From: Verrucomicrobium sp.
GTDB lineage: Bacteria; Verrucomicrobiota; Verrucomicrobiia; Methylacidiphilales; GAS474
DNA: 64,000 nt
Direction of reading: 5' to 3'
Assembly (NCBI GenBank): GCA_028283855.1
Contig: JAPWJX010000003.1
Location: 496,001-560,000 of the forward strand
Part shown: piece after piece, positions 1-64,000 of the stretch
Numbering within the stretch: the stretch's first letter is position 1
Layout: every line of letters starts with the position of its first letter
Made by a program: the position numbers and the translations under genes
Notes under the pieces: model-generated
Seen by the model: only the letters and a program-made list of their open reading frames with translations
The model's database searches: none
What the model was told of the DNA's origin: nothing

Positions 1-458
1 GGCTCTCTCTCCGCCTCCGCGCGGAGGGCGGCCTCCACGGCCAAAGGCGCGCCCATGCCCCATCCGGCGACGCCGACGCGCGCGGCGCGGAAGCGCGGGC
101 TCTGCCGCAGGAAGTTGACGGCGGCGGCGATGGTCCGCTGGGCCGACTCCGGGTCGAGCTGGCGGCGGAGGTCCTCCGCGCGGACGGTGTCGGGCGCGGT
201 CTGGCCGTTGAAGAGGTCCGGGGCGACGGCGATGTAGCCCTCCTTCGCCAGCCGGTCGACGCGGTCCTTGTCGGCGTCGACCAGGCCGCGGCTGTCGTGG
301 ATCACCACCACGCCGCCGCGCGGCGCCTGGGCGGGGATGGCGAAGTAGGCGACGTCGTCGCTGCCGAAGTCGTTCAGCTTAAGCAGGGTGCCGGGGCGGC
401 CGTCTTCCGCGCGGGCGGCGCAGGCGGTAAGGAGCAGCAGGAAGAGAATGCGGCGCAT
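1..458 (-). CDS. secreted dienelactone hydrolase-like protein (partial, C-terminus outside window)
   Basis: The gene starts at the ATG at 458 and runs off the left edge, so only about 152 N-terminal residues are visible. Residues 1-18 form a signal peptide (MRRILFLLLLTACAARA), so export is likely. The rest matches the dienelactone hydrolase branch of the alpha/beta-hydrolase fold, with a VVVIHDSRGL strand-turn and APDLFNG. The nucleophile elbow reads GWGMGA, so the position that holds Cys (or Ser) in active family members is Gly. This suggests a non-catalytic or altered protein. It follows gdhA by 7 nt on the same strand and is probably co-transcribed. The family call is good; activity is doubtful. 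Confidence 0.75.
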   Translation of the reverse strand, partial: MRRILFLLLLTACAARAEDGRPGTLLKLNDFGSDDVAYFAIPAQAPRGGVVVIHDSRGLVDADKDRVDRLAKEGYIAVAPDLFNGQTAPDTVRAEDLRRQLDPESAQRTIAAAVNFLRQSPRFRAARVGVAGWGMGAPLAVEAALRAEAERE

Positions 459-465
459 CGCTGTC

Positions 466-1719
466 CTACGGGAAGAGGCCGCGCGCGGCCTTGGCGTCGG
501 AGACTTTCTTGATGCCGATGGAGAGGGCGGCGGTGCGGGTGGAAACCTTCCGTTCCTGCGCCAGCTTCAGCACGGTGGTGAAGGTGTGGCCCAGGAGGCG
601 GTAGAGCTTGTCCATGACCTCCGCCTCCGTCCAAAAGAAGCTCTGCAGGCCCTGCACCCACTCAAAGTAGCTGACGACGACGCCGCCCGCGTTGCAGAGG
701 ATGTCGGGGATGAGGAGGATCTCCGGGCGCTGCTCCAGGATGGCGTCGGCCTCCGGGGTGGTGGGGCCGTTGGCGCCCGCCAGGACGCGGCACTTCAGCT
801 TGCCCGCGTTTTCCGCGGTGATGACCTGCTCCATGGCGGCGGGGATCAGGATGTCGCACGGCTGGATGAGCATCTCCGCGTTGGAGATCTGGTCGGCCTC
901 CTTGTATTCGGCCAGGGTGCCGCCGGCGTCCAGGAAGCGGCGGAGGTCGTGGGGATCGATCCCCTTTTCGTTATAGAGGCCGCCGGAGATGTCGCTGATG
1001 CCGATGATGCGGGAGCCGTACTTGGCCAGGGCCAGCGCGGCGTAGGTGCCGACGTTGCCGAAGCCCTGGATGATGACGCGGGAATCGGTGGGGAGCTTGA
1101 GGAGGTTGGCCGCCTGGTTGGCCAAAAAGGCGATGCCGCGGCCGGTGGCTTCCTTCCGCCCGGCGGAGCCGCCCAGGCCGATCGGCTTGCCGGTGACGAC
1201 GCTGGGCACCGCGTGGCCGACGTGGGCGGAGTAGGTGTCCAGGAGCCAGGCCATGACCTGCTCGTTGGTGCCCATGTCGGGCGCGGGCACGTCGATGTGG
1301 GGGCCGATGAAGGGGATCAGCTCCTGGGTGTAGCGGCGGGTGACCGCCTCCAATTCCCGCAGGGAGAGGGTGCGCGGATCGCAGGTGACGCCGCCCTTGG
1401 CGCCGCCGTAGGGGAGGTCGACCAGGGCGCACTTCCAGCTCATCCACATGGCCAGCGCGGCCACCTCGCCGACGTCGACGGAGGGGGAGAAACGGATGCC
1501 GCCCTTCGTCGGCCCCAGGGTCAGGTGGTGCTGGACGCGGTGGCCGGAGAAAAGGCGGACCTCCCCGGAATCCATGCGGACGGGGACGGAGACGGAGATG
1601 ACCCGCTTCGGCCACTTCGCCCGCTCACGGGTGACCTGGGGGAGGTCGAGGAAATCGGCCGCGCGGTCGAACTGCTGGCAGGCCATCTGGAACACCGGAT
1701 TGTGGAGGAGGTAGTCCAT
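466..1719 (-). CDS. gdhA: glutamate dehydrogenase (Glu/Leu/Phe/Val family)
   Basis: This cytosolic enzyme interconverts glutamate and 2-oxoglutarate plus ammonium with NAD(P)H. The 417 residues match the usual length of the hexameric bacterial and archaeal type. The substrate-binding lysine lies in GPTKGG (about residue 72), the catalytic lysine in PYGGAKGG (103-110, K108), and the dinucleotide motif GFGNVG at 219-224. The ATG at 1719 is 3 nt from the trpG stop, so it is probably translated from the trpE-trpG transcript, which would link nitrogen assimilation to tryptophan synthesis. Cofactor preference cannot be read reliably by eye. Confidence 0.93.
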   Translation of the reverse strand: MDYLLHNPVFQMACQQFDRAADFLDLPQVTRERAKWPKRVISVSVPVRMDSGEVRLFSGHRVQHHLTLGPTKGGIRFSPSVDVGEVAALAMWMSWKCALVDLPYGGAKGGVTCDPRTLSLRELEAVTRRYTQELIPFIGPHIDVPAPDMGTNEQVMAWLLDTYSAHVGHAVPSVVTGKPIGLGGSAGRKEATGRGIAFLANQAANLLKLPTDSRVIIQGFGNVGTYAALALAKYGSRIIGISDISGGLYNEKGIDPHDLRRFLDAGGTLAEYKEADQISNAEMLIQPCDILIPAAMEQVITAENAGKLKCRVLAGANGPTTPEADAILEQRPEILLIPDILCNAGGVVVSYFEWVQGLQSFFWTEAEVMDKLYRLLGHTFTTVLKLAQERKVSTRTAALSIGIKKVSDAKAARGLFP

Positions 1720-1722
1720 AAG

Positions 1723-2286
1723 TTAGAGGGTGAGAAAATTGCGCAGGAGGTCCTTGCCGGATTGGGTGAGGATCGACTCCGGGTGGAATTGGACGCCGTA
1801 GACGGGGTGGTCCTTGTGCTTGAGGCCCATGATCTCCTCCTCGGCGGTGTCGGCGGTGATCTCCAGGCAGGCGGGCAAGGTGGCCCGCTCGACGATGAGG
1901 GAGTGGTAGCGCGTCGCCTCGAAGGGGTTGGGCAGGCCTTTGAAGAGGCCCTGGCCGTTGTGGCGGATGGGGGAGGTCTTCCCGTGCATGAGGCGCGGGG
2001 CGCGCATCACCACGCCGCCGTAGACTTCCCCGATGCACTGGTGGCCCAGACAGACGCCCAGGACGGGAATGGCGGGTCCGAAGCGCTCGATGACGCCGCA
2101 GGAGACGCCCGCGTCGCGCGGGGCCTTCGGGCCGGGGGAGATGACGATGCGGCCGGGCTTGAGGGCGGCGATCTCGTCCAGGGTCACCTCGTCGTGCCGT
2201 TTCACGACGACTTCCTCCCCCATCTCCCCGAAGTATTGGACGAGGTTGTAGGTGAAGGAGTCGTAGTTATCGATGAGGAGGATCAT
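1723..2286 (-). CDS. trpG: anthranilate synthase component II (glutamine amidotransferase)
   Basis: This subunit hydrolyses glutamine and passes ammonia to TrpE for anthranilate synthesis. It is a class I amidotransferase of 187 aa, the normal length for the stand-alone subunit. The nucleophile is Cys79 in VLGVCLGHQ, and the His168/Glu170 pair lies in VQFHPES. The N-terminal [10 protein letters not shown] is typical of TrpG/PabA. Its ATG (2284-2286) overlaps the trpE stop (2283-2285) as ATGA, which indicates translational coupling. TrpG and PabA are hard to separate, and one protein may serve both tryptophan and folate synthesis. The adjacent trpE favours TrpG. Confidence 0.92.
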
Positions 2287-3773
2287 GGGCGGGCGACGTG
2301 CTGGGCCAGGGCCAGCGCCTTGAGGACGGCCTTGGCCTTGTTGAGGCTCTCCTGGTATTCGCCTTCCGGCGTCGAGTCGGCCACCAGGCCGCCGCCGGCC
2401 TGCAGATAGGCCTTGCCGTCCTTGAGCAGCGCGGTGCGGATGGCGATGCAGGAGTCGAGGTTGCCGGAGAAGCCGAAGTAGCCGACCGCCCCGCCGTAGC
2501 TGCCGCGGCAGGTGGGCTCCTCCTCCGCGATGATCTGCATGGCGCGGATCTTCGGCGCGCCGGTCAGGGTGCCGGCGGGGAAGGTGGCGCGCATCACGTC
2601 GTAGGCGCTGTGGCCGGGCTTCAGCTCCCCCGTCACGTTGGAGACGATGTGCATGACGTGCGAGTAGCGCTCGATGGTCATGAAGTCGGTCACCTTGACG
2701 GAGGAAAAGTCGCAGACGCGGCCCACGTCGTTGCGCGCCAGGTCGACGAGCATGACGTGCTCCGCCCGCTCCTTGGGATCGGCCAGGAGTTCCTGGGCCA
2801 TCGCCTCGTCCTCGGCGGGGTCCTCCCGGCGGGGGCGCGTCCCGGCGATGGGGCGGATGGTGATCTGCCCCTCCTCCGCGCGGACGTGGACCTCCGGCGA
2901 GCAGCCGACCAGGGAAAAGCCCCCCAGCTTGAGGCAGAACATGTAGGGGGAGGGGTTGATGAGGCGCAGGGCGCGGTAGAGGTCGGCGGGATCGCCGGGG
3001 AAGGGGATCTCGAACCGCTGGGAGGGGACAATCTGGAAGATGTCCCCGGAGCGGATGAATTCCTGCATCCGCGCGGTCATGGAAAGGTATTCGTCCCGCG
3101 TCATGTTGATCGCGGGGGCATTCTCCGGCAGCGGCGCGCCGGGCTGGAGGAGCTGTTGGTGGATCGGCCGTTCCAGGTGGCGGGACAGGGCCTCGATGCG
3201 GGCGGCGGCCTCGTCGTAGGCGCGGTCGGGATCGCCCTCCACGTAGGCGTGGGCCAGCAGCTTCATCCGCCGTTCCAGGTGGTCGAAGATGACCAGCGTG
3301 TCGGCGACCAGGAAGCAGGCGTCGGGCACTTGGAGGTCGTCCTTCTTGGCGCGGGGGACGGTCTTCTCGAAATGGGTGGCGGCCTCGTAGGCCAGGTAGC
3401 CGACGGCGCCGCCGGAGAAGAGGGGCAGCCCCTCCACGGGGACGGGCCGGTAGGGGGCCATGAGGCGCTGGAGCTCCGCCAGGGGATCGGCCTGGGTCTT
3501 GTAGCGGCGGACCTCGCCGCGCTCCTCCAGGGTGACCTCCTCCCCCCGCATGGTGAAGACGAGGCGCGGGGAGGCGCCCAGGAAGGAGTAGCGGCTGAAG
3601 CGGCCGTTGTGCTCCGCCGATTCCAGGAGGAAGGAGGGGGCGCCGACCGCCCCGTCCAGCTTGAGGTAGGCGGAGACGGGGGTGTCGAGGTCGGCGACGA
3701 TTTCCCGGTAGACGGGGATTAGGTTGCCCTGGCGCGCCAGCGCGCGGAAGGTCTCGCGGGAGGGGGTAAGCAT
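2283..3773 (-). CDS. trpE: anthranilate synthase component I
   Basis: This enzyme converts chorismate plus ammonia to anthranilate, the first step of tryptophan synthesis, in complex with TrpG. It has 496 aa. Family hallmarks are the C-terminal chorismate-binding segment with [22 protein letters not shown] and [12 protein letters not shown]. The start is the ATG at 3773 (MLTPSRETF), typical of TrpE; the reading frame stays open far upstream only because it runs antisense to uvrA. A promoter-like TTGCCA-18-TAGCGT lies upstream, interleaved with the divergent uvrA promoter. No leader peptide or attenuator is visible in the 25-nt leader. Confidence 0.93.
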
Positions 3774-3798
3774 GGCGGGCGCGTGCCGGGGGAAGGAA

Positions 3799-3828
3799 AC
3801 GCTACGCCTTTCCGGGCCGGGGTGGCAA
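3799..3828 (-). promoter_or_regulatory. predicted trpE-trpG-gdhA promoter
   Basis: On the minus strand a TTGCCA -35 (3823-3828), an 18-bp spacer and a TAGCGT -10 (3799-3804) stand 25 nt before the trpE ATG. The elements abut those proposed for uvrA on the other strand, so the two promoters would compete for polymerase. Confidence 0.5.
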
Positions 3829-3831
3829 GCC

Positions 3832-3860
3832 TGGACCGGACGGCGGTTTCGGGTTACCTT
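3832..3860 (+). promoter_or_regulatory. predicted uvrA promoter
   Basis: TGGACC (3832-3837), a 17-bp spacer and TACCTT (3855-3860) end 6 nt before the proposed TTG start of uvrA at 3867. This spacing would put the transcript start at or next to the start codon. The -35 match is only moderate (4 of 6 to TTGACA). Confidence 0.4.
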
Positions 3861-3866
3861 GAGGGC

Positions 3867-6719
3867 TTGTCCACGGAAGAAATCCGCATCGGCGGCGCGC
3901 GCACGCACAACCTCAAGAACCTGACCCTCTCCATCCCGCGGGGGAAGCTGGTCGTCTTCACCGGCGTCTCCGGCTCGGGGAAGTCGTCCCTGGCCTTCGA
4001 CACTCTCTACGCGGAGGGGCAGCGGCGCTACGTGGAGAGCCTCTCCGTCTACGCCCGGCAGTTCCTGGACCAGATGGAGAAGCCGGACTGCGACTACCTG
4101 GAGGGCCTCTCCCCCGCCATCGCCATCGAGCAGCGGACCAGCGCGGGCAACCCCCGCTCCACCGTGGCCACCACCACGGAGGTCTACGATTTCCTGCGCC
4201 TCCTCTTCGCCCACCTGGGCGTGCCCCACCACCCGAAGACGGGCAAGCCGCTCCGCCGCCTCTCCACGCAGCAGATCGTCGACCACGTCCTGGCCTGGCC
4301 GGAGGGGACGCCCGTCCACCTCCTGGCGCCCCTCGTCGCCGGGGAGAAGGGGGAGTTCCGCGACGTCATCGAGCGGATGAAGCGGGAGGGCTTCATCCGC
4401 GCCCGGATCGACGGCGTGGTGACCGAGGTGGAGAACCTGACCGGCCTCGACAAGAAGCAGCCGCACACGATCGAGGCGGTCGTCGACCGGCTGAAAGTCG
4501 CCCCCGACGTCCGTTCCCGGCTGACCGACTCCCTGGAGATCGCCCTGCGCGCGGGGCGCGGCGTGGCCGGGTTCCTCTACCGGGACGCGGCGGGCAAGAG
4601 CCGCGAGTGGCGCGCCAGCACGCAGAACTTCGACCCGGAGACCGGCTTCCACTTCGGCGAGCTGACGCCGCGCCACTTCTCCTTCAACAGCCCGCAGGGC
4701 GCCTGCCCGGCCTGCCACGGCCTGGGGACCGCGCCGGTCTTCGACCCCGCCCTGATCGTGCCGGACGGGGAGAAGGCCCTTTCGGAAATGCCCGTCGCCC
4801 CGTGGCGGCGGAGCAACGCGGGCCTGGCCGCGCTCTACCGGCAGCAGCTGGCCGCCGTCGCCGCCCACTACGGCCAGCCGCTCGAGACGCCGTGGGACAA
4901 GACCTCGGAAGAATTCCGCCAAGTCCTCCTCCACGGCTCCGGCGACGAGCCGATGCCCCTGCCCGGCGGCAAGGGGGCGATGGTCCGCCGCCCCTGGGCG
5001 GGCGTCCTGCCGCAGCTGCGCAACCTCTACGAGGAAAGCCAGAGCGAGCTGACGCGCCAGCGGCTGGCGGGCTTTATGACGGCGGAGCCCTGCCCGGTCT
5101 GCGCCGGGGCGCGGCTCAAGCCGGAGATCCTGGCCGTCACGCTGGGGGAGGACGTCCCGGGCCTCTCCCCGCTGAACATCGACCAGTTCTGCCGCCTCCC
5201 CGTCGCGGCGGCACTCGACTTCGTGGAAAAGCTCGCCCCCTCCCTCGACGAGACGCGGCGGAAGATCGCGGGCGACGTCCTGCGGGAGTTGCGCGGCCGC
5301 CTCGGCTTCCTCGTCCAGACCGGCCTGGGCTACCTCACCCTTTCCCGGGAGAGCGGCACCCTTTCCGGCGGGGAGGCGCAGCGCATCCGGCTGGCCGCCC
5401 AGCTCGGCGCGCGGCTCACCGGCGTCCTCTACATCCTGGACGAGCCTTCCATCGGCCTCCACCAGCGGGACAACGACCGGCTCTTGGAAGTTCTCCGCGC
5501 CCTGCGCGACTTGGGGAACAGCGTCATCGTCGTCGAGCATGACGAGGACACCATCCGCGCCGCCGACTACCTCGTCGACCTGGGGCCCGGCGCGGGCCTG
5601 CGCGGCGGCCACCTCGTCGCCGCCGGGACGCCCGCCCAGGTGGCGGCGGACGAGCGCTCCCTCACCGGCCGCTACCTCTCCGGCCGGGAGAAGATCCCCG
5701 TGCCCCGCGCCCGCACGGAGCCCTCGCGCGGCTGGCTCACCGTCCACGGAGCGCGGGAGAACAACCTGAAGGACGTCGATGCCGCCTTCCCCATCGGCCT
5801 CTTCACCTGCGTCACGGGCGTCTCCGGATCGGGCAAGAGCACGCTGGTGAACGACGTCCTCTGCCGCGCCCTCTTCCGCTATTTCTACAACTCAAAGGAA
5901 AAGCCCGGCGCGCACGGCCGGATCGACGGCCTGCAGCTCGTCGACAAGGCCGTCGTCATCGACCAGTCCCCCATCGGCCGGACGCCGCGCTCCAACCCTT
6001 TGACCTACACGGGCGCCTTCAACGGCATCCGGGACCTCTTCGCCCAGCTCCCCTCCGCCCGCGTGCGCGGCTACGGGCCGGGGCGCTTCTCCTTCAACGT
6101 GAAGGGGGGCCGCTGCGAGCATTGCGAGGGGGCGGGCGTCCTGGCCATCGAGATGAACTTCCTGCCCGCCGTCTACGTGACCTGCGAGGCCTGCCAGGGC
6201 AAGCGCTTCAACCGGGAGACGCTGGAAATCACCTACAAGGGCCGGAACATCTACGACGTGCTGGAACTGACCGTCGACGACGGGCTCTCCTTCTTCCGCA
6301 ACATCCCGGCGGTGAGCGACAAGCTGGAGGCCTTGGCGGCGGTCGGCCTCGGCTACCTGAAGCTGGGCCAGCCCGGCACGACCCTCTCCGGCGGCGAGGC
6401 GCAGCGCGTGAAACTGGCCGCCGAGCTGGCCAAGCGGGCGACGGAGCGGACCGTCTATCTCCTGGACGAGCCGACGACCGGCCTCCACTGGGCCGACATC
6501 GAGCTGCTCCTGCGCGTCCTGCTTAAATTGCGCGACCAGGGCAGCACCCTCATCTGCATCGAGCACAACCTCCACCTCATCAAGTGCGCCGATTACGTCC
6601 TCGACCTCGGGCCGGAGGGCGGGGAGGCCGGGGGAAGGATCGTGGCGCAAGGCACGCCGGAGGAGGTGGCGGCGAGCCCGCAGAGCCTCACGGGGCGGTA
6701 TTTGAAGACGGTGTTGTAG
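3867..6719 (+). CDS. uvrA: excinuclease ABC subunit A
   Basis: This is the DNA damage-recognition ATPase of nucleotide excision repair; it loads UvrB. From the TTG at 3867 it is 950 aa, close to the 940 aa of E. coli UvrA. It carries two ABC modules: Walker [10 protein letters not shown] at 33-41 and GVSGSGKST near 651, with signature LSGGEAQR near 500 and 840. Zinc-binding cysteines appear as CPACHG, CPVCAG and CEHCEG with CEACQG. An ATG at 3783 is in frame but adds 28 residues without family resemblance and sits 9 nt from trpE. The TTG preceding STEEIRIGG fits both the family N-terminus and the predicted promoter. Confidence 0.93.
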
Positions 6720-6760
6720 AACGCGGACCGATTGGCCATCGCGCAAAGGCCGGGCCGACG

Positions 6761-6801
6761 AGGCGGGGAGGTCCAGGAGGGGGCGCCCGCCCCCTCATGC
6801 G
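6761..6801 (-). repeat. palindromic repeat, degenerate copy (left arm)
   Basis: Read on the minus strand, this has the layout CGCA, G-run, short loop, C-run, then TGGA followed by CCCCGC. That is the same order as the copies at 7154-7188 and in the 3' end of znuC, but with several substitutions. Confidence 0.55.
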
Positions 6802-7153
6802 TCTGTAAACACCCCGCTTCCGGTGGGCGGCGCGCTGGCGCTGGTGCGTTAAATGGGAGTCCCTCTGATGGCTACCTGCCCAGGAACGTGACTTATGGCC
6901 GCCCGGTTCCGTTCCGGCTCAGTTGAGTGCGTCGAGGCTTCCCCCGAAGTAGATGTCGTCCTTCCGGCTTCCTCTTCGCCCGGCGGGCCGCTGCCAGGGC
7001 GGACTCATCCCCTGCCGGACCGGCGGGCCCCGACCCGCAGACCGGAGATGGAGCGGGAGGGCCAAGCCGCGCCCCAGGACAGGAAACGACCCAGGGGCCC
7101 AAATTTTACGCGCCAGCGCCAGCGCGCCGCCCACCGAACAAAACGCTTACAGA

Positions 7154-7188
7154 CGCAAGGGGGGCGCAGCCCCCCTTGGATCCCCGCT
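7154..7188 (+). repeat. palindromic repeat, copy in right arm
   Basis: CGCAAGGGGGG, a 4-nt loop and a matching C-run form a strong hairpin, followed by TTGGATCCCCGCT. It matches the copy in the znuC 3' end almost base for base, apart from the loop and one extra base. No T-run follows, so it is a poor candidate for an intrinsic terminator. Confidence 0.7.
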
Positions 7189-7229
7189 CCTTTCGGGGTG
7201 GCGTGGATCCACCCCGGAAGGAAGGTCCC

Positions 7230-7259
7230 TTGCGCGATGGCCAATCGGTCGGCTAGCGT
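7230..7259 (+). promoter_or_regulatory. predicted promoter of the TPR gene
   Basis: TTGCGC (7230-7235), an 18-bp spacer and TAGCGT (7254-7259) end 10 nt before the ATG at 7270. The -35 and most of the spacer lie inside the conserved 21-bp end of the inverted repeat. Confidence 0.5.
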
Positions 7260-7269
7260 GGCGGCTTCC

Positions 7270-9897
7270 ATGCGGCGTTCCGTCACCTTCCTGCTCCTCC
7301 TGGCAGCGCCCCTGCGCGCCGCCGAGGCTCCGCCCGCGCCGCCCGCCGCGGCGAAGGACGCCAAGGAAGCCGCGCGCGCCGCGCGGGAACTGGAACGCCT
7401 CCAGACCTATTTCGACGAAGGCCTCTTCGAGAAAGTCGACGCCGCCGCCAAGGCGCTGGTGAAGATCCCCGCCGCGTCCGCCCAACAAAAGGCGGCGGCC
7501 CGGCTCCTTCAAGGGCAGGCCTTTTATTATTTGGGCCAGTTCGGGCCCGCCCAGGCCGCCTTTGAGGCGGTCCCCGCCGCCGATGCGCCCGAGAGGCAGG
7601 CCGAGGTCCTCTTCTGGCAGGGCGAGGCGCTCACCGGCCAGGAGAATTGGGCCGAGGCGGAGAAACGTTACCGCGCCGCCCTTTCCCAGCCGCCGCCGAA
7701 TCCCTACGAGGCCCGCGCCCAGCTGGGCCTGGGCTGGGCCCTTTTCCACGAGGGGAACGAGCCCGACGCGCGCGCCCTCCTCAACTCCCTCATCGAGGCG
7801 AAGCTCCCCACCGAGGCCGGCGACAAGGCCGCGCTCATCCTGGCCAAGATCGACCTGGCGCGCGGCGAGCCCGACGCGGCGGCCAAGACCCTCGACGGCC
7901 TGGTCCAGCGGAAGGTGACGCCCGGCGTCGCCTTCGAGGCCGCCTACTGGCGCGGGGAGATCGCCCAGCAGCAGGACCGCCCCGCCGACGCGATCGCCGC
8001 CTACCGCAAGGTGACCGACGACGCGAAGGCCTTCCCCGGCCCCCTCGTCGCCAAGGCCTGGTTCGGCCTGGGGAGCGCCTACCTCAAGACGAACGACGGG
8101 GAGAAGGCGATGCAGGCGCTGGAACAGGCCTACACCCGAAGCGCCAGCGAGCAGATGAAGCTGGCCAGCTTCCGCCTCTACCTGCAAAGCGCCGCCGGGC
8201 TCAACCGCCTGCCCGCCGCCCAGGCCCGCCTGCGGGACTACGCCAAGCACGACAACGCCGCCGTCACCGCCGCCGCGGCGCTCCTGGCCATCGCCTCCAG
8301 CCAGGCCGACCACGGCGACACCGACGAGGCGATCGGCACGCTGGAAGCCCTCCTTACCGCCTACCCGCAGACCGACTGGAAGCCCGCCGCCCTCTTCCAG
8401 CTGGGCCAGCTCTACACCGACCAGGGCAAGCCGGACGAGGCCCGCACCGCGCTGCAAAACTGCCTGGAGGCCAACCCGCCTGCCGGGATGGCGCGGGAGG
8501 CCTCCTTCCGCCTGGCGGAGATCGACTTCGCCAAGGGCGCCTACGCGAAGGCGGCGGCCGAGTTCGAGAAGGCCGCGCCCGGCGGCGGCCCGCTGACGGA
8601 GAAGGCCCTCTTCAACCTCCTCCTGGCCCAGGCCGCGCAGGGGGCCATCGACCCCTTCCTCAAGACGGAGGCCGATTTCGCCAAGGCCTTCCCGCAGAGC
8701 CCGCTCCTCCCGCGCATCGCCCTGGAAAAGGCCCGCCTCTACGAGAAGGCGAACCAGCCCGACCAGGCCCGCGCCGCCTACCAGGCCGCCCTCCAGCGCA
8801 ACCCGGACGCCGCGCAGAAGGCGCTCCTCCTCCTCCGCCTGGCCGACCTGGAACGCGGCGCGCAGCACTACGACGACGCCCTGAAATACTACAACGAGGT
8901 GGCGACCGAGTTCCCCGAGGACCCGCGCGTGGCCGAGGCGGCCTACGACTTCGTCTGGGTCAGCTTCCTGGCCGGAAAATACACGAAGGAGCAGGCCCGC
9001 GACGCCCTGACCGGCCTGGCCCAGCGCTTCGAGAAGGGGCCCTTGGGCGCGCGGATCGACTTCAACCTGGGCGAGTTCTGCTTCGAGGCGCAGGACTACG
9101 TCGGCGCGCAGACCTACTTCGAGAAAGTCGCCTCCGGCTTCCCGCAGAGCGACCTGGTCCCCCGCGCCCTCTACTACGCGGGCCAGGCGGCGACGCAGCG
9201 GAAGGACTACGCCGCCGCGCTGAAGATCCTGGAAAAGGTCCCCGCCGACGCCCCGGGCGGCCTGAAGACCGACGCGCGGCTCCTCCAGGGCCTCATCTAC
9301 CACCTGCAGGGCCGCTTCGCCGACGCCGTCGCCCTTTTCGACTCCGTTCTGGCGGGGGAAAAGAGCGGCCCGCGCTTCGTCGCCGCCACGCTGCGGAAGG
9401 GCAACGCCCTCTTTGCCCAGGGCGGCGCCGATCCGACCCGCTACGAGCTGGCCGCGAACACCTACGGCACCCTCCTTTCCACCGGCCAGGGCAGCTTCGC
9501 CGAGCGGAACGAGGCCGCCTACATGCGCGCCAAATGCTTCGAGAAGCTGGGCCGCGCCGCCGACGCGCTGGCCCTTTACCTCGACGTCCTCAACGGGCGC
9601 GAGGCCCCCGCCCCCTTCGACGAGAAAAACCCGCCGCCGCCGGAGATGCTCTGGCGGGTGAAGGCGGGCCTCGACGCGGCGGCGCTGCGGCAGGCCACCC
9701 AGGACTGGGCGGGCGCGGCGGAAGTCTACCGGCGGCTGGAGGCCCTGGGCGGCCCGAACGCGAACGATTTCCGCGACGCGCTCAACCGCCTGCGCCGCGA
9801 CCACTTCCTCTTCGACGAGGAAACCGGCGCCCCCGCCGCGGCGGCCGTTCCTCAGCCCGCGCCTGCGCCCGCGACGAACGTCCCGGCGAAGCCTTAA
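7270..9897 (+). CDS. secreted tetratricopeptide-repeat protein
   Basis: An 875-aa protein starting MRRSVTFLLLLAAPLRAAEA, a clear signal peptide, so it probably acts in the periplasm or outer envelope. The mature part is nearly all helical TPR-type repeats, many with the A-x-F/Y pattern (for example EVLFWQGEALTGQENWAEAE and ALFQLGQLYTDQGKPDEA). It ends in a Pro/Ala-rich tail. Such scaffolds bind partner proteins; the partner is unknown. The ATG at 7270 is preferred over 7237, which would put extra residues before the signal peptide. Its stop overlaps that of the convergent gene by two bases. Confidence 0.85.
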   Translation: MRRSVTFLLLLAAPLRAAEAPPAPPAAAKDAKEAARAARELERLQTYFDEGLFEKVDAAAKALVKIPAASAQQKAAARLLQGQAFYYLGQFGPAQAAFEAVPAADAPERQAEVLFWQGEALTGQENWAEAEKRYRAALSQPPPNPYEARAQLGLGWALFHEGNEPDARALLNSLIEAKLPTEAGDKAALILAKIDLARGEPDAAAKTLDGLVQRKVTPGVAFEAAYWRGEIAQQQDRPADAIAAYRKVTDDAKAFPGPLVAKAWFGLGSAYLKTNDGEKAMQALEQAYTRSASEQMKLASFRLYLQSAAGLNRLPAAQARLRDYAKHDNAAVTAAAALLAIASSQADHGDTDEAIGTLEALLTAYPQTDWKPAALFQLGQLYTDQGKPDEARTALQNCLEANPPAGMAREASFRLAEIDFAKGAYAKAAAEFEKAAPGGGPLTEKALFNLLLAQAAQGAIDPFLKTEADFAKAFPQSPLLPRIALEKARLYEKANQPDQARAAYQAALQRNPDAAQKALLLLRLADLERGAQHYDDALKYYNEVATEFPEDPRVAEAAYDFVWVSFLAGKYTKEQARDALTGLAQRFEKGPLGARIDFNLGEFCFEAQDYVGAQTYFEKVASGFPQSDLVPRALYYAGQAATQRKDYAAALKILEKVPADAPGGLKTDARLLQGLIYHLQGRFADAVALFDSVLAGEKSGPRFVAATLRKGNALFAQGGADPTRYELAANTYGTLLSTGQGSFAERNEAAYMRAKCFEKLGRAADALALYLDVLNGREAPAPFDEKNPPPPEMLWRVKAGLDAAALRQATQDWAGAAEVYRRLEALGGPNANDFRDALNRLRRDHFLFDEETGAPAAAAVPQPAPAPATNVPAKP

Positions 9898-10625
9898 TAT
9901 TGGTGGGTGCGCCGCAAATAAGCGGCTGCCCTTTGAACGTCCGTGGTGAATCTCGGAATGCTGACTTTAGCCCCCATCACATTGGTGTAGCTGTAAGTTC
10001 CGATGGGGTAGATGATCCCCGTCCATTCCTCCTCATCGACCCAGCCCGAAGGATCGCACTCGATGAAAACCAGGCCTCCCTTGGGGCCTAAATGATAGGC
10101 TTCCGTATTAGTGGTTTCGACGGTTTGGCGCTCGATGATTTTGCTGGGAAACGCGGTGTTTTTATTTTGATCGATCACCACCTCCGTGATGTGCGAGCCG
10201 ACCGTCGTTTTGTAATAAGACCCTTTGATTAAAAGGCCGTTTTCCGTGGTCTGAAACACGTTGCCTGAACCATATTTTTCAGACTTAGCTAAGGCGGTGG
10301 CAATCGCTTTGGCATCCAACTCGGCTGCCAGTTCTTTGGCTCCTGCTTCCCGTTCTTGCTGTTGCGCGGCTTTGAAGGCTGCGCTTTTTGCCGGGTCGTA
10401 GCCATATTTTTGCTCGATGTCAGCGGGAAGTTTCTCGAAGAGCAAATGAGCCGCACCCCCAGAATGAGTGATGTCCAAGCCTGAGGGGTCAGATCGTTTA
10501 ACGACGACGTCCGTATACGTTTTCCCATCCGTGGTGGTGATTGAATCAAGGTGATCTTCGGCCAGCGCCATGCCCCCGAAAATCCACCAGGCAATAAAGC
10601 CCACCCCAAGCAGCCCTTGTTTCAT
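9894..10625 (-). CDS. secreted protein with SHD1-like N-terminal segment
   Basis: A 243-aa protein with a signal peptide (MKQGLLGVGFIAWWIFGGMALA). Residues about 25-70 (ITTTDGKTYTDVVV, GLDITHSGG, FEKLPADIEQKYGYD) resemble the short domain common in exported Verrucomicrobia and Planctomycetes proteins, sometimes called SHD1-like. A charged helical stretch and an unrecognised C-terminal half follow. Base composition is visibly less G+C rich than both neighbours, which hints at separate ancestry. The start at 10625 is chosen because the signal peptide begins there. No catalytic motif is seen and the function is unknown. Confidence 0.75.
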   Translation of the reverse strand: MKQGLLGVGFIAWWIFGGMALAEDHLDSITTTDGKTYTDVVVKRSDPSGLDITHSGGAAHLLFEKLPADIEQKYGYDPAKSAAFKAAQQQEREAGAKELAAELDAKAIATALAKSEKYGSGNVFQTTENGLLIKGSYYKTTVGSHITEVVIDQNKNTAFPSKIIERQTVETTNTEAYHLGPKGGLVFIECDPSGWVDEEEWTGIIYPIGTYSYTNVMGAKVSIPRFTTDVQRAAAYLRRTHQY

Positions 10626-10675
10626 GAGAAATCGATATAATAAGCGCGTCTCGGACGGGCGAGCTTTTTGCTGAA

Positions 10676-11902
10676 CTATAATTGTTCCAGCGCCACGCAG
10701 GCGTTGCCGGGGCCGTCCTCCTCTTCCAGCCGGTCGGCCAGGTCCTCCGCGCGGTCGGCGTATGCGCCGCTCGCCAGCCGCCCCATCTCCCAGCGGAAGC
10801 CCTGCGCCGTCCGCCGCGCCGCGTGGAGGAGGCGGCCCGCGCCGAGCTTTTGCAGCCGGGCGGCGTTGTTCGGCTGGTCGAAGGCGACGGGGCAGGCCAG
10901 CGCGGGAAGCCCCGCCCGCAACGCGGCGGCCAGGGTGCCGATTCCCGCGTGGTGGGCGGCGGCGGCGCAGCGGGGCAGGAGGTCGGCCAGCGGCAGGGCG
11001 GGCCAGGCCAGGACGTTTTCCGGCAGCGGGCCGGGGTCGGAATCGCCGACGAGGAGGAGCGCGCGCCGCTCCGTCCCCTCCAGCGCGGCGGCGGCGGCCC
11101 GGTAGAAATTCCCGGGACGGCCGACGACGGCGGTGCCCAGGGTGAAGAGCCACGGCTCCGGTCCCGCGTCCAGGAAGGCCTCCACCTCCGGCGGGAGCGG
11201 CGCGGGGGGCGCGGGATCGAAGCAAAAGCCGGTCACCGCGTGGCGCGCGTCCCAGTCGGCGGGCCGCGGCGCGAAGTGGGGGCTGTAGAGGTGGAGGATC
11301 CGCTGCGCGGCGCGGGGGGAGAACATGTGGTCGCGCGCGGGCGGCAGGCCCAGGCGGCCGCGCAGGGCGTTGAGCGGGCGGTCGACGAAGGGGGCGATGG
11401 TCTGGCGGCCGATTCCCCACACCATCCGGCTGAAGAGGCGCCCCAGGGGACCGGGCAGCCCGGCAAAGGGGAAGGCGGCGGGCAGCCCCTCCGCGGACGG
11501 GGTGACGCCGGGGGCCAGGGCGACGCAGGCCCAGGGCTTGTCCAGGGCCTCCGCGCCGAGCGCGGCGGGGAAGGCGAAATGGTGGGCGACGACGGCGTCG
11601 TGCGCGGGGGCTTCCCTTAAGACGGCCTCCGTCATCTCGTCCAGGAGGGGGAGGATCGTTTTCTCGAAGAGGGTGCGGAAGGAGGCCAGGCCCGCCAGGC
11701 GGGTGGAGAACGCGCCGGGATCGAGCGGCGGCGCGGCGGCGAAGGCGGGGACGAAGCGGAGGCCCGCCGCTTCCGCCCGGGCGCGCCACTCCGGATTGCC
11801 CAGCAGGGTGGCGCCGTGGCCCCGGCGGCGCAGCGCGGCGCCGAGGGAGAGGAAGGGGATCAAGTCGCCGCCCGAGCCCCAGGAGCAGAGAAGATAGTTC
11901 AT
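10676..11902 (-). CDS. UDP-glycosyltransferase-like protein (MGT/GT1 type)
   Basis: A 408-aa GT-B fold glycosyltransferase. The N-terminus (LCSWGSGGDLIPFLSLGAALRRRGH) is the acceptor-domain start of the GT1 family of macrolide and sterol glucosyltransferases. The C-terminal donor site has AHHAGIGTLAAALRAGLPALACP followed by FDQPNNAARL, the usual sugar-nucleotide loop. It would transfer a sugar from a nucleotide donor to a lipid or small molecule; substrates cannot be inferred. The ATG at 11902 is the natural start. The divergent exonuclease gene begins 43 nt away, and that gene's proposed promoter begins at the glycosyltransferase start codon. Confidence 0.85.
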   Translation of the reverse strand: MNYLLCSWGSGGDLIPFLSLGAALRRRGHGATLLGNPEWRARAEAAGLRFVPAFAAAPPLDPGAFSTRLAGLASFRTLFEKTILPLLDEMTEAVLREAPAHDAVVAHHFAFPAALGAEALDKPWACVALAPGVTPSAEGLPAAFPFAGLPGPLGRLFSRMVWGIGRQTIAPFVDRPLNALRGRLGLPPARDHMFSPRAAQRILHLYSPHFAPRPADWDARHAVTGFCFDPAPPAPLPPEVEAFLDAGPEPWLFTLGTAVVGRPGNFYRAAAAALEGTERRALLLVGDSDPGPLPENVLAWPALPLADLLPRCAAAAHHAGIGTLAAALRAGLPALACPVAFDQPNNAARLQKLGAGRLLHAARRTAQGFRWEMGRLASGAYADRAEDLADRLEEEDGPGNACVALEQL

Positions 11903-11931
11903 TGCGGCGCCGTTCCGGGGTGAGCTAGATT
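11902..11931 (+). promoter_or_regulatory. predicted promoter of the 5'-3' exonuclease gene
   Basis: TTGCGG (11902-11907), an 18-bp spacer and TAGATT (11926-11931) lie 13 nt before the ATG at 11945. The predicted leader is about 6 nt and carries no Shine-Dalgarno sequence. Confidence 0.5.
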
Positions 11932-11944
11932 GGGCCTTTCCCGC

Positions 11945-12883
11945 ATGAAGCTCCTCCTGGTCGACGGCCATTATTACGCCTACCGCTCCTTCTACGCCAT
12001 CCGGAACCTTTCCAACTCCAAGGGGGAGCCGACGAACGCCCTCTTCGGCATGGCCAAGGCGCTCAAAAAGATGCTCGCCGACGTGAAGCCGGACCTGGCC
12101 GCCGTGGTCATGGACGGCGGCCTGCCCGCCCACCGCCTGGCGGAGCACGAGAGTTACAAGGCCAACCGCGCGGAGACGCCCGACCTGTTGGCCAAGCAGA
12201 TTCCCCTTTTCCAGGATTTGGTCCCCGCGCTGGGCCTGGCCTGCCTGACGGTGGAGGGGGAGGAGGCGGACGACGTCCTGGCCAGCTACGCGCGGGAGGC
12301 GGCCCGGGAGAAGATCGACGTGGTCCTGGCGACGAACGACAAGGACCTGATGCAGCTGGTGGGGGACAATCTCTCCGTCTACCAGCCGACGCCGGCGGGC
12401 TTCGACCTGATCGACGCCGCGGCCGTCCGGGAGAAGTGGGGCGTGCCGCCGGAAAAGATCGGCGAAATTCTGACCCTGACGGGCGACGCGGTGGACAATA
12501 TCCCCGGCGTCCCCGGGGTGGGGCCGAAGACGGCGGCCACCTGGATCCAGGCGTATAGCACGGTGGACGGCCTCCTGGCCCACCTGCACGAGCTGAAGAG
12601 CGAGCGGCACCGGCAGATGCTGGAATCCTCCCGCGATATCCTGGCGCGCAACCGCAAGCTGGTGATGCTGCGGGAGGACCTTCCGCTGCCGCGCCCCATC
12701 GGGGAGCTGCAAATCACGCCCGACTGGGCCGCGCAGGCGCGGCTCTTCGCCGCGTACGAGTTCCGGGGCTTCCTGGCGGAGGCGCAGCGGATGCTCGGCG
12801 GAGCGCCCGCGCCGGAGGCGAGGAGGGAAAAGCAGGAAAAGCCGCCCGCGCCCCCGACCTGGAGCCAGGGGGAGCTGCTCTAA
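11945..12883 (+). CDS. stand-alone 5'-3' exonuclease / flap endonuclease (PolA N-domain type)
   Basis: At 312 aa it matches only the 5' nuclease domain of DNA polymerase I (PIN-like plus helix-hairpin-helix). Metal-binding motifs are LLVDGHYYAYRSF at the N-terminus, EEADDVLASYA near residue 105, and ATNDKDLMQLV near 125. The GDAVDNIPGVPGVGPKTA motif near 180 is the HhH DNA-binding element. It would trim RNA primers and flaps in replication and repair. The sequence stops after a disordered charged tail with no polymerase domain. The start at 11945 gives MKLLLVDG, the standard family start; 11930 would add five unrelated residues. Confidence 0.88.
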   Translation: MKLLLVDGHYYAYRSFYAIRNLSNSKGEPTNALFGMAKALKKMLADVKPDLAAVVMDGGLPAHRLAEHESYKANRAETPDLLAKQIPLFQDLVPALGLACLTVEGEEADDVLASYAREAAREKIDVVLATNDKDLMQLVGDNLSVYQPTPAGFDLIDAAAVREKWGVPPEKIGEILTLTGDAVDNIPGVPGVGPKTAATWIQAYSTVDGLLAHLHELKSERHRQMLESSRDILARNRKLVMLREDLPLPRPIGELQITPDWAAQARLFAAYEFRGFLAEAQRMLGGAPAPEARREKQEKPPAPPTWSQGELL

Positions 12884-12894
12884 AATCCGGGAGC

Positions 12895-13335
12895 CTAGGC
12901 CCTTTCCGGCGACCGGTCCCGCGCGGGGATCCCTTCCGGCGCGGGGGAGCTGCGCCGCGCGGCGGCCCAGGCCAGCTCGGTGCGCGGCACTGTGCCGTCC
13001 AGCGGCAGGCGTGACCGCCGCCATTCGGTGACGCCGCCTTCCAGGTAGGCGGCCTGGGAAAATCCCTTTTCCCGGGCGAAGGCCGCCGCCTCGATGGAGC
13101 GGTATTCCCCCAGCTGGCAGACGAAGTAGACGGGCTGCGCGGGGTCGAGGGTTTCCAATTGCCGGGCGATGGCGGCGAAGGTCGCCGGATCGCCCTTCGG
13201 GACGTCCATGGCGTAGGGGGCGGAGAGGGAGCCGGGGATGTGGGAGAGGCGGTGGACCGCCTCGGCCCGGACGTCGACGATCGCCGGACGGGAGGGAAGC
13301 AGCTCGGCCAGGCGGCGGGGGGAAACGGAGGCCAT
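12895..13335 (-). CDS. rhodanese-like domain protein 1
   Basis: A 146-aa single rhodanese domain. The active-site loop is VCQLGEYRS with catalytic Cys73 and Arg79, as in persulfide-carrying sulfurtransferases. The N-terminal IVDVRAEAVHRLSHIPGS is the CH2A-like element. A 40-residue Arg/Pro/Ala-rich tail follows the domain. It lies 4 nt downstream of a second rhodanese of the same type, so the two look like an operonic tandem duplication. A role in sulfur transfer or persulfide handling is likely; the acceptor is unknown. Confidence 0.85.
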   Translation of the reverse strand: MASVSPRRLAELLPSRPAIVDVRAEAVHRLSHIPGSLSAPYAMDVPKGDPATFAAIARQLETLDPAQPVYFVCQLGEYRSIEAAAFAREKGFSQAAYLEGGVTEWRRSRLPLDGTVPRTELAWAAARRSSPAPEGIPARDRSPERA

Positions 13336-13339
13336 GGGC

Positions 13340-13744
13340 TTATCCCTGCGTGCGGCCTTCGGGCTTTTTCCCGGGGGCCGGGACGGCGGCGGCGCGCTGC
13401 CCGGAAAAGCCGTCCAGCCGCCGGGCCCATTCCCCCTCCAGCGGCAGGTCGGCCCGCTGCCAGGCCTTGGTGCCGCCCTCGACGAAAAAGGCCTGCCGGA
13501 AGCCGAGCTGCTCCCCGGCCAGGCGGGCCGCCTCGACGGAGCGCTGCTCGCCGATCTGGCAGACGAAATAGACGGGCTGCTCCCGGTCCAGCGGAGACAG
13601 GCGCTCCCGGATTTCCGCCAGGGGGGCGTGGGCGGCCCCGGGGATGTGGCCCAGGCGGTAAAGCTCGGCGTCCCGCACGTCGAAAAGCGCCGTTCCGGGC
13701 GATTCCAGAAGGCGGTCGAGCTGGCTGACGGTCACCGAGGGCAT
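13340..13744 (-). CDS. rhodanese-like domain protein 2
   Basis: A 134-aa single rhodanese domain with loop VCQIGEQRS (Cys62, Arg68), probably active as a sulfurtransferase. It shares the QPVYFVCQ-GE-RS core, the EGG--W-R segment and the N-terminal DVR---RL-HIPG pattern with the downstream rhodanese, so the pair are paralogues. It begins with a plain ATG at 13744 and is the first gene of the pair. No fused domain or signal peptide is seen, so it should be cytoplasmic. Confidence 0.85.
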   Translation of the reverse strand: MPSVTVSQLDRLLESPGTALFDVRDAELYRLGHIPGAAHAPLAEIRERLSPLDREQPVYFVCQIGEQRSVEAARLAGEQLGFRQAFFVEGGTKAWQRADLPLEGEWARRLDGFSGQRAAAVPAPGKKPEGRTQG

Positions 13745-13783
13745 GGGTACGATTCGGCTATTGGCGGGGCGGAGTGTCCGGTC

Positions 13784-14059
13784 TTACCGCACTTTGATCT
13801 GATTCCGGAGCGACTTGGCGATTTCCTCTCCTAATGAGTAATCCATCAGATCGTAGCGCCCGATCGGCCCTCTCGCGTGGGTGCCTTTCACGATCACGGT
13901 CATGGGCGGGGTGATTTGGACCTGAAGAGCGGGAACCGCGAAATTTTCCAAAGGCGGGGGGCCGTCCTGCCATAATGCCAAGACGGCGCCGCCGATGAGG
14001 CAGAGAGCCAGGGCCGCGCCGGCCATTTGCCCAAGTCGAGGGGCGCTTAGAACGGTCAT
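13784..14059 (-). CDS. small membrane-anchored protein, function unknown
   Basis: A 91-aa ORF with one hydrophobic segment at about residues 11-30 (AGAALALCLIGGAVLALW), then a soluble part of about 60 residues. The segment looks like a membrane anchor or uncleaved signal. Base composition is somewhat less G+C rich than the surroundings. It lies between the rhodanese pair and the pseudopilin gene on the same strand, starting 27 nt after the pseudopilin stop. I recognise no family. Its position suggests a possible link to the pilin-like protein, which is inference only. Confidence 0.6.
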   Translation of the reverse strand: MTVLSAPRLGQMAGAALALCLIGGAVLALWQDGPPPLENFAVPALQVQITPPMTVIVKGTHARGPIGRYDLMDYSLGEEIAKSLRNQIKVR

Positions 14060-14086
14060 TCCTCGCCTCCTCTTCGGGGGAGCGGC

Positions 14087-14704
14087 TTATTCGGTGATCC
14101 AGGCCGGGGTGCCCGCGGGCTGGGTGCCGATGGTGCCGTCGGTCTTCTTGGCCACGTTGGCCTTCCAGAAGGCCCCGTCGCCGCCCTTGTGGAGGATCAC
14201 CGCGCCCTTGTTGCCGAAGGGCTGCTTCGTCTCCTTCGGATCCTGGCCCCAGGACCAGTTCTTGGTGTAGATCAGGACGGCGGTGCCCGCGTCGATCGAG
14301 CCGGTGTTGCCCAGGTTAAAGGCGTTGTTGGCGGCGGTCAGCGTGTTCGTGCCGACGACGGCGGGATACCCCGGGGCGGAGAGGACGCGGAGGTCGCCCG
14401 CCTTCAGGTAGTCGTTGGCGATCAAGACGTTCTGGAAGTAGGCGGTGGGGGTGGTCTGGGGGCCCGCGTCGGCCGGGAAGCCGATGCCGCCCAGGCCGCT
14501 CTGGGCCGCGTCGGAAGAAGCCGCCTGCATGGCGATGTAGACCTGCCGCGCGTTGCTCACGATCTGCACGCCCTGCGCCTGGGTGCGGGCGTTGTCTAGC
14601 GCGGGCAGCGCCAGGCTGGCCAGGATGGCGATGATCGAGATGACCACCAGCAGTTCGATGAGGGTAAAGGCGGACGCGTTGCGATTTTTAGTGTGCAGGC
14701 TCAC
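14087..14704 (-). CDS. prepilin-type N-terminal cleavage/methylation protein (pseudopilin)
   Basis: A 205-aa type II secretion or type IV pilin-like protein. Residues 12-36 carry the class III signal: a short basic leader, then FTLIELLVVISIIAILASLA with the conserved Glu at +5 of the mature helix. Prepilin peptidase would cut before the Phe and methylate it. The globular part is Ala/Gly/Thr-rich, with GIGFPADAGPQTTPTAYF resembling the pseudopilins that are abundant in Verrucomicrobia. No secretion or pilus assembly genes are adjacent, so it is an orphan here. The start at 14704 gives a 12-residue leader. Confidence 0.88.
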   Translation of the reverse strand: MSLHTKNRNASAFTLIELLVVISIIAILASLALPALDNARTQAQGVQIVSNARQVYIAMQAASSDAAQSGLGGIGFPADAGPQTTPTAYFQNVLIANDYLKAGDLRVLSAPGYPAVVGTNTLTAANNAFNLGNTGSIDAGTAVLIYTKNWSWGQDPKETKQPFGNKGAVILHKGGDGAFWKANVAKKTDGTIGTQPAGTPAWITE

Positions 14705-14751
14705 GGGGAATACTTAAGGGCATGGGGGTGAAGGAGTCAATAGACCGTACC

Positions 14752-14780
14752 TTGCGTTCATCCTCAAATGGCCCTAGGGT
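14752..14780 (+). promoter_or_regulatory. predicted promoter of the 74-aa ORF
   Basis: TTGCGT (14752-14757), a 17-bp spacer and TAGGGT (14775-14780) end 6 nt before a GTG and 9 nt before the ATG at 14790, the layout expected for a leaderless message. Confidence 0.5.
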
Positions 14781-14789
14781 GACGGCGTG

Positions 14790-15014
14790 ATGAAAACCTA
14801 CGTCGTCCAAACCACCCTGCCGAGCCTCCTGCGCATCCGGGCCGAGGAATTCCAGTTCCACTCCCGCGACGGCATCCTCTACTTCAGCGTCGAGGGGCGC
14901 CGGGTGGCGGCCTTCCCCATCGAGGCGGTCGTCGCCGTGGCGGAAAAGCCCTTCGGCCTGGGCAACGTGCCCGTGGAGACGGAGACGGACTGGATCGACG
15001 ACGACAGCGTTTAA
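14790..15014 (+). CDS. conserved-looking small protein, function unknown
   Basis: A 74-aa protein ([16 protein letters not shown]), or 75 aa if the GTG at 14787 is used. Its composition is that of a compact alpha/beta domain: two predicted strands in the middle ([20 protein letters not shown]), then an acidic C-terminus. There is no signal peptide or membrane segment. It has its own promoter-like element and lies 31 nt upstream of the clpP-like gene, so the two may be co-expressed. I do not recognise the family. Confidence 0.6.
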
Positions 15015-15045
15015 CACCCCCCTCCCCGCCTTGACCCCCCTTTCT

Positions 15046-15693
15046 ATGCCGCGCCCGTTCCACCTCGACGACGAAGAAGAAGACGAAGAAACCGAGACCG
15101 AAACCAAGGCCCCCGCGCCCGAGCCGCCGAAGCCCCGCCTGGAAGAGCGCCTGCTGAAGGCGCGCACCATCCTGATCTACGGCGGGATCGACCAGAAGAA
15201 GGCGCAGGACGTCAGCGAGAAGCTCATCGCGATGGCGGCGGACTCCGACGACGACATCTACATCTACATCAATTCCCAGGGCGGCCACGTGGAGGCGGGC
15301 GACACCATCCACGACATGATCCGTTACGTGAAGCCGCGCGTCTTCATCATCGGCACCGGCTGGGTGGCCAGCGCGGGCGCCCTGATCTACGCCGCGCCGC
15401 CGGTGGAGCGCCGCCTTTCCCTGCCGAACACCCGCTTCATGATCCACCAGCCCTCCGGCGGCGTCCGGGGCCAGGCCTCCGACATCAGCGTGGAAGCGGA
15501 GGAGATCCTCAAGATGCGCCAGCGCCTCAACGAGATCTTCGCCAAGCAGACGGGCCAGCCGATCGAGAAGATCGAGCGCGACTCCGACCGCAACTTCTGG
15601 ATGTCCGCCGAGCAGGCGAAGGCCTACGGCCTGGTCGGCAAGGTGATCGCCACCGCGGGCGACCTGCCCGCCCCCGCTCCCGCTAAGAAGTAG
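15046..15693 (+). CDS. clpP: ClpP-family serine protease subunit
   Basis: The proteolytic subunit of a Clp protease degrades proteins fed by a ClpX/ClpA-type ATPase. The triad appears complete: Ser109 in WVASAGA, His134 in FMIHQPSGG, Asp179 in ERDSDRNFW. The 215 aa include an unusually acidic N-terminus (residues 6-20, nearly all D, E and T), where ordinary ClpP has a short propeptide. The Ser motif differs from the usual GQAASMGA, so this may be a second or divergent ClpP paralogue. The ATG at 15046 is chosen because the conserved part follows it. A strong terminator comes 20 nt after the stop. Confidence 0.88.
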
Positions 15694-15712
15694 GAAGGGA
15701 GGCGCCTCCCGC

Positions 15713-15747
15713 AAAAAGCCCGGCCTTTTCATGGGGCCGGGCTTTTT
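15713..15747 (+). terminator. bidirectional intrinsic terminator
   Basis: A perfect 13-bp stem (15713-15725 with 15735-15747) has A-runs on the left and T-runs on the right, so it can end transcription of the clpP-like gene and also of the convergent lipoprotein gene, whose stop is at 15751-15753. Confidence 0.9.
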
Positions 15748-15750
15748 CTT

Positions 15751-15969
15751 TTAATAGTCGTCGGCGTCGTACCGGGGGTGGTAGGCGTTCGGGTTGCCGG
15801 GGTTGTTGCTGCTCGGCGGCAGGGCGAAGTTGGGGTTGTGGGTCGGATCGCGGCTCAGGCCCGATTCATACCACTCCTGCTGGATGGCCGGGTAGGGGTT
15901 CTGGCCGCCGCCGCATCCGGAGAGGGAGCCCGAAAGCAAAAGAAGGAGAAGAAGCCGCAGCAACTTCAT
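15751..15969 (-). CDS. small lipoprotein, function unknown
   Basis: A 72-aa protein with a Leu-rich signal peptide and lipobox LSGC ending at Cys19, so it should be lipidated and envelope-anchored. The mature 53 residues are Asn/Pro/Tyr-rich and look disordered (NPNFALPPSSNNPGNPNAYH). Its ATG overlaps the stop of the upstream secreted-protein gene (ATGA), which implies co-translation and perhaps a shared envelope role. It is too short for a family call. Confidence 0.75.
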   Translation of the reverse strand: MKLLRLLLLLLLSGSLSGCGGGQNPYPAIQQEWYESGLSRDPTHNPNFALPPSSNNPGNPNAYHPRYDADDY

Positions 15970-16454
15970 GGCGCGGGCGCGGTGGGCAGCGGCTGGCCGG
16001 GGGCCACGCGGTTGACGCCGGGCAGCGGCGCTGCGCTCATCTTGTCCATGCCCAGGACGACGAAGGCCTGCTGCCCCGGAATGAAGCGGGCGAAGACCTT
16101 GCCGTCCTCCCGCTCCCAGGTGGCGCCGGCGCCGGGCAGGTCGAGCTTCCGCCACGGCTGGCCGCGGCCCTCCTGGTGGAGGAATTCCTCGCAGTCGTCC
16201 GGGGTGATGGCGGGGCGCGCGCCCGTCGCGTCCGGGCGCAGGCCGAAGATCTCCATGGCCGCCTCCCCTTCCGCGTTGAAGGTGACGGTCACCGAATAGC
16301 GGTCGGCGGTGTAGAGGACCTGCTCGCCGATTTCCTTGCCCGCGCCCCAGCGGTCCGCCAGCTGGGCGCGCGTGTCGCCCACGCGGGCCTGCGCGGAAGC
16401 CGCCAGGCAGAGCGCGCCCAGGCAGCCCAGGAGTAGCGGGAGCGCGGACTTCAT
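15966..16454 (-). CDS. secreted protein, function unknown
   Basis: A 162-aa protein with a signal peptide (MKSALPLLLGCLGALCLAASAQA). The mature N-terminus RVGDTRAQLADRWGAGKE and the following YSVTVTFNAEGEAAME look like a small beta-rich exported domain, of a kind often found in short envelope proteins that monitor a ligand. The C-terminus is Pro-rich. It lies between hisI (4 nt upstream) and the lipoprotein gene, with which it overlaps. I do not recognise a named family. Confidence 0.7.
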   Translation of the reverse strand: MKSALPLLLGCLGALCLAASAQARVGDTRAQLADRWGAGKEIGEQVLYTADRYSVTVTFNAEGEAAMEIFGLRPDATGARPAITPDDCEEFLHQEGRGQPWRKLDLPGAGATWEREDGKVFARFIPGQQAFVVLGMDKMSAAPLPGVNRVAPGQPLPTAPAP

Positions 16455-16458
16455 CGCG

Positions 16459-16884
16459 TCAGTGGCCGGGGCCGTAGACCTTGGCCGGGTCGAACGCCTT
16501 CTCGGCGATGGCCAGCTCCAGCTCGCCCTCCGAGCCGTCTTTCAGCTTGCGGAAGAAGCAGCTGCGGTAGCCGACGTGGCAGGCGGCGCCGCCTTCCGTG
16601 CGGACTTTCAAGAGGATGGCGTCCTGGTCGCAGTCGACGCGCAGCTCCTCGACGTGCTGGAAGTGGCCGGACTGCTCCCCCTTGACCCAGAACTTGCCCC
16701 GGGAGCGGCTCCAATAGGTCGCCTTCTTCGTGGCGATGGTGCGTTCCAGGGCCTCCCGGTTCATGTAGGCGAGCATGAGGACCTCGCCCGTGGAGGCCTC
16801 CACCGTGATGCAGGGGAGCAGCTCCTGGCGGTCGAAAGCGGGGAGGAGGCGGAAGCCTTCCTCGATCTCGTGGGACGCGGCCAT
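16459..16884 (-). CDS. hisI: phosphoribosyl-AMP cyclohydrolase
   Basis: This enzyme catalyses the third step of histidine synthesis, opening the purine ring of PR-AMP. The 141-aa monofunctional form has no PR-ATP pyrophosphatase domain. Hallmarks are MLAYMNREALE, TYWSRSRGKFWVKGE, the metal-binding VDCDQDAIL and the conserved CHVGYRSCF. No other his gene is nearby; instead it leads a short run into two envelope-protein genes. A promoter-like TTGCCA-17-TATAAA precedes it by 9 nt, so its mRNA leader would be very short. Confidence 0.95.
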   Translation of the reverse strand: MAASHEIEEGFRLLPAFDRQELLPCITVEASTGEVLMLAYMNREALERTIATKKATYWSRSRGKFWVKGEQSGHFQHVEELRVDCDQDAILLKVRTEGGAACHVGYRSCFFRKLKDGSEGELELAIAEKAFDPAKVYGPGH

Positions 16885-16893
16885 AGGGTGCGA

Positions 16894-16922
16894 TTTATAA
16901 GGCCTGGGAAATAGTCTGGCAA
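16894..16922 (-). promoter_or_regulatory. predicted hisI promoter
   Basis: On the minus strand TTGCCA (16917-16922), a 17-bp spacer and TATAAA (16894-16899) end 9 nt before the ATG at 16884. This is the closest to consensus of the promoters in this window, and it predicts a leader of only 2-3 nt. Confidence 0.6.
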
Positions 16923-16955
16923 GGGCCTGCCGAGCCGGGCAAAACTGCCCGCCCC

Positions 16956-17828
16956 ATGAAACCGGCCAAAAAACGCTTCGTGGCCCTGACCCTGATCGGC
17001 CCCGACCGCAAGGGCGTCATCGCCCGCTTCACCCAGCTCCTCTTCCGCCTCGGCGCGAACATCGAGGGGCTGGAAGAACAGGTGGCCCGCAGCCAGTTCC
17101 GCATGGCGGTGCTGGCCTCCTGGGAAGGGAAGGCTGCGCGCGATTTCAACGCGGAGGCCGTCCGCCTGGCCCTCCAGGTGGAGGCGCAGGCCGTGGGCAT
17201 GGAATGCTCCCTGCGCTTCGAGCAGGGCGGCCCGCGCCGCTTCGCCCTCTTGGCGACGAAGGAGCCCCACGCCGTCGAGGCCTTCCTGAAGGCGACGCTG
17301 GGCAAAAAGCCGACCCTGCCCGCCGTCCCCGTCGTCCTCATCGCCAACCGGCCCGACCTCAAGCCCCTGGCCGAAAAGGCCGGCATCCCCTTCCACGAGG
17401 TCGATTACCGGGACCGCGCCCGGGCGGAAAAGGAGATCCTGGGCCTGCTGGACCAATACCAGGTGGAGTTCGCCGTCCTGGCCCGCTTCATGAAGATCCT
17501 CTCCCCCGACTTCGTCTGGCGGTGGAAGAACAAGATCATCAACATCCACCCCTCCCTCCTGCCCGCCTTCCCCGGGGCCAACGCCTACCGGCAGGCCTTC
17601 GAGAAAGGGGTGCAGGTCTTCGGCGTTACCGCCCACTTCGTCACGCCGCAGCTGGACGAGGGGCCGATCCTGGCCCAGGAATCGGCGCGGCTGAAGATGG
17701 GGGAGCCGCTGGCCAGCATCGTCCGCCGGGGCCAGGCCCTGGAGGCGAAGTGCCTCCTGCGCGCGGTGAAGCTCTTCCTGACCAAGAAGCTCGACGTCCA
17801 CTGGGGCCGCGTCCACGGCGCCAGCTGA
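16956..17828 (+). CDS. purU: formyltetrahydrofolate deformylase
   Basis: This enzyme hydrolyses 10-formyl-THF to formate and THF, balancing one-carbon pools and feeding PurT. The 290 aa form two domains. An N-terminal ACT domain starts at ALTLIGPDRKGVIARFTQLL (about 9-90). The formyltransferase catalytic domain (about 95-280) has INIHPSLLPAFPGANAY with the catalytic His, and GVTAHFVTPQLDEGPI with the catalytic Asp. Length and layout match the family. It is transcribed away from hisI. No strong promoter is seen in the 71-nt gap beyond a GC hairpin around its start. Confidence 0.94.
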   Translation: MKPAKKRFVALTLIGPDRKGVIARFTQLLFRLGANIEGLEEQVARSQFRMAVLASWEGKAARDFNAEAVRLALQVEAQAVGMECSLRFEQGGPRRFALLATKEPHAVEAFLKATLGKKPTLPAVPVVLIANRPDLKPLAEKAGIPFHEVDYRDRARAEKEILGLLDQYQVEFAVLARFMKILSPDFVWRWKNKIINIHPSLLPAFPGANAYRQAFEKGVQVFGVTAHFVTPQLDEGPILAQESARLKMGEPLASIVRRGQALEAKCLLRAVKLFLTKKLDVHWGRVHGAS

Positions 17829-17835
17829 TCCCCGG

Positions 17836-18798
17836 CTAGCCGCCGACGGCCTTGCGGGCCTCGTCGGCCAGGGCGGTGGAGAGGTAGCGCTCCCCCGTCG
17901 AGCAGCCGACGGTGACGATCAGCTTCCCCTTATACTCCGGCCGCGCGGCCAGCTGCAGGGCGGCGTGGACGTTGGCGCCCGTGGAGATGCCGACGAGGAG
18001 GCCTTCCTCCTTCGCCAGGCGGCGGGCCATGGAGAGGGCCTCGTCGTTGGTGACCTGGATCACTTCGTCGACGATCTTCAGGTTCAAATTCTTCGGCACG
18101 AAGCCGGCGCCCGCGCCCTGGATCTTGTGCGGGCCGGGCTTGAGCGGCTCCCCGTTGAGGGTCTGGGTGATGACGGGGGAGTCCTTCGGCTCGACGGCGA
18201 CCGCCTTCACGGCGGCCTTGCGCCCCTTGATCACCTCGGCGACGCCGGTCAGCGTCCCGCCCGTGCCGACGGCGGCGACGAAGGCGTCGATCTTCCCGTC
18301 GGTGTCGGCCCAGATTTCCTCCGCCGTGGTCAGGCGGTGGATCTGCGGGTTGGCGGGATTCTCGAACTGCTGCGGGATCCATGAGTTGGGGATCTCGCGG
18401 GAAAGGGATTCCGCCTTGGAGATGGCTCCCTTCATCCCCTCCGCGGCGGGGGTAAGGACCAGGCGGGCGCCCAGGAGGGCCAGCAGGGTGCGGCGCTCCA
18501 CGCTCATGCTCTCCGGCATGGTCAGAACCAGGGGATAGCCCTTCGCGGCGGCGACGAAGGCCAGGGCGATGCCGGTGTTGCCGCTCGTCGGCTCGATGAT
18601 GGTGGTGCCTTCCTTCAGGCGGCCTTCCTTCTCCGCGGCGGCGATCATCGCCGCGCCGATGCGGTCCTTCACGCTGCCTAAGGGATTGAAAAATTCGGCT
18701 TTTAGCGCGATGGTGGCACCCAATCCGGCGGTCAGGCGGTTCAGGCGAATGAGCGGCGTGCGGCCGACGGTCCCGACGATGTCCTCGAAAAAAGCCAT
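17836..18798 (-). CDS. cysK: cysteine synthase A (O-acetylserine sulfhydrylase)
   Basis: This PLP enzyme makes cysteine from O-acetylserine and sulfide. It has 320 aa, the family length. The PLP lysine lies in [11 protein letters not shown] (about residue 44), the substrate loop is [12 protein letters not shown], and the phosphate-binding loop is GTGGTLTGV. The start at 18798 gives [17 protein letters not shown], typical of CysK. A promoter-like TTGCGC-17-TAACTT lies 8 nt upstream. The convergent purU stop is 7 nt away. Confidence 0.95.
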
Positions 18799-18806
18799 AG
18801 GTTTCC

Positions 18807-18835
18807 AAGTTAAAGCCGCTCCGCGCGGCGCGCAA
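18807..18835 (-). promoter_or_regulatory. predicted cysK promoter
   Basis: On the minus strand TTGCGC (18830-18835), a 17-bp spacer and TAACTT (18807-18812) end 8 nt before the ATG. A GGAAA stretch lies between the -10 and the start codon, but any leader would be only about 2 nt long. Confidence 0.5.
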
Positions 18836-18843
18836 TCCTCCTC

Positions 18844-19557
18844 ATGAAGGCCCTCATCCTGGCCGCGGGGCGCGGCACCCGCATGGGGGCGCTGACCGCC
18901 TCCCTGCCGAAACCGATGGTCCCCGTCAAAGGCACCCCCATCCTGGAGACCATCCTCACCGGCCTGCGGGACGCGGCGGGCATCCGGGAGTTCTTCATCG
19001 TCGTCGGTTACCAGGGGGAAATCATCCGCCGCCATTTTGGCGACGGCTCCGCCTGGGGCGTCTCCATCCGCTACGGGGAGCAGGCCGTCCAGGACGGCAC
19101 CGGCAAGGCGCCGGAGGTGGCCCGGGCCTGGCTGGCGGACGACCCCTTCTTCCTTTCCTACGGGGACATCCTCGTGGAGCCCTCCGCCTACGCCCGCATG
19201 GTGCGCGGCTGGGAGGAGGCGGGGCGGCCGGACGGCGTCATCGGCCTCGTCGAGGGGCAGGACCTGACCAAGGGCGGCGCGATCGTCCTGGACGGGACGG
19301 GTGCGGTGACCGCCATCGTGGAAAAGCCGCCCGCCGACCAGGTCCCGGCCAACGCCTATTACAACAGCGGCCTCTACCTCTTCACCCCGCGCCTCTTCGC
19401 CTTCACCGCCCGGCTGGAGAAATCCCCGCGCGGGGAATACGAGCTGACCGACGCCCTGCGCGACCTGGCCGGGGAGCGCGGCCTCCACGGCGTGATCCTG
19501 GGCGGCTCCTGGGTCGACGTCCGCGACCCGCAGGTCCTGGCCGAACTCAACGCATGA
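18844..19557 (+). CDS. sugar-1-phosphate nucleotidyltransferase-like protein
   Basis: A 237-aa protein of the NTP-transferase family that activates sugar phosphates for polysaccharide or LPS synthesis. The N-terminal [20 protein letters not shown] is the nucleotide-binding signature with its conserved Arg and Lys. LSYGDILVE carries the metal-binding Asp. Length fits the short RmlA/GlmU-like forms without a left-handed helix domain. Its stop overlaps the start of the Xer recombinase gene by 4 nt (ATGA). Base and sugar specificity cannot be read from the sequence. Confidence 0.85.
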
Positions 19558-20486
19558 CTCCCGCGCCGCCGCCGCTCTGGGAACGGGAGATCGACGACTG
19601 CGTCGCCTTCCTGGCCACGGAGCGGGACCATGCCGCGCGCAGCCAGCTCCTGAACCGCGCCGCGCTCGAGGCCTTCGCCGGCTGGACGGCCGCGCGCCAC
19701 GGGGCGCTCTCCCCCGCGCAGGTGGCGCCGGAGCACCTGTCCGCCTACCTGCGGGATCTGCGCGCGGAGCGGGACCTGGCCCCGGCCTCCCTCAAGATCG
19801 CCGTCGTCGCCCTGCGCCACTTCTTTTCCCGGCTGCGGCGGGAGAACGAGATCCCGCTCGACCCCGCCGCCTACCTGGAACTGCCGAAGGTTCCCCGCCA
19901 CCTCCCCGACACGCTGACGGAGGAGGAGGTCGGTCGGCTGTTGGCCGCCCCCTTCCCGGAGACGCCGCTGGGCCTGCGGGACAAGGCGGTGCTGGAGGTC
20001 TTCTACGCGGCGGGCCTCCGCCTTTCCGAGCTGGCCACCGCGCGGATCGAGGGCTACGCCCCGGCGGAGGGCGTCCTGCGCGTCCTGGGCAAGGGGAACA
20101 AGGAGCGGCTGGTGCCGCTGGGCCGCGCCGCGCTGGAGGCCGTCGACCTCTGGCTGGAAAAAGGTCGCCCAGTCCTGGCCGGGCCGGAGAGCGGCGGGGA
20201 AATCTTCCTGGGCCGGGGCGGCGCGCGGCTGACGCCCGCGCGGCTGGAACAGATCGTCAAGGAGATCGCCCGCCGGGCCGGGATCGGGAAGAACGTCTAC
20301 CCGCACCTCCTGCGCCACTCCTTCGCCACCCATCTGCTGGCCCATGGAGCCGACCTGCGCGTCATCCAGGAACTCCTGGGCCACGCCAGCATCGCCACCA
20401 CGCAGATCTACACCCACGTCGACGCCGACCGGCTCCGCGCCGCCCACCGGCAGTTCCATCCCCGCGCGAAACTCCGCGCGGCCTAG
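19554..20486 (+). CDS. tyrosine recombinase XerC/XerD-like
   Basis: A 310-aa site-specific recombinase of the kind that resolves chromosome dimers at dif. It has an N-terminal SAM-like core-binding domain (about 10-100) and a catalytic domain with the conserved Arg in [24 protein letters not shown] (His and Arg), [14 protein letters not shown] (His and the nucleophile Tyr). The length and the absence of neighbouring integron or phage genes favour housekeeping Xer over an integrase. Whether it is the XerC or XerD partner is unclear. It overlaps the upstream nucleotidyltransferase gene and precedes rnc by 11 nt. Confidence 0.9.
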
Positions 20487-20497
20487 CCCCCCCTTCC

Positions 20498-21190
20498 ATG
20501 ACCCTCGACCTGCTCCAAGAAAAGATCGGCCACCGCTTCGCCGACGCCGCGCTGTTGCGCGAGGCGCTGACCCACCCCTCCGTCCACGGGCGGGAGGAGG
20601 GCGCCGCCGTGGCCGACAACGAGCGCCTCGAGTTCCTGGGCGACGCCGTGCTCCAGCTGGCCGCCACGGAGCGCCTTTACGAGCTTTTTCCCGCCGCGCC
20701 GGAAGGCCGCCTGACGGTCTGGCGCGCGAGCCTGGTCAGCCGCGCGCGGATGGCGCAGGTCGGCGCGGAGCTGGGGCTGGGAACGCTCCTTTCCATGAGC
20801 TTCGGGGAAGAGCGCAACGCGGGCCGCACCCGCACCTCCAACCTGGCCAACGCGGTGGAGGCGGTCCTGGGGGCCGTCCACCGGGACGGCGGCTGGGAGG
20901 CGGCGCGGGGCGCCGCGCTGCGCCTGTTGGAACCCTTCTTCGCCGCGCTGGAGGCGGAGGCGGCATCCAACGTTGGCCCGCTCAACGCCAAGGGCGCGCT
21001 CCAGGAAAAACTCCAGCAGGAAGGCGGCGAGGCTCCGAGCTACGTCTGCCTGGCGGAGGAAGGCCCCGCGCACGAGCGCCGCTACGAGGTGGCCGTCTAC
21101 TGGGGCGGCAAGGAGCTGGCCCGCGGCGCGGGCCGGAGCAAGCGGGAGGCGGAGGCCGCCGCCGCGCGCGCCGCGCTGGCCGCGCTCTAG
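20498..21190 (+). CDS. rnc: ribonuclease III
   Basis: This endonuclease cuts double-stranded RNA in rRNA maturation and mRNA decay. Its 230 aa comprise an endonuclease domain with the signature NERLEFLGDAVLQL (about 46-60) and a C-terminal dsRNA-binding domain starting at GPLNAKGALQEKLQQ (about 160) and ending in the Ala-rich helix KREAEAAAARAALAAL. Length is normal. It is the last gene of a three-gene run. Its TAG stop shares two bases with the stop of the convergent hemB (CTAG). Confidence 0.95.
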   Translation: MTLDLLQEKIGHRFADAALLREALTHPSVHGREEGAAVADNERLEFLGDAVLQLAATERLYELFPAAPEGRLTVWRASLVSRARMAQVGAELGLGTLLSMSFGEERNAGRTRTSNLANAVEAVLGAVHRDGGWEAARGAALRLLEPFFAALEAEAASNVGPLNAKGALQEKLQQEGGEAPSYVCLAEEGPAHERRYEVAVYWGGKELARGAGRSKREAEAAAARAALAAL

Positions 21191-22197
21191 GCGTTCAGTT
21201 TCTTCCAGCTCTCCGCGTAGCCGCGGGCGAAGTAGGTCAGGATCATGTCGGCCCCCGCGCGGCGGATGCCGTGGAGGGATTCGTCCCGGGTCTTTTCCAG
21301 GTCGAGCCAGCCGTTTTGCGCGGCGGCCTGGATCTGCGCGTATTCCCCGGAAACCTGGTAGGCGGCGACGGGGACGTGGACGGCGTCGCGCACCTCCCGC
21401 AGGACGTCGAGGTAGGGCCCGGCGGGCTTCACCATGACGATGTCGGCGCCCTCCTCCTCGTCCAGCAGCGCTTCCAACAGGGCCTCCCGCCGGTTGCCGG
21501 GGGAGAGCTGGTAGGTCCGCTTGTCCAGGTAGCCGCTCCCCTTGCGCGCGCCGCTGCCCACCGCCTCGCGGAACGGGCCGTAGTAGGCGGAGGCGAACTT
21601 GGAGGCGTAGGCGATGATGCCGGTGTGGATGTGCCCGGCCTTGTCCAGGGCGGCCCGCAGCGCGGCGACGCGCCCGTCCATCATGTCCGAGGGGGCGACG
21701 AAATCGGCCCCCGCCTCCGCGTAGAGGACGGTCTGGCGGGCCAGGATGGCGACGGTGGCGTCGTTGTCGACGCGGCCCTTTTTATCCAGCACGCCGTCGT
21801 GGCCGTGGGTGGTGTAGGGGTCGAGCGCCGCGTCGGTGATGACCAGCATCTCCGGCAGCTCCTTTTTAAGGAGCCGGATGGCGCGGGCAATGAGGCCCTT
21901 CGGATCGGTGGCGGCGGTGCCGCGGCCGTCTTTCTTCACGGTGGCCAGGGCGGGGAAGAGGGCCACGGCGGGGATGCCCAGCTTGTGCAGGGCGGCGGCC
22001 TCCTTCACCAGATCGGGCAGGAGGTGGCGTTTCACCCCCGGCATGGAGGCGATGGCGGCGGGCACCGAGGCGTTCTCCCGGACGAAGAGGGGGGCGATGA
22101 GGTGGCGGGGCAGAACGTCGGTCTCCGCGACGAGGGCGCGGACGGCGGGCGTGGCGCGCAGGCGGCGCGGACGGCGGGGGAGGGGGAGCTGGGCCAT
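21187..22197 (-). CDS. hemB: delta-aminolevulinic acid dehydratase (porphobilinogen synthase)
   Basis: This enzyme condenses two 5-aminolevulinate molecules to porphobilinogen for haem synthesis. It has 336 aa. The Schiff-base lysines are Lys200 (AYASKFASAYYGPFREA) and Lys257 (MVKPAGPYLD). The metal segment at 122-135 reads DAALDPYTTHGHDG, without the three cysteines of zinc-type HemB, so this is the Asp-type, presumably magnesium-using form. The ATG at 22197 is chosen; an upstream start would add 14 atypical residues. It is convergent with rnc and divergent from upp. Confidence 0.95.
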   Translation of the reverse strand: MAQLPLPRRPRRLRATPAVRALVAETDVLPRHLIAPLFVRENASVPAAIASMPGVKRHLLPDLVKEAAALHKLGIPAVALFPALATVKKDGRGTAATDPKGLIARAIRLLKKELPEMLVITDAALDPYTTHGHDGVLDKKGRVDNDATVAILARQTVLYAEAGADFVAPSDMMDGRVAALRAALDKAGHIHTGIIAYASKFASAYYGPFREAVGSGARKGSGYLDKRTYQLSPGNRREALLEALLDEEEGADIVMVKPAGPYLDVLREVRDAVHVPVAAYQVSGEYAQIQAAAQNGWLDLEKTRDESLHGIRRAGADMILTYFARGYAESWKKLNA

Positions 22198-22210
22198 AAA
22201 AGGGTTTAAA

Positions 22211-22239
22211 ACTCTGCGGTTTTGGGGATAACGTCTCAA
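22211..22239 (-). promoter_or_regulatory. possible hemB promoter
   Basis: On the minus strand TTGAGA (22234-22239), a 17-bp spacer and CAGAGT (22211-22216) lie 13 nt before the hemB ATG. The -10 lacks the usual initial T, so the call is tentative. Confidence 0.35.
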
Positions 22240-22251
22240 GTTTCAAAATTT

Positions 22252-22875
22252 ATGAACCCCCTCCACCTCATCGAGCACCCGATCGCCGCCGACCGCCTCC
22301 GCACCATGCGGGACCAGGCGACGGGCCGGGAGGAGTTCGTCTCCGCCCTGGAACAGCTCTCCAGCGTCATGGCGGTGGAGGCCACGGCCCGCCTGCAAAC
22401 CCTGGAAGTTCCCGTCCGCACGCCGCTGGAGGAGACGCAGGCGCGGAAAATTTCCCAGCCGGTGATGCTGGTCCCCATCCTCCGCTCCGGCCTGGGGATG
22501 CTGCGCGGCTTCCAGCGCATCCTGCCGGAGGCCTCCGTCGCCTTCTTTGGCGCCTCCCGCAACGAGGAGACGCTCAAGCCGGTCATCTATCTGGACAAGA
22601 TCCCGCCCCTGACGCCGGAGACGGCTGTTTTCATCCTGGACCCGATGCTGGCCACCGGCCACAGCGCCTGCGTGACGATTTCCCGGCTGCGGGAGCGGGG
22701 GGCGCGGTCGATCACCTTCGTCTGCTGCCTGGCCTCGCCGGAGGGGATCCAGCAGATCCGCTCGCTCGACTCCGACGTGACGATCCTCACCGCCTCCGTC
22801 GACCGGCAGCTCAACCAGCACGGCTTTATCCTGCCGGGCCTGGGCGACGCGGGTGACCGCCAGTTCGGCGGTTAG
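22252..22875 (+). CDS. upp: uracil phosphoribosyltransferase
   Basis: This pyrimidine salvage enzyme makes UMP from uracil and PRPP. It has 207 aa, the normal length. The PRPP-binding motif is ILDPMLATGHSACVTI (family usual DPMLATGGS). Other landmarks are PILRSGLGML near residue 80 and the C-terminal LPGLGDAGDRQFGG uracil-binding segment. The ATG at 22252 gives MNPLHLIEHP, matching the family, so the in-frame start at 22222 is unneeded. The gene is divergent from hemB, with an AT-richer 54-nt gap between. Confidence 0.95.
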   Translation: MNPLHLIEHPIAADRLRTMRDQATGREEFVSALEQLSSVMAVEATARLQTLEVPVRTPLEETQARKISQPVMLVPILRSGLGMLRGFQRILPEASVAFFGASRNEETLKPVIYLDKIPPLTPETAVFILDPMLATGHSACVTISRLRERGARSITFVCCLASPEGIQQIRSLDSDVTILTASVDRQLNQHGFILPGLGDAGDRQFGG

Positions 22876-22887
22876 ATCGGGACCGGC

Positions 22888-23046
22888 TTAAAAGTGGGCC
22901 CGGAGGGGGAGGAGGAAAAGGACCCCGGCGGCGAGCATCTGGAGGAGGAAGATTCCCCGCAGAAAGGCCAGGGTGGCCTCCTGTTGTTCGACGGCGGACA
23001 GGGCGACGGCCCGGGCTCCGTTCCGCCGCGCGGGATGCGTGTTCAT
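22888..23046 (-). CDS. small single-span membrane protein
   Basis: A 52-aa ORF starting at the ATG at 23046 (MNTHPARRNGARAVALS) with one hydrophobic segment near the C-terminus (GIFLLQMLAAGVLFLLPL). The basic N-terminus suggests an N-in orientation. It is encoded 77 nt downstream of the coiled-coil gene on the same strand. The regular charge and hydrophobic pattern argue it is real, but it is too short to assign. Confidence 0.45.
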   Translation of the reverse strand: MNTHPARRNGARAVALSAVEQQEATLAFLRGIFLLQMLAAGVLFLLPLRAHF

Positions 23047-23123
23047 GCTTTGGAAAAAGCAGCCCACGTGCCCGCGCGGGGGCGCGGAGGGAAATTGAGT
23101 AGAAGTGCGGGGAAGGGCAGGGA

Positions 23124-25841
23124 TTACTGCTCTTCTTCGGCGGGCGGCTCTTCCGCCGCGGCCTCTTCCTCGGCGGGCGCCTCGGCGTCCTCGGCCGGTT
23201 CCCCGCCCTCGGTCCCGTATTCGGACTGGGCGTCCTCGGCGTCTTCCGCGCCGAAGTTGCTGTCCTGGTAGCTCTCCTCCTCTTCTTCCTTGGTCAGGCC
23301 GCCGCCGCCCAATTCCGCCTGGCTGCGGAGGCGGAGGGGCAGCTCCCCGTATTGCTTGAGGTTGAGGACTTCCTTGAGGTCGTCGACGAGCTTGCCGACG
23401 TTGGAGAGGCGGCTTTTGAGCGCGCGGTTCTGGGAAAGGAGCTCGCGGTGGGTCTCGGCGGCGGCGTGGCTTACCTCGGCCAGCTCGCCTTGGAGCTTGG
23501 AGACCTTGGCGCGGAGGTGCTCGGCGTCTTCCGTCACGGAGGCCAGGCGGCCGCGGAGGGCTTTGGCCTCGCGCAGCCACTGCTTTTGCTCGTCGGCGGC
23601 GGTTTGCTCCGCCTCGCGCAGGCGTTCGCCCGCCTCGCGGACTTGGGTGCGCATGCGGGCGGCCTCGGAGACGGTGTCGCTCAGGCTCACCTTGAGCTGG
23701 CGCAGTTCTTCCTCCATCTCCGCCTGGCGGCGGGAAAGGGCGTGGGCTTCCTTTTGGGCCTTCTCGGCCTCGGCCTCGTGGCGCTCCACCTCCGCCTGCA
23801 GCTCGTGGCGGCGGCGGGAGGCCTCGGCCTCTTGGGCGGAGACTTGCTCGCGGACCTTCTGCAGCTCGGTTTCCAGGCGGGCTTTCTCGGCGTGGGCGGC
23901 CCCGGTGGCCTCGGCCACGGCGTCGCGCAGCTCGGCGACTTTCGTGCGGAGCCCGGAGGCTTCCGCCTCCGCCTCGCTCTGGCGGGCGGCGTGGCGGCGT
24001 TCTTCCTCGGCCAAAATGGTCTTTTCCTTGAGGGCGCCGTCCCGCGCGGCCTCGGCGGCGATGAGCCGCTCGCGAAGGGCGGTCAGTTCCGCCTCGCCCC
24101 GGGTGCGGAGCTGGTCGCGCTCGGCGGTGAGGGTGGCCAGCTGGGCGCGCAGGGCGTCCCGCTCCGCGACGGCGGTGGCAGACTGGACGCGCGCGGTTTC
24201 CCGTTCCGTCTCCAGCGCGGTGATCTGGGCGCGGGTTTTCTCGAAATTGGACTGAAGGGTGGCTCCCTGCGCCTCTTCGGCGGCCAGGCGGCTGGCCAGC
24301 ATGTCGCGCTCGCGGGCGATGACGGCGCGCTCGCTGTCGCCGCCGGTGGCCTGGGTGCGGAGGCGGTGGACCTCGCCTTCCAGATCGGCGAGGCGCTTTT
24401 GCGCGGCCTCCGCCTGGAGGCGCAGCTGGTCGCGCTCGGCGGCGGCGGTGCCTCCGGCGGCGGCCTGGAGCTTGAGCTGGTCCCGCTCGGCCGCCAGCTG
24501 GGCGGCCTGGGAGCGCAGGGTTTCGCGCTCGGATTCCAGAAGGGCCAGCTGGGTCCGGGTTTTCTCGAAATCTTGTTGGAGGGTGGCCCCCTCGTTCTCT
24601 TCCGCCTTCAGGCGGCTTTCGAGCATCTCGCGCTCCTTGGTCAGGGCGGCGCGCTCGGCTTCGACGTTGTTGGCCTGGGCCCGGAGGCTGGCCAACTCCC
24701 CTTCGGCCTGGGCCAGGCGCTCGGCGCGCTCGGCGGACTCGGCCTGGAAGCGGTTGCGTTCGGCGGAGGCGGTGGCGGCCTCCGCATGGAGCTTTTCCAG
24801 GTCGCCGTGGAGGCTGGACCCCTCGCTCTCCTGGGCGGAGAGGCGGTTGGCGAGCATCTCGCGCTCCTTGGCCAGGGCGGCCCGGTCGGCGGCGAGCTGG
24901 GCGGCCTGGGCGCGGAGGTTTTCCAGCTCCTTGTCGGCCTGGCTGAGGCGGGCGCGGGCCTCCTCCGTCTGGCCGCGCAGCTGGTCGCGGTCGGAGGTGG
25001 CGGCGGCGACTTCCTCCCGCAGCTTCTCCAGGTCGGCCTGGAGGGCGGCGGTCTCCTCCTCCGAAGCGAGGCGGGCGGAAAGGGAATTCTTCTCCCGGGC
25101 CAGGGAGGCGCGCTCGGCCTCGACGGCTTCCGCCTGGATGCGGAGGCGCGTCAGCTCCTCCTCCATCTCGGCGACGCGGCGCTTGAAGTGCTCGACCTCC
25201 TGCCGCTGGGCTTCGATGTCGGGATGGTTTTCAGCCTGGGCCGGCGCCTGGGCCTGCGGCGCGGGGGCTTCCTCGGAAATCGCCTCGGGCTCGAGGGCGG
25301 GCTCCGGTTCCGGCTGGGGCTCCGGTTCGAAGACGGCGGCGGGTTCCGGGGCCGGTTCCGGCTCGGGAGCGGTAGCCGGTTCGAGGGCGGGCTCGGGCTC
25401 CGGCGTGGCGGCGGCCTTCGGCTCGACCGGGCGGGAAAACATGCCCTGCGGGCGGGCTTTGAGCTTCGGCGCGCCGGCGGGGCTGCCTTTGCCGGCGGGG
25501 GGCTTGGAAAGGGAGATGACGGGATTGTTGGCGGCGGGGGCGCTCTTTTGGGGGGCGGCCTCGGCCTTCTTCGGCTCAGGGGCAAGCTCGGGCTCGGGTT
25601 CCGGCTCGGGCGCGGCGGCGGTCGGCTCGGGCTCGGGCGCCGCTTCCGCTTCCGGCGCGGGGGTGGCGACGGGGGCGGGCTTGGCGGGGGGCAGCAGCAG
25701 GCGCAGGGGGGCCCACTCCTTCAACCCCTCATGCCAGGCCAGATCGCCGGGCAGAACCTCTCCGGCCGCCAGCTTTTTACGGACCTCTTCCTCCGGGAAT
25801 GGTCCTGTGGGCTGACCGTTTTTGGCAACGTAAAGGTTCAT
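23124..25841 (-). CDS. GYF_2-domain long coiled-coil protein with internal repeats
   Basis: A 905-aa protein in three parts. Residues 1-50 are a GYF_2-type domain (YVAKNGQPTGPFPEEEV, DLAWHEGLKEWAPL), known from bacterial proteins as a small partner-binding module. Residues 50-210 are a Pro/Glu/Ala-rich linker. Residues 210-830 form a continuous heptad-rich coiled coil. The coiled coil contains about four diverged repeats built round LR-QA, AER--L-KEREML-SRL and ATLQ--FEKTR. The last 75 residues are strongly acidic. There is no signal peptide. It would be an elongated cytoplasmic scaffold; partners are unknown. Confidence 0.85.
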   Translation of the reverse strand: MNLYVAKNGQPTGPFPEEEVRKKLAAGEVLPGDLAWHEGLKEWAPLRLLLPPAKPAPVATPAPEAEAAPEPEPTAAAPEPEPEPELAPEPKKAEAAPQKSAPAANNPVISLSKPPAGKGSPAGAPKLKARPQGMFSRPVEPKAAATPEPEPALEPATAPEPEPAPEPAAVFEPEPQPEPEPALEPEAISEEAPAPQAQAPAQAENHPDIEAQRQEVEHFKRRVAEMEEELTRLRIQAEAVEAERASLAREKNSLSARLASEEETAALQADLEKLREEVAAATSDRDQLRGQTEEARARLSQADKELENLRAQAAQLAADRAALAKEREMLANRLSAQESEGSSLHGDLEKLHAEAATASAERNRFQAESAERAERLAQAEGELASLRAQANNVEAERAALTKEREMLESRLKAEENEGATLQQDFEKTRTQLALLESERETLRSQAAQLAAERDQLKLQAAAGGTAAAERDQLRLQAEAAQKRLADLEGEVHRLRTQATGGDSERAVIARERDMLASRLAAEEAQGATLQSNFEKTRAQITALETERETARVQSATAVAERDALRAQLATLTAERDQLRTRGEAELTALRERLIAAEAARDGALKEKTILAEEERRHAARQSEAEAEASGLRTKVAELRDAVAEATGAAHAEKARLETELQKVREQVSAQEAEASRRRHELQAEVERHEAEAEKAQKEAHALSRRQAEMEEELRQLKVSLSDTVSEAARMRTQVREAGERLREAEQTAADEQKQWLREAKALRGRLASVTEDAEHLRAKVSKLQGELAEVSHAAAETHRELLSQNRALKSRLSNVGKLVDDLKEVLNLKQYGELPLRLRSQAELGGGGLTKEEEEESYQDSNFGAEDAEDAQSEYGTEGGEPAEDAEAPAEEEAAAEEPPAEEEQ

Positions 25842-25915
25842 GCGTGCAAACCGCGCAGGCGAATCGACTTATTGATACAATAAAAGCCGCTCACGTAAAG
25901 AGGAAGCGATTGGCC

Positions 25916-27451
25916 CTAGGCCTTATCTTCCCCGCCGCCCGCCAGCGGAAGCTCGATCCAAAAGACGGCTCCCGGCATCCCGTCGCCCGGAGCCTCGCAG
26001 CCCATCCGCCCGCCCATCCGCTCCACGGCGCGCCGCGCGATGGAGAGGCCCATGCCGGTGCCCGTGTACTCCTCCGGATGGTGGAGCCGCTCGAAAAGGG
26101 CGAAGACGCGCTCCCGGTACGCCTCCGGCACGCCGATGCCGTGGTCCCGGACGGAGAGACGGAGGAACCCGCCCCGCCGTTCCGTGAAAAGGACGAGCCG
26201 GGGCGCGGCGTCCAGGGGGGTGAATTTGGCGGCGTTGTCCAGGAGGTTGGCCAGCGCCTGCTTGAGGGTGACGGCGTGGCCCCGCACCCGCTCCGCCCCG
26301 GTCCGGTTCTCCACCGTCACGCCCCGCTGCCGGTGCTCGAAGGCGAACTCCTCCAATAGGGAGGCGACCAGGCCGCCCAGGTCGATTTCCGACGGCGGCA
26401 GCTCCTCCCGCGTCAGGCGGCTGTAGTGGAGGAGATCCTGGATGAGGGCGTCCATCCGTTCCGCCGCGCGGCGGATGCGGTCCAGATACCCCGGGTCCGC
26501 CTCCCCCTCCGGCGGCTCCTGCTGGAGCAGCTCCGTCATCCCCATAATGCTGCGCAGGGGAGTGCGGAGGTCGTGGGAAACGGAGTAGCAGAAGGACTCC
26601 AGCTGCTGGTTCACGTCCTGCAGGGCGGCGGTGCGGCGCTCGACGCGCGCCTCCAGCGTCTCGTTCATGCGGCGGATCTCCTGCTCCCCGCGCAGCCGGT
26701 CGGTAACGTCGACGAAGGCGGCGATGGCCCCGCAGGGCTCGCCCCCCTCGTCCCGGATGGGGTAGGCGTTGCCGAAGATGTGGCGTACACGGCCGTCCCG
26801 GAAGGCCAGGTCCATCTGCACCCCGCGCGCGGCGACGCCCCGCGCGGCGGCCGCCTGGATGGGCAGCTCCTGCGGGGGCACCTCCGCGCCGTCCCGCATG
26901 ATCGTAAAGTGGGCCGTGGCGGAGGGGTCCTCCGCCGTCTTGGACGGGTTGGCGCCCGGGGGCATCTCGCACAGCTCGGCCGCCATCCGGTTGCCCGTGA
27001 TGACGCGGGCCTCCCGGTCGTGCGCGATGAAGACGGCGGCGGGGACCGACTCCATGAGCGTCTCCAGTTGCGACAGCCGGGCCAGTTCCCGCGCCAGCGC
27101 CGTCTGCAGGGTTTCCTCCGCCTCGCGCGCTTGCCGCTCCGCGTCCCGCAGCGCGGTGACGTCCCGTAGCCGCAGAAGAAGGCCGCCGCCCGCCCGGAGC
27201 CGCGCGGCGACCTCCCAGGAAAGGCCCTCCGGCGTGTCGGCCAGGAAAGGGGCGCCCGCCGGCGCGTCCAGCGCGGCGGCCAGGAAAGCCGGAAGCCGCG
27301 CGCGGCCATCCGCCCCGGCGTCCTCCTCCCGCAAGCCCAGGCGGGCCTGCGCGGCGGGATTCCAAAAGGCCAGACGGCCCTCCCCGTCCAGCGCCACGAC
27401 GGGTTCCGTCACCACCTCCAGCATCTCGGCCAAATCGTCCGGGGAGCCCAC
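25916..27451 (-). CDS. PAS-domain sensor histidine kinase
   Basis: A 511-aa cytoplasmic two-component kinase. PAS-like domains occupy about 5-100 and 130-250. A HisKA dimerisation domain has the H-box SVSHDLRTPLRSI (His about residue 293). The HATPase domain has the N-box ALANLLDNAAKF and G-boxes DHGIGVPEA and GTGMGLSIA. No membrane span is visible, so it should sense an internal or diffusible cue, as in phytochrome-type kinases. The start is GTG at 27451, with AGGA 8 nt upstream. It is divergent from the response regulator gene 85 nt away, its likely partner. Confidence 0.9.
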   Translation of the reverse strand: MGSPDDLAEMLEVVTEPVVALDGEGRLAFWNPAAQARLGLREEDAGADGRARLPAFLAAALDAPAGAPFLADTPEGLSWEVAARLRAGGGLLLRLRDVTALRDAERQAREAEETLQTALARELARLSQLETLMESVPAAVFIAHDREARVITGNRMAAELCEMPPGANPSKTAEDPSATAHFTIMRDGAEVPPQELPIQAAAARGVAARGVQMDLAFRDGRVRHIFGNAYPIRDEGGEPCGAIAAFVDVTDRLRGEQEIRRMNETLEARVERRTAALQDVNQQLESFCYSVSHDLRTPLRSIMGMTELLQQEPPEGEADPGYLDRIRRAAERMDALIQDLLHYSRLTREELPPSEIDLGGLVASLLEEFAFEHRQRGVTVENRTGAERVRGHAVTLKQALANLLDNAAKFTPLDAAPRLVLFTERRGGFLRLSVRDHGIGVPEAYRERVFALFERLHHPEEYTGTGMGLSIARRAVERMGGRMGCEAPGDGMPGAVFWIELPLAGGGEDKA

Positions 27452-27489
27452 GACGTCCTATTCCAAAGGGAGCGCGGCCGATTTGCCAG

Positions 27490-27518
27490 TTGAATGTTTG
27501 TAGGCTCACCTCTAATAC
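27490..27518 (+). promoter_or_regulatory. predicted response regulator promoter
   Basis: TTGAAT (27490-27495), a 17-bp spacer and TAATAC (27513-27518) lie 18 nt before the ATG at 27537. The predicted leader is about 12 nt. Confidence 0.5.
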
Positions 27519-27536
27519 TTAGTCCCCGGTAAAACT

Positions 27537-27968
27537 ATGTTGAATCAAGGGACGATCCTCCTGGTCGAAGACGACGCGGACGCGGCCCTCCTCATGAAGA
27601 AGGCGTTTGCCTCCGCCACCGTCGCCAACCCCCTGGAAGTCGTCCCCAACGGCCAGGAACTGATGGCCAAGCTCGGCGGCAAGCGGGCTCTCCCCGCCGA
27701 CCGCCCCATCATGATCCTCCTGGACCTCAAGCTCCCGGGCCAGAGCGGCTTCGACCTCCTGGAATGGATCCGCAAGCAGGCCGACGTCTCCCGGCTCGTC
27801 GTCGTCGTCCTCACCTCCTCCCGGGAAAGCCGCGACGTGGCCAAAGCCTACGCCCTGGGCGCCAACTCCTATTTGGTAAAGCCCACCTCCTTCCACCAGC
27901 TCGTCGAGCTCGTAAAGATGCTCAAAAGCTACTGGCTGACCCACAACCAGTTCTCCGGCGCCCAGTAA
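27537..27968 (+). CDS. single-domain response regulator (Rcp1-like)
   Basis: A 143-aa receiver domain without an output domain. The acidic pocket is E11-D12-D13, the phospho-acceptor is Asp63 in MILLDLKLPG, and the conserved Lys lies in YLVKPTS. The insert between strands and the LDLKLPG motif resemble the Rcp1 group that pairs with phytochrome-type kinases. It is divergent from the PAS histidine kinase and probably receives phosphate from it. Output would be by protein contact, not DNA binding. Confidence 0.9.
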   Translation: MLNQGTILLVEDDADAALLMKKAFASATVANPLEVVPNGQELMAKLGGKRALPADRPIMILLDLKLPGQSGFDLLEWIRKQADVSRLVVVVLTSSRESRDVAKAYALGANSYLVKPTSFHQLVELVKMLKSYWLTHNQFSGAQ

Positions 27969-27979
27969 AAGGCGCCCGG

Positions 27980-29218
27980 CTAATAGAGGAGATACGGCGC
28001 CCGCTTCTCGCGGAAAGCCGCCACCGCCGGCTCCCAGGCATTCACGATCGAGCCGACCGACGCGCCATTGGCCAGCTTCCCCCGGATCGTCGCGCTGCCG
28101 TAGATCTTATAGAAGAGATTGAGCTGGCTCGGCGTCGAGCGGTCAAAGATGTGCGCCCGCCGCTCCCCCGTCGCCAGGAAATAAAGCGCCATCGCGCAGA
28201 GATTCGTCCTCGCGTGCGGATCGATCTTCAGGCTCACCCCCTCCCAGCTGCCCAAAGGATCGGCGTAAGGCGTCGCCACCAGCCCGGGAATTTCCAGCCC
28301 GCGGAAGCGCGCCGCCATCGACGCCCCGTCCACCCCCGCGCAGGCAAAGCGCTGGAACGGCTCCCGCGTGCCGATGCCGATGTTCAGCCCGGAAAGGCTC
28401 CCCGCCAGCCCCGTCACCACATAATAGGCCGGGGACGTCGCATACGGGATATTCGGCGACGTCTGCACCCAGCGCAGCCCCGTGTCGTTCCACGTCATTC
28501 CCCGCTCCCAGCCCCGCATCGGCACCACGATCAGCCGGCACTTGTGCTTATTCCAGCCCAGGTCATTCACCATCCGGGCCAGCTCCGCCACCGTCAGCCC
28601 ATGCACGTAAGGCACCGGCACCTGGCTGACAAAAGAAACCCAGCGCGGCTCCACCATCGGCCCCTCCACCCGCTCCCCGCCCAGCGGATTGGGGCGGTCC
28701 AGCACCACAAACGGGATCCCCTTGTCCCCCGCCGCCTCCATGCACAGCACCATCGTGCTGATATACGTGTAGCTGCGGCAGCCGATGTCCTGCATGTCGA
28801 AGACCAGCATGTCCAGGCCGTCCAGCATCGAAGAGCTGGGCTTGCGCGTCGCGTCGTAGAGAGAATAGACCGGCAGGCCCGTCACCCGGTCCTTCCGGGA
28901 GCGGACGTATTGGCCCGCCGGCACCGTCCCGTCGATCCCGTGCTCCGGGGAAAAAAGCTTCGCCAGCTTCACGCCGGGAGCCGCCTTGAAGGCCTCCCGC
29001 GTCGTCCGGCCGGAGCTGTCCACCCCGGTCTGATTCGTGATGAGGCCCACGCGCTTCCCCTGGAAAAGGGCGAAGTGGTCGCGCTCCATCATATCGACGC
29101 CCAGGTCGATCGTCACCGGCTCCAGGGCGCGTGCGCTGGGCAGCCCCAGCCCGGCCCCGCAGGCCAGAGCCAGAGCGGCAGCCATTCCCCGAAAGCCCAA
29201 ACGCCGGATCACGCGCAC
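27980..29218 (-). CDS. namZ: exo-beta-N-acetylmuramidase NamZ-like protein (DUF1343)
   Basis: A DUF1343 protein; characterised members (Bacillus YbbC/NamZ) release MurNAc from the non-reducing end of peptidoglycan fragments. Landmarks are KRVGLITNQTGVDSSGR, KLFSPEHGIDG, VFDMQDIGCRSYTYIST, VLDRPNPLGG and the C-terminal GTREPFQRF region. A signal peptide is present (RVIRRLGFRGMAAALALACG). The start is uncertain: GTG at 29218 gives basic residues before the hydrophobic core (412 aa); ATG at 29185 would lack them. The frame stays open upstream only because it runs antisense through tRNA-Asn. It suggests cell-wall recycling. Confidence 0.85.
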   Translation of the reverse strand: MRVIRRLGFRGMAAALALACGAGLGLPSARALEPVTIDLGVDMMERDHFALFQGKRVGLITNQTGVDSSGRTTREAFKAAPGVKLAKLFSPEHGIDGTVPAGQYVRSRKDRVTGLPVYSLYDATRKPSSSMLDGLDMLVFDMQDIGCRSYTYISTMVLCMEAAGDKGIPFVVLDRPNPLGGERVEGPMVEPRWVSFVSQVPVPYVHGLTVAELARMVNDLGWNKHKCRLIVVPMRGWERGMTWNDTGLRWVQTSPNIPYATSPAYYVVTGLAGSLSGLNIGIGTREPFQRFACAGVDGASMAARFRGLEIPGLVATPYADPLGSWEGVSLKIDPHARTNLCAMALYFLATGERRAHIFDRSTPSQLNLFYKIYGSATIRGKLANGASVGSIVNAWEPAVAAFREKRAPYLLY

Positions 29219-29307
29219 GGGGGGTACGTTGTACGGAGGGGCCGCGGGCCGCAAATTCAAAGTTGAACCCCGCAGGCGGCGCTGATAGCGTCTTCCCTCT
29301 TCGCCAC

Positions 29308-29382
29308 TCCGGAGTAGCTCAGTGGTAGAGCGGTCGGCTGTTAACCGATTGGTCGTAGGTTCGAGCCCTACCTCCGGAGCCA
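29308..29382 (+). tRNA. tRNA-Asn (anticodon GTT)
   Basis: A full cloverleaf is readable: acceptor TCCGGAG paired with CTCCGGA, D-arm GCTCAGTGGTAGAGC, anticodon stem GTCGG/CCGAT around loop CTGTTAA (anticodon GTT), and T-arm GTAGG-TTCGAGC-CCTAC. The discriminator base is G at 29379, and CCA is encoded at 29380-29382. Confidence 0.97.
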
Positions 29383-29476
29383 TTTTCACTTACTAAATCC
29401 AACGGGTGCGCGGATTCCCCCCTCCGGCTTGGTGAAAAAAAGAAAACCGGCCAAGGGCCTTGTCGCACGGGCGCTC

Positions 29477-29908
29477 TTACAGAGCGGATTCCTTGCGCCT
29501 TAAGGCCGCAAGGACTTCTTTGGCGACGGCTCCCCGGTCCTTCTTAAGGCGTCGCAAAAACTCCTTCGGGGTGCTGTTTTCGGGGACGTGCTTGGAACCC
29601 CAGACCACCGATTCAAGCACCAGGGGCAGAAGGTCTATTCCCTTCTGCGTCAGCGCATAAACATATTTCCTCTGGTTCTTGGGATCGGCGGCCTTGGTGA
29701 TCACGCCGCCTTCCTCCAGCCGCTTGAGGCGGTCGGCCAAGATGTTGCTCGCGATGCGTTCCGGGGATTCCAAAAGCTCGCCGTAGTGCCTCTTGCCGTT
29801 CAGGAGCATGTCCCGAACGATAAGAAGCGACCACTTGTCCCCGAAAGCATCGAGGGTGAAGGCAACGGGGCATCCTGACTGCCTGCAATCGGACTTGGCT
29901 TTTCCCAT
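29477..29908 (-). CDS. HxlR-family transcriptional regulator
   Basis: A 143-aa winged-helix regulator. The HxlR signature is visible: CPVAFTLDAFGDKWSLLIVRDML near residue 13, then HYGELLESPERIASNILADRLKRLEEGGVI and the wing with RKYVYALTQKG. A Cys pair at the N-terminus (DCRQSGCP) is typical and may sense redox or electrophiles. The ATG at 29908 is preferred over a TTG 10 codons upstream. It is divergent from the SDR oxidoreductase gene, with inverted TTGCAA-containing repeats between. Repression of itself and the SDR gene is likely. Confidence 0.9.
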   Translation of the reverse strand: MGKAKSDCRQSGCPVAFTLDAFGDKWSLLIVRDMLLNGKRHYGELLESPERIASNILADRLKRLEEGGVITKAADPKNQRKYVYALTQKGIDLLPLVLESVVWGSKHVPENSTPKEFLRRLKKDRGAVAKEVLAALRRKESAL

Positions 29909-29930
29909 TGCCGCTATCTTGCGGTAAATA

Positions 29931-29984
29931 GCTTGCAACTTGAAAGCTAATTGTTTAAGCCAATATCACTTGCAAGTTGCAAGT
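29931..29984. promoter_or_regulatory. candidate HxlR operator
   Basis: A perfect 10-bp inverted repeat, CTTGCAACTT (29932-29941) and AAGTTGCAAG (29974-29983), flanks an AT-rich core. The right half overlaps a second copy, ACTTGCAAG at 29968-29976. The site lies between hxlR and the SDR gene, where a dimeric HxlR protein would be expected to bind. Confidence 0.6.
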
Positions 29985-30047
29985 AACTAATGAAACAAAG
30001 CGCCGTCCTTAGGGCGGCCTCAAACAGGAAACAGGAGTCTCAAAAGC

Positions 30048-30797
30048 ATGAATAAACTTACGGGGAAAGTCGCGGTCGTGACGGGCGGCAATAGTGGGAT
30101 TGGCCTGGCCGTGGCCAAGCGTTTCGTGGAAGAGGGAGCCCATGTCGTGATCACCGGCAGGCGCGAGAAGGAGCTGAAGGAGGCCGCGGCCTTTATCGGC
30201 GGAAACGTCACGCCGGTCGCGGGCGACGTGTCGCGCCTGGAGGATCTGGACCGGCTCTACGCCGTCGTGAAGGAGAAGCACGGCCACATTGATGTCCTCT
30301 TTGCCAACGCGGGCGGCGGGACCGTTGCGGCGCTTGCGACGGCGACCGAGGCCCATTTCGACCAGACCTTCGACGTGAACGTGAAGGGCTTGTTTTTCAC
30401 GGCGCAGAAGGCCCTGCCGCTCTTCAAGGACGGCGGCTCGATCATTCTGAACTCTTCTGTCGCGAATGTGATGGGGCTGCCGGGGTTTACCGCCTACGCC
30501 GCCAGCAAGGCGGCCGTGCGCAGCTTCGCGCGAGGCTGGGCGGCGGAGCTGAAGGACCGCAAGATTCGCGTGAATTCGATGAGTCCCGGCCCGATCGAAA
30601 CTCCGGCCCTGGACAAGGTGGGCCTTCCTCCTGAACAGGTCGATCAGGCGGTGGCTCAGTTTGTCTCGCAGGTTCCGCTGGGGCGCAGGGGCAAGCCCGA
30701 GGAAATCGCGTCGGCTGTCGTATTCCTGGCTTCCCATGAAAGTTCTTACATCACGGGCGTGGATCTCGCCGTAGATGGGGGAATGGCGCAGGTCTGA
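30048..30797 (+). CDS. short-chain dehydrogenase/reductase
   Basis: A 249-aa classical SDR. The NAD(P) motif TGGNSGIGLAVA is at about 12-23, the NAG-type strand is LFANAGGG near 83, catalytic Ser is in ILNSSVANV (about 137), and the YAASKAA active site (Tyr and Lys) is near 151. The C-terminal ITGVDLAVDGGMAQV is typical. Its substrate is unknown; SDRs beside HxlR regulators often reduce toxic carbonyls or quinones. A Shine-Dalgarno-like AGGAG precedes the ATG by about 11 nt. It is divergent from hxlR. Confidence 0.9.
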   Translation: MNKLTGKVAVVTGGNSGIGLAVAKRFVEEGAHVVITGRREKELKEAAAFIGGNVTPVAGDVSRLEDLDRLYAVVKEKHGHIDVLFANAGGGTVAALATATEAHFDQTFDVNVKGLFFTAQKALPLFKDGGSIILNSSVANVMGLPGFTAYAASKAAVRSFARGWAAELKDRKIRVNSMSPGPIETPALDKVGLPPEQVDQAVAQFVSQVPLGRRGKPEEIASAVVFLASHESSYITGVDLAVDGGMAQV

Positions 30798-30806
30798 GCC
30801 CGGCGC

Positions 30807-30842
30807 GGTCCCGCGACTGGCCTGCGGCCCGGTTGCGGGATC
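30807..30842 (+). repeat. GC-rich hairpin after the SDR gene
   Basis: An imperfect stem of about 16 bp (30807-30822 with 30826-30842, loop TGC) begins 9 nt after the SDR stop. It has no T-run. It could slow 3'-end decay or serve as a factor-assisted terminator. Nothing else is seen in the 133-nt gap up to the next gene. Confidence 0.45.
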
Positions 30843-30930
30843 GCGATGGCGCGAAGCCTGGGCGCCGTAGCCGTGGGGTCTTTCCCTCTTTCTTGCCGCC
30901 CGCGCGCGGCATCTTAGAGTAGGACTTCCC

Positions 30931-31944
30931 ATGAAAGCCGTCGCCCTGAGCCGTTATTTGCCGATCGACGATCCGGCGTCCCTCTTTGACTGCGAGCTGC
31001 CCGATCCGGTGCCCGGGCCGCGCGATCTCCTGGTGCGCGTGGAGGCCGTTTCGGTCAATCCCGTGGACACGAAGGTGCGGGCGCCGAAGGCGAAGGTCGA
31101 AGCCGCGCCCCGGGTCCTGGGTTGGGACGCCGCCGGAGTGGTGGAGGCGGTGGGGGCGGAGGTGACGCGGTTTCGCCCCGGCGACGCGGTTTACTATGCG
31201 GGCGACATCACGCGGCCCGGGTCGAACGCGCAGCTCCAGGCGGTCGACGAGCGGATCGTAGGGCGCAAGCCGCACACCCTTTCCTTTGCGGAGGCGGCCG
31301 CCCTGCCGCTCACGACGCTGACGGCGTGGGAGGCGCTTTTCGAGCGGCTCGGGATCGCGCCGGAAGGGGGCGGCGCGGGGCGGACGCTCCTCCTGATCGG
31401 CGGGGCGGGCGGAGTCGGTTCGATCGGGATCCAATTGGCGAAGCGCGCGGGGCTGACGGTGGTCACGACGGCGTCCCGGCCGGAGACGCGGGCCTGGGTG
31501 GAGGCGTTGGGCGCCGACCACGTGGCCGACCACCGGCAGCCGCTGGCGCCGCAGCTGGCGGCCTTCGGCCACCGGGAGGTCGACTTCATCGCCAATTTCT
31601 CCGACACGGATGCCTATTGGGAGACGATGGCGGAGGCGGTCCGGCCGCAGGGGCGGATCGTCTGCGTGGTGGAGAACCGGAAGCCGCTGGAGCTGGGCCT
31701 GCTCAAGGCGAAGAGCGCGGCGTTTTTCTGGGAGTTCATGTTCACGCGGGCGCAGTTCCAAACCCCCGACATGGCGCGGCAGGGGGAGATCCTGGACGCG
31801 GCGGCGGCGCTCTTTGAGGCCGGGGCCCTGCGCGGCACGCTGAAGGAGACGCTTTCCCCGATCGACGCGGCCAACCTGCGCGCCGCCCACAAGAAGCTGG
31901 AAAGCGGCCGGACGATCGGGAAGATCGTCCTCTCCGGCTGGTAA
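30931..31944 (+). CDS. zinc-type alcohol dehydrogenase family protein (MDR, quinone-oxidoreductase-like)
   Basis: A 337-aa medium-chain dehydrogenase/reductase. The N-terminal GroES-like part has DLLVRVEAVSVNPVDTKVR and VLGWDAAGVVEAVG. The Rossmann part has LLLIGGAGGVGSIGIQLAKR. Neither the catalytic Cys/His zinc ligands nor the structural four-Cys lobe is apparent, so this is the zinc-free branch despite the family name; it would reduce quinones or enones with NADPH. It lies downstream of the SDR gene on the same strand, perhaps independently expressed. Confidence 0.87.
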   Translation: MKAVALSRYLPIDDPASLFDCELPDPVPGPRDLLVRVEAVSVNPVDTKVRAPKAKVEAAPRVLGWDAAGVVEAVGAEVTRFRPGDAVYYAGDITRPGSNAQLQAVDERIVGRKPHTLSFAEAAALPLTTLTAWEALFERLGIAPEGGGAGRTLLLIGGAGGVGSIGIQLAKRAGLTVVTTASRPETRAWVEALGADHVADHRQPLAPQLAAFGHREVDFIANFSDTDAYWETMAEAVRPQGRIVCVVENRKPLELGLLKAKSAAFFWEFMFTRAQFQTPDMARQGEILDAAAALFEAGALRGTLKETLSPIDAANLRAAHKKLESGRTIGKIVLSGW

Positions 31945-31996
31945 AAAAGCCAGAACCGGAGTGTTTCGGAAGGCGGGGAGGGGTAAGCTTTCCCGC

Positions 31997-32848
31997 ATGA
32001 CGAAGAAGCCGCCCCTGCCGCAGACCGCCACCCGCCACGCGGCGGCGGTGGCCCGGGCGTGCCGCCTTCTGGAAGCGGCGGCGGAAGCCCCCTCCCTGGA
32101 CGCGCTGGCGCGGGCGGCGGGGATGAGCCGCCACCATTTTCACCGCGCGTTCAAGGCGGCGACGGGGCTGACGCCGAAGGCCTACGCCTCCGCGCGCCGG
32201 GCGGAGAAGGTCCGCGCCGCGCTGCCCCGGGGCCGGACGGTGACGGAGGGGTTCCACGAGGCGGGCTTCGGCTCCAGCGGCCGCTTCTACGCGGAGGCGG
32301 CCCGGGAGCTGGGGATGCCGCCGCGCGCCTACCGGAAGGGGGGCGCGGGGGCGGAGGTCCGCTTTGCCGTGGCCGCCACCACGCTCGGCGCGCTGCTGGT
32401 GGCCGCCTCGGAGAAGGGGCTTTGCATGATTTCCCTGGGGGACGATCCGGCCGTGTTGGTGCGCGAGCTGGAGGAGCGTTTCCCCCGTGCCCGCCTGGCG
32501 GGGGCGGACCGGGAGTTTGAGAAATGGGTGGCGCGGGTCGTCGGCTGCGTGGAGGCGCCGGGGCTGGAAATCGGCCTGCCGCTCGATCTCCGGGGCACGG
32601 TCTTCCAAAAGCGGGTTTGGCAGGCGCTCCGCCGCATCCCGGCGGGGACGACGGCGACCTACGCGGCGATCGCCCGGAAGATCGGCGCGCCGCGCGCGGT
32701 CCGCGCGGTGGCGGGGGCCTGCGCGGCCAATGTCCTGGCGCTGGCCGTGCCCTGTCACCGGGTGGTGCGGACGGACGGCGGCCTTTCCGGCTACCGCTGG
32801 ACGGCGGAGCGGAAGCGGATCCTCCTGGAGCGGGAGGCGCGCTCGTAA
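31997..32848 (+). CDS. AraC-domain / O6-methylguanine-DNA methyltransferase fusion (Ada-like, lacking the N-terminal Ada domain)
   Basis: A 283-aa protein. An AraC-type helix-turn-helix (about 15-110, SLDALARAAGMSRHHFHRAFKAATGLTPKAY) is joined to an MGMT domain (about 115-283) with the suicide-Cys motif LAVPCHRVV and GYRWTAERKR. It would remove O6-alkyl groups and might activate transcription. Full-length Ada senses phosphotriester damage through an N-terminal four-Cys zinc domain, which is absent here, so any regulatory trigger must differ. The ATG at 31997 is used; TAAGCT ends 7 nt before it. Confidence 0.9.
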   Translation: MTKKPPLPQTATRHAAAVARACRLLEAAAEAPSLDALARAAGMSRHHFHRAFKAATGLTPKAYASARRAEKVRAALPRGRTVTEGFHEAGFGSSGRFYAEAARELGMPPRAYRKGGAGAEVRFAVAATTLGALLVAASEKGLCMISLGDDPAVLVRELEERFPRARLAGADREFEKWVARVVGCVEAPGLEIGLPLDLRGTVFQKRVWQALRRIPAGTTATYAAIARKIGAPRAVRAVAGACAANVLALAVPCHRVVRTDGGLSGYRWTAERKRILLEREARS

Positions 32849-32876
32849 TTTTTCTTTTTCGGCTTAAGATGGGGAA

Positions 32877-35060
32877 ATGCGCCGCTTGGCCCTTTCCCTC
32901 TCCGCGCTCGCTTCCCTTTTCTCTCTTTCCTGGGCCGCGGATCTCGACGTCGGCCCGGTCCACGTCCGGGTGGAGGCGCTCAAGCCCGGCCTCTTTTGCC
33001 TGACCGAGTCGCTCGGCGCGCCGGAGCGGCCCGCCAGCATCTTCACCGATCCGGCGCTGGCCCGGGCGCGCGCGGGGACGGAGGTGGATAAGGACGGCTG
33101 GCGCGGCGTGTCCGTGGACGGGCAGGAGCTGGCGGTGGAGAAGGCGACCGGCGCGTGGGAACTGCGCGCGGGCGGCATGGTGCTGGCGCGCGGCACGGTG
33201 GCGCGGGAGGAAAAGGGCGCGCTGGCCCTCGACCTCGCGCTGCCGGCGGGCGCGCCGTTCCGTGCCTATGGCGCGGGCGGCGGCGGGCGGGGCGAGGCGG
33301 ACGCGCTGCTCAAGACGGAGGGGCTTTCCCGCCTGGGCAACGGCAAGGCGGCCATTCCCTATTACTGGTCCGCGGCGGGCTACGGCGCGCTGGGGGTGGC
33401 GGAGGTGGACGACGCCCCGGCCCGGTGGGCCGCCGACGCGCAGAAGGTGCGCTGGACCTTTCCCGGCCGGACGGCCTCCCTTTACCTTTTCCCCGCCGCC
33501 GACCTGGCGGAGTCCTGCCGCCGGTACGCGGCCTTGAGCGGAGCCGCGCCGGTGCCGCCGCGCTGGACCTTCGGCTATCTCCAGTCCCGCTGGGGCTGGA
33601 AGGATCCGGCCTATGTCGATGAAACGCTGAAGACCTTCCGTCTCCGCCGCCTGCCGGTCGACGCCTTCATCTTCGACTTTGAGTGCTACACGGCCACGCC
33701 CGACTACGAGCTGCCGCCGGAGGGGGCGCCGCGGTTCGGCGACTTCTCGTGGAATCCGTCGCTCTTCCCCGATCCGGCGGCGCAGATCGCGGCCTACGCG
33801 AAGGAGGGCGTCCGCGTCATTCCCATCCGCAAACCGCGCATCGGCGACGCGGAGACGCTGGCCATGCTGCGGGAAAAGAAGTGGATCCGCGCGGCGGGCG
33901 GGAACGGGGAGAAGAGCACGAAGGCCGACCTGCGGGGCCTCGACTTCGAGAATCCGGCGGCGCGCGCCTGGTATGCGGCGCAGCTCGAGCCGATGACGCG
34001 GGACGGCGTCGCCGGCTGGTGGAACGACGAGGGGGAGTCGATCTACACCAAATATTACTGGTGGAACGAGGCGGAGCGGGAGGCGTGGAGCCGCGCCCGG
34101 CCGCACGAGCGTTTTTGGAGCCTGAACCGCTCCTTCTCCCCCGGCCTGCAGCGGCTCGGCGCGGCGGCGTGGACGGGGGATATTTTCTCCACCTGGCCCG
34201 CGCTGGCGGTGACGCCGGTGAACCTCCTCAACTGGAGCCTGGCCGGGATGCCCTACGCGGGCTGCGACATCGGCGGCTTCCCCGGCCGCCCCTCGCCGGA
34301 GATGCTGGCCCGCTGGATGGAGGCGGGGGCCCTGCTGCCGGTCATGCGCTCCCATTCCGCGCGGAAGGTGCCGCCCCATTTCCCCTGGGCCTTCGGGGAG
34401 GAGGCGGAGGAGGCGATGCGCGGGGCGCTCGACCTCCGCTACCGCCTGATCCCCTATCTCTACAGCCTGGCGCATGAGGCGTGGGAAAGCGGCCTGCCGC
34501 TCCTGCGGCCGGTGGCGATGCTTTACCCGGGCGACGCGGAGGCGGCGGATCTGTCCGACGAGTGGTTCCTGGGCCCGGGCCTCCTGGCCGCGCCGGTCCT
34601 GGCGCCGGGGACGAAGCGGAGCGTCTATTTCCCGGAGCGGCTCCGCGCCTTCGAGGAGGCGCGGGAGCTTCCGGCGGGCCGCGCGGAGGTCGATGCGGCC
34701 TTGGACCAGATCCCCCTCTACGTCCGGCCCGGCACGATCCTGCCGCTGGGGCCCGTCGTCCAGACGACGGCGGATCTCCCCGGCGGCCCGCTCACGGTGG
34801 AGGTCTACGCGGGGAAGGACGCCGCCTTCACGCTGGTGGAGGATGACGGGGCGACCGACGGCTATTTGAGCGGCGCGGTGCGCAAGACCCGCTTTACGTG
34901 GGACGAGGCGCGCCGGACGTTGGGCTGGGTGCGGGAGGGGAGCTACGACGGGCCTTCCGTCTTTCGCCGCGTCCGCGCGGTCGTCTACGGCGCGGGAGGG
35001 AAGAAGGAGAGCCCGGAAGCCGATCTGGGGCCGAGCGGCTCCTTCGATCTAGCTCAGTAG
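32877..35060 (+). CDS. secreted glycoside hydrolase family 31 (alpha-glucosidase/xylosidase-like)
   Basis: A 727-aa exported glycosidase with a signal peptide (MRRLALSLSALASLFSLSWA). The GH31 landmarks are the TIM-barrel entry RWTFGYLQSRWGWKD (about 222), the nucleophile region GWWNDEGES (Asp about 383), and YAGCDIGGF with the proposed acid/base (about 463). A beta-sandwich C-terminal part follows. It would hydrolyse alpha-linked glucosides or xylosides in the periplasm; specificity is not readable. TAAGAT ends 6 nt before the ATG. Its 3' end overlaps the convergent GNAT gene by 12 bp. Confidence 0.9.
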   Translation: MRRLALSLSALASLFSLSWAADLDVGPVHVRVEALKPGLFCLTESLGAPERPASIFTDPALARARAGTEVDKDGWRGVSVDGQELAVEKATGAWELRAGGMVLARGTVAREEKGALALDLALPAGAPFRAYGAGGGGRGEADALLKTEGLSRLGNGKAAIPYYWSAAGYGALGVAEVDDAPARWAADAQKVRWTFPGRTASLYLFPAADLAESCRRYAALSGAAPVPPRWTFGYLQSRWGWKDPAYVDETLKTFRLRRLPVDAFIFDFECYTATPDYELPPEGAPRFGDFSWNPSLFPDPAAQIAAYAKEGVRVIPIRKPRIGDAETLAMLREKKWIRAAGGNGEKSTKADLRGLDFENPAARAWYAAQLEPMTRDGVAGWWNDEGESIYTKYYWWNEAEREAWSRARPHERFWSLNRSFSPGLQRLGAAAWTGDIFSTWPALAVTPVNLLNWSLAGMPYAGCDIGGFPGRPSPEMLARWMEAGALLPVMRSHSARKVPPHFPWAFGEEAEEAMRGALDLRYRLIPYLYSLAHEAWESGLPLLRPVAMLYPGDAEAADLSDEWFLGPGLLAAPVLAPGTKRSVYFPERLRAFEEARELPAGRAEVDAALDQIPLYVRPGTILPLGPVVQTTADLPGGPLTVEVYAGKDAAFTLVEDDGATDGYLSGAVRKTRFTWDEARRTLGWVREGSYDGPSVFRRVRAVVYGAGGKKESPEADLGPSGSFDLAQ

Positions 35061-35540
35061 CTTCTGCAGGAATACGAGGTCGAGCCAGCGGCCGAACTTC
35101 TGGCCGACCTCCCGCAGGCGGCCCGTTTCCTCGAAGCCGAAGGCGCGGTGGAGGGCGATGCTCCCCTCGTTGGCCGCGTCGACCCCGGCGACCACGGTGT
35201 GCATTCCCTGTTCCCGCGCGGACAGGAGGAGCCGTTCCAGGAGGCGCTTGCCCAGGCCCTGGCCCCGCCGCGCCTCCGCGACGTAGAGGGAGTGCTCCAC
35301 GGTGAAGCGGTAGCCCGCCCACGGGCGGAAGGGCCCGTACGCGCCGAAGCCGTGGACGGCCTCCCCCTCCGCGGCGACCCAGACGGGCATTCCCGCCGCG
35401 CGCTTTTCCTCCAGCCAGCGGCGGCGCATTTCCAGGGAGTGCGGCTCGTAGTCGTAGACGGCGGTGCTGGTGAGAATGGCGTGGTTGTAGATTTCCAGGA
35501 TGCCGGGCAGGTCGGCCTCCGTGGCGGGGCGCAGTTCCAT
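35049..35540 (-). CDS. GNAT acetyltransferase (phosphinothricin acetyltransferase-like)
   Basis: A 163-aa GCN5-related N-acetyltransferase. The N-terminal LRPATEADLPGILEIYNHAI and the acetyl-CoA loop VAEARRGQGLGKRLLERLL (about 92-110) match the PAT/Bar branch, whose members acetylate phosphinothricin, methionine sulfone or related amines. The C-terminal FGFEETGRLREVGQKFGRWLDLVFLQK is also typical. The ATG at 35540 is used; the in-frame TTG at 35549 is less likely. It is convergent with the GH31 gene. Confidence 0.88.
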   Translation of the reverse strand: MELRPATEADLPGILEIYNHAILTSTAVYDYEPHSLEMRRRWLEEKRAAGMPVWVAAEGEAVHGFGAYGPFRPWAGYRFTVEHSLYVAEARRGQGLGKRLLERLLLSAREQGMHTVVAGVDAANEGSIALHRAFGFEETGRLREVGQKFGRWLDLVFLQKLLS

Positions 35541-35598
35541 GCCGCCCAAATTGCCGCTTGGCGGGCGGTTGGCGAACCCCTTTTATCGGGAGCCTCCG

Positions 35599-36486
35599 AT
35601 GAAACCGCGCGACGCCGCCGAACTGGTTCTCCTGGCCGCCATCTGGGGCTGCTCCTTCCCCTTCATGCGGCTGGCCGCGCCGCAGCTGGGGCCGGTCCCG
35701 CTCATCGCCCTGCGGGTGGCGATCGGCGCGCTGGCCCTTCTGCCGCTCCTCCTCCTGCGGCGGCAGGCCCCGGCCTCCTGGCGGCAGGCGGGGCACATCG
35801 CCGTCGTCGGCATCGTCAACTCGGCCATCCCCTTCGCCCTGCTGGCCTACGCCACGCTCACCATCACCGCCGGGCTGGCGGCGGTCCTCAACGCGGCGAC
35901 GCCGCTCTTCGGCGCGCTCATCGCCCGCGTCTGGCTGGGGGAGCGGCTCACCCGCATGCGGGTCGCGGGGCTCTTCATCGGCTTTTACGGCGTCGTCCTC
36001 CTGGTGTGGGGGAAGGCCTCCTTCCACGCGGGCGGCGCGGGGCCCGCGCTGGCGGCGGCGCTCCTGGCCACGCTCTGTTACGGCGTGGGGACGAATTATT
36101 CCAAGAAGATGCTCCCCGGCGTGCCGCCGCTGCTCATCGCCGGCGGCAGCCAGGTGGGGGCGGCCCTTTTCATGGCCCTGCCCGCATGGCTCCTGTTTCC
36201 GCGCGGCCCGGGAGCGGCGGTTACCCCGGCGGCGTGGGCGGCGGTGGGGGCGCTTGGCGTTCTCTGCACCGCCTTTGCCTACATCGTCTTTTACCGGCTC
36301 GTCGCGCACGTCGGCCCGGCGCGGGCGATGTCGGTCACCTTCCTGGTCCCGGTCTTCGCCATGCTGCTGGGCGTCGTCCTGCTGCATGAGGCGGTCACCC
36401 TCCGCATGGTCGTGGGCTGCGCCGTCATCCTGGCGGGAACCGGCTGCGCGACGGGCCTGCTCACCGCCCGCCGTTTGCGGAAGTAG
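35599..36486 (+). CDS. EamA/DMT-family transporter
   Basis: A 295-aa inner-membrane protein with about ten transmembrane helices in two EamA repeats. The first starts at AAELVLLAAIWGCSFPFMRLA and holds NAATPLFGALIARVWLGERLT; the second holds FLVPVFAMLLGVVLLHEAV. Members export amino acids, purines or other metabolites, or import nucleotide sugars; the substrate is unknown. The start at 35599 is preceded by GGGAG. It is divergent from the GNAT gene, so the two could form a resistance or metabolite-efflux pair, which is inference only. Confidence 0.9.
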   Translation: MKPRDAAELVLLAAIWGCSFPFMRLAAPQLGPVPLIALRVAIGALALLPLLLLRRQAPASWRQAGHIAVVGIVNSAIPFALLAYATLTITAGLAAVLNAATPLFGALIARVWLGERLTRMRVAGLFIGFYGVVLLVWGKASFHAGGAGPALAAALLATLCYGVGTNYSKKMLPGVPPLLIAGGSQVGAALFMALPAWLLFPRGPGAAVTPAAWAAVGALGVLCTAFAYIVFYRLVAHVGPARAMSVTFLVPVFAMLLGVVLLHEAVTLRMVVGCAVILAGTGCATGLLTARRLRK

Positions 36487-36526
36487 GAAACGGGGTTACG
36501 TTGGGGAAACCAACCCCACCGATCCC

Positions 36527-36673
36527 ATGTTACGCACCATCCTGCTGATCCTCCTGCTCTTCGCCCTCCTCGGCGCGCTGCCCGTTTTCCCCTACGCCGC
36601 CGGCTGGGGCTATTACCCGAGCGGCAGCCTCCTCTTGATCGTCATCCTGATCCTGGTGCTCTGGCGCGCGTAA
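36527..36673 (+). CDS. DUF3309 small membrane protein
   Basis: A 48-aa protein (MLRTILLILLLFALLGALPVF, then WGYYPSG and LLLIVILILVLW). The two hydrophobic halves separated by PYAAGWGYYPSG are the DUF3309 pattern of tiny two-span membrane proteins. Function is unknown in the family. It lies between the EamA and nagA genes. Confidence 0.8.
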   Translation: MLRTILLILLLFALLGALPVFPYAAGWGYYPSGSLLLIVILILVLWRA

Positions 36674-36702
36674 CGCTTAAGAGAAAGCGGAGCGCGGCGT
36701 GG

Positions 36703-36732
36703 TTGCGGGGGCGCGGGGGGTTGGCGTAGAGT
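36703..36732 (+). promoter_or_regulatory. predicted nagA promoter
   Basis: TTGCGG (36703-36708), an 18-bp spacer and TAGAGT (36727-36732) end exactly 6 nt before the ATG at 36739. That predicts transcription starting at the start codon, i.e. a leaderless mRNA. Confidence 0.5.
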
Positions 36733-36738
36733 CGGCCC

Positions 36739-37893
36739 ATGGAGTTCCATCTGGCCGCGCGCCACTACCGGACCGGCGCGCCGATGCGGATCGCCGTGGC
36801 CGACGGGCGCTTCGCCGCCTTCGAACTCTGGACGGGGCCCGCCGCGGGCCTGCCGTGGATCGCTCCCGGCCTCGTCGACCTTCAGGTGAACGGCTTCGGC
36901 GGCGCCGATTTCAACCGCCTGCCCGCCGATCCGGCGGCCTGGGCCCGCGCGCACGGCGCGCTGGCCGCGCACGGCTGCACCCGTTTCCTGGCCACCCTCA
37001 TCACCCACGCGCCGGACGAGGGGGAGGCGCTCCTGCGCGCGCTGGCCGCGCGGCGGGCGGAATCCCCCGGCGGCTGCCTGGGCTTTCATTTGGAGGGGCC
37101 CTTCCTGAATCCCGATCCGGGCACGCGCGGCGCGCACGACGCGGCGCGGATGATCCCGGCCGACCTTTCCCTTTTGGCCCGCTGGCAGGCGGCGGCGGGC
37201 GGCGCGGTCCGGCTGGTGACGCTGGCCCCGGAGATCGCCCCGGAGCGGGCGCTCCCCTTCCTGCGCCAATTGCGCGCGGCGGGCGTCCGCGCGGCGATCG
37301 GCCACTCCCTGGCGATGGGCCCGGCCCTGGCGGACGCGGTGGAGGCGGGCGCCGACGCCTGGATCCACCTGGGCAACGCGCTGCCCCGCCAGATCGACAA
37401 GTTCGAGAACCCCTTCTTCCACGTCCTGGCCGACGAGCGGCTGCGGGCCTTCCTCATCCCGGACGGGCTCCACGTGCCGCCGCCCGCCTTCCGCGCGCTG
37501 GCGCGGGCGCTGGGGCCGCGCCTCCTTTTGACGACGGACGCCATGAGCGCGGCGGGGGCCGCGGGCGAGGGCCCCTTCACCCTGGGCGCGCAGGAAGTGG
37601 CGGTGGCCGCCGACGGCCGGGCGACGCAGCCCGGCACGGGCCGCCTGGCGGGCTCGACGCTGACGCCCTTCCGGGGCGTCTTCCAGGCCGCCGCCCTTTC
37701 CGGCCTGCCGTGGAACGATCTGTGGGACGCCTTTTCCCTGCGTCCCGCCGCGTGGATCGGCCTCTCCCACGGCTTGGAAAAGGGGATGCCCGCCGACTTC
37801 TGCCTCTTCGACACGGAGCGGGAGCCCCGGCTCCGCTCCGTCTACCGGGACGGCGAGCGCCTTTCCGGCGAGGAACCGGAGGAGGCGGTATGA
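36739..37893 (+). CDS. nagA: N-acetylglucosamine-6-phosphate deacetylase
   Basis: This enzyme deacetylates GlcNAc-6-P to glucosamine-6-P in amino-sugar and cell-wall recycling. The 384 aa form an amidohydrolase barrel. Landmarks are PGLVDLQVNGFGGADFN (about 44-60), the metal Glu in FHLEGPFLNP (about 118), the metal His residues in IGHSLAMG and IHLGNALP, and the catalytic Asp in LTTDAMSAAG. Its stop overlaps the start of the VirJ-like gene (ATGA). With NamZ in the same window, it supports peptidoglycan amino-sugar salvage. Confidence 0.93.
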   Translation: MEFHLAARHYRTGAPMRIAVADGRFAAFELWTGPAAGLPWIAPGLVDLQVNGFGGADFNRLPADPAAWARAHGALAAHGCTRFLATLITHAPDEGEALLRALAARRAESPGGCLGFHLEGPFLNPDPGTRGAHDAARMIPADLSLLARWQAAAGGAVRLVTLAPEIAPERALPFLRQLRAAGVRAAIGHSLAMGPALADAVEAGADAWIHLGNALPRQIDKFENPFFHVLADERLRAFLIPDGLHVPPPAFRALARALGPRLLLTTDAMSAAGAAGEGPFTLGAQEVAVAADGRATQPGTGRLAGSTLTPFRGVFQAAALSGLPWNDLWDAFSLRPAAWIGLSHGLEKGMPADFCLFDTEREPRLRSVYRDGERLSGEEPEEAV

Positions 37894-38642
37894 AGAGCCT
37901 GATCTTTTCCGTCCTGCTTTTGCTGGCCGCCGCGCCGCTCCTGCCCGCGCAGGACCGCGCGGCCGCTCCCACCGCGCGCCCCGTCCTGACGCTGCCGCTC
38001 TCCCGGGGCCGCGCGACGGTCTACGACCTGCCGCCCGCCGGGCCGCCGGCGGCGATCCTCGTCTTCGTCTCCGGGGGGAACGGGTGGACGTTCTGGGAGG
38101 AGACCCTCTGCCGCCACCTGGTCCGCAACGGCCTCTACGTCCTGGGCCTCGACCTGCCCGCCTACGCCGCCGCGCCCTACACGGCGGAGAACCTGGCCTC
38201 CGACCTGGAGCGGATCGCCGCCGCCGCCGTCCCCGTCCAGCGGGCGGACCGGGTGCCGATCCTCTACGGCGGCGTGGGCCCCGGGGCGGCGCAGGCGCTG
38301 CTGGCCGCCCAGCCCCCGGCCCCGGCCCGGCTGATGGGCCTCCTTTTGGTCAACCCGCCCGCGCGGGGCCGCTGCGGCAGCGGGCTGGCGGAGCGCTTCG
38401 GCATGTCGGCCGGGGGGGCGGGGAGCTTTTCCCTGGCGGCCAAGGGGGCCGCGCTGCAGGACCTGCCCGTGGCCGCCGCGTTCGACCGGAACGGCTGGTT
38501 CGTCGAAACCGGCTGGATCGACGCCGGGGCTTTCCCCCACCGGCTCTTCCCCTTCGCCCTGGGCTGGAACCGTTTCCTGCGCGTCGACCGGGACCTGCTC
38601 AAGGCGGTCGACGGGGCGCTCGACTGGCTCCTCCATTCCTGA
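37890..38642 (+). CDS. VirJ-like secreted alpha/beta-hydrolase-fold protein
   Basis: A 250-aa exported protein with a signal peptide (MKSLIFSVLLLLAAAPLLPAQ). The pattern of ILVFVSGGNGWTFWEETLCRHLVRNGLYVLGLDLPAY, then ENLASDLERIAA, resembles the VirJ/AcvB domain, a periplasmic hydrolase-like family. At the nucleophile elbow, where family members have GYSFGA, this protein reads YGGVGPGA, so the Ser is missing. Catalysis by the usual mechanism is unlikely. It is translationally coupled to nagA. The VirJ assignment is moderate. Confidence 0.65.
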   Translation: MKSLIFSVLLLLAAAPLLPAQDRAAAPTARPVLTLPLSRGRATVYDLPPAGPPAAILVFVSGGNGWTFWEETLCRHLVRNGLYVLGLDLPAYAAAPYTAENLASDLERIAAAAVPVQRADRVPILYGGVGPGAAQALLAAQPPAPARLMGLLLVNPPARGRCGSGLAERFGMSAGGAGSFSLAAKGAALQDLPVAAAFDRNGWFVETGWIDAGAFPHRLFPFALGWNRFLRVDRDLLKAVDGALDWLLHS

Positions 38643-38691
38643 CATTTCCTCCGTCGAGGCGCGGTCCTTCCGCCTTTTATAAATAGAAGGG

Positions 38692-39324
38692 ATGGCCGTC
38701 CTCCACCTTTCCCGCTCCGGCTCCTTTCCCTTCTGCGTCCTGCCCGCGTCCGGCCTGTGGGACCCGACGAGCAGCACCCTCCCCGCCGGCTACGTCGGGC
38801 CGGGGACCTATTATCCGGTCGGCCTCTCCCTGGCCGACGCGATGCGCTGGTATTGGCAGGCGAAGACCTGGCAGGCCGCCGCCGCCTTCGCCTTTTCCGG
38901 CACGCAGCCCAATCCCTCCAACCCCTCCTTTTCCGCCCCCATCACCGACACGGTGACCGTCGACCGCGGCGGGACGCAGCGGGAGCTGGTCTGCCCGGCG
39001 GGAGTGTCGGGAGGGGACGCCACCGTCTCCCTCGTCGTCTGGGGGACCGGCGCCTCCCCCTACGCCTATTCCTGGGGCGGCCTGATCTATCCCCGGCTGG
39101 CCTTCAGCGCCCAGAACGCGATTCTGACCGTCAGCAGCTACCGCTTCCTGGTCGCCATCCCGAAGCGGTGGCCGGTCGACGGGACGGCCGACGGCTTCAC
39201 CCTGCCGCTGTGGTACGACGAGGCGGGCGGCTACGACAGCGTGGGGGGCGCCTCCGGCGACAGCGGCCCCTGGACCCAGTCCCGGAGCGGCACGGCGGTC
39301 CTTTCCATCACGGCGACCTATTAG
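38692..39324 (+). CDS. hypothetical protein, beta-rich
   Basis: A 210-aa ORF (MAVLHLSRSGSFPFCVLP) without a signal peptide or membrane span. It is rich in Gly, Ser, Thr, Trp and Tyr, with predicted beta-strands such as DTVTVDRGGTQRELVCPAG and ATVSLVVWGTG, suggesting a compact beta-sandwich. Codon use matches its neighbours. It lies between the VirJ-like gene and tkt on the same strand. I recognise no family; composition resembles adhesin or carbohydrate-binding modules, but that is weak. Confidence 0.6.
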   Translation: MAVLHLSRSGSFPFCVLPASGLWDPTSSTLPAGYVGPGTYYPVGLSLADAMRWYWQAKTWQAAAAFAFSGTQPNPSNPSFSAPITDTVTVDRGGTQRELVCPAGVSGGDATVSLVVWGTGASPYAYSWGGLIYPRLAFSAQNAILTVSSYRFLVAIPKRWPVDGTADGFTLPLWYDEAGGYDSVGGASGDSGPWTQSRSGTAVLSITATY

Positions 39325-39328
39325 TTTT

Positions 39329-39357
39329 TTGACACCTCCGGCGGCCCTGGTTACGGT
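39329..39357 (+). promoter_or_regulatory. predicted tkt promoter
   Basis: A consensus TTGACA (39329-39334), a 17-bp spacer and TACGGT (39352-39357) lie 10 nt before the ATG at 39368. The leader would be about 4 nt, without a Shine-Dalgarno sequence. Confidence 0.55.
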
Positions 39358-39367
39358 TCTCGTTACC

Positions 39368-41419
39368 ATGTCCACCCCTGCCCCCACGGCCTCCGCCGAA
39401 CCGGCCTCTTTCCAGAACGTCCCCATCGAGCAGCTCGCCGCCGACACCATCCGCACCCTGACCCTCGACGCGGTGCAGAAGGCCGAGTCCGGCCACCCCG
39501 GCCTGCCGATGGGCTGCGCCGACTTCGCCGTGGTCCTCTGGACCAAGTTCCTCCGCATCGACCCCACCGCCCCCCACTGGCCGAACCGGGACCGCTTCGT
39601 CCTCTCCGCGGGCCACGGCTCCATGCTCATCTACTCCCTCCTGCACCTGGCGGGCTTCGAGAAGATGACCCTGGACCAGCTGAAGAACTTCCGCCAGCTC
39701 CACAGCCTCACCCCGGGCCACCCCGAGTCGCACGAGACGGTCGGCGTGGAGGTGACCACCGGCCCCCTGGGCCAGGGCACGGGCAACTCGGTCGGCCTGG
39801 CCATCGGGCAGAAGTTCACCGCCGCCACCTATAACAGCGGCTCCTTCAAAGTTTCCGACCACAAGGTCTACGCCATCGTCTCCGACGGCGACCTCCAGGA
39901 AGGCATCTCCCACGAGGCGGCCTCCCTGGCCGGCCACCTGGGCCTGGACAACCTGATCTGGTTCTACGACGACAACCACGTCTCCATCGAGGGCAAGACC
40001 GACCTTTCCTACTCCGACGACGTCCCCTCCCGCTTCAAGGGCTACCACTGGCACGTCATCCAGATCGACGGCAACGACCGCGCCCAGATCGAGAAGGCGC
40101 TGACCGAGGCGCAGGGCGTCACCGGCCAGCCGACGATCATCATCGGCAAGACCGTCATCGGCAAGGGCTCCCCCAAGATGCAGGGCACGCCCAAGGCCCA
40201 CTCCGACGCCTTCGGCGAGGAAGAGGTCGCCGCGACGAAGAAGAACCTGGGCTGGCCGGAAGACCAGCACTTCCTGGTCCCCAGCCGCGTGAAGGAGTTC
40301 TTCGCCGCCAAGCGCAAGGACTGGGCCAAGGCCCGCGAGGAGTGGGAGGCGGGCTTCGCCGCCTACGCCAAGGCCGAGCCGGAGAAGGCCAAAATCTTCC
40401 AGGACGCCCTGGAAAAGAAGCTCCCCGCCGACCTGGAAAAGGCCCTGCCCCAGTTCCCCGCCGACAAGCCCCAGGCCACCCGCAACGCGGGCGGCGAGGT
40501 GCTGAAGGTCCTCTTCGGCAAGGTGCCCCAGCTCCTGGGCGGCTCCGCCGACCTGGCCCCCTCCACCAAGACCTGGATCAAGGAGTTCGGCTCCTTCCTC
40601 AAGGGCGACTTCGGCGGCCGCAACCTCCACTTCGGCATCCGCGAGCACGCCATGGGCGCCATCGTGGCGGGCCTGGGCTACTACGGCGGCCTCATCCCGT
40701 TCGGCTCCACCTTCTTCGTCTTCACCGACTACATGCGCCCGCCGATCCGCCTCTCCGCGCTCTCCGGCCTGCAGGGGATCTACGTCATGACCCATGACTC
40801 CATCTTCGTCGGCGAGGACGGCCCGACGCACGAGCCGGTCGAGCACCTGGCCACCGTCCGCGCCATCCCGCGCGTCTCCGTCATCCGCCCGGGCGACGCC
40901 AACGAGACCTCCTACGCCTGGCTGGCCGCGCTGCACAACACCGACCGCCCGACGATCCTGACCCTCTCCCGCCAGAACCTCCCCGTCTACGACCGCACGA
41001 AGACCGGCGCCGCCAGCGGCGTCCTCAAGGGCGGCTACGTCCTGTGGGAGAGCCAGGTTGGTGCCACCCCCGATTTGATCCTCATCGGCACCGGCTCGGA
41101 GCTTTCCCTGGCCTTCGAGGCCGGGCAGAAGCTGGCCGCGGAAGGGAAGAAGATCCGCGTCGTCTCCCTGCCCTCCTGGGACCTCTTCGACCGGCAGGAC
41201 CAGGCCTACCAGGACAGCGTGCTGCCCCCCGCGGCGGTCAAGCGCCTGGCCGTCGAGGCCGGCATCCGCATGGGCTGGGACCACTACATCGGGCGCCACG
41301 GCGCGTTCGTCGGCGTCGACCGCTTCGGCGCGAGCGCCCCGGCCAAGGAGCTGGCGAAAGTCTACGGCCTGACGGTCGACAACGTCGTCGAGAAGGCCAA
41401 GGCGCTCCTCGCCTCCTAA
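39368..41419 (+). CDS. tkt: transketolase
   Basis: This thiamine-diphosphate enzyme of the pentose phosphate pathway transfers C2 units between sugar phosphates. It has 683 aa, near the usual 660-680. It has the N-terminal substrate His in KAESGHPGLPMG, the ThDP motif ending in NHVSIEGKTDLS with preceding SDGDLQEGISHE, and the pyrimidine domain with GIREHAMGAIVAG and DSIFVGEDGPTHEPVEHL. The ATG at 39368 is chosen. The in-frame TTG at 39329 is the first triplet of the proposed -35, so it is not a start codon. Confidence 0.96.
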   Translation: MSTPAPTASAEPASFQNVPIEQLAADTIRTLTLDAVQKAESGHPGLPMGCADFAVVLWTKFLRIDPTAPHWPNRDRFVLSAGHGSMLIYSLLHLAGFEKMTLDQLKNFRQLHSLTPGHPESHETVGVEVTTGPLGQGTGNSVGLAIGQKFTAATYNSGSFKVSDHKVYAIVSDGDLQEGISHEAASLAGHLGLDNLIWFYDDNHVSIEGKTDLSYSDDVPSRFKGYHWHVIQIDGNDRAQIEKALTEAQGVTGQPTIIIGKTVIGKGSPKMQGTPKAHSDAFGEEEVAATKKNLGWPEDQHFLVPSRVKEFFAAKRKDWAKAREEWEAGFAAYAKAEPEKAKIFQDALEKKLPADLEKALPQFPADKPQATRNAGGEVLKVLFGKVPQLLGGSADLAPSTKTWIKEFGSFLKGDFGGRNLHFGIREHAMGAIVAGLGYYGGLIPFGSTFFVFTDYMRPPIRLSALSGLQGIYVMTHDSIFVGEDGPTHEPVEHLATVRAIPRVSVIRPGDANETSYAWLAALHNTDRPTILTLSRQNLPVYDRTKTGAASGVLKGGYVLWESQVGATPDLILIGTGSELSLAFEAGQKLAAEGKKIRVVSLPSWDLFDRQDQAYQDSVLPPAAVKRLAVEAGIRMGWDHYIGRHGAFVGVDRFGASAPAKELAKVYGLTVDNVVEKAKALLAS

Positions 41420-41425
41420 CCCTCC

Positions 41426-42451
41426 GTGACTTTCCGGGAACTCCTCCTCGCCGCGCCCGCCGACGGCACGGAGTGGAGCGGCGGCCTGGCCTGCCAGGTC
41501 GCCGCCGCCCGTCCCGGCACCACCAAGACGGGCAAGCCCTACCTGGAGCTGGAGCTGGCCGACGGCACCGGCGCGGAACGGATCAAGCTCTGGTCCGACG
41601 CGCCCGCTTACGAGGAGGCCCAGGGCCTCCGCCCCGGCGCCTTCCTCTGGGTCGAGGCCGTCTTCCGGCGCAACGGCTTCGGCCTCAACCCGGACCGGCT
41701 CCATTTCCGCCCCCTTTCGGAGGAGGAATCGGCCGCCCTCCTGGCGGGGACGCCGGAACGGCGCGACTTCCTGGCCGGGGAGCTGGCCTATATCGAGGAA
41801 GCCGCCGCCTCCCTGGCCGATCCGCGGCTGCGGGTCCTCTGCCAGGTTTTCTTTTCCCAATACGGGGAGCGCTTCGCCCGCGCGGCGGCGGCGCGCGACT
41901 TCCACCACGCCCGGCGCGGCGGCCTCGTCGAGCACGTCGCGCAGATGCTGCGCGGCGCGGCGGCGCTGGCCCCCGTCTATCCCCGGCTTAATTGGGACCT
42001 GGTCCGCGCGGGCGTCCTCTTCCACGACTGCGGCAAGCTGTGGGAGAACGACTACGCCGCCGAGGGCTTCGTCATGCCCTACACCCAGATTGGCGAGCTG
42101 CTTGGCCACATCCCTGTGGGGATGGAGCTGGTCAACGCCCTCTGGCGGACGGTGGCGGAGCGGGAGGAGTTCACCCAGGCGGCCACCCCGTCGGCCGAGC
42201 AGGTGAAGCTCCACCTCCTCCACCTCATCGCCTCCCACCACGGCCAGCGGGAATTCGGCGCGCCGGTGACGCCGCGCACGCCGGAGGCGTGGGCGCTCCA
42301 CTACCTCGACAACCTCGACGCCAAGCTGGAGATGCTCCGCAGCGCCTACGAGGAAAAGGCGGAGATCGCCCCCGGCATCTTCGACCGCCGCCCGCCGCTG
42401 GAGGGCCGCCCCGTCCGCTCCCTGGCCGCCTACGTTCCGCCCGCCGCCTGA
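41426..42451 (+). CDS. OB-fold/HD-domain protein, YhaM-like 3'-5' exoribonuclease
   Basis: A 341-aa protein of the YhaM type. An N-terminal OB-fold nucleic-acid-binding part (about 10-95, PYLELELADGTGAERIKLWS) is followed by an HD phosphohydrolase domain (about 150-300) with FHHARRGGLVEHVAQM and AGVLFHDCGKLWE, the His-Asp metal site. Bacillus YhaM trims RNA and DNA 3' ends. The start is GTG at 41426, 6 nt after the tkt stop, so co-transcription with tkt is likely. The next gene follows after 9 nt. Confidence 0.85.
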   Translation: MTFRELLLAAPADGTEWSGGLACQVAAARPGTTKTGKPYLELELADGTGAERIKLWSDAPAYEEAQGLRPGAFLWVEAVFRRNGFGLNPDRLHFRPLSEEESAALLAGTPERRDFLAGELAYIEEAAASLADPRLRVLCQVFFSQYGERFARAAAARDFHHARRGGLVEHVAQMLRGAAALAPVYPRLNWDLVRAGVLFHDCGKLWENDYAAEGFVMPYTQIGELLGHIPVGMELVNALWRTVAEREEFTQAATPSAEQVKLHLLHLIASHHGQREFGAPVTPRTPEAWALHYLDNLDAKLEMLRSAYEEKAEIAPGIFDRRPPLEGRPVRSLAAYVPPAA

Positions 42452-42460
42452 TTTTTTTTG

Positions 42461-43516
42461 ATGAAGCCCACCGCCCTTGTCGTCGGCTCGACCGGCATTT
42501 CCGGCCAGAACCTGGCCGACCACCTCGTCCACCACGGCTGGACCGTTCACGGCCTGGCCCGCCGCCCCGGCACCCACCGGGGAATCGTCCCCGTCGTCGC
42601 CGACCTGGCCGATCCGGCCTCCGTCCGCCACGCGCTGGAGGGGCAGGCCTTCTCCCACGTCTATTACTGCACCTGGGCCCGCCAGGCGAACGAGGCGGAG
42701 AACATCCGCGTCAACGGCGCGATGCTCCGCAACCTCCTGGAAGCCCTTCCCGCCTGCCCGGAGCACGTCGCCCTGGTCACCGGCCTCAAGCACTACCTGG
42801 GGCCCTTCGAGTCCTACGGCAAGGTGAAGCCGGACACCCCCTTCAGCGAGGAGCAGCCCCGCGTTCCCTACCCCAATTTCTATTACGCCCAGGAAGACAT
42901 CCTCTTCGAGGCGGCGGCCCGCCAGGGCTTCCGCTGGTCGGTCCACCGGCCCCACACCCTCATCGGCTGGGCCCTGGGCAACGCGATGAACATGGGCGTC
43001 ACCCTGGCCGTCTACGCCGCCCTCTGCCGGGAGACGGGGCGGCCCTTCGTCTTCCCCGGCTCCCCCCAGCAGTACGAGGCGCTCACCGACGTGACCGACG
43101 CCCGCATCCTGGCGCGCCACTTGGAATGGGCCTCCACCGAGCCGCAGGCGGGCAACCAGGCCCTCAACATCGTCAACGGCGACGTCTTCCGCTGGCGCCG
43201 GATGTGGGGAAAGCTCGCCCGCGCCCTCGGCGTCGAGGCGGCGGAATACCCGGGCCACGCCCAGCCGCTGGAAGCGATGTGGGCGGACGCCGCGCCGCTG
43301 TGGGACAAGGTCGTCACCAAGCACAACCTCCAGCCCTTCGCCCTGGAGACGCTGGTTTCCTGGTGGCATACCGACGCCGACCTGGGCCGTCCGCTGGAAA
43401 CCCTGACCGACATGACGAAGAACCGCCGCCTCGGCTTCCGGGACGTGCAGGTGACGGAGGATTCCTTCCTCGACCTCTTCGCCCGTCTGCGGGCGGAAAA
43501 GATTATTCCGGGCTAG
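42461..43516 (+). CDS. PRISE-like SDR reductase
   Basis: A 351-aa extended SDR resembling the progesterone 5-beta-reductase/iridoid synthase-like group. The NADPH motif is VVGSTGISGQNLA (about 8-20). LVTGLKHYLGPFESYGK contains the conserved Lys, and NFYYAQEDILFE the catalytic Tyr, as in PRISE enzymes, which reduce enones. The ATG at 42461 follows a run of eight T with no Shine-Dalgarno. Its stop overlaps that of the convergent esterase gene (CTAG). The bacterial substrate is unknown. Confidence 0.85.
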   Translation: MKPTALVVGSTGISGQNLADHLVHHGWTVHGLARRPGTHRGIVPVVADLADPASVRHALEGQAFSHVYYCTWARQANEAENIRVNGAMLRNLLEALPACPEHVALVTGLKHYLGPFESYGKVKPDTPFSEEQPRVPYPNFYYAQEDILFEAAARQGFRWSVHRPHTLIGWALGNAMNMGVTLAVYAALCRETGRPFVFPGSPQQYEALTDVTDARILARHLEWASTEPQAGNQALNIVNGDVFRWRRMWGKLARALGVEAAEYPGHAQPLEAMWADAAPLWDKVVTKHNLQPFALETLVSWWHTDADLGRPLETLTDMTKNRRLGFRDVQVTEDSFLDLFARLRAEKIIPG

Positions 43517-44316
43517 CCCGCGTGCCGCACCGGCCAGCGCAGGGAGAGCCAGCGAAGCAGCTCCGCCGTCCAGGGATGGTTGCCCAAGGCCAGGCCGTGG
43601 GGTCCGCGCTCATAGACGTGGAGCGCGTAGGGGACTTTCTTGGCCTGGAGGGCCCGGGCGAAGAGCAGCGCGTTTTCCGCCGGGACGTAGGGGTCTTCCT
43701 GCGTGTGCCAGACAAAGCAGGGCGGCGTCTGTTCCGTGACGTGGAGGTCCGCGCTTAAAAGAAGCCGCTGCGCTTCCTCCGCCCCGGCGCCGAGCAGCTG
43801 GTCCCGGGACCCCTCATGGGTGGCGGGGCCGGAAAGGGTGATGACCGGGTAGCAAAGGACGCCCAGGTCGGGCCGGGAGGAGAGCCGCTCCACCGGATCG
43901 GCGGCGGCGGGATCCCCGGCGTCAAACCGGGTCAGAAGAGTCGCCGCCAGGTGGCCGCCCGCCGAGGAGCCGATGATGCCGATTTGGCCGGGCGCGATGC
44001 CGAATTCGCCGGCGCGGTGGCGGAGTGTCCGCAGGCCGCGCGCGGCGTCCTGGAGCATGGCCGGGTGGCGGTAGCCGTTCTTGCCCAGCCGGTAGCTTAA
44101 GACGAAGGCGTGGATCCCCCGCTCGTTGAGCCAAAGGGCGAATTCCTCCCCCTCCCGGGGGCTGAGATACTCGTAGCCGCCCCCGGGCAATACCAGGAGG
44201 GCGGGGGCGGGGTGCGGGACGTCGGCCGGAAAAGGGGTCAGGGCGGGGGCGTCGTGGGGGGCGCCGCCGCGGGCGTCCGGCGCGCCGCCGGGCCAGAGGG
44301 GGATGGAATCGGCCAT
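43513..44316 (-). CDS. alpha/beta-hydrolase, acetyl-esterase type
   Basis: A 267-aa carbohydrate-esterase-like hydrolase of the hormone-sensitive-lipase or BD-FAE style. The oxyanion segment is LVLPGGGYEYLSPREGE, the nucleophile elbow is IGSSAGGHLAA (Ser about 118), and the acid and base lie near HTQEDPYVP and ERGPHGLALG, so the triad looks complete. The N-terminal IPLWPGGAPDARG is typical of cytoplasmic or secreted acetylxylan-type esterases. No signal peptide is seen. It may deacetylate sugars released by glycosidases such as the GH31 enzyme. Confidence 0.87.
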   Translation of the reverse strand: MADSIPLWPGGAPDARGGAPHDAPALTPFPADVPHPAPALLVLPGGGYEYLSPREGEEFALWLNERGIHAFVLSYRLGKNGYRHPAMLQDAARGLRTLRHRAGEFGIAPGQIGIIGSSAGGHLAATLLTRFDAGDPAAADPVERLSSRPDLGVLCYPVITLSGPATHEGSRDQLLGAGAEEAQRLLLSADLHVTEQTPPCFVWHTQEDPYVPAENALLFARALQAKKVPYALHVYERGPHGLALGNHPWTAELLRWLSLRWPVRHAG

Positions 44317-44394
44317 TCCCCCGGTTATGCCGGGCTGCCGGGAGACGGCAATCTTCGTACTGGATTTTCCCGTTTTTAGTGGAAATATAACGGT

Positions 44395-44772
44395 ATGAAG
44401 CCGCAGACCCTCGCGCTGGCGCTCGTTTTGGGAGGTTTGACCCTGGCCCGTGCCGACATTTCGATGCCGTTGAAGGACAATTTCTACGACAAGATGGGCC
44501 GCGGCATCGCGAACATCGCCTGGGCTCCGGCGGAGATCTTCGACTCGATGTATTCTCTCAACGAGCTGGAAGGCCCCACCGTTGCCTGGTCGAAGGGCCT
44601 GGTCCAGGGGACCAGCCGCGTGGTCCAGGACATCGGCCTGGGCGTCGTCGACGTGGCCACCTCCCCGCTGCCGATCGGCCCGGGCGTCAGCTATCAGGGC
44701 TTCAAGCAGCCCGCCTACGACTCGATGGTGGTGCAGGACTACCCCCCGGGCGATCTCATCAATTTCTACTAG
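44395..44772 (+). CDS. secreted TIGR04073-like (exosortase-associated) protein
   Basis: A 125-aa exported protein with a signal peptide (MKPQTLALALVLGGLTLARA). The mature part, with YDKMGRGIANIAWAPAEIFD and the following GTSRVVQDIGLGVVDVATSPLP, resembles the TIGR04073 family found in genomes that encode exosortase systems. Each member has an RGI-N motif followed by a hydrophobic turn. Its role is unknown. A strong terminator follows 26 nt after the stop. AAATAT ends 6 nt before the ATG. Confidence 0.65.
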   Translation: MKPQTLALALVLGGLTLARADISMPLKDNFYDKMGRGIANIAWAPAEIFDSMYSLNELEGPTVAWSKGLVQGTSRVVQDIGLGVVDVATSPLPIGPGVSYQGFKQPAYDSMVVQDYPPGDLINFY

Positions 44773-44798
44773 AACCCCTGAACTTCCAGGCTAACGAG

Positions 44799-44829
44799 AA
44801 AGCCGGGATCCCCCGATCCCGGCTTTTTT
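44799..44829 (+). terminator. intrinsic terminator
   Basis: A perfect 12-bp stem (44799-44810 with 44815-44826, loop CCCC) is followed by a T-run (44824-44829). It ends the transcript of the TIGR04073-like gene. Confidence 0.9.
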
Positions 44830-44883
44830 CGTGGGCGGAGCCGGTGCGCATCCGCCTCGGCCCACTCAAACCATTCGAGCATA

Positions 44884-45963
44884 ATGTCTGCCAATCCTCC
44901 CCTGACTCTTTCCATCGACACCCTGGCCTTCGGCGGGGAGGGGATCGGCCGCGCGGAGGGGCGGGTCTACTTTGTCCCCTTCACCGCGCCGGGGGACGAG
45001 GTGGAGGTCCGCGTCACGACGCTCAAGAAGAACTTCGGCCGCGCGGAGGTCGTCCGCGTGGTGAAGGCCGGCCCCGCCCGCCAGGCCGCGCCCTGCCCCT
45101 ACTACGGGCCGTGCGGCGGCTGCCAATACCAGCACCTTACCTATGAGGAGGAGCTGCGGGCCAAGCAGGCCCAGGTTGCCGAGACGCTCCGCCGCGTGGG
45201 AAAGGTGGAGGCCCCGGTCGACCCGATCGTTCCCTCTCCCCAGGCCTACGGCTACCGCAACCGCATCACCGTCCACGCGGGGCAGGGCCGCCTCGGCTTC
45301 CACCGGGCGGGCTCCCGGGAGATCGTCGACGTGGCCCACTGCCTCCTGGCCGCGCCGGAGGTCAACGACGCCCTCACCGACCTGCGCCGGAAGAAGCCCC
45401 GGCCCGCCGAGGGCCATTTCTCCCTGCGCATGCCCGACCTGCCGCCGTCGGCCTTCCACCAGGTGAACCGCTTTCTCCTGGAGCCGCTGCGGGACCTCGT
45501 CGCCGCGCAGGCGGCGGCGACCGACGCGCCCCACCTCGTCGAGGGCTACTGCGGCGGCGGCTTCTTCACGGAGGCCCTCGCCGCGGGCCGCGCGCGCGCC
45601 TGGGCGATCGAGGCCGACGGCCGCGCCCTGCGCGACGCCCGGCGGCGGCAGCTCCCACAGGTGGAGTGGATTGAAGGAAAGGTCGAAGACCGGCTGGCCG
45701 AGGCCCTGGCCGCGGCGGCTTCCGCGCCCGCCCTCGTCCTCCTCGACCCGCCCCGGGAAGGCCTGGCCCCCGGTGCGCTGGAAGCGCTGCGGGCCGGCGC
45801 GTCGGGCGTCGCGCGCGCGGTCTACGTCTCCTGCGATCCGGCCACCCTGGCGCGCGACCTGGCGGGGCTCTCTTCCGTCTTCCGCGTCGAGAGGGTCGTC
45901 CCTGTCGACCTCTTCCCCCGCACCGCGCAGGTGGAGGCCGTCGCCGTGCTGGCGCCGGTGTAG
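44884..45963 (+). CDS. class I SAM-dependent RNA (uracil-C5) methyltransferase, RlmD/TrmA type
   Basis: A 359-aa enzyme that methylates uracil C5 in rRNA or tRNA. An N-terminal TRAM domain (about 5-62) is followed by Fe-S cysteines CPYYGPCGGC (71, 77, 80; a fourth Cys in VAHCLLA). The SAM domain has EGYCGGGFFTEALA and LLDPPREGL, and the catalytic Cys is in YVSCDPATLARDL near the C-terminus. It is shorter than E. coli RlmD (433 aa), mainly in the central part. The target base is unclear, so no symbol is given. Confidence 0.88.
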   Translation: MSANPPLTLSIDTLAFGGEGIGRAEGRVYFVPFTAPGDEVEVRVTTLKKNFGRAEVVRVVKAGPARQAAPCPYYGPCGGCQYQHLTYEEELRAKQAQVAETLRRVGKVEAPVDPIVPSPQAYGYRNRITVHAGQGRLGFHRAGSREIVDVAHCLLAAPEVNDALTDLRRKKPRPAEGHFSLRMPDLPPSAFHQVNRFLLEPLRDLVAAQAAATDAPHLVEGYCGGGFFTEALAAGRARAWAIEADGRALRDARRRQLPQVEWIEGKVEDRLAEALAAAASAPALVLLDPPREGLAPGALEALRAGASGVARAVYVSCDPATLARDLAGLSSVFRVERVVPVDLFPRTAQVEAVAVLAPV

Positions 45964-46018
45964 CGCGGCATTGAGGGATTGATCTTCCGCGCCGGAAGGC
46001 CTATTTTCTTCCCCTTCT

Positions 46019-46177
46019 ATGAAGCAGCCCGCCCCGCTCCCTTCTTTTCCGAAACGGACCGCCCCCGTCGCCGAAGCGATGAAGGACGTCTCCCCCAAGC
46101 GCCCCGGCTTTTTCCGCCAGATCCTCGAAGGCCTCGGCGCCTGCGTGGAAAAGGGCGGCCCCGTCAAAATGGGCTAA
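46019..46177 (+). CDS. small basic protein, function unknown
   Basis: A 52-aa ORF (MKQPAPLPSFPKRTAPVAEA, ending GACVEKGGPVKMG), Pro/Lys-rich, with one short amphipathic stretch FFRQILEGLGACVEKG. It begins 55 nt after the RNA methyltransferase stop, and a weak terminator overlaps its end. The codon pattern is consistent with a real gene, but nothing identifies it. Confidence 0.4.
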   Translation: MKQPAPLPSFPKRTAPVAEAMKDVSPKRPGFFRQILEGLGACVEKGGPVKMG

Positions 46178-46190
46178 GGCCCGTTTTTTT
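46168..46190 (+). terminator. weak intrinsic terminator
   Basis: A short GGGC/GCCC stem (46171-46174 with 46179-46182) holding the stop codon in its loop is followed by seven T (46184-46190). Confidence 0.4.
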
Positions 46191-46241
46191 GCCTCCAAGG
46201 TTACGAACGGGTGACGACCCCTTTTCTTTTCTAAGACACCG

Positions 46242-47924
46242 ATGCTTTTCTTCCAGATCGCGGGCGGCATCGCCCTGGTGATCTTCGGCGTCCGTTTTCT
46301 GCGGAAAGGCCTGGACCGCCTCTTCGGCGGCAAGCTGGTCCTCTGGCTCTCCCGGATGACCCAGGGGCGGTGGAAGGCCTTCGGCTCCGGCGTCGCCGTC
46401 GGCACGCTGGCCCCCTCCTCCACGGCGCTCTCCCTCCTGACGCTCCAATTGATCGACAGCGGCCGCATCGACGCGGCGCGGATGCTCGCCGTCCTCCTGG
46501 GGACCAACCTGGGCATCACGGTGATGGCCCAGTTCCTGGCCTTCCACGTCCAGAGCTACGCGGGCGTGCTGCTCGTCTTCGGCGTCATCGGCTTCCAGTT
46601 CCTCCACCGGGAGACGATCCGCGGCATCGGCCAGTGCCTCCTTTCCTTCGGCTTCATCTTCGTGGCCATGCAGTACATCGGCGCGGGGGTGAGCGTCTTC
46701 CTGCGCGATCCGGCCAACGGGCCCTGGATCACCCTCTTTTCCACCCACCCGCTCCTGGTCCTGGTGCTGGCGGCCCTCTTCACCGTGGCGGTGCAGAGCT
46801 CCACGGTCAGCATCAGCTTCGCCATCGCGCTGGCGGCCAACCCGGTTTTCGCCGCCTCCCTGGCCGTGCCGTGGGTGCTGGGGACCAACCTGGGCATCTC
46901 GGTCACCGGCGTCATCATGGGCTGGAACACCCTGGAAGGCCGCCGCCTGACCACGGCCAACCTGATGATCAAGGGGACCTTCGCCCTCCTCCTCCTCTTC
47001 GCCGCGCCTTCCCTCACGGAGGCGCTCTACCACCTGGGCACCGGCTCGGTGACCCGGCACATCGCCGTCTTCCACAGCCTCTTCAACCTCCTGGTCGGCC
47101 TCCTGGCCATGCCCTTCCTGGACCGGATCGTCCTCCTCGTCCGCGACCTGCTGCCCGCGCCGGAGCCGACGGCGTCGGGCCTCCCCGCCATCGAGACCTA
47201 CCTCGACCCGCAGGCGCTGGAGACCCCCTCCGTCGCCCTGGCCAACGCCACGCGGGAGACCCTGCGCATGACCGACGCGGTGAAGCAGATGCTGGCCAGC
47301 GCCTGGCGCGTCCACACGGAGCGGAACCTCGCCCTCATCGCCCAGGTGCAGCAGGCCGACGACCTGGTCGACGGCACCTACCGCGCCGTGCAGAACTACC
47401 TCTCCCGCATCCGCGAGGGGCTGACGAAGAAGGAGGCCGAATGGCAGTTCGCCCTCCTGACCTTCTCCAACGAGCTGGAGTCGGTCGGCGACATCATCGA
47501 CAAGAGCCTCTGCGACCAGCTGCGCAAGCACCTGAACGAGGGGACCATCCTCCCCGCCGAGGAGGCCGCCGTCCTGCGCGCCGTCTACGAGCGGGTCATG
47601 CACCGCTTCGACGAGGCGATCGGGCTGCTCACCACCCAGGGCGCGGGCCAGGTCCGCGCCTTCCTGCGCGGAAAGGAAACGCTCAACGAGTGGTGCCGCC
47701 AGGAGCAGAAGGCCCACTACGAGCGGCTGAAGATGCACGCGGGCCACGACGGCGCCGACGCGCTGGCGGTCAGCGCCCATTTCCTGGACATGCTCGACAG
47801 CTTCCGGCGGATCAACAGCCACGTGAGCACGATCGGCTACTCCTTCACCACCGCCCCGGCCAAGCGCCGCCGCGGCCCCGCCGCTTCCGCCCCCGCCGCC
47901 ACCCCGCTGCCGGAGCAGGACTAG
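46242..47924 (+). CDS. Na+/phosphate cotransporter (NptA/YjbB type) with PhoU-like domain
   Basis: A 560-aa inner-membrane protein. Residues 1-310 hold about nine helices with two Na/Pi repeats. The second repeat has the canonical VAVQSSTVSIS; in the first the Gln-Ser pair of QSSS is replaced (TLAPSSTALS). Residues 340-530 form a PhoU-like helical bundle (DAVKQMLASAWRVHTERN, QQADDLVDG, FSNELESVGDIIDKS). Such proteins mediate Na-coupled phosphate movement, often efflux, under PhoU-like control. The altered first motif may change coupling. It is convergent with the next gene. Confidence 0.88.
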   Translation: MLFFQIAGGIALVIFGVRFLRKGLDRLFGGKLVLWLSRMTQGRWKAFGSGVAVGTLAPSSTALSLLTLQLIDSGRIDAARMLAVLLGTNLGITVMAQFLAFHVQSYAGVLLVFGVIGFQFLHRETIRGIGQCLLSFGFIFVAMQYIGAGVSVFLRDPANGPWITLFSTHPLLVLVLAALFTVAVQSSTVSISFAIALAANPVFAASLAVPWVLGTNLGISVTGVIMGWNTLEGRRLTTANLMIKGTFALLLLFAAPSLTEALYHLGTGSVTRHIAVFHSLFNLLVGLLAMPFLDRIVLLVRDLLPAPEPTASGLPAIETYLDPQALETPSVALANATRETLRMTDAVKQMLASAWRVHTERNLALIAQVQQADDLVDGTYRAVQNYLSRIREGLTKKEAEWQFALLTFSNELESVGDIIDKSLCDQLRKHLNEGTILPAEEAAVLRAVYERVMHRFDEAIGLLTTQGAGQVRAFLRGKETLNEWCRQEQKAHYERLKMHAGHDGADALAVSAHFLDMLDSFRRINSHVSTIGYSFTTAPAKRRRGPAASAPAATPLPEQD

Positions 47925-47936
47925 GCGGCCCGGGCC

Positions 47937-48734
47937 CTAGTCGAAGCTTCCGCCCCCGCCGCCCCAGCCGCCGCCGCTGTGGTCGCGGTAAGAATCGGAA
48001 AGATCGAGCGCGATCTTGTCGCTCCGATGGAGAAGCCCGTCGTCGCCGGAACAAAAAGAGGAAGCCCTGCGGGCCCCCGCCAGGGCGCTTAAGTCCGCGG
48101 CTTTGGGGTGGCGCTCCTGCGTCAGAAAATCGGTTTGGGCGGCGGAGGCGGCCTCCTGCATGGGGCGAAGGAAGGGGGTCTTCGGCGCCGCGTCGAGCGC
48201 CTCCGGGCCGATCCCGATTTTTTGGAGCCGCCGGGCGTAAGGTTCCGCCTGCCAGTGAAAGGTCCCCAGGTTATTCCATTGAAACAGCAGGTGCCGCACC
48301 GGCCCGCCGTAGGGGTGGAGCTCGTCTTTCTGCGATCCTCCGTTGGGAAAGCTCAGATTCTGAAGGTCGACCTCCTTGGCGAAAGAACAGATGAGCGCCT
48401 GGAGGTTGTGGCGGTAGGCGGGATCTTTGGGGCCTTTTTGATCCAGCCGCTCGTAGCGCGTGAGCATTTCATCCATCGCGATCTCCTTGCCCAGCGGCGT
48501 GCCGGGAGCGGCGAGATAGGCGGACAAGGTTTGAAACGCCGAACGGTCGAGAAGGAAGTCCACCCCGTTGGGGGATTTGGCCAAAACGGGGAAGTTTTTT
48601 TGCCGGGCGGTCTGGGCGACCAGGGCGGCGATCTCGGCCGCCTCGGTATCGGAAAACCTCTCCACCGCCTCGCGGATGTGCCACCAGGCGTAGTTGGTGT
48701 CTTTCGTCTCTTCCGCGGCTTCTTTCCAGTTCAT
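47937..48734 (-). CDS. hypothetical protein with Gly-rich tail
   Basis: A 265-aa soluble, mostly helical protein (MNWKEAAEETKDTNYAWWHI). It ends in a flexible SGGGWGGGGGSFD tail of the type seen in some envelope-stress and TPM-domain proteins, though no TPM domain is visible. There is no signal peptide or membrane span. It is less G+C-rich than its neighbours. It lies alone between a convergent Na/Pi transporter and an upstream frameshifted oxidoreductase gene 61 nt away. I recognise no family. Confidence 0.65.
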   Translation of the reverse strand: MNWKEAAEETKDTNYAWWHIREAVERFSDTEAAEIAALVAQTARQKNFPVLAKSPNGVDFLLDRSAFQTLSAYLAAPGTPLGKEIAMDEMLTRYERLDQKGPKDPAYRHNLQALICSFAKEVDLQNLSFPNGGSQKDELHPYGGPVRHLLFQWNNLGTFHWQAEPYARRLQKIGIGPEALDAAPKTPFLRPMQEAASAAQTDFLTQERHPKAADLSALAGARRASSFCSGDDGLLHRSDKIALDLSDSYRDHSGGGWGGGGGSFD

Positions 48735-48795
48735 GCGAATGCCCCCTTTAGGAGTACAATTCGGCTATCTTTCCTAAAAAAGGCCGGCCCGGCGC

Positions 48796-49792
48796 CTAAA
48801 ACCCCGGCCCGCGGGCGACGATCTTGCCCGTCACCTCCCGGCGCTGGAGGCGGCCCAGGGCCTGGGGAATCTCCTCGAACGGGACGACTTCCGTGACCAG
48901 GGAGGAGATCCGCCCCGCCGCCAGCCGCCCGATCACCGACGCGCCCAGGCGGCCCAGCTCCGCCCGCGCGGCGGGGGAGCCGCCCGGGCCGTAGGCCGCG
49001 CCCAGGGAAATCTCATGGACGGAGCAGGCTTTGTGGAAGGGTTTCCATTTGGAAAAATCGGGCAGGCCCGCCACGCAGACGAGCGCCCCGCCGAAGGCCA
49101 GGAGGTCGAAGGCCTCCGTCGCGCGGGGCGGCCCGGCGGCGTCGAGGACGACGTCGACGCCCAGGCCCTGGGTGGCGTGGCGGACCGCCTCGGCGATCGC
49201 GGCCTCTCCCCCGGTGTAGTCGATGGCCGTGTCGGCCCCCAATTCCTGGACCAGGGTCAGGTTGGCCGGGGAGGCGGTGGCCAGGACGCGGAGCCGCAGT
49301 TCCCGCGCGAGCTGCAGGGCGAATCCCCCGACGCCGCCGGAGCCGCCGTGGATGAGGATCGACTGGCCCGCCCCAGGGGCGGACGCGGTGGAAAAGGGCC
49401 TGGTAGGCGGTGAAGCCCGCCGTGGGAAGCGCGGCGGCGTCGGTCGCGGCCACCTCGTCCGGCAGGGCGGCCAGCGCGGCGGCGTCGGCCAGGGCCACCT
49501 CGGCAAAGCCGCCGGGGCGGCGCAGGTCGCCGTGGAAGTAGACGCGCTGGCCGGGGATCCATGGGTCGCCGCCGGGGCCGACGGCCTCGATGGTGCCGGC
49601 GACGTCGAGGCCCGGGATGTGCGGCCACGCCCAGTCGGGATGGCCGGAGGCGATCACCTTGTAGTCGACCGGATTGAGGCCGACGGCTTCGACGCGGACG
49701 GCGACCTGGCCGGGGCCGGGCGCGGGCTCCGGCGCGTCGGCCAGGCGGAGGGAGGAGGGCGTGCCGGGGCGGTCGAGGAGAAGGGCACGCAT
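48796..49792 (-). pseudogene. MDR quinone-oxidoreductase-like gene with a frameshift
   Basis: Two overlapping frames together encode one medium-chain dehydrogenase. The 5' part (from the ATG at 49792, MRALLLDRPGTPSSLRLA) holds the GroES-like half up to TAYQALFHRVR. The 3' part continues in another frame from PGAGQSILIHGGSGGVGGFALQLA to GKIVARGPGF. Removing one base in the four-G run at 49376-49379 joins them without a gap. Both halves show normal conservation, so this is a recent inactivation or a sequencing error in a homopolymer. Intact, it would be about 331 aa, zinc-free and NADPH-dependent. Confidence 0.85.
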
Positions 49793-49799
49793 CGGCGGC

Positions 49800-50123
49800 T
49801 CAGCGGACGCGCTGAATGGCGGCGAGGTCGAGGGGCGCCAGGGCCGGGCCCTCCCCCTTCGTGCTCCGCCGGAGGGCGAGGCACTCCTGCGGGTCGAGGG
49901 TGACTTTGTGGGTCCAGCGGGTCCGCTCGGCGACCTGGCGCAGGACGCCGCCCTGGACGCGGAGGCCGTCCGGCGCCTCCGTCAGGTCGAGGGTGCGGCC
50001 GGGCTCGACGGTTTGGAAACCGCCGTCCGGCTCTTGCAGGGTGCCGGGGCCGTCGTAATAGGTGTGGCCGGCCAGTTCGGACTTGGACTGGGCCAGCACG
50101 GTGCTTTGGGGGCGGCGGCTCAT
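49800..50123 (-). CDS. small hypothetical protein
   Basis: A 107-aa soluble ORF (MSRRPQSTVLAQSKSELAGH) with several short predicted beta-strands (TLDLTEAPDGLRVQGGVLRQV, THKVTLDPQECLALRR), suggesting a small beta-rich domain. It starts 3 nt downstream of the dnaB stop on the same strand and ends 7 nt before the oxidoreductase start, so it belongs to the dnaB transcript. No family is recognised. Confidence 0.6.
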   Translation of the reverse strand: MSRRPQSTVLAQSKSELAGHTYYDGPGTLQEPDGGFQTVEPGRTLDLTEAPDGLRVQGGVLRQVAERTRWTHKVTLDPQECLALRRSTKGEGPALAPLDLAAIQRVR

Positions 50124-50126
50124 TTT

Positions 50127-51581
50127 CTACTCCTCGTCGTGGAGGTCGCCCTGGCGGCTTTCGTGGCGGACGGGGTCCTCGAAGCGGGTGAAGGGGGCGT
50201 TGAAGCGGATGGGCAGCTTGTCCGTGGGGCCGCTGCGCTGCTTGGCGATGATGAGGGTGTAGTCCCGCAGGTTGCTCGGCGCGGCGCCCTCTTCCTCGTC
50301 CTTCTTGTGGAGGAGGAGGACCATGTCGGCGTCCTGCTCGATGGCGCCCGACTCGCGCAGGTTGTGCAGGGCGGGCTCGGTCTTGCCTTCCTCGGCGCGG
50401 CGGTTGAGCTGGGCCAGGACGATGATGGGGATGTCGAGGTCCTTGGCCAGCGCCTTGATGCCGCGGGAGATCTCCGCCACCTCGTTCTGGCGGTTTTCCT
50501 TCGCCTGGGCCGATTCCGAGTGGAGGAGCTGGAGGTAGTCGATGATGAGCAGGTCGATGTTGTAGCGCTGCTTCATGCGGCGGGCCTTGCCGCGGAGCTG
50601 GTTGATCGTCAGGTGGCTGGAATCGTCCAGGTAAAGGGGCCAGCCCTTCATGTCTTCCGCGATGTGGCGCAGCTTCTCCATGCCGAAGTCGTCCAGCTCG
50701 CCGCGGCGGATCTTTTGCAGGCTTTCCCCCGCCACGGAGGCCAGGAGACGGAGCATCAGCTGCGCGTTGGTCATTTCCAGGCTGAAGAGGCCGACGGGGT
50801 GGCCGGGCTTCACCCACGTGTCGCGCGCGGGATCGTAGCGGTCCGACATGGCGTGGCGGGCGAAGGTGAGGGCCAGCGCCGTCTTGCCCACGCCGGGGCG
50901 CGCGGCGAGGACGACCATGTCCCCCTTCTGCCAGCCGGTGGTCAGCTCGTTGAGCTGGGAGAAGCCGGTGGGGATGCCCTGGAGCTGCCCCTTGCGGCTG
51001 CGGAACTGGTCGATGATGGCGATGGCGCGCTCCAGTTCGTCCTTCGCGGGAACGGTCGACTGGGTGAGGCCGGACTCGGTGACGCGGAAGACCTCCGTCT
51101 CCGCGCGGTCGAGGACGGCGGAAACCTCGTGCGGGGAGTCGGCGATGTCCTGGACGATGTTGATGCACGCGCCCTGGAGGTGGCGCAGCAGGCTCTTGTC
51201 CCGCACCAGGCGGATGTAGGTGGCCACGTTCAGGTGGGTGACCAGGGCCGCGCCCAGCTCCGCGAGGATGCCGGGGCTGCCGACGACGTCGGCCAATTTC
51301 CGGTCGACCAAATATTGGTGCACCGTCATGATGTCGATGGCATGCTGGCTCAAGTGCAGATCCTTGATGGCCTCGAAAATTTCCTGGTGCGCCGGGACGA
51401 AGAAGTCGTCCCGGTTGAGCGACTCAAGGACCTGGTACATCACCATGTCCGGGTGGGCGAGCATCGAGCCGAGGACGGCCTTCTCCGCTTCCGCGCTATA
51501 GAGCGGGGCGGTGAGTTGGGCGGGATCGGCGGCCGTGCCGGAAACGGGGGCCTTCTTGCGGGCGGGAGCGCGGGAAACCAT
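50127..51581 (-). CDS. dnaB: replicative DNA helicase
   Basis: This hexameric helicase unwinds the replication fork. It has 484 aa. The N-terminal DnaB domain (about 30-130, LYSAEAEKAVLGSMLAHPD) is followed by a RecA-like motor with Walker A AARPGVGKTALAL, Walker B LLIIDYLQLL, and the IVLAQLNRRAEE and QDADMVLLLHKKDEE motifs. The ATG at 51581 is used; a TTG at 51596 would add five residues. The gene is divergent from mnmG. No intein is present. Confidence 0.95.
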   Translation of the reverse strand: MVSRAPARKKAPVSGTAADPAQLTAPLYSAEAEKAVLGSMLAHPDMVMYQVLESLNRDDFFVPAHQEIFEAIKDLHLSQHAIDIMTVHQYLVDRKLADVVGSPGILAELGAALVTHLNVATYIRLVRDKSLLRHLQGACINIVQDIADSPHEVSAVLDRAETEVFRVTESGLTQSTVPAKDELERAIAIIDQFRSRKGQLQGIPTGFSQLNELTTGWQKGDMVVLAARPGVGKTALALTFARHAMSDRYDPARDTWVKPGHPVGLFSLEMTNAQLMLRLLASVAGESLQKIRRGELDDFGMEKLRHIAEDMKGWPLYLDDSSHLTINQLRGKARRMKQRYNIDLLIIDYLQLLHSESAQAKENRQNEVAEISRGIKALAKDLDIPIIVLAQLNRRAEEGKTEPALHNLRESGAIEQDADMVLLLHKKDEEEGAAPSNLRDYTLIIAKQRSGPTDKLPIRFNAPFTRFEDPVRHESRQGDLHDEE

Positions 51582-51658
51582 ACGAAGGCTGCACAATGTT
51601 GCACAACGCCGCGCATTTCAACACAAATCTTTGGCCTGGAACGATTTGCGCCCGATTT

Positions 51659-51688
51659 TTGTGAGTAATTTGGGAACAACTCCATAAG
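51659..51688 (+). promoter_or_regulatory. possible mnmG promoter
   Basis: TTGTGA (51659-51664), an 18-bp spacer and CATAAG (51683-51688) lie 20 nt before the mnmG ATG in the most AT-rich stretch of this region. The match is moderate. Confidence 0.35.
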
Positions 51689-51708
51689 TCTTTCTTGGAA
51701 AAATACTT

Positions 51709-53565
51709 ATGATTTATCCCAAAGAATATGAGGTGATCGTGGTCGGGGCGGGCCATGCGGGGGTGGAGGCGGCGTTGGCGGCCTCCCGGATGGGGTGCCG
51801 GACCCTTCTTTTGACCATGAACCTGGACACGGTCGGCCAGATGTCGTGCAATCCGGCGATCGGCGGCCTGGCCAAGGGCCACCTGGTCCGGGAAATCGAC
51901 GCCCTGGGGGGCGAGATGGGCCTCAATACCGACGCCACGGGCATCCAGTTCCGCATGCTCAACGCCACCAAGGGGCCCAGCGTCCGCGCCCCCCGCGCCC
52001 AGTGCGATAAAAAGGCCTACCAATTCCGCATTAAAGCGACCTGCGAACGGCAGGAGCACCTCGACCTGAAGCAGGGGCAGATCGCCTCCCTGGAAGTCGA
52101 GAACGACCGGGTGACCGGGGTGACGACCCAATTCGGCGTCACCTACCGGGGGAAGACGGTGATCGTCACCACGGGGACCTTCCTTCAGGGCCTCCTCCAC
52201 GTCGGCCTCAAAAACCAGCCCGGCGGCCGGATGGGCGACGCGGCGAGCCGGTTTTCCGACTCCCTGCGGGATCTGGGGTTCGAATTGGGCCGCCTGAAGA
52301 CCGGGACGCCCCCCCGCCTCAATGGCCGGAGCATCGACTTTTCCCAGTGCCAGGCCCAACCGGGCGACGAGCCGCCCCCGCTTTTTTCTTACGTTTTCGA
52401 TACCATTAAGCCGGAACGGCTTTTCACCCTCAACGGGATGCGGGACGGAATGTTCCACGTGGAACAACTGCCCTGCTGGATCACCTATACCTCTGCCGCG
52501 ACGCACGAGATCATCAAGGCCAATCTCCACCTGTCGCCGATGTACTGCGGCCAGATCGAGGGGGTGGGCCCCCGCTACTGTCCGTCGATCGAGGACAAGG
52601 TCGTCCGCTTTGCCGACAAGGAGCGGCACCAGATCTTCCTGGAACCGGAGGGCCGGGATACGGAGGAGTACTATATCAATGGGTGCTCCACCTCCCTGCC
52701 CTATGAGGTCCAGTACGCCTTCATCCGGTCGATCCCCGGCCTCGAGAACGCGGAGATGCTCCGGGCGGGCTACGCCGTCGAATACGATTTCTGCCCGCCG
52801 ACCCAGCTTTCCCCCTCCTTGGAGACAAAAAAAGTCGAAGGGCTCTTCTTTGCCGGGCAGATCAACGGCACCTCCGGCTATGAGGAGGCGGCCGCCCAGG
52901 GGCTGGTCGCCGGGATCAACGCCGCCCGGAAGAACCAGGGGAAGCCCCCCGTCATCCTGGGCCGGGACCAGGCCTACATCGGCGTCCTGATCGACGACCT
53001 GGTGACGAAGGGGACGCAGGAGCCTTACCGGATGTTCACCTCCCGGGCCGAGCACCGGCTCCTCCTCCGCCAGGACAATGCCGATCTGCGGCTGACCGAG
53101 CTGGGGGCCGGGATCGGCCTGGCCTCGCCGCTCCGCCTGGAGCGGGTTCAAGAGAAAAAGCGGCAGATCGCCGCCGCCCGGGCCGGATTGGAAGAGAACA
53201 AGAAAGAGCGGATTACGCTGGCTTCCTGGCTCAAGCGACCCGACTTCAGCTGGCAGGACCTGCCGGAGCCGTGGCGCGGCCTGCCGATCGACGTCGCCCA
53301 CCAGATCGAGACCGACATCAAATACGCCGGCTATGTCGAGCGGGAGCAAGCCCAGATCGCCAAGGCCAAGGCAGGGGAGGAGAAGCCGATCCCGCCCTGG
53401 CTCGATTTCGACCAAGTCCACGGCCTCAAGGCCGAGGCCCGCCACAAGCTGAAGACGATCCGTCCCCGCACCTTCGGCCAGGCGGCCCGCATTTCTGGTA
53501 TTAATCCGAGCGACATTGCCCTACTCATGGTCTGGTCGAAACGAGGAGAAAAGAACGCGTCATGA
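51709..53565 (+). CDS. mnmG: tRNA uridine-5-carboxymethylaminomethyl(34) synthesis protein MnmG (GidA)
   Basis: This FAD enzyme works with MnmE to modify the wobble uridine of certain tRNAs. It has 618 aa. The FAD motif is VVGAGHAGVEAALAASRMG (about 7-25). Other landmarks are CNPAIGGLAKGHLVREIDALGG, the TTGTFLQGLLHVG segment, GQINGTSGYEEAAAQG and the C-terminal helical MnmE-binding part. Residues 248-253 (MFHVEQ) are encoded by a 16-bp parS-like palindrome. The mnmG stop overlaps the next start (ATGA). Downstream rsmG, common in other phyla, is absent. Confidence 0.96.
   Translation: MIYPKEYEVIVVGAGHAGVEAALAASRMGCRTLLLTMNLDTVGQMSCNPAIGGLAKGHLVREIDALGGEMGLNTDATGIQFRMLNATKGPSVRAPRAQCDKKAYQFRIKATCERQEHLDLKQGQIASLEVENDRVTGVTTQFGVTYRGKTVIVTTGTFLQGLLHVGLKNQPGGRMGDAASRFSDSLRDLGFELGRLKTGTPPRLNGRSIDFSQCQAQPGDEPPPLFSYVFDTIKPERLFTLNGMRDGMFHVEQLPCWITYTSAATHEIIKANLHLSPMYCGQIEGVGPRYCPSIEDKVVRFADKERHQIFLEPEGRDTEEYYINGCSTSLPYEVQYAFIRSIPGLENAEMLRAGYAVEYDFCPPTQLSPSLETKKVEGLFFAGQINGTSGYEEAAAQGLVAGINAARKNQGKPPVILGRDQAYIGVLIDDLVTKGTQEPYRMFTSRAEHRLLLRQDNADLRLTELGAGIGLASPLRLERVQEKKRQIAAARAGLEENKKERITLASWLKRPDFSWQDLPEPWRGLPIDVAHQIETDIKYAGYVEREQAQIAKAKAGEEKPIPPWLDFDQVHGLKAEARHKLKTIRPRTFGQAARISGINPSDIALLMVWSKRGEKNAS
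52451..52466. promoter_or_regulatory. parS: parS-like ParB binding site
   Basis: TGTTCCACGTGGAACA is a perfect 16-bp palindrome and matches the chromosomal parS consensus (TGTTTCACGTGAAACA) except for the symmetric T-to-C/A-to-G pair, a variant I recall from pseudomonads. It lies inside mnmG. ParB-CTP loads at such sites to organise the origin region. No parAB gene lies in this window. Confidence 0.8.
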
Positions 53566-54056
53566 TTGGAAAAGTCATCTGTTGGACCAAAGGCCAGATC
53601 CACGCCATCATTCATCTGGAGGACGATAAGAAGTCGATCGCGGCCGGGGTCGCCATCGGGGTCTTCTGGGGGTTCACTCCCTTCTTCGGCTTCAAAACGA
53701 TCCTGACCTTTTTGACCGCCTGGGCCTGCCGGGTGAACAAGGTCGCCGCCGTCGCCGCCGTCGCCCTGCACGAGCTGCTGCTGCCGATCTATCCCTTCTA
53801 CCTCCACGCCAGCTATCAGTTCGGCAGCTGGCTGCTTCACACCCCGCAGCCGCTCCGGGCGGAGAAGATGCTCCATATTCTTCATCATCCCTCCCTCTGG
53901 AAGCAGGAGGCTTATCACCTTTGGCCGGTTCTTTTGGGGTCGGTACTGCTGGCGGTCTTGCCCGCGATCCTGGCCTATGTGCTGACTTTGTGGGGGATCG
54001 AGCAAAAGCTCGAGCGCGCGGCCAAGAAAAAAGAAGACGAAGACCTAAGTAATTAA
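53562..54056 (+). CDS. DUF2062 membrane protein
   Basis: A 164-aa protein of the DUF2062 family. The hallmark is a GVAIGVFWGFTPFFGFKT segment followed by two or three membrane helices (residues about 28-50, 55-80, 120-145) and a charged C-terminus. Function is not established. It is coupled to mnmG by an ATGA overlap. Its 3' end lies in an AT-rich inverted repeat shared with the convergent znuB gene. Confidence 0.85.
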   Translation: MIGKVICWTKGQIHAIIHLEDDKKSIAAGVAIGVFWGFTPFFGFKTILTFLTAWACRVNKVAAVAAVALHELLLPIYPFYLHASYQFGSWLLHTPQPLRAEKMLHILHHPSLWKQEAYHLWPVLLGSVLLAVLPAILAYVLTLWGIEQKLERAAKKKEDEDLSN

Positions 54057-54074
54057 TATCGAATTACTTAAGTC
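54042..54074. terminator. AT-rich inverted repeat between convergent genes
   Basis: Arms 54042-54054 and 54062-54074 pair at 12 of 13 positions around a 7-nt loop. The arms include the last codons and stops of both the DUF2062 gene and znuB. It probably acts as a bidirectional terminator although flanking T-runs are modest. Confidence 0.5.
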
Positions 54075-54873
54075 GAAAAATAAAGCAAAGAAAGAGAAGC
54101 CCCAGGTCGGTTAAAACCAGGGTGGGGCCGGTGGGGGTATCGCAGGCGTAGGAGAGGAGAACGCCGCTTCCCGCGCCGACGAGGCCGAGCCCCACGGAGT
54201 AAAAAATCATCTGCCGGAAGTTGCGGGCCACCAGCTTGGCCGCCGCCGGAGGAATCACGATCAGCCCGCTGAGAAGCAGGGTTCCGAGCATCTTCAGGCA
54301 AAGGGTGACCGTCGCGCCGACCAGGAGGGCGAAGACGAGGTTGAGCCGCTCCAGGTTCGCCCCCTCGACGCGGGCCAGGTCGGGCTCGACCAGCGTCAAC
54401 AGATAGGGGCGCAGATTCCAGCCGAAGAAGGCGAAGAGCCCCGCCGCCAGCCCCGCCTGGGCCAGGAGGTCGCGCGGCGCGTTGGCGTAGATATCGCCGA
54501 AGAGAACCCCGTCGAGCAGGCGGTATTGGCCCAGCTTGCTGATGAGGAGGACGCCGAGGGCGACGCTTCCCGTGAAGGAAAAGGCGATCACCGTGTCGCT
54601 CCGCAGATGGGTGCGGTTGAGCAGGTGGGCCATGGCGGCGGAGAGCCCCAGGCTGAAGGTGAGGACCACGGCCAGGAGGTCGACGTGGGTGCCGAGGCAT
54701 TGCTGGAGGAGCAGCGCCAGGGCGACGCCGGTCAGCGCGGCGTGGGCGATCGCGTCGGAAAAGAAGGCCATCCCGCGCAGCGTGACGAAGACGCCCAGGA
54801 GCCCGCAGGCCGGGCCCAGGAGGAGCGCGGCCAGGAAGGCGTTGCGGAGAAAGGGATAGTGCCAGAAGTCCAT
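54064..54873 (-). CDS. znuB: zinc/manganese ABC transporter permease
   Basis: A 269-aa inner-membrane permease of the ABC-3 family with about seven to eight helices. Landmarks are FLRNAFLAALLLGPACGLLGVFVTLRGMAFFSDAIAHAALTGVALA at the N-terminus and the coupling-region SDTVIAFSFTGSVALGVLL. The ATG at 54873 lies 4 nt after the znuC stop; an in-frame TTG at 54894 falls inside the palindromic repeat and is unlikely. It forms a transporter with the adjacent ATPase and binding protein. Zinc is favoured over manganese by the neighbouring CobW gene. Confidence 0.93.
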   Translation of the reverse strand: MDFWHYPFLRNAFLAALLLGPACGLLGVFVTLRGMAFFSDAIAHAALTGVALALLLQQCLGTHVDLLAVVLTFSLGLSAAMAHLLNRTHLRSDTVIAFSFTGSVALGVLLISKLGQYRLLDGVLFGDIYANAPRDLLAQAGLAAGLFAFFGWNLRPYLLTLVEPDLARVEGANLERLNLVFALLVGATVTLCLKMLGTLLLSGLIVIPPAAAKLVARNFRQMIFYSVGLGLVGAGSGVLLSYACDTPTGPTLVLTDLGLLFLCFIFRLK

Positions 54874-54877
54874 GAAA

Positions 54878-55687
54878 CTAGCGGGGGAATCCAAGGGGGG
54901 CCGTCCCCCCTTGCGGGTGGGCGTAGATGCCGGAGAGGATGTGCTCCTGCAGCACCTCGGCGGGCGCGCCCGCGGCGCAGAGGTGGCAGTTGAGGCAGAC
55001 GACGACGTCGGCCAGCGCGCCGACGCGGTGGAGGTCGTGCGTCACCATGAGGACGGCCAGGTCCCGCTCCCGCCGCACGGCGTCGAGCAGCTCCTCGAAG
55101 GCCTTGCCGCCCGCCACGTCGATGCCGGTCATCGGCTCGTCCAAAAGAAGCAGGCGCGGGCGGCCCAGGAGCGCGTAGGCGATGAGGACCCGCTGCAATT
55201 CCCCGCCGGAGAGGGCGCCCAGGCGGCGCGCCTCCAGGTGGCCGACGCCCAGGGCGTCGAGCGCGGCGCGCGTCTCCGCGCGGAGGGCGGCGTCCGGCCG
55301 CCGCAGCCAGGACCAGCCGCGCTCCCGCCGGAGCTTGAGGCGGAGAAATTCCTCCACGGAGATGGGGAGCCGCCGGTCGAGCGCGGGCTGCTGCGGCACG
55401 TAGCCCAGGGGGAGCGGCTTGCCCTCCGCCCATTCGATCGCGCCCTGGGTGAGGGGCTGGAGACCGGCCAGCGCGCGGAGGAGCGTGCTCTTTCCCGCGC
55501 CGTTCGGGCCGATGAGGGCGACGATCTCCCCCGTCCCGACGTCGAGGTCGATGCCGTGGACGGCCCAGTTTTCCCCGTGGCGGACGCCCGCGCCGCGCAG
55601 GCGGACCAGGGGGCGGGCCGGGGCGGCGCGGCGGGGCAGCGGCGCGCCGTGGGAGTGGCCGCCGCAGTCGGGACATCCGTCGCTCAT
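54878..55687 (-). CDS. znuC: zinc ABC transporter ATP-binding protein
   Basis: A 269-aa ABC ATPase. Walker A is [12 protein letters not shown] (about 59-70), the signature [17 protein letters not shown] (about 160), Walker [13 protein letters not shown], and the switch His lies in [10 protein letters not shown]. Two oddities: residues 5-13 (CPDCGGHSH) form a Cys/His cluster ahead of the ATPase domain, plausibly a metal site; and the last dozen residues ([12 protein letters not shown]) are encoded by a palindromic repeat also found after uvrA. It overlaps znuA by 4 nt. Confidence 0.93.
54880..54915 (-). repeat. palindromic repeat inside the 3' end of znuC
   Basis: On the minus strand this reads CGCAAGGGGGG, a 4-5 nt loop, a C-run, then TTGGATTCCCCCGCT, nearly identical to the copy at 7154-7188. 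Here it encodes the C-terminus of ZnuC and ends at its stop codon. Confidence 0.75.
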
Positions 55688-56652
55688 GGGGAGGTCTTTT
55701 CCCACGCTTTGCGCAGCGCGTCGAGGTTTGCCTCCATCCGGACGAAGTAGGCGTCGGCCGCGGGCGGGCCCACCTCCAGCGTGTCGAGCTGGGCGACGCG
55801 CGCGCCGGTCTGGGCGGCGAGGGTCTGCAGGAGCTTCGGCTCGTAGCCTTCCTCCGCGAAGAGGACGCCGACGCGGTTTTTCCGGATCAGGTCGGTCAAC
55901 CGCTCCAGCTGGCGCGGGGAGGGGGCCTTCTCCGGGAATTCCTCGACCGAGCCGAGGTAATGGAGGCCGTAGCGCGCGGCGAAGTAGGGGAAGGCGTCGT
56001 GGAAGGTGACCAGGTTCTTTTCTCCCGCCGGGAGCGCGGCGAAGAGGGCCTTGAACTTTTCGTCGAGCGCCCAAACCCGGGCCAAATAAGCCTGGAGATT
56101 GGCGTGGTAAAAAGCGGCGTTGGCAGGGTCGGCCTTTTCCATCGCGGCAGCGATCGCTTGGGCTTGGCGGGCGTGGAGGAGCGGGTCGAGCCAGACGTGG
56201 GGATTTACATTGGCGGGCGAGGCGGGGACGGGGGCGTTCGTCTCGGGCTTTTCGACATGTATCCTGCCTCCATTCGGAAAATCGCCCAGGATCATCGGCT
56301 CCGGAATGACGAGCGTATGGGGATTGGGAAGATAATCGAATCCGGCGCTGGCATCGACGACGACCAGCTTCCCCGCGCCGACTTCCTTCACCGTCGGCTC
56401 CAGCCAGCTTTCGAGGCCGAGGCCGTTGACCACCAGCAGATCGGCCTGGGCGATCTTCTTCAGGTCGCTCGGCTTGGGGGAAAAGTCATGGGGATCGGCG
56501 CCTCCCACTCCCAGGTCGGCCACCTCCGCCCGGCCGCTGCCGATGCTCTGCGCCGCCGCGTAGAGCGGGAGGAAGGAGGCGACGACCCGCAGCGGCGCGG
56601 CGTCCGCCCAAGCCGGAAAAAGCAGAAGAAAAAGAAGGAGGGCGCGCCGCAT
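55684..56652 (-). CDS. znuA: zinc ABC transporter substrate-binding protein
   Basis: A 322-aa periplasmic cluster A-I metal-binding protein with a signal peptide ([18 protein letters not shown]). Metal ligands are visible as His in [10 protein letters not shown], His in [11 protein letters not shown] and His in [11 protein letters not shown], with an acidic ligand in FAEEGYEP. The usual His-rich loop of ZnuA is short and Pro-rich here. The ATG at 56652 gives a proper signal; the start 8 codons upstream adds nothing. Its ATGA-type overlap with znuC ensures coupled synthesis. It is divergent from the CobW gene. Confidence 0.93.
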
Positions 56653-56721
56653 GCAAGCAGCCTGCAGGATATGCATGCCGTTTGCAAGGGTCGCTTGCTT
56701 TCCGTGCCGATCGGGGGGAGG
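56653..56721. promoter_or_regulatory. divergent zinc-locus control region
   Basis: The gap between znuA and the CobW gene holds several TGCA and TTGC half-sites and one loosely symmetric 24-bp stretch bounded by TGCA (about 56660-56690). It is the natural place for a Zur-type repressor, but no match to a known Zur box is seen. Confidence 0.3.
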
Positions 56722-56745
56722 ATGACGCTCCCCTTTTTCACCCCT

Positions 56746-58128
56746 ATGGCCACCCCCGTTCCCGTCACCATCATCACCGGCTTCCTCGGCGCCGGAAAGA
56801 CGACCCTTCTCAACCGCATCCTCACCGGGCAGCACGGCAAGAAGATCGCCGTCATCGAGAACGAATTCGGCGAGATCGGCATCGACCACGACCTGGTCGT
56901 CTCCAGCGACGAGGAGATCTTCGAGATGAACAACGGCTGCCTCTGCTGCACCGTCCGGGGGGACCTGATCCGCGTCCTCAACACGCTGCTGAAGCGGAAG
57001 CAGAAGTTCGACGCCATCCTCATCGAGACGACCGGCCTGGCCGATCCCGGCCCGGTCATCCAGACCTTCTTCATGGACGCCGAGATGCGGGAGCAGCTCC
57101 GCGTCGACGCGGTGGTCACCCTGGTCGATTCGAAGCACCTCCTCCTCCACCTCGACTCGAGCGAGGAGTGCCGCCGCCAGGTCGCCTTCGCCGACGTCAT
57201 CCTCCTCAACAAGACCGACCTGGTCTCCGCCGAGGAGCTGGCCGCGCTGGAAGGGCGGATCCACGCCATCAACGCCGTGGCCAAGATCGAGCGGACGCGC
57301 AACGCGGAGATCGGCCTGGACAAGGTGATCGGCGTCGGCGCGTTCAACTTGGACAAGGCGGTGGAGGTCGATCCCGCCCTCTTTGAAAAAGAGCCCGCCT
57401 TCCGCTGGGGCGGCCTCTACAACCTGGAGGCGGGGGAATACCGCTACGTCCTCCAGGCCCCGGAAGGCGAGGAGAGCCAGACGGTGGCCTTCTTCCCCGT
57501 GAAGGAGGTGAGCCATCGCGGCCTCCACGTCGCCGAGCACGAGGCGGAGCATCTTTTTGAGAAAGCGCCGGAGCCGGTCGCGGCGGGCGGCGTCCTCAAC
57601 GTGGAGGAAACGCCGAGCATCCTTTCCCTGGCCGAAGGCGACACCGCCTTCACCCTGCGCGTGCCGCAGGCGGGCGGCTACGCCCTCTTCACCGAGCACG
57701 GCCCGCAGGAAACCGGCGCGCGCGTCACCACGGAAAAGGGCAAGCTCGTCGCCCCCGCCGAGGGCCACGGCTTCGGCCCGGACAATCCCCACGGCGGCCA
57801 CGGGCACGGCCATGGCCACACCCATGAGCACGAGCACGGCATCGGCTCCGTCGGCATCGAGGTGCCGGGCGACCTGAAACTCGGCGCGTTCGAGGCCTGG
57901 ATCGGCGCGCTCCTGCGGGACAAGGGGGCCGACCTTTACCGCTTCAAGGGCATCGTCAGCTTCGCCGACAAGGCGGAGGAATTCGTCTTCCAGGGCGTCC
58001 ACATGCTCCTCGACGGCCGCCCCGGCAAGCCGTGGGGCGACCGCGCGCGCAAGAGCCGCGTCGTCTTCATCGGCAAGAACCTGGACCGCGCCGCCCTGGA
58101 AAAAGGCGTCCTGGCCTGCAAAGCGTAA
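56746..58128 (+). CDS. CobW/COG0523 GTPase, zinc metallochaperone-like
   Basis: A 460-aa G3E GTPase. The Walker [10 protein letters not shown] is at 12-20, the metal-binding CxCC in [10 protein letters not shown] at 65-68, the guanine motif LLNKTDL near 150, and a His-rich loop at about 349-365 ([17 protein letters not shown]). The C-terminal CobW domain follows, with [18 protein letters not shown]. Related proteins (ZNG1, ZigA, ZagA) deliver zinc to target enzymes during starvation. An alternative ATG at 56722 adds eight residues. It lies divergent from znuABC and 6 nt before the WD40 gene. Confidence 0.9.
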
Positions 58129-58134
58129 CGAGCG

Positions 58135-59190
58135 ATGGCCGAGCCCGCCCCCGCCCTGCAAAAACTGTCGAAGGCCCGCCCCCCCCATTGGAAATGGGCC
58201 GGGGCCGATTGCGTCCACGCCCTCCAATGGGCGCCGCACGGGCACACCCTGGCCGCCGCCACGCTGGCGGGGGAGGTCGCCGTCCTGGACGGCCAGACGG
58301 GTAAGCCCCGCTGGATCCGGGAAGACGCCCATCCGGCGGGCGCGCTTTGGCTCGCCTTTCATCCGGCGGAGCCGCTCCTGGCCACCGGCGGCCAGGACGG
58401 CGCGGTGAAACTCTGGCATGCCGACACCGGCGCGCCGATCGTCACCCTATTCCAGGAACGCCGCCGCTGGAGCGAGCACGGCGCCTGGGCGGCCGACGGG
58501 ACGCTGGCCTTCACCTCCGGAAAGGAAGTCCTCTTCTACCACGCCAACGGGACCGAGGTTGGCCGGGTGACGCCGTTCGAAAAGGCGACGCCTGCCGCCC
58601 TGGCCTGGCATCCGAGGGAGCCGGAGCTGGTGGTCGGCGGCTTCGGCGCGCTCTCCGTCTGGAAGGCGGGCGAGGCGCAGCCCGTCGCCGCGAAGGCGTG
58701 GGGCACCTCCTTTTTGGCCGCCGCCTGGCGGCCCGAGTCGTGGGAAGCGGAATGGGTCGCCGCCGGCACGGGCGACGCCAGCGTCGAGGTCTGGAAGGTC
58801 GGCACCGACGAATCGCTCCGCATGGCGGGCTACGCGGGCAAGGTCCGCGAGCTGGCCTGGCACAAGGGGGGGCAGTCCCTCTCCACCGGCGGCGGGCCGA
58901 ACGTGGTCTGCTGGGACTTCCGGGGCGCGGGCCCGGAGGGGAGCGCGCCGCAGGAGTGGATGGCCCACTCGGAAGCGGTGGCGGCCCTGGCCGCGCATCC
59001 GACCGACGAGAGCCGCGTGGCGTCGTCGGGCCGGGACCAGCTCATCTTCATCTGGCAGATCGGCAAGGACGACCCCGTCGGCATGCGCGCCGTGCCGGAG
59101 AGCATCCCGCACCGCCTGGCCTGGAAGCCCGACGGCGCCGCCCTGGCCGCCGGATGCGAAGGCGGCGAGGTCCTCCTCTTCAAGCTGTAG
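58135..59190 (+). CDS. WD40-repeat protein of the zinc locus
   Basis: A 351-aa beta-propeller with about seven WD40 blades (for example LLATGGQDGAVKLWHADTG, ESRVASSGRDQLIFIW and ALAAGCEGGEVLLF). There is no signal peptide, so it should be cytoplasmic. It begins 6 nt after the CobW gene and is surely co-transcribed. WD40 proteins hold protein partners; here the likely partner is the zinc GTPase or its client. This is inference from position. Several His and Cys residues are scattered, but there is no clear metal site. Confidence 0.88.
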   Translation: MAEPAPALQKLSKARPPHWKWAGADCVHALQWAPHGHTLAAATLAGEVAVLDGQTGKPRWIREDAHPAGALWLAFHPAEPLLATGGQDGAVKLWHADTGAPIVTLFQERRRWSEHGAWAADGTLAFTSGKEVLFYHANGTEVGRVTPFEKATPAALAWHPREPELVVGGFGALSVWKAGEAQPVAAKAWGTSFLAAAWRPESWEAEWVAAGTGDASVEVWKVGTDESLRMAGYAGKVRELAWHKGGQSLSTGGGPNVVCWDFRGAGPEGSAPQEWMAHSEAVAALAAHPTDESRVASSGRDQLIFIWQIGKDDPVGMRAVPESIPHRLAWKPDGAALAAGCEGGEVLLFKL

Positions 59191-59214
59191 CCCCGCCCGC
59201 CGCGGCGAGAGGTC

Positions 59215-59250
59215 TTGACAAATATTGAATTTTCAGTAAATATTGAAAAT
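59215..59250 (+). promoter_or_regulatory. gbsR-type gene promoter with overlapping operator
   Basis: Consensus TTGACA (59215-59220), a 17-bp spacer and AAATAT (59238-59243) place transcription at the ATG at 59251. Direct repeats AAATATTGAA (59220-59229, 59238-59247) and an inverted pair ATTTTCA/TGAAAAT (59229-59235, 59244-59250) overlap the promoter, as expected for autorepression. Confidence 0.65.
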
Positions 59251-59787
59251 ATGGATGCGGCTCTGGACCCCGCTCTCGTTGAAGCCAGGGATGAATTCAT
59301 CGCCCATTGGGGGGCGATGGGGAGCGCCTGGGGGATCAACCGCACCATGGCCCAGATCCACGCTCTGCTCATGACCAGCGAGCGGCCCCTCACCACGGAC
59401 GAGGTGATGGCCGAGCTGAAGATCAGCCGGGGCAACGCGCATCAAAACCTCAAAGAGCTCATCGATTGGGGGCTGATTCGGACGGTGCTCCGCAAGGGGG
59501 AGCGGAAGGAATACTTCGAGTCGGAGAAGGATGTCTGGAAAATGTTTTGCACCATCACCCGGGGCAGAAAGCGCCGGGAGATCGAGCCGGTGGCCGGGGT
59601 GCTGCGCGCGTGCGAGGCCAAGACGCGCTCCCTGAAGGGGGAGCAGGCGGCGGCCTTCCATAAACAGGTCAAGGCGCTCGGCGAGTTCATCGGCTTGGCT
59701 GAGGCGGTGATGGAGCGCGTCTCGCGCACGGAGCGGGGGATCCTTATGTCTCTGGCTTTGAAGTTCCTTGGGAAAAAGAAGAGCTGA
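59251..59787 (+). CDS. GbsR/MarR-family transcriptional regulator
   Basis: A 178-aa winged-helix regulator. WGINRTMAQIHALLMTSERPLTTDEVMAELKISRGNAHQNLKELIDWGLI (about 28-78) is the GbsR-type DNA-binding domain, followed by a wing with RKGERKEYFES and a C-terminal helical dimerisation part. GbsR represses choline and betaine genes in Bacillus; no such genes are here, so the ligand is unknown. It starts a three-gene unit with an SRPBCC membrane protein and an epimerase. The upstream TTG at 59215 is the promoter -35, not a start. Confidence 0.85.
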   Translation: MDAALDPALVEARDEFIAHWGAMGSAWGINRTMAQIHALLMTSERPLTTDEVMAELKISRGNAHQNLKELIDWGLIRTVLRKGERKEYFESEKDVWKMFCTITRGRKRREIEPVAGVLRACEAKTRSLKGEQAAAFHKQVKALGEFIGLAEAVMERVSRTERGILMSLALKFLGKKKS

Positions 59788-59840
59788 ATTTTTCGCCCCG
59801 GCGTTACGCGGGGTAAGGGTAACCCAAAAAGGAGGTCACT

Positions 59841-61205
59841 ATGGTGGAAGGTATCAAGAACTGGCTGGCCGCTCCAATCGGGCGGTGGGCCTATTTCTCG
59901 CAAGGGTTCATTCTCATTGCGGTGAAGTACAATCTGGATCGCGTGATTGCCTGGGTTGGTTTTAGGCGCACGTGGCAGATGTCGAGCTATGTGAAGCCGC
60001 ATGCCAGCGCGTCGATCGATGCCGTGGGCGTTTCGGAGCAGGGGTTTTATTTGGCGCTTCTCCTCACTGCGCTTCCGTTCCTTTTCATGGGGCTCGCGCT
60101 GACGTGGAAGCGGCTCAAGTCGGCGGGGCTTCATGGGGGGCTTTGCCTTCTGTTCTTCGTGCCGGCGGTGAATCTGCTGTTTTTCCTTTTGCTCAGCCTT
60201 CTTCCTCCCCGCTCCGCTGAGAGGGCGAGCAGCGTCCCTCCGCCGTTGCCGGGGGGATGGGATTGGCTGACGGGAGCCCTGGGCAGCATCGGGATCGTCG
60301 GCCTGGTGGGGACCGGACTGGTGGTGCTGGGCGTGAAGGTGCTGCACAACTACGGCTCGGGCCTTTTCGTTGCGCTTCCGTTCGAGCTCGGACTGACATC
60401 GGTGCTGATCTACAATTACCGGTGGCCCAGGGGCCTGGGAGCGAGCCTTAGGGTGGCGGTGCTGCCGGTGGTTTTTATTGGCGCGGCTTTGTTTGCCATT
60501 CCGTTTGAGGGCCTGATTTGTCTTCTCATGGCGGCGCCGATCGCGCTGGTTTTGGCGCTGGCCGGGGGCCTTGTCGGTTATGCGATCCAGAAGGCGAGGC
60601 ACGCCCGCGTCTCTCCCGTGGTCGCGGCGGCGATCCTTGCCGCGACGCCGTTGTTCATGGGCATGGAGAGCTGGATCGATTTGGAACCGCCCGTCTTGCA
60701 GGTGAGCTCCCAGGTCGATATCGACGCGCCGCCGGAAAAGGTTTGGCCGAACGTCGTCGCCTTTTCGGCGATTCCGGAAAAGCGGGAGTGGCTTTTCCAC
60801 ACCGGCATCGCCTATCCCACGCACGCCCGGATCGACGGGTGCGGCGTCGGCGCCGTGCGCCACTGCATTTTCTCGACGGGAGAATTTGTCGAGCCCGTCC
60901 AAAAATGGGACCCGCCGCGCCTTCTGGCGTTTTCTGTGACGCATCAGCCGGAGCCGCTGGATGAGCTGACTCCGTATGCGCACATCCACCCACCCCACTT
61001 GGACGGCTACATCGTTTCAAAGCACGGGGAGCTTCGCCTGGTGCCGCTGGCGGGAAACCGCACGCGGCTGGAAGGGACGACGTGGTACACGAACCGGATC
61101 TGGCCCGTGAATTACTGGGAGCTCTGGAGCGACTTCATCATCCACCGCATCCATCTGCGCGTGCTGAATCATATCAAGGCCCTCTCGGAAACCACCCCGG
61201 CTTAG
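59841..61205 (+). CDS. membrane protein with C-terminal SRPBCC domain
   Basis: A 454-aa protein. Residues 1-280 contain six or so hydrophobic segments (for example GFYLALLLTALPFLFMGLALT and GLICLLMAAPIALVLALAGGL). Residues about 290-450 form a soluble SRPBCC-like domain (VDIDAPPEKVWPNVVAFSAI, ending in the long C-terminal helix), a fold that binds hydrophobic ligands. A strong AAGGAGG lies 5 nt before the ATG, unlike most genes here. Base composition is lower in G+C. It probably senses or handles a lipid-like ligand for the cassette. Function is unknown. Confidence 0.75.
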   Translation: MVEGIKNWLAAPIGRWAYFSQGFILIAVKYNLDRVIAWVGFRRTWQMSSYVKPHASASIDAVGVSEQGFYLALLLTALPFLFMGLALTWKRLKSAGLHGGLCLLFFVPAVNLLFFLLLSLLPPRSAERASSVPPPLPGGWDWLTGALGSIGIVGLVGTGLVVLGVKVLHNYGSGLFVALPFELGLTSVLIYNYRWPRGLGASLRVAVLPVVFIGAALFAIPFEGLICLLMAAPIALVLALAGGLVGYAIQKARHARVSPVVAAAILAATPLFMGMESWIDLEPPVLQVSSQVDIDAPPEKVWPNVVAFSAIPEKREWLFHTGIAYPTHARIDGCGVGAVRHCIFSTGEFVEPVQKWDPPRLLAFSVTHQPEPLDELTPYAHIHPPHLDGYIVSKHGELRLVPLAGNRTRLEGTTWYTNRIWPVNYWELWSDFIIHRIHLRVLNHIKALSETTPA

Positions 61206-61217
61206 TCCGGCCCTCCG

Positions 61218-62258
61218 ATGAAAATCGTTCTTCCCGGCGGCACGGGCCAGGTGGGGACGCTGCTGGCCCGCGCCCTTCATCGCGACGGGCATGAGGTCGT
61301 CGTCTTGAGCCGGCGGGTTCGGCCGGCCCCCTGGCGGGTGGTGGCTTGGGACGGCCGGACCGTCGGGGCGTGGGCCGGGGAGCTGGAGGGGGCGGACGCC
61401 GTGATCAATCTGGCGGGTCGGAGCGTCAATTGCCGTTACGGCCCGGAGAACCGGCGGGAGATCAAAGACTCCCGGGTGGATTCGGTCCGGGCGGTCGGCC
61501 TGGCGATCGCCGGTGCCGCGCGTCCCCCCGCCGTTTGGCTGCAAGCCAGCACGGCGACGATTTACGCCCACCGCTACGACGCCGCCAATGAGGAGGACGG
61601 GCTTTTGGGCGGCGGCGAGCCGGGGGTTCCCGAAACGTGGAACTTCAGCATCGATGTGGCCACGTCTTGGGAAAAAGCGGTAGAGGAGGCGGGGCCGCTG
61701 CCGAAAACCCGCGTGGTTTTGCTGCGCTCGGCCATTGTCATGACGCCCGGGGCCGGCGGCCCGTTTAACCTGTTGTCCTGGCTGGTCCGCCTGGGGCTGG
61801 GGGGACGCTCGGGCGACGGAAAGCAATACGTCTCGTGGATTCACGGGGACGACTTTGTCCGGGCGGTTTATTGGCTGATAGAAAACGGGGGGCTTTCCGG
61901 CTGCGTCAACCTCGCCGCCCCCCAACCCCTGTCGAACGCTTCGTTCATGCGGGGACTGCGCCGGGCTTGGGGCGTTCCTTTCGGCCTGCCTGCGTCCGCC
62001 TGGATGCTGGAGATTGCGGCGTTCTTTCTGAGGACGGAGACGGAGCTGGTCCTGAAAAGCCGCTATGTGGTGCCGGGACGGCTGTTGCGGGAGGGCTTTG
62101 CCTTTCAGCACCCGCAATGGGAAGAGGCCGCGCGCGATTTGCGGCGTTACCGCCGCTCGATCACGACCTGCTTCAGGCGGCCGCCGGGCATTTCCACGCT
62201 GCGGGTGGCCACTTCGGGGTCGTCTTTGAAGGCCTGGTGCACGGTCCACCGCTCGTAG
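61218..62258 (+). CDS. TIGR01777-family epimerase with an abnormal C-terminal extension
   Basis: A 346-aa SDR-like protein of the YfcH/TIGR01777 group. The NAD motif is LPGGTGQVGTLLARAL, NLAGRSVNCRY and QASTATIYAHRY are family landmarks, and the C-terminal DUF1731 part ends with FAFQHPQWEEAARDLRRYRR near residue 313. That is where the family ends and where the convergent jag gene's stop lies. The remaining 33 or so residues are pure antisense of jag, so the native stop seems to have been lost. It is the third gene of the GbsR cassette. Confidence 0.85.
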   Translation: MKIVLPGGTGQVGTLLARALHRDGHEVVVLSRRVRPAPWRVVAWDGRTVGAWAGELEGADAVINLAGRSVNCRYGPENRREIKDSRVDSVRAVGLAIAGAARPPAVWLQASTATIYAHRYDAANEEDGLLGGGEPGVPETWNFSIDVATSWEKAVEEAGPLPKTRVVLLRSAIVMTPGAGGPFNLLSWLVRLGLGGRSGDGKQYVSWIHGDDFVRAVYWLIENGGLSGCVNLAAPQPLSNASFMRGLRRAWGVPFGLPASAWMLEIAAFFLRTETELVLKSRYVVPGRLLREGFAFQHPQWEEAARDLRRYRRSITTCFRRPPGISTLRVATSGSSLKAWCTVHRS

Positions 62259-62614
62259 GCGTTCATGGGGGGCAGGGTCTCGGTCTCGCCGGTCTGGCGG
62301 ACGCGCTCGGCCCGGACGCGGATCTGCTCCAGAAATTCGTGCTCTTCCTTCTGCCGGTAGCCCTCGACGTCGACGACGATGCGGCCGCCGTCCCCCTCTC
62401 CCCGGTCGATCATCCGGTTGAGGAGGTATTGCAGGTCGTCGACGGTGCGCCCGTCGCGCCCGATGAGGCGCGCGGGCTCGCGCGTGCGGATGTTCAGCAG
62501 CACGCGGTCGCGCGCGGTGTCGTGGCTCTCCTCGATCTCAAAGACGAGGCCGAGGTGACCCAGCATCAGTTCCAGGACTTCCCGCGGACTTTGCCCTTCC
62601 TGTACGGTGCTCAT
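62147..62614 (-). CDS. jag: Jag/KhpB RNA-binding protein (KH and R3H domains)
   Basis: A 155-aa protein lacking the N-terminal Jag_N segment of longer homologues. A KH-like domain with LIGRDGRTVDDLQYLLNRM (about 50-70) is followed by an R3H domain with MNAYERWTVHQAF (about 118-130). KhpB-type proteins bind RNA and affect cell division and elongation. It is 40 nt downstream of yidC, the usual arrangement. Its 3' 112 bp overlap the epimerase gene on the other strand. Confidence 0.9.
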   Translation of the reverse strand: MSTVQEGQSPREVLELMLGHLGLVFEIEESHDTARDRVLLNIRTREPARLIGRDGRTVDDLQYLLNRMIDRGEGDGGRIVVDVEGYRQKEEHEFLEQIRVRAERVRQTGETETLPPMNAYERWTVHQAFKDDPEVATRSVEMPGGRLKQVVIERR

Positions 62615-62654
62615 AAAAATCGTGTCCCCTTATCCTGCCCGCGCGCAGGGCGGC

Positions 62655-64000
62655 TTACGACTTCTTTTTCTTTTTGATGCGGTGCAGCAGCGGGATGGGT
62701 TTGCGCAGGTTGTGGTAGGTCTGCACGGCGGTGACGAGGTTGTTAACTGTCCAGTAGAGGGCCAGCGCGGCGGCGAAGTTGTAGAAGAGGACCAGCATGA
62801 CCAGGGGCATGAATTGCATGATTTTCATCTGCGGGTTTTCGGTGGCCTGCGGCGTCATCTTCATGACGACCCACTGGCTGACGGCCATGATGATGGGCAG
62901 GGGGTTGACCGGCAGGTGCAGGCCGGGCAGGAGGGCGATGGTGTCCGGTTTCACCAGGTCGTGGACCCAGAGCCAGGACTGGTGGCGGAACTGCACCGCG
63001 CTCTGCAGCATGGTGTAGAAGCCGAAGAAGATGGGGATCTGGATGAGGACGGGCAGGCAGCCGCCGACGGGGTTGACTCCGTATTCCTTGTAGAGCTTCA
63101 TGACTTCCATCTGCATGCGCTGGGGGTCGCTCTTGTATTTCTCGGAAAGTTCTTTCTGTTTCGGCGCCAGGGCCTGCATCTGCTTCATGCTGTGGTTGGC
63201 GGCGGACTGGAGGGGCCAGAAGATGATTTTCAGCGCCAGGGTCAGGAAGACGATGACCCAGCCGTAGTTGGGGATGACGTGGTGGAGGGCTTCCAGGATG
63301 CTCATGAGCGGGATGGCGACCCAGCTCCAGAAGCCGAATTCCATCAGCTCTCCCGCGCCGTGGCCCAGGGCGGCCAGGCGGCCGTGCTCCTTGGGGCCGG
63401 CGTAGAGGACGTAGTGTTCCGTGCGGGTTTCCCCGGCGGCCAGCGTGAGGGGGGCGAAGCGGGCTTCCGCCTGGATGCCGGTGGCGGGGCGGAAGACGCC
63501 CGCGTCGACGCCGGGGGGGAAGACGGTGACGGGGCGGCCGACGACGGAGGAGATGGGCCGGTCGGCGGGGGGGACGACGACGAGGGCGAAGAAGCGGTTT
63601 TTCACCGCCGCCCAGCGCAGGTCGGTTTCCTTTTCCGGGCTGGAGACGGCGTCGCGCGCGGGGTGGGCGCCGAAGCTTAGAAAGCCGTTGGAGGGGTTGA
63701 ACTCGCCCGGGTTGACGCGGCCGTAGCGCTTGCCCTCGTCCTGGGCCCAGTTGGCGCTGACGGTCTGCGGCAGGTCGCCGTCGTAGAGGGGCAGGGCGGC
63801 GCCGATTTCCATGCCGTATTCCGGCAGGGTGACGGCCTGCGCGCCGGGGTTGGTGATCTTCTGTTCCAGCTCGATCTGGTAGCCGTCGCCGGGGGCCAGG
63901 GTGTAGCGGCGCTCCAGGCGGAGGCCGCCGGGAAGCGTGCGGGTGTAGGTGACCGACTGCGCGTCGGAGGACTGCGCGTACGCGGCGGGCGCGGCGTCCC
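62655..64000 (-). CDS. yidC: membrane protein insertase YidC (partial, N-terminus outside window)
   Basis: This Sec-partner insertase integrates inner-membrane proteins. The frame is open to the right edge, so the first residues are missing and about 447 are visible. The first part is the large periplasmic P1 beta-domain (YTRTLPGGLRLERRYTLAPGD and onwards). The conserved insertase core follows: WVAIPLMSILEALHHVIPNYGW, KQMQALAPKQKELSEKYKSDPQRMQMEVMKLYKEYGVNP, GCLPVLIQIPIFFGFYTML, and the last helix FNFAAALALYWTVNNLVTAVQ. It ends in a basic tail (HRIKKKKKS), which binds ribosomes in some homologues. It is upstream of jag. Confidence 0.95.
   Translation of the reverse strand, partial: DAAPAAYAQSSDAQSVTYTRTLPGGLRLERRYTLAPGDGYQIELEQKITNPGAQAVTLPEYGMEIGAALPLYDGDLPQTVSANWAQDEGKRYGRVNPGEFNPSNGFLSFGAHPARDAVSSPEKETDLRWAAVKNRFFALVVVPPADRPISSVVGRPVTVFPPGVDAGVFRPATGIQAEARFAPLTLAAGETRTEHYVLYAGPKEHGRLAALGHGAGELMEFGFWSWVAIPLMSILEALHHVIPNYGWVIVFLTLALKIIFWPLQSAANHSMKQMQALAPKQKELSEKYKSDPQRMQMEVMKLYKEYGVNPVGGCLPVLIQIPIFFGFYTMLQSAVQFRHQSWLWVHDLVKPDTIALLPGLHLPVNPLPIIMAVSQWVVMKMTPQATENPQMKIMQFMPLVMLVLFYNFAAALALYWTVNNLVTAVQTYHNLRKPIPLLHRIKKKKKS

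Follow-up and report, generated by a model that had tools for sequence, protein, structure and literature searches.

In the window, by which we mean the whole 64,000-nucleotide stretch analysed here, uvrA ends with a stop codon at 6717-6719 and a gene for a TPR-repeat protein starts at 7270. An imperfect palindrome of 531 bp (6723-7253) nearly fills the gap between them. The initial annotation had placed an inverted repeat of 525 bp at 6726-7250, built of two facing copies. Both the span and the arrangement are real, and the outer terminal match reaches somewhat further, to 6723-7253 (27 nt, 93%). Perfect blocks occur in equal order in the two arms: GACCGATTGGCCATCGCGCAA (21 bp, 6726-6746 and 7230-7250), TGCGTCTGTAA (11 bp) and CGGTGGGCGGCGCGCTGGCGCTGG (24 bp). 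Local alignment of one arm with the other scores 160, against a mean of 44.8 (sd 7.4, maximum 69) for 200 dinucleotide shuffles. The 531 nt are predicted to fold, on either strand, into a single end-to-end hairpin, with predicted folding z-scores of -10.7 (RNA, plus strand), -12.1 (RNA, minus strand) and -9.7 (DNA). Arm score and folding together confirm the palindrome, far beyond chance. The parts of the window copy, including a hairpin of ~30 nt inside each arm, are these:

6723-7253, no strand: whole element, an imperfect palindrome with five further copies in the genome
6723-6749, plus strand: left terminal inverted repeat, 27 nt, 93% complementary to 7227-7253; the left end is kept in 6/6 copies
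6772-6803, plus strand: left-arm hairpin, TCCAGGAGGGGGCGCCCGCCCCCTCATGCGTC
6821-6864, plus strand: inner left arm, 44 nt, 86% complementary to 7093-7136
6890-6934, plus strand: core block 1 (ACTTATGGCCGCC...TTCCGTTCCGGCTCAGTTGAGTGCGTCG), best from ~6901, with a mean column identity of 0.92
6974-7048, plus strand: core block 2, the hairpin head, mean column identity ~0.92; partly deleted in copy 4
7093-7136, minus strand: inner right arm, partner of 6821-6864
7152-7180, minus strand: right-arm hairpin, TCCAAGGGGGGCTGCGCCCCCCTTGCGTC, more conserved (0.94) than any other stretch of the family
7227-7253, minus strand: right terminal inverted repeat, recognisable in full only in the window copy; copy 2 has a shortened version, and the remaining copies a decayed one or none

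The element was described at the outset as lacking a credible open reading frame, and it does. Frames that cross it either extend the TPR frame upstream or are the generic open frames of high-GC DNA; the copies are distinguished by single-base indels, and the dispersed copies have no coding capacity. No consensus site for a sigma-70-type promoter or an intrinsic terminator was found within 6650-7330.

The genome in which we searched for further copies comprises 2.56 Mb in 9 contigs and is 95.6% complete. It holds five near-full copies, the window's included, and one truncated copy (E values 1e-285 to 1e-17). Since other copies exist, the initial annotation, which had proposed looking for them, is not overturned. 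The other near-full copies lie at positions 695467, 612294, 634328 and 399064 of contig C3, and the truncated copy (copy 6) occupies 464811-465042 of the same contig. Scanning 460 kb of the contig with a profile built from the five full copies recovered the same six and no seventh. Apart from the truncated one the copies measure ~500-530 bp, and they are 75-86% identical in pairwise comparison. Their flanks are unrelated, and similarity starts at one common left terminus, (C)CGGAC.GA.TGG.CATCGCGC. In copies 1 (the window copy) and 2 the two ends carry inverted repeats that match, CGGACCGATTGGCC...GGCCAATCGGTC. At the right end the terminal repeat survives entire in the window copy and at reduced length in copy 2; it has decayed in copies 3-5 and is gone from copy 6. 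No other site in the 95.6%-complete genome carries the termini of the element (CGGACCGATTGGCCATCGCGC), and no plasmid-borne relatives were found. A candidate relative on a viral contig was rejected as chance: one 19-nt match to the core had no similarity around it, and the terminus had no match.

All six copies are intergenic. With neighbouring genes called by codon usage and Pfam, the contexts are uvrA/TPR (the window copy); after lgt; glycosyltransferase/class-V aminotransferase; S49 peptidase/DUF309; GATase/glgC-type, which are divergent; and dnaA/dnaN. Copies 1, 2 and 3 begin no more than ~5 nt after a stop codon; truncated copy 6, in the dnaA-dnaN gap, lies close behind the dnaA stop. Copy 4 lies upstream of the peptidase gene, and copy 5 between divergent genes.

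Among the five full copies conservation is strongly block-wise: the variance of windowed conservation is 0.0176, against 0.0045 when permuted, and 0 of 2000 permutations are as high (P<1/2000). The right hairpin scores highest (0.94), followed by the two core stretches (0.92) and the terminus (0.89), with other parts at 0.58-0.70; the centre, 6890-7048, thus ranks among the best conserved parts. This pattern, with the old divergence of the copies, bears out the suggestion of selection on parts of the element and not of a fresh duplication. It could also be read as the mark of a structured regulatory or 3'-UTR RNA family under selection, which would be co-transcribed with the upstream gene and whose hairpin and core would stabilise the mRNA or bound transcription. 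The ~80-nt core at 0.92 identity suits such an RNA, as does the conservation of paired columns (0.84, vs 0.72 for unpaired columns), and so do the starts of copies 1-3 and 6 behind stop codons, a position that many elements of the related genome GAS474 share. Starts behind stop codons prove little where gaps are short, however, because short gaps by themselves place any insertion near a stop codon, and copies 4 and 5 lie elsewhere. Nor do compensatory changes exceed expectation, in a comparison of five copies that has little power: 11 double-change pairs stand against 8.3±2.2 in shuffles, 74/500 of which are as high, and 89.8% of cells are paired, against 89.0% in shuffles. Neither the element nor its relatives match any family in Rfam 15 at the gathering score. 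Matches at relaxed thresholds (RsmW, GRIK4 3'UTR, sR34 and sX7) are at chance level, come from unrelated taxa and were discarded. Given, further, that the uvrA copy is missing from GAS474, we regard a dedicated RNA as unlikely. Of the two possibilities offered at the start, a structured RNA or a MITE, the first finds no support in Rfam or in covariation, the five-copy test speaking neither for nor against a selected RNA structure.

The genome of Verrucomicrobium sp. GAS474 (G002) has 3,763,444 bp (PMC5786674). There uvrA is followed after 11 nt by the orthologous TPR gene, without the element. Gene order is conserved, the UvrA proteins are 75% identical, and the match between the TPR proteins is 50.6% identical. 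The 11-nt gap makes insertion the simplest reading, so that the window element was probably inserted in its own lineage, with loss in GAS474 as the alternative. The comparison concerns one locus, at which intergenic DNA is too diverged for the exact empty target to be read. In a second relative (G001) a different repeat family, its own, starts right behind the uvrA stop, where the contig breaks off. The three uvrA ends thus carry a palindrome here, another repeat family in G001 and an 11-nt gap in GAS474.

We consider the palindromes likely to be old mobile elements, non-coding and non-autonomous, that form a small family and resemble MITEs or palindromic intergenic repeats of the ERIC/Correia type. 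The copies, their common ends, their divergence and the element-free orthologous gap are direct observations in favour of this reading, and it is the MITE half of the initial proposal that they uphold. A transposase supplied in trans, probably by an element since lost, would once have acted on the terminal repeats and inserted the copies, which would have been decaying ever since, chiefly by loss of the right end. Block-wise conservation is what a MITE-like element is expected to show at its ends and recognition sites. Where transcription runs through the element, as after uvrA, it would yield one very long RNA hairpin. This could at most affect the processing of the mRNA 3' end, stability or read-through, and would do so incidentally, not as a dedicated function; the element would be no more than a 3'-UTR hairpin of neighbouring mRNAs, that of uvrA included.

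Four kinds of transposase protein, Y1 (PF01797), DDE_Tnp_1, rve and Transposase_mut, are absent from the 95.6%-complete genome, as are insertion sequences with the termini of the element. The enzyme is therefore gone, lies in the missing 4%, or belongs to another family. By eye, no target-site duplication is readable at copies 1 and 2; the copies are old, and the other right ends are decayed. These negatives count against the MITE-like reading, as do the GC-richness of the element and two further observations. The central core is as well conserved as the ends, which the interior of a passive MITE need not be, and the reading does not account for the clustering of the copies around dnaA.

The six copies span 297 kb around dnaA-dnaN. 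From their coordinates, the chance that random placement would confine them to such an arc of the circle is ~ 6 x 0.116^5 = 1.3e-4. Near dnaA-dnaN the GC skew shifts from about -0.01 before to +0.04 after, which is consistent with a replication origin in this region. One might therefore propose an origin-linked structural element, a nucleoid- or replication-related site that selection has positioned around oriC. The confinement of the copies, the one in the dnaA-dnaN gap and the change of skew sign roughly there would all agree with this. But there are just six copies, without consistent orientation to the origin and at irregular flanking distances, and truncation is most severe in the copy between dnaA and dnaN, near which there are no DnaA boxes. 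We find such a role highly improbable.

The arm hairpin provides the one connection to repeats elsewhere. Its motif, TCCARGNGGGG..CCCC..TGCGTC, has 11 matches in this genome, which are exactly the arms of the copies; outside the six copies there are no strict matches, just a few degenerate sequences that resemble the hairpin. In a phylum sample of 288 genomes it has 19 matches in GAS474 and 0 in the other 286. A GTDB-wide scan gave 16 single matches in unrelated phyla, which we dismissed as chance. In GAS474 the hairpin forms the centre of a different, conserved intergenic element of ~240-300 bp. A module of this element, TCCASCTGTACAGGG, searched for with up to 1 mismatch, has 176 matches in the closed 3.76-Mb GAS474 genome, where the reversed control gave 0. 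It has 47 in G001 and none here, and 57 further genomes from the order have 0-2 each. The GAS474 repeats, which have no match in Rfam, often have their right end directly against a neighbouring gene's stop codon. To judge by sequence, the GAS474 family and the window palindrome are linked by the ~30-nt hairpin only. Both are intergenic and share GGGAGGTCCAGGAGGGG..CCCCTC.TGCGTC, whereas the GAS474 element has a single hairpin, no long palindrome and an otherwise unrelated sequence. Many of the GAS474 and G001 repeats also contain, inside or beside the hairpin, a cassette of 62-63 nt (ACTGCCGTCGCGGTAGCGAC...GGGAAACTAACTTGCAGGGCCGGGAGGCAAG and its relatives). It occurs at several insertion positions, and in opposite orientation in one repeat, and has the look of one mini-element nested in another.

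A broader reading would unite these repeats in a genus-wide superfamily, modular in build and centred on hairpins, whose intergenic members insert at gene 3' ends, repeatedly at the same gene, by an unrecognised mobility mechanism. This is a speculative possibility to which we give some weight, though we doubt it. It would cover, with the same reserve, the six origin palindromes here, the ~176 motif copies with nested cassettes in GAS474, the dozens in a third species, and uvrA, targeted twice by different families.

The hairpin also invites comparison with REP sequences. CGTC-REPs are defined by a 5' CGTC tag, a stem of 8-9 bp that begins with AT, and a 3' CCA tail (Di Nocera et al. 2013, PMC3733652), and that survey reported none from Verrucomicrobia. 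Like them, the hairpin here is flanked by CGTC and CCA, one on either side, and occurs in inverted pairs. The element could thus be a REP-like composite, that is, two TCCA-stem-TGCGTC hairpins in opposite orientation, forming a dimer of the REPIN or BIME kind, which captured its flanks and was moved by a REP-type system. The hairpin is indeed the sole part common with the GAS474 family, where it is single, and in some species inverted REP dimers lie inside longer palindromes (PMC3733652). The polarity, however, is reversed (5' TCCA-stem-TGCGTC 3', against 5' CGTC-stem-CCA 3'), and the hairpin accounts for only part of an element that is much longer. The tags sit on opposite sides of the stem, so this is not a CGTC-REP, and the genome encodes no Y1 transposase (RAYT), so it is not a REPIN. 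With strict hairpin matches confined to the six copies as well, we judge a REP origin very unlikely.

Taking the palindromes, then, as MITE-like, the 525-bp gap is accounted for as a mobile-type repeat and not as a lone RNA gene. Relatives in the Methylacidiphilales gain a described repeat family. The abundant, uncatalogued intergenic repeats of GAS474, which is in culture, make insertion-site preference and effects on 3' UTRs testable there. By itself the finding overturns nothing. Elsewhere in the window, 24091-25159 consists of long, diverged direct repeats with a period of 231 bp (TRF), probably a coding region for a repetitive coiled coil.

The element can finally be set beside known repeats, features of prokaryotic MITEs being taken from PMC10969869 and PMC2229807. 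MITEs are typically AT-rich (PMC10969869), and the window element differs in being GC-rich. The features it does have are dispersed non-coding copies, terminal repeats (27 nt, 93%, where about 4-30 bp is the criterion) and, at one locus, an element-free orthologous site. Two others, a target duplication at copies 1 and 2 and a cognate insertion sequence in the 95.6%-complete genome, were not found, so 'MITE-like' is a working assignment and not proof of membership. Like ERIC or IRU sequences, it is imperfectly palindromic from end to end and lies between genes, near gene ends, but it is four times longer, unrelated in sequence and present in six copies only. Type II MITEs (e.g. Correia/NEMIS, Chunjie and QMITE) differ in that 531 bp lies near the top of their size range and that here no target duplication is readable and no cognate insertion sequence was found. 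They are alike in being non-coding, multi-copy and intergenic, in having terminal inverted repeats and truncated copies, and in a transcript that folds, here by prediction, into a long stem-loop. The palindrome after uvrA represents a new small family, and a familiar kind of element.
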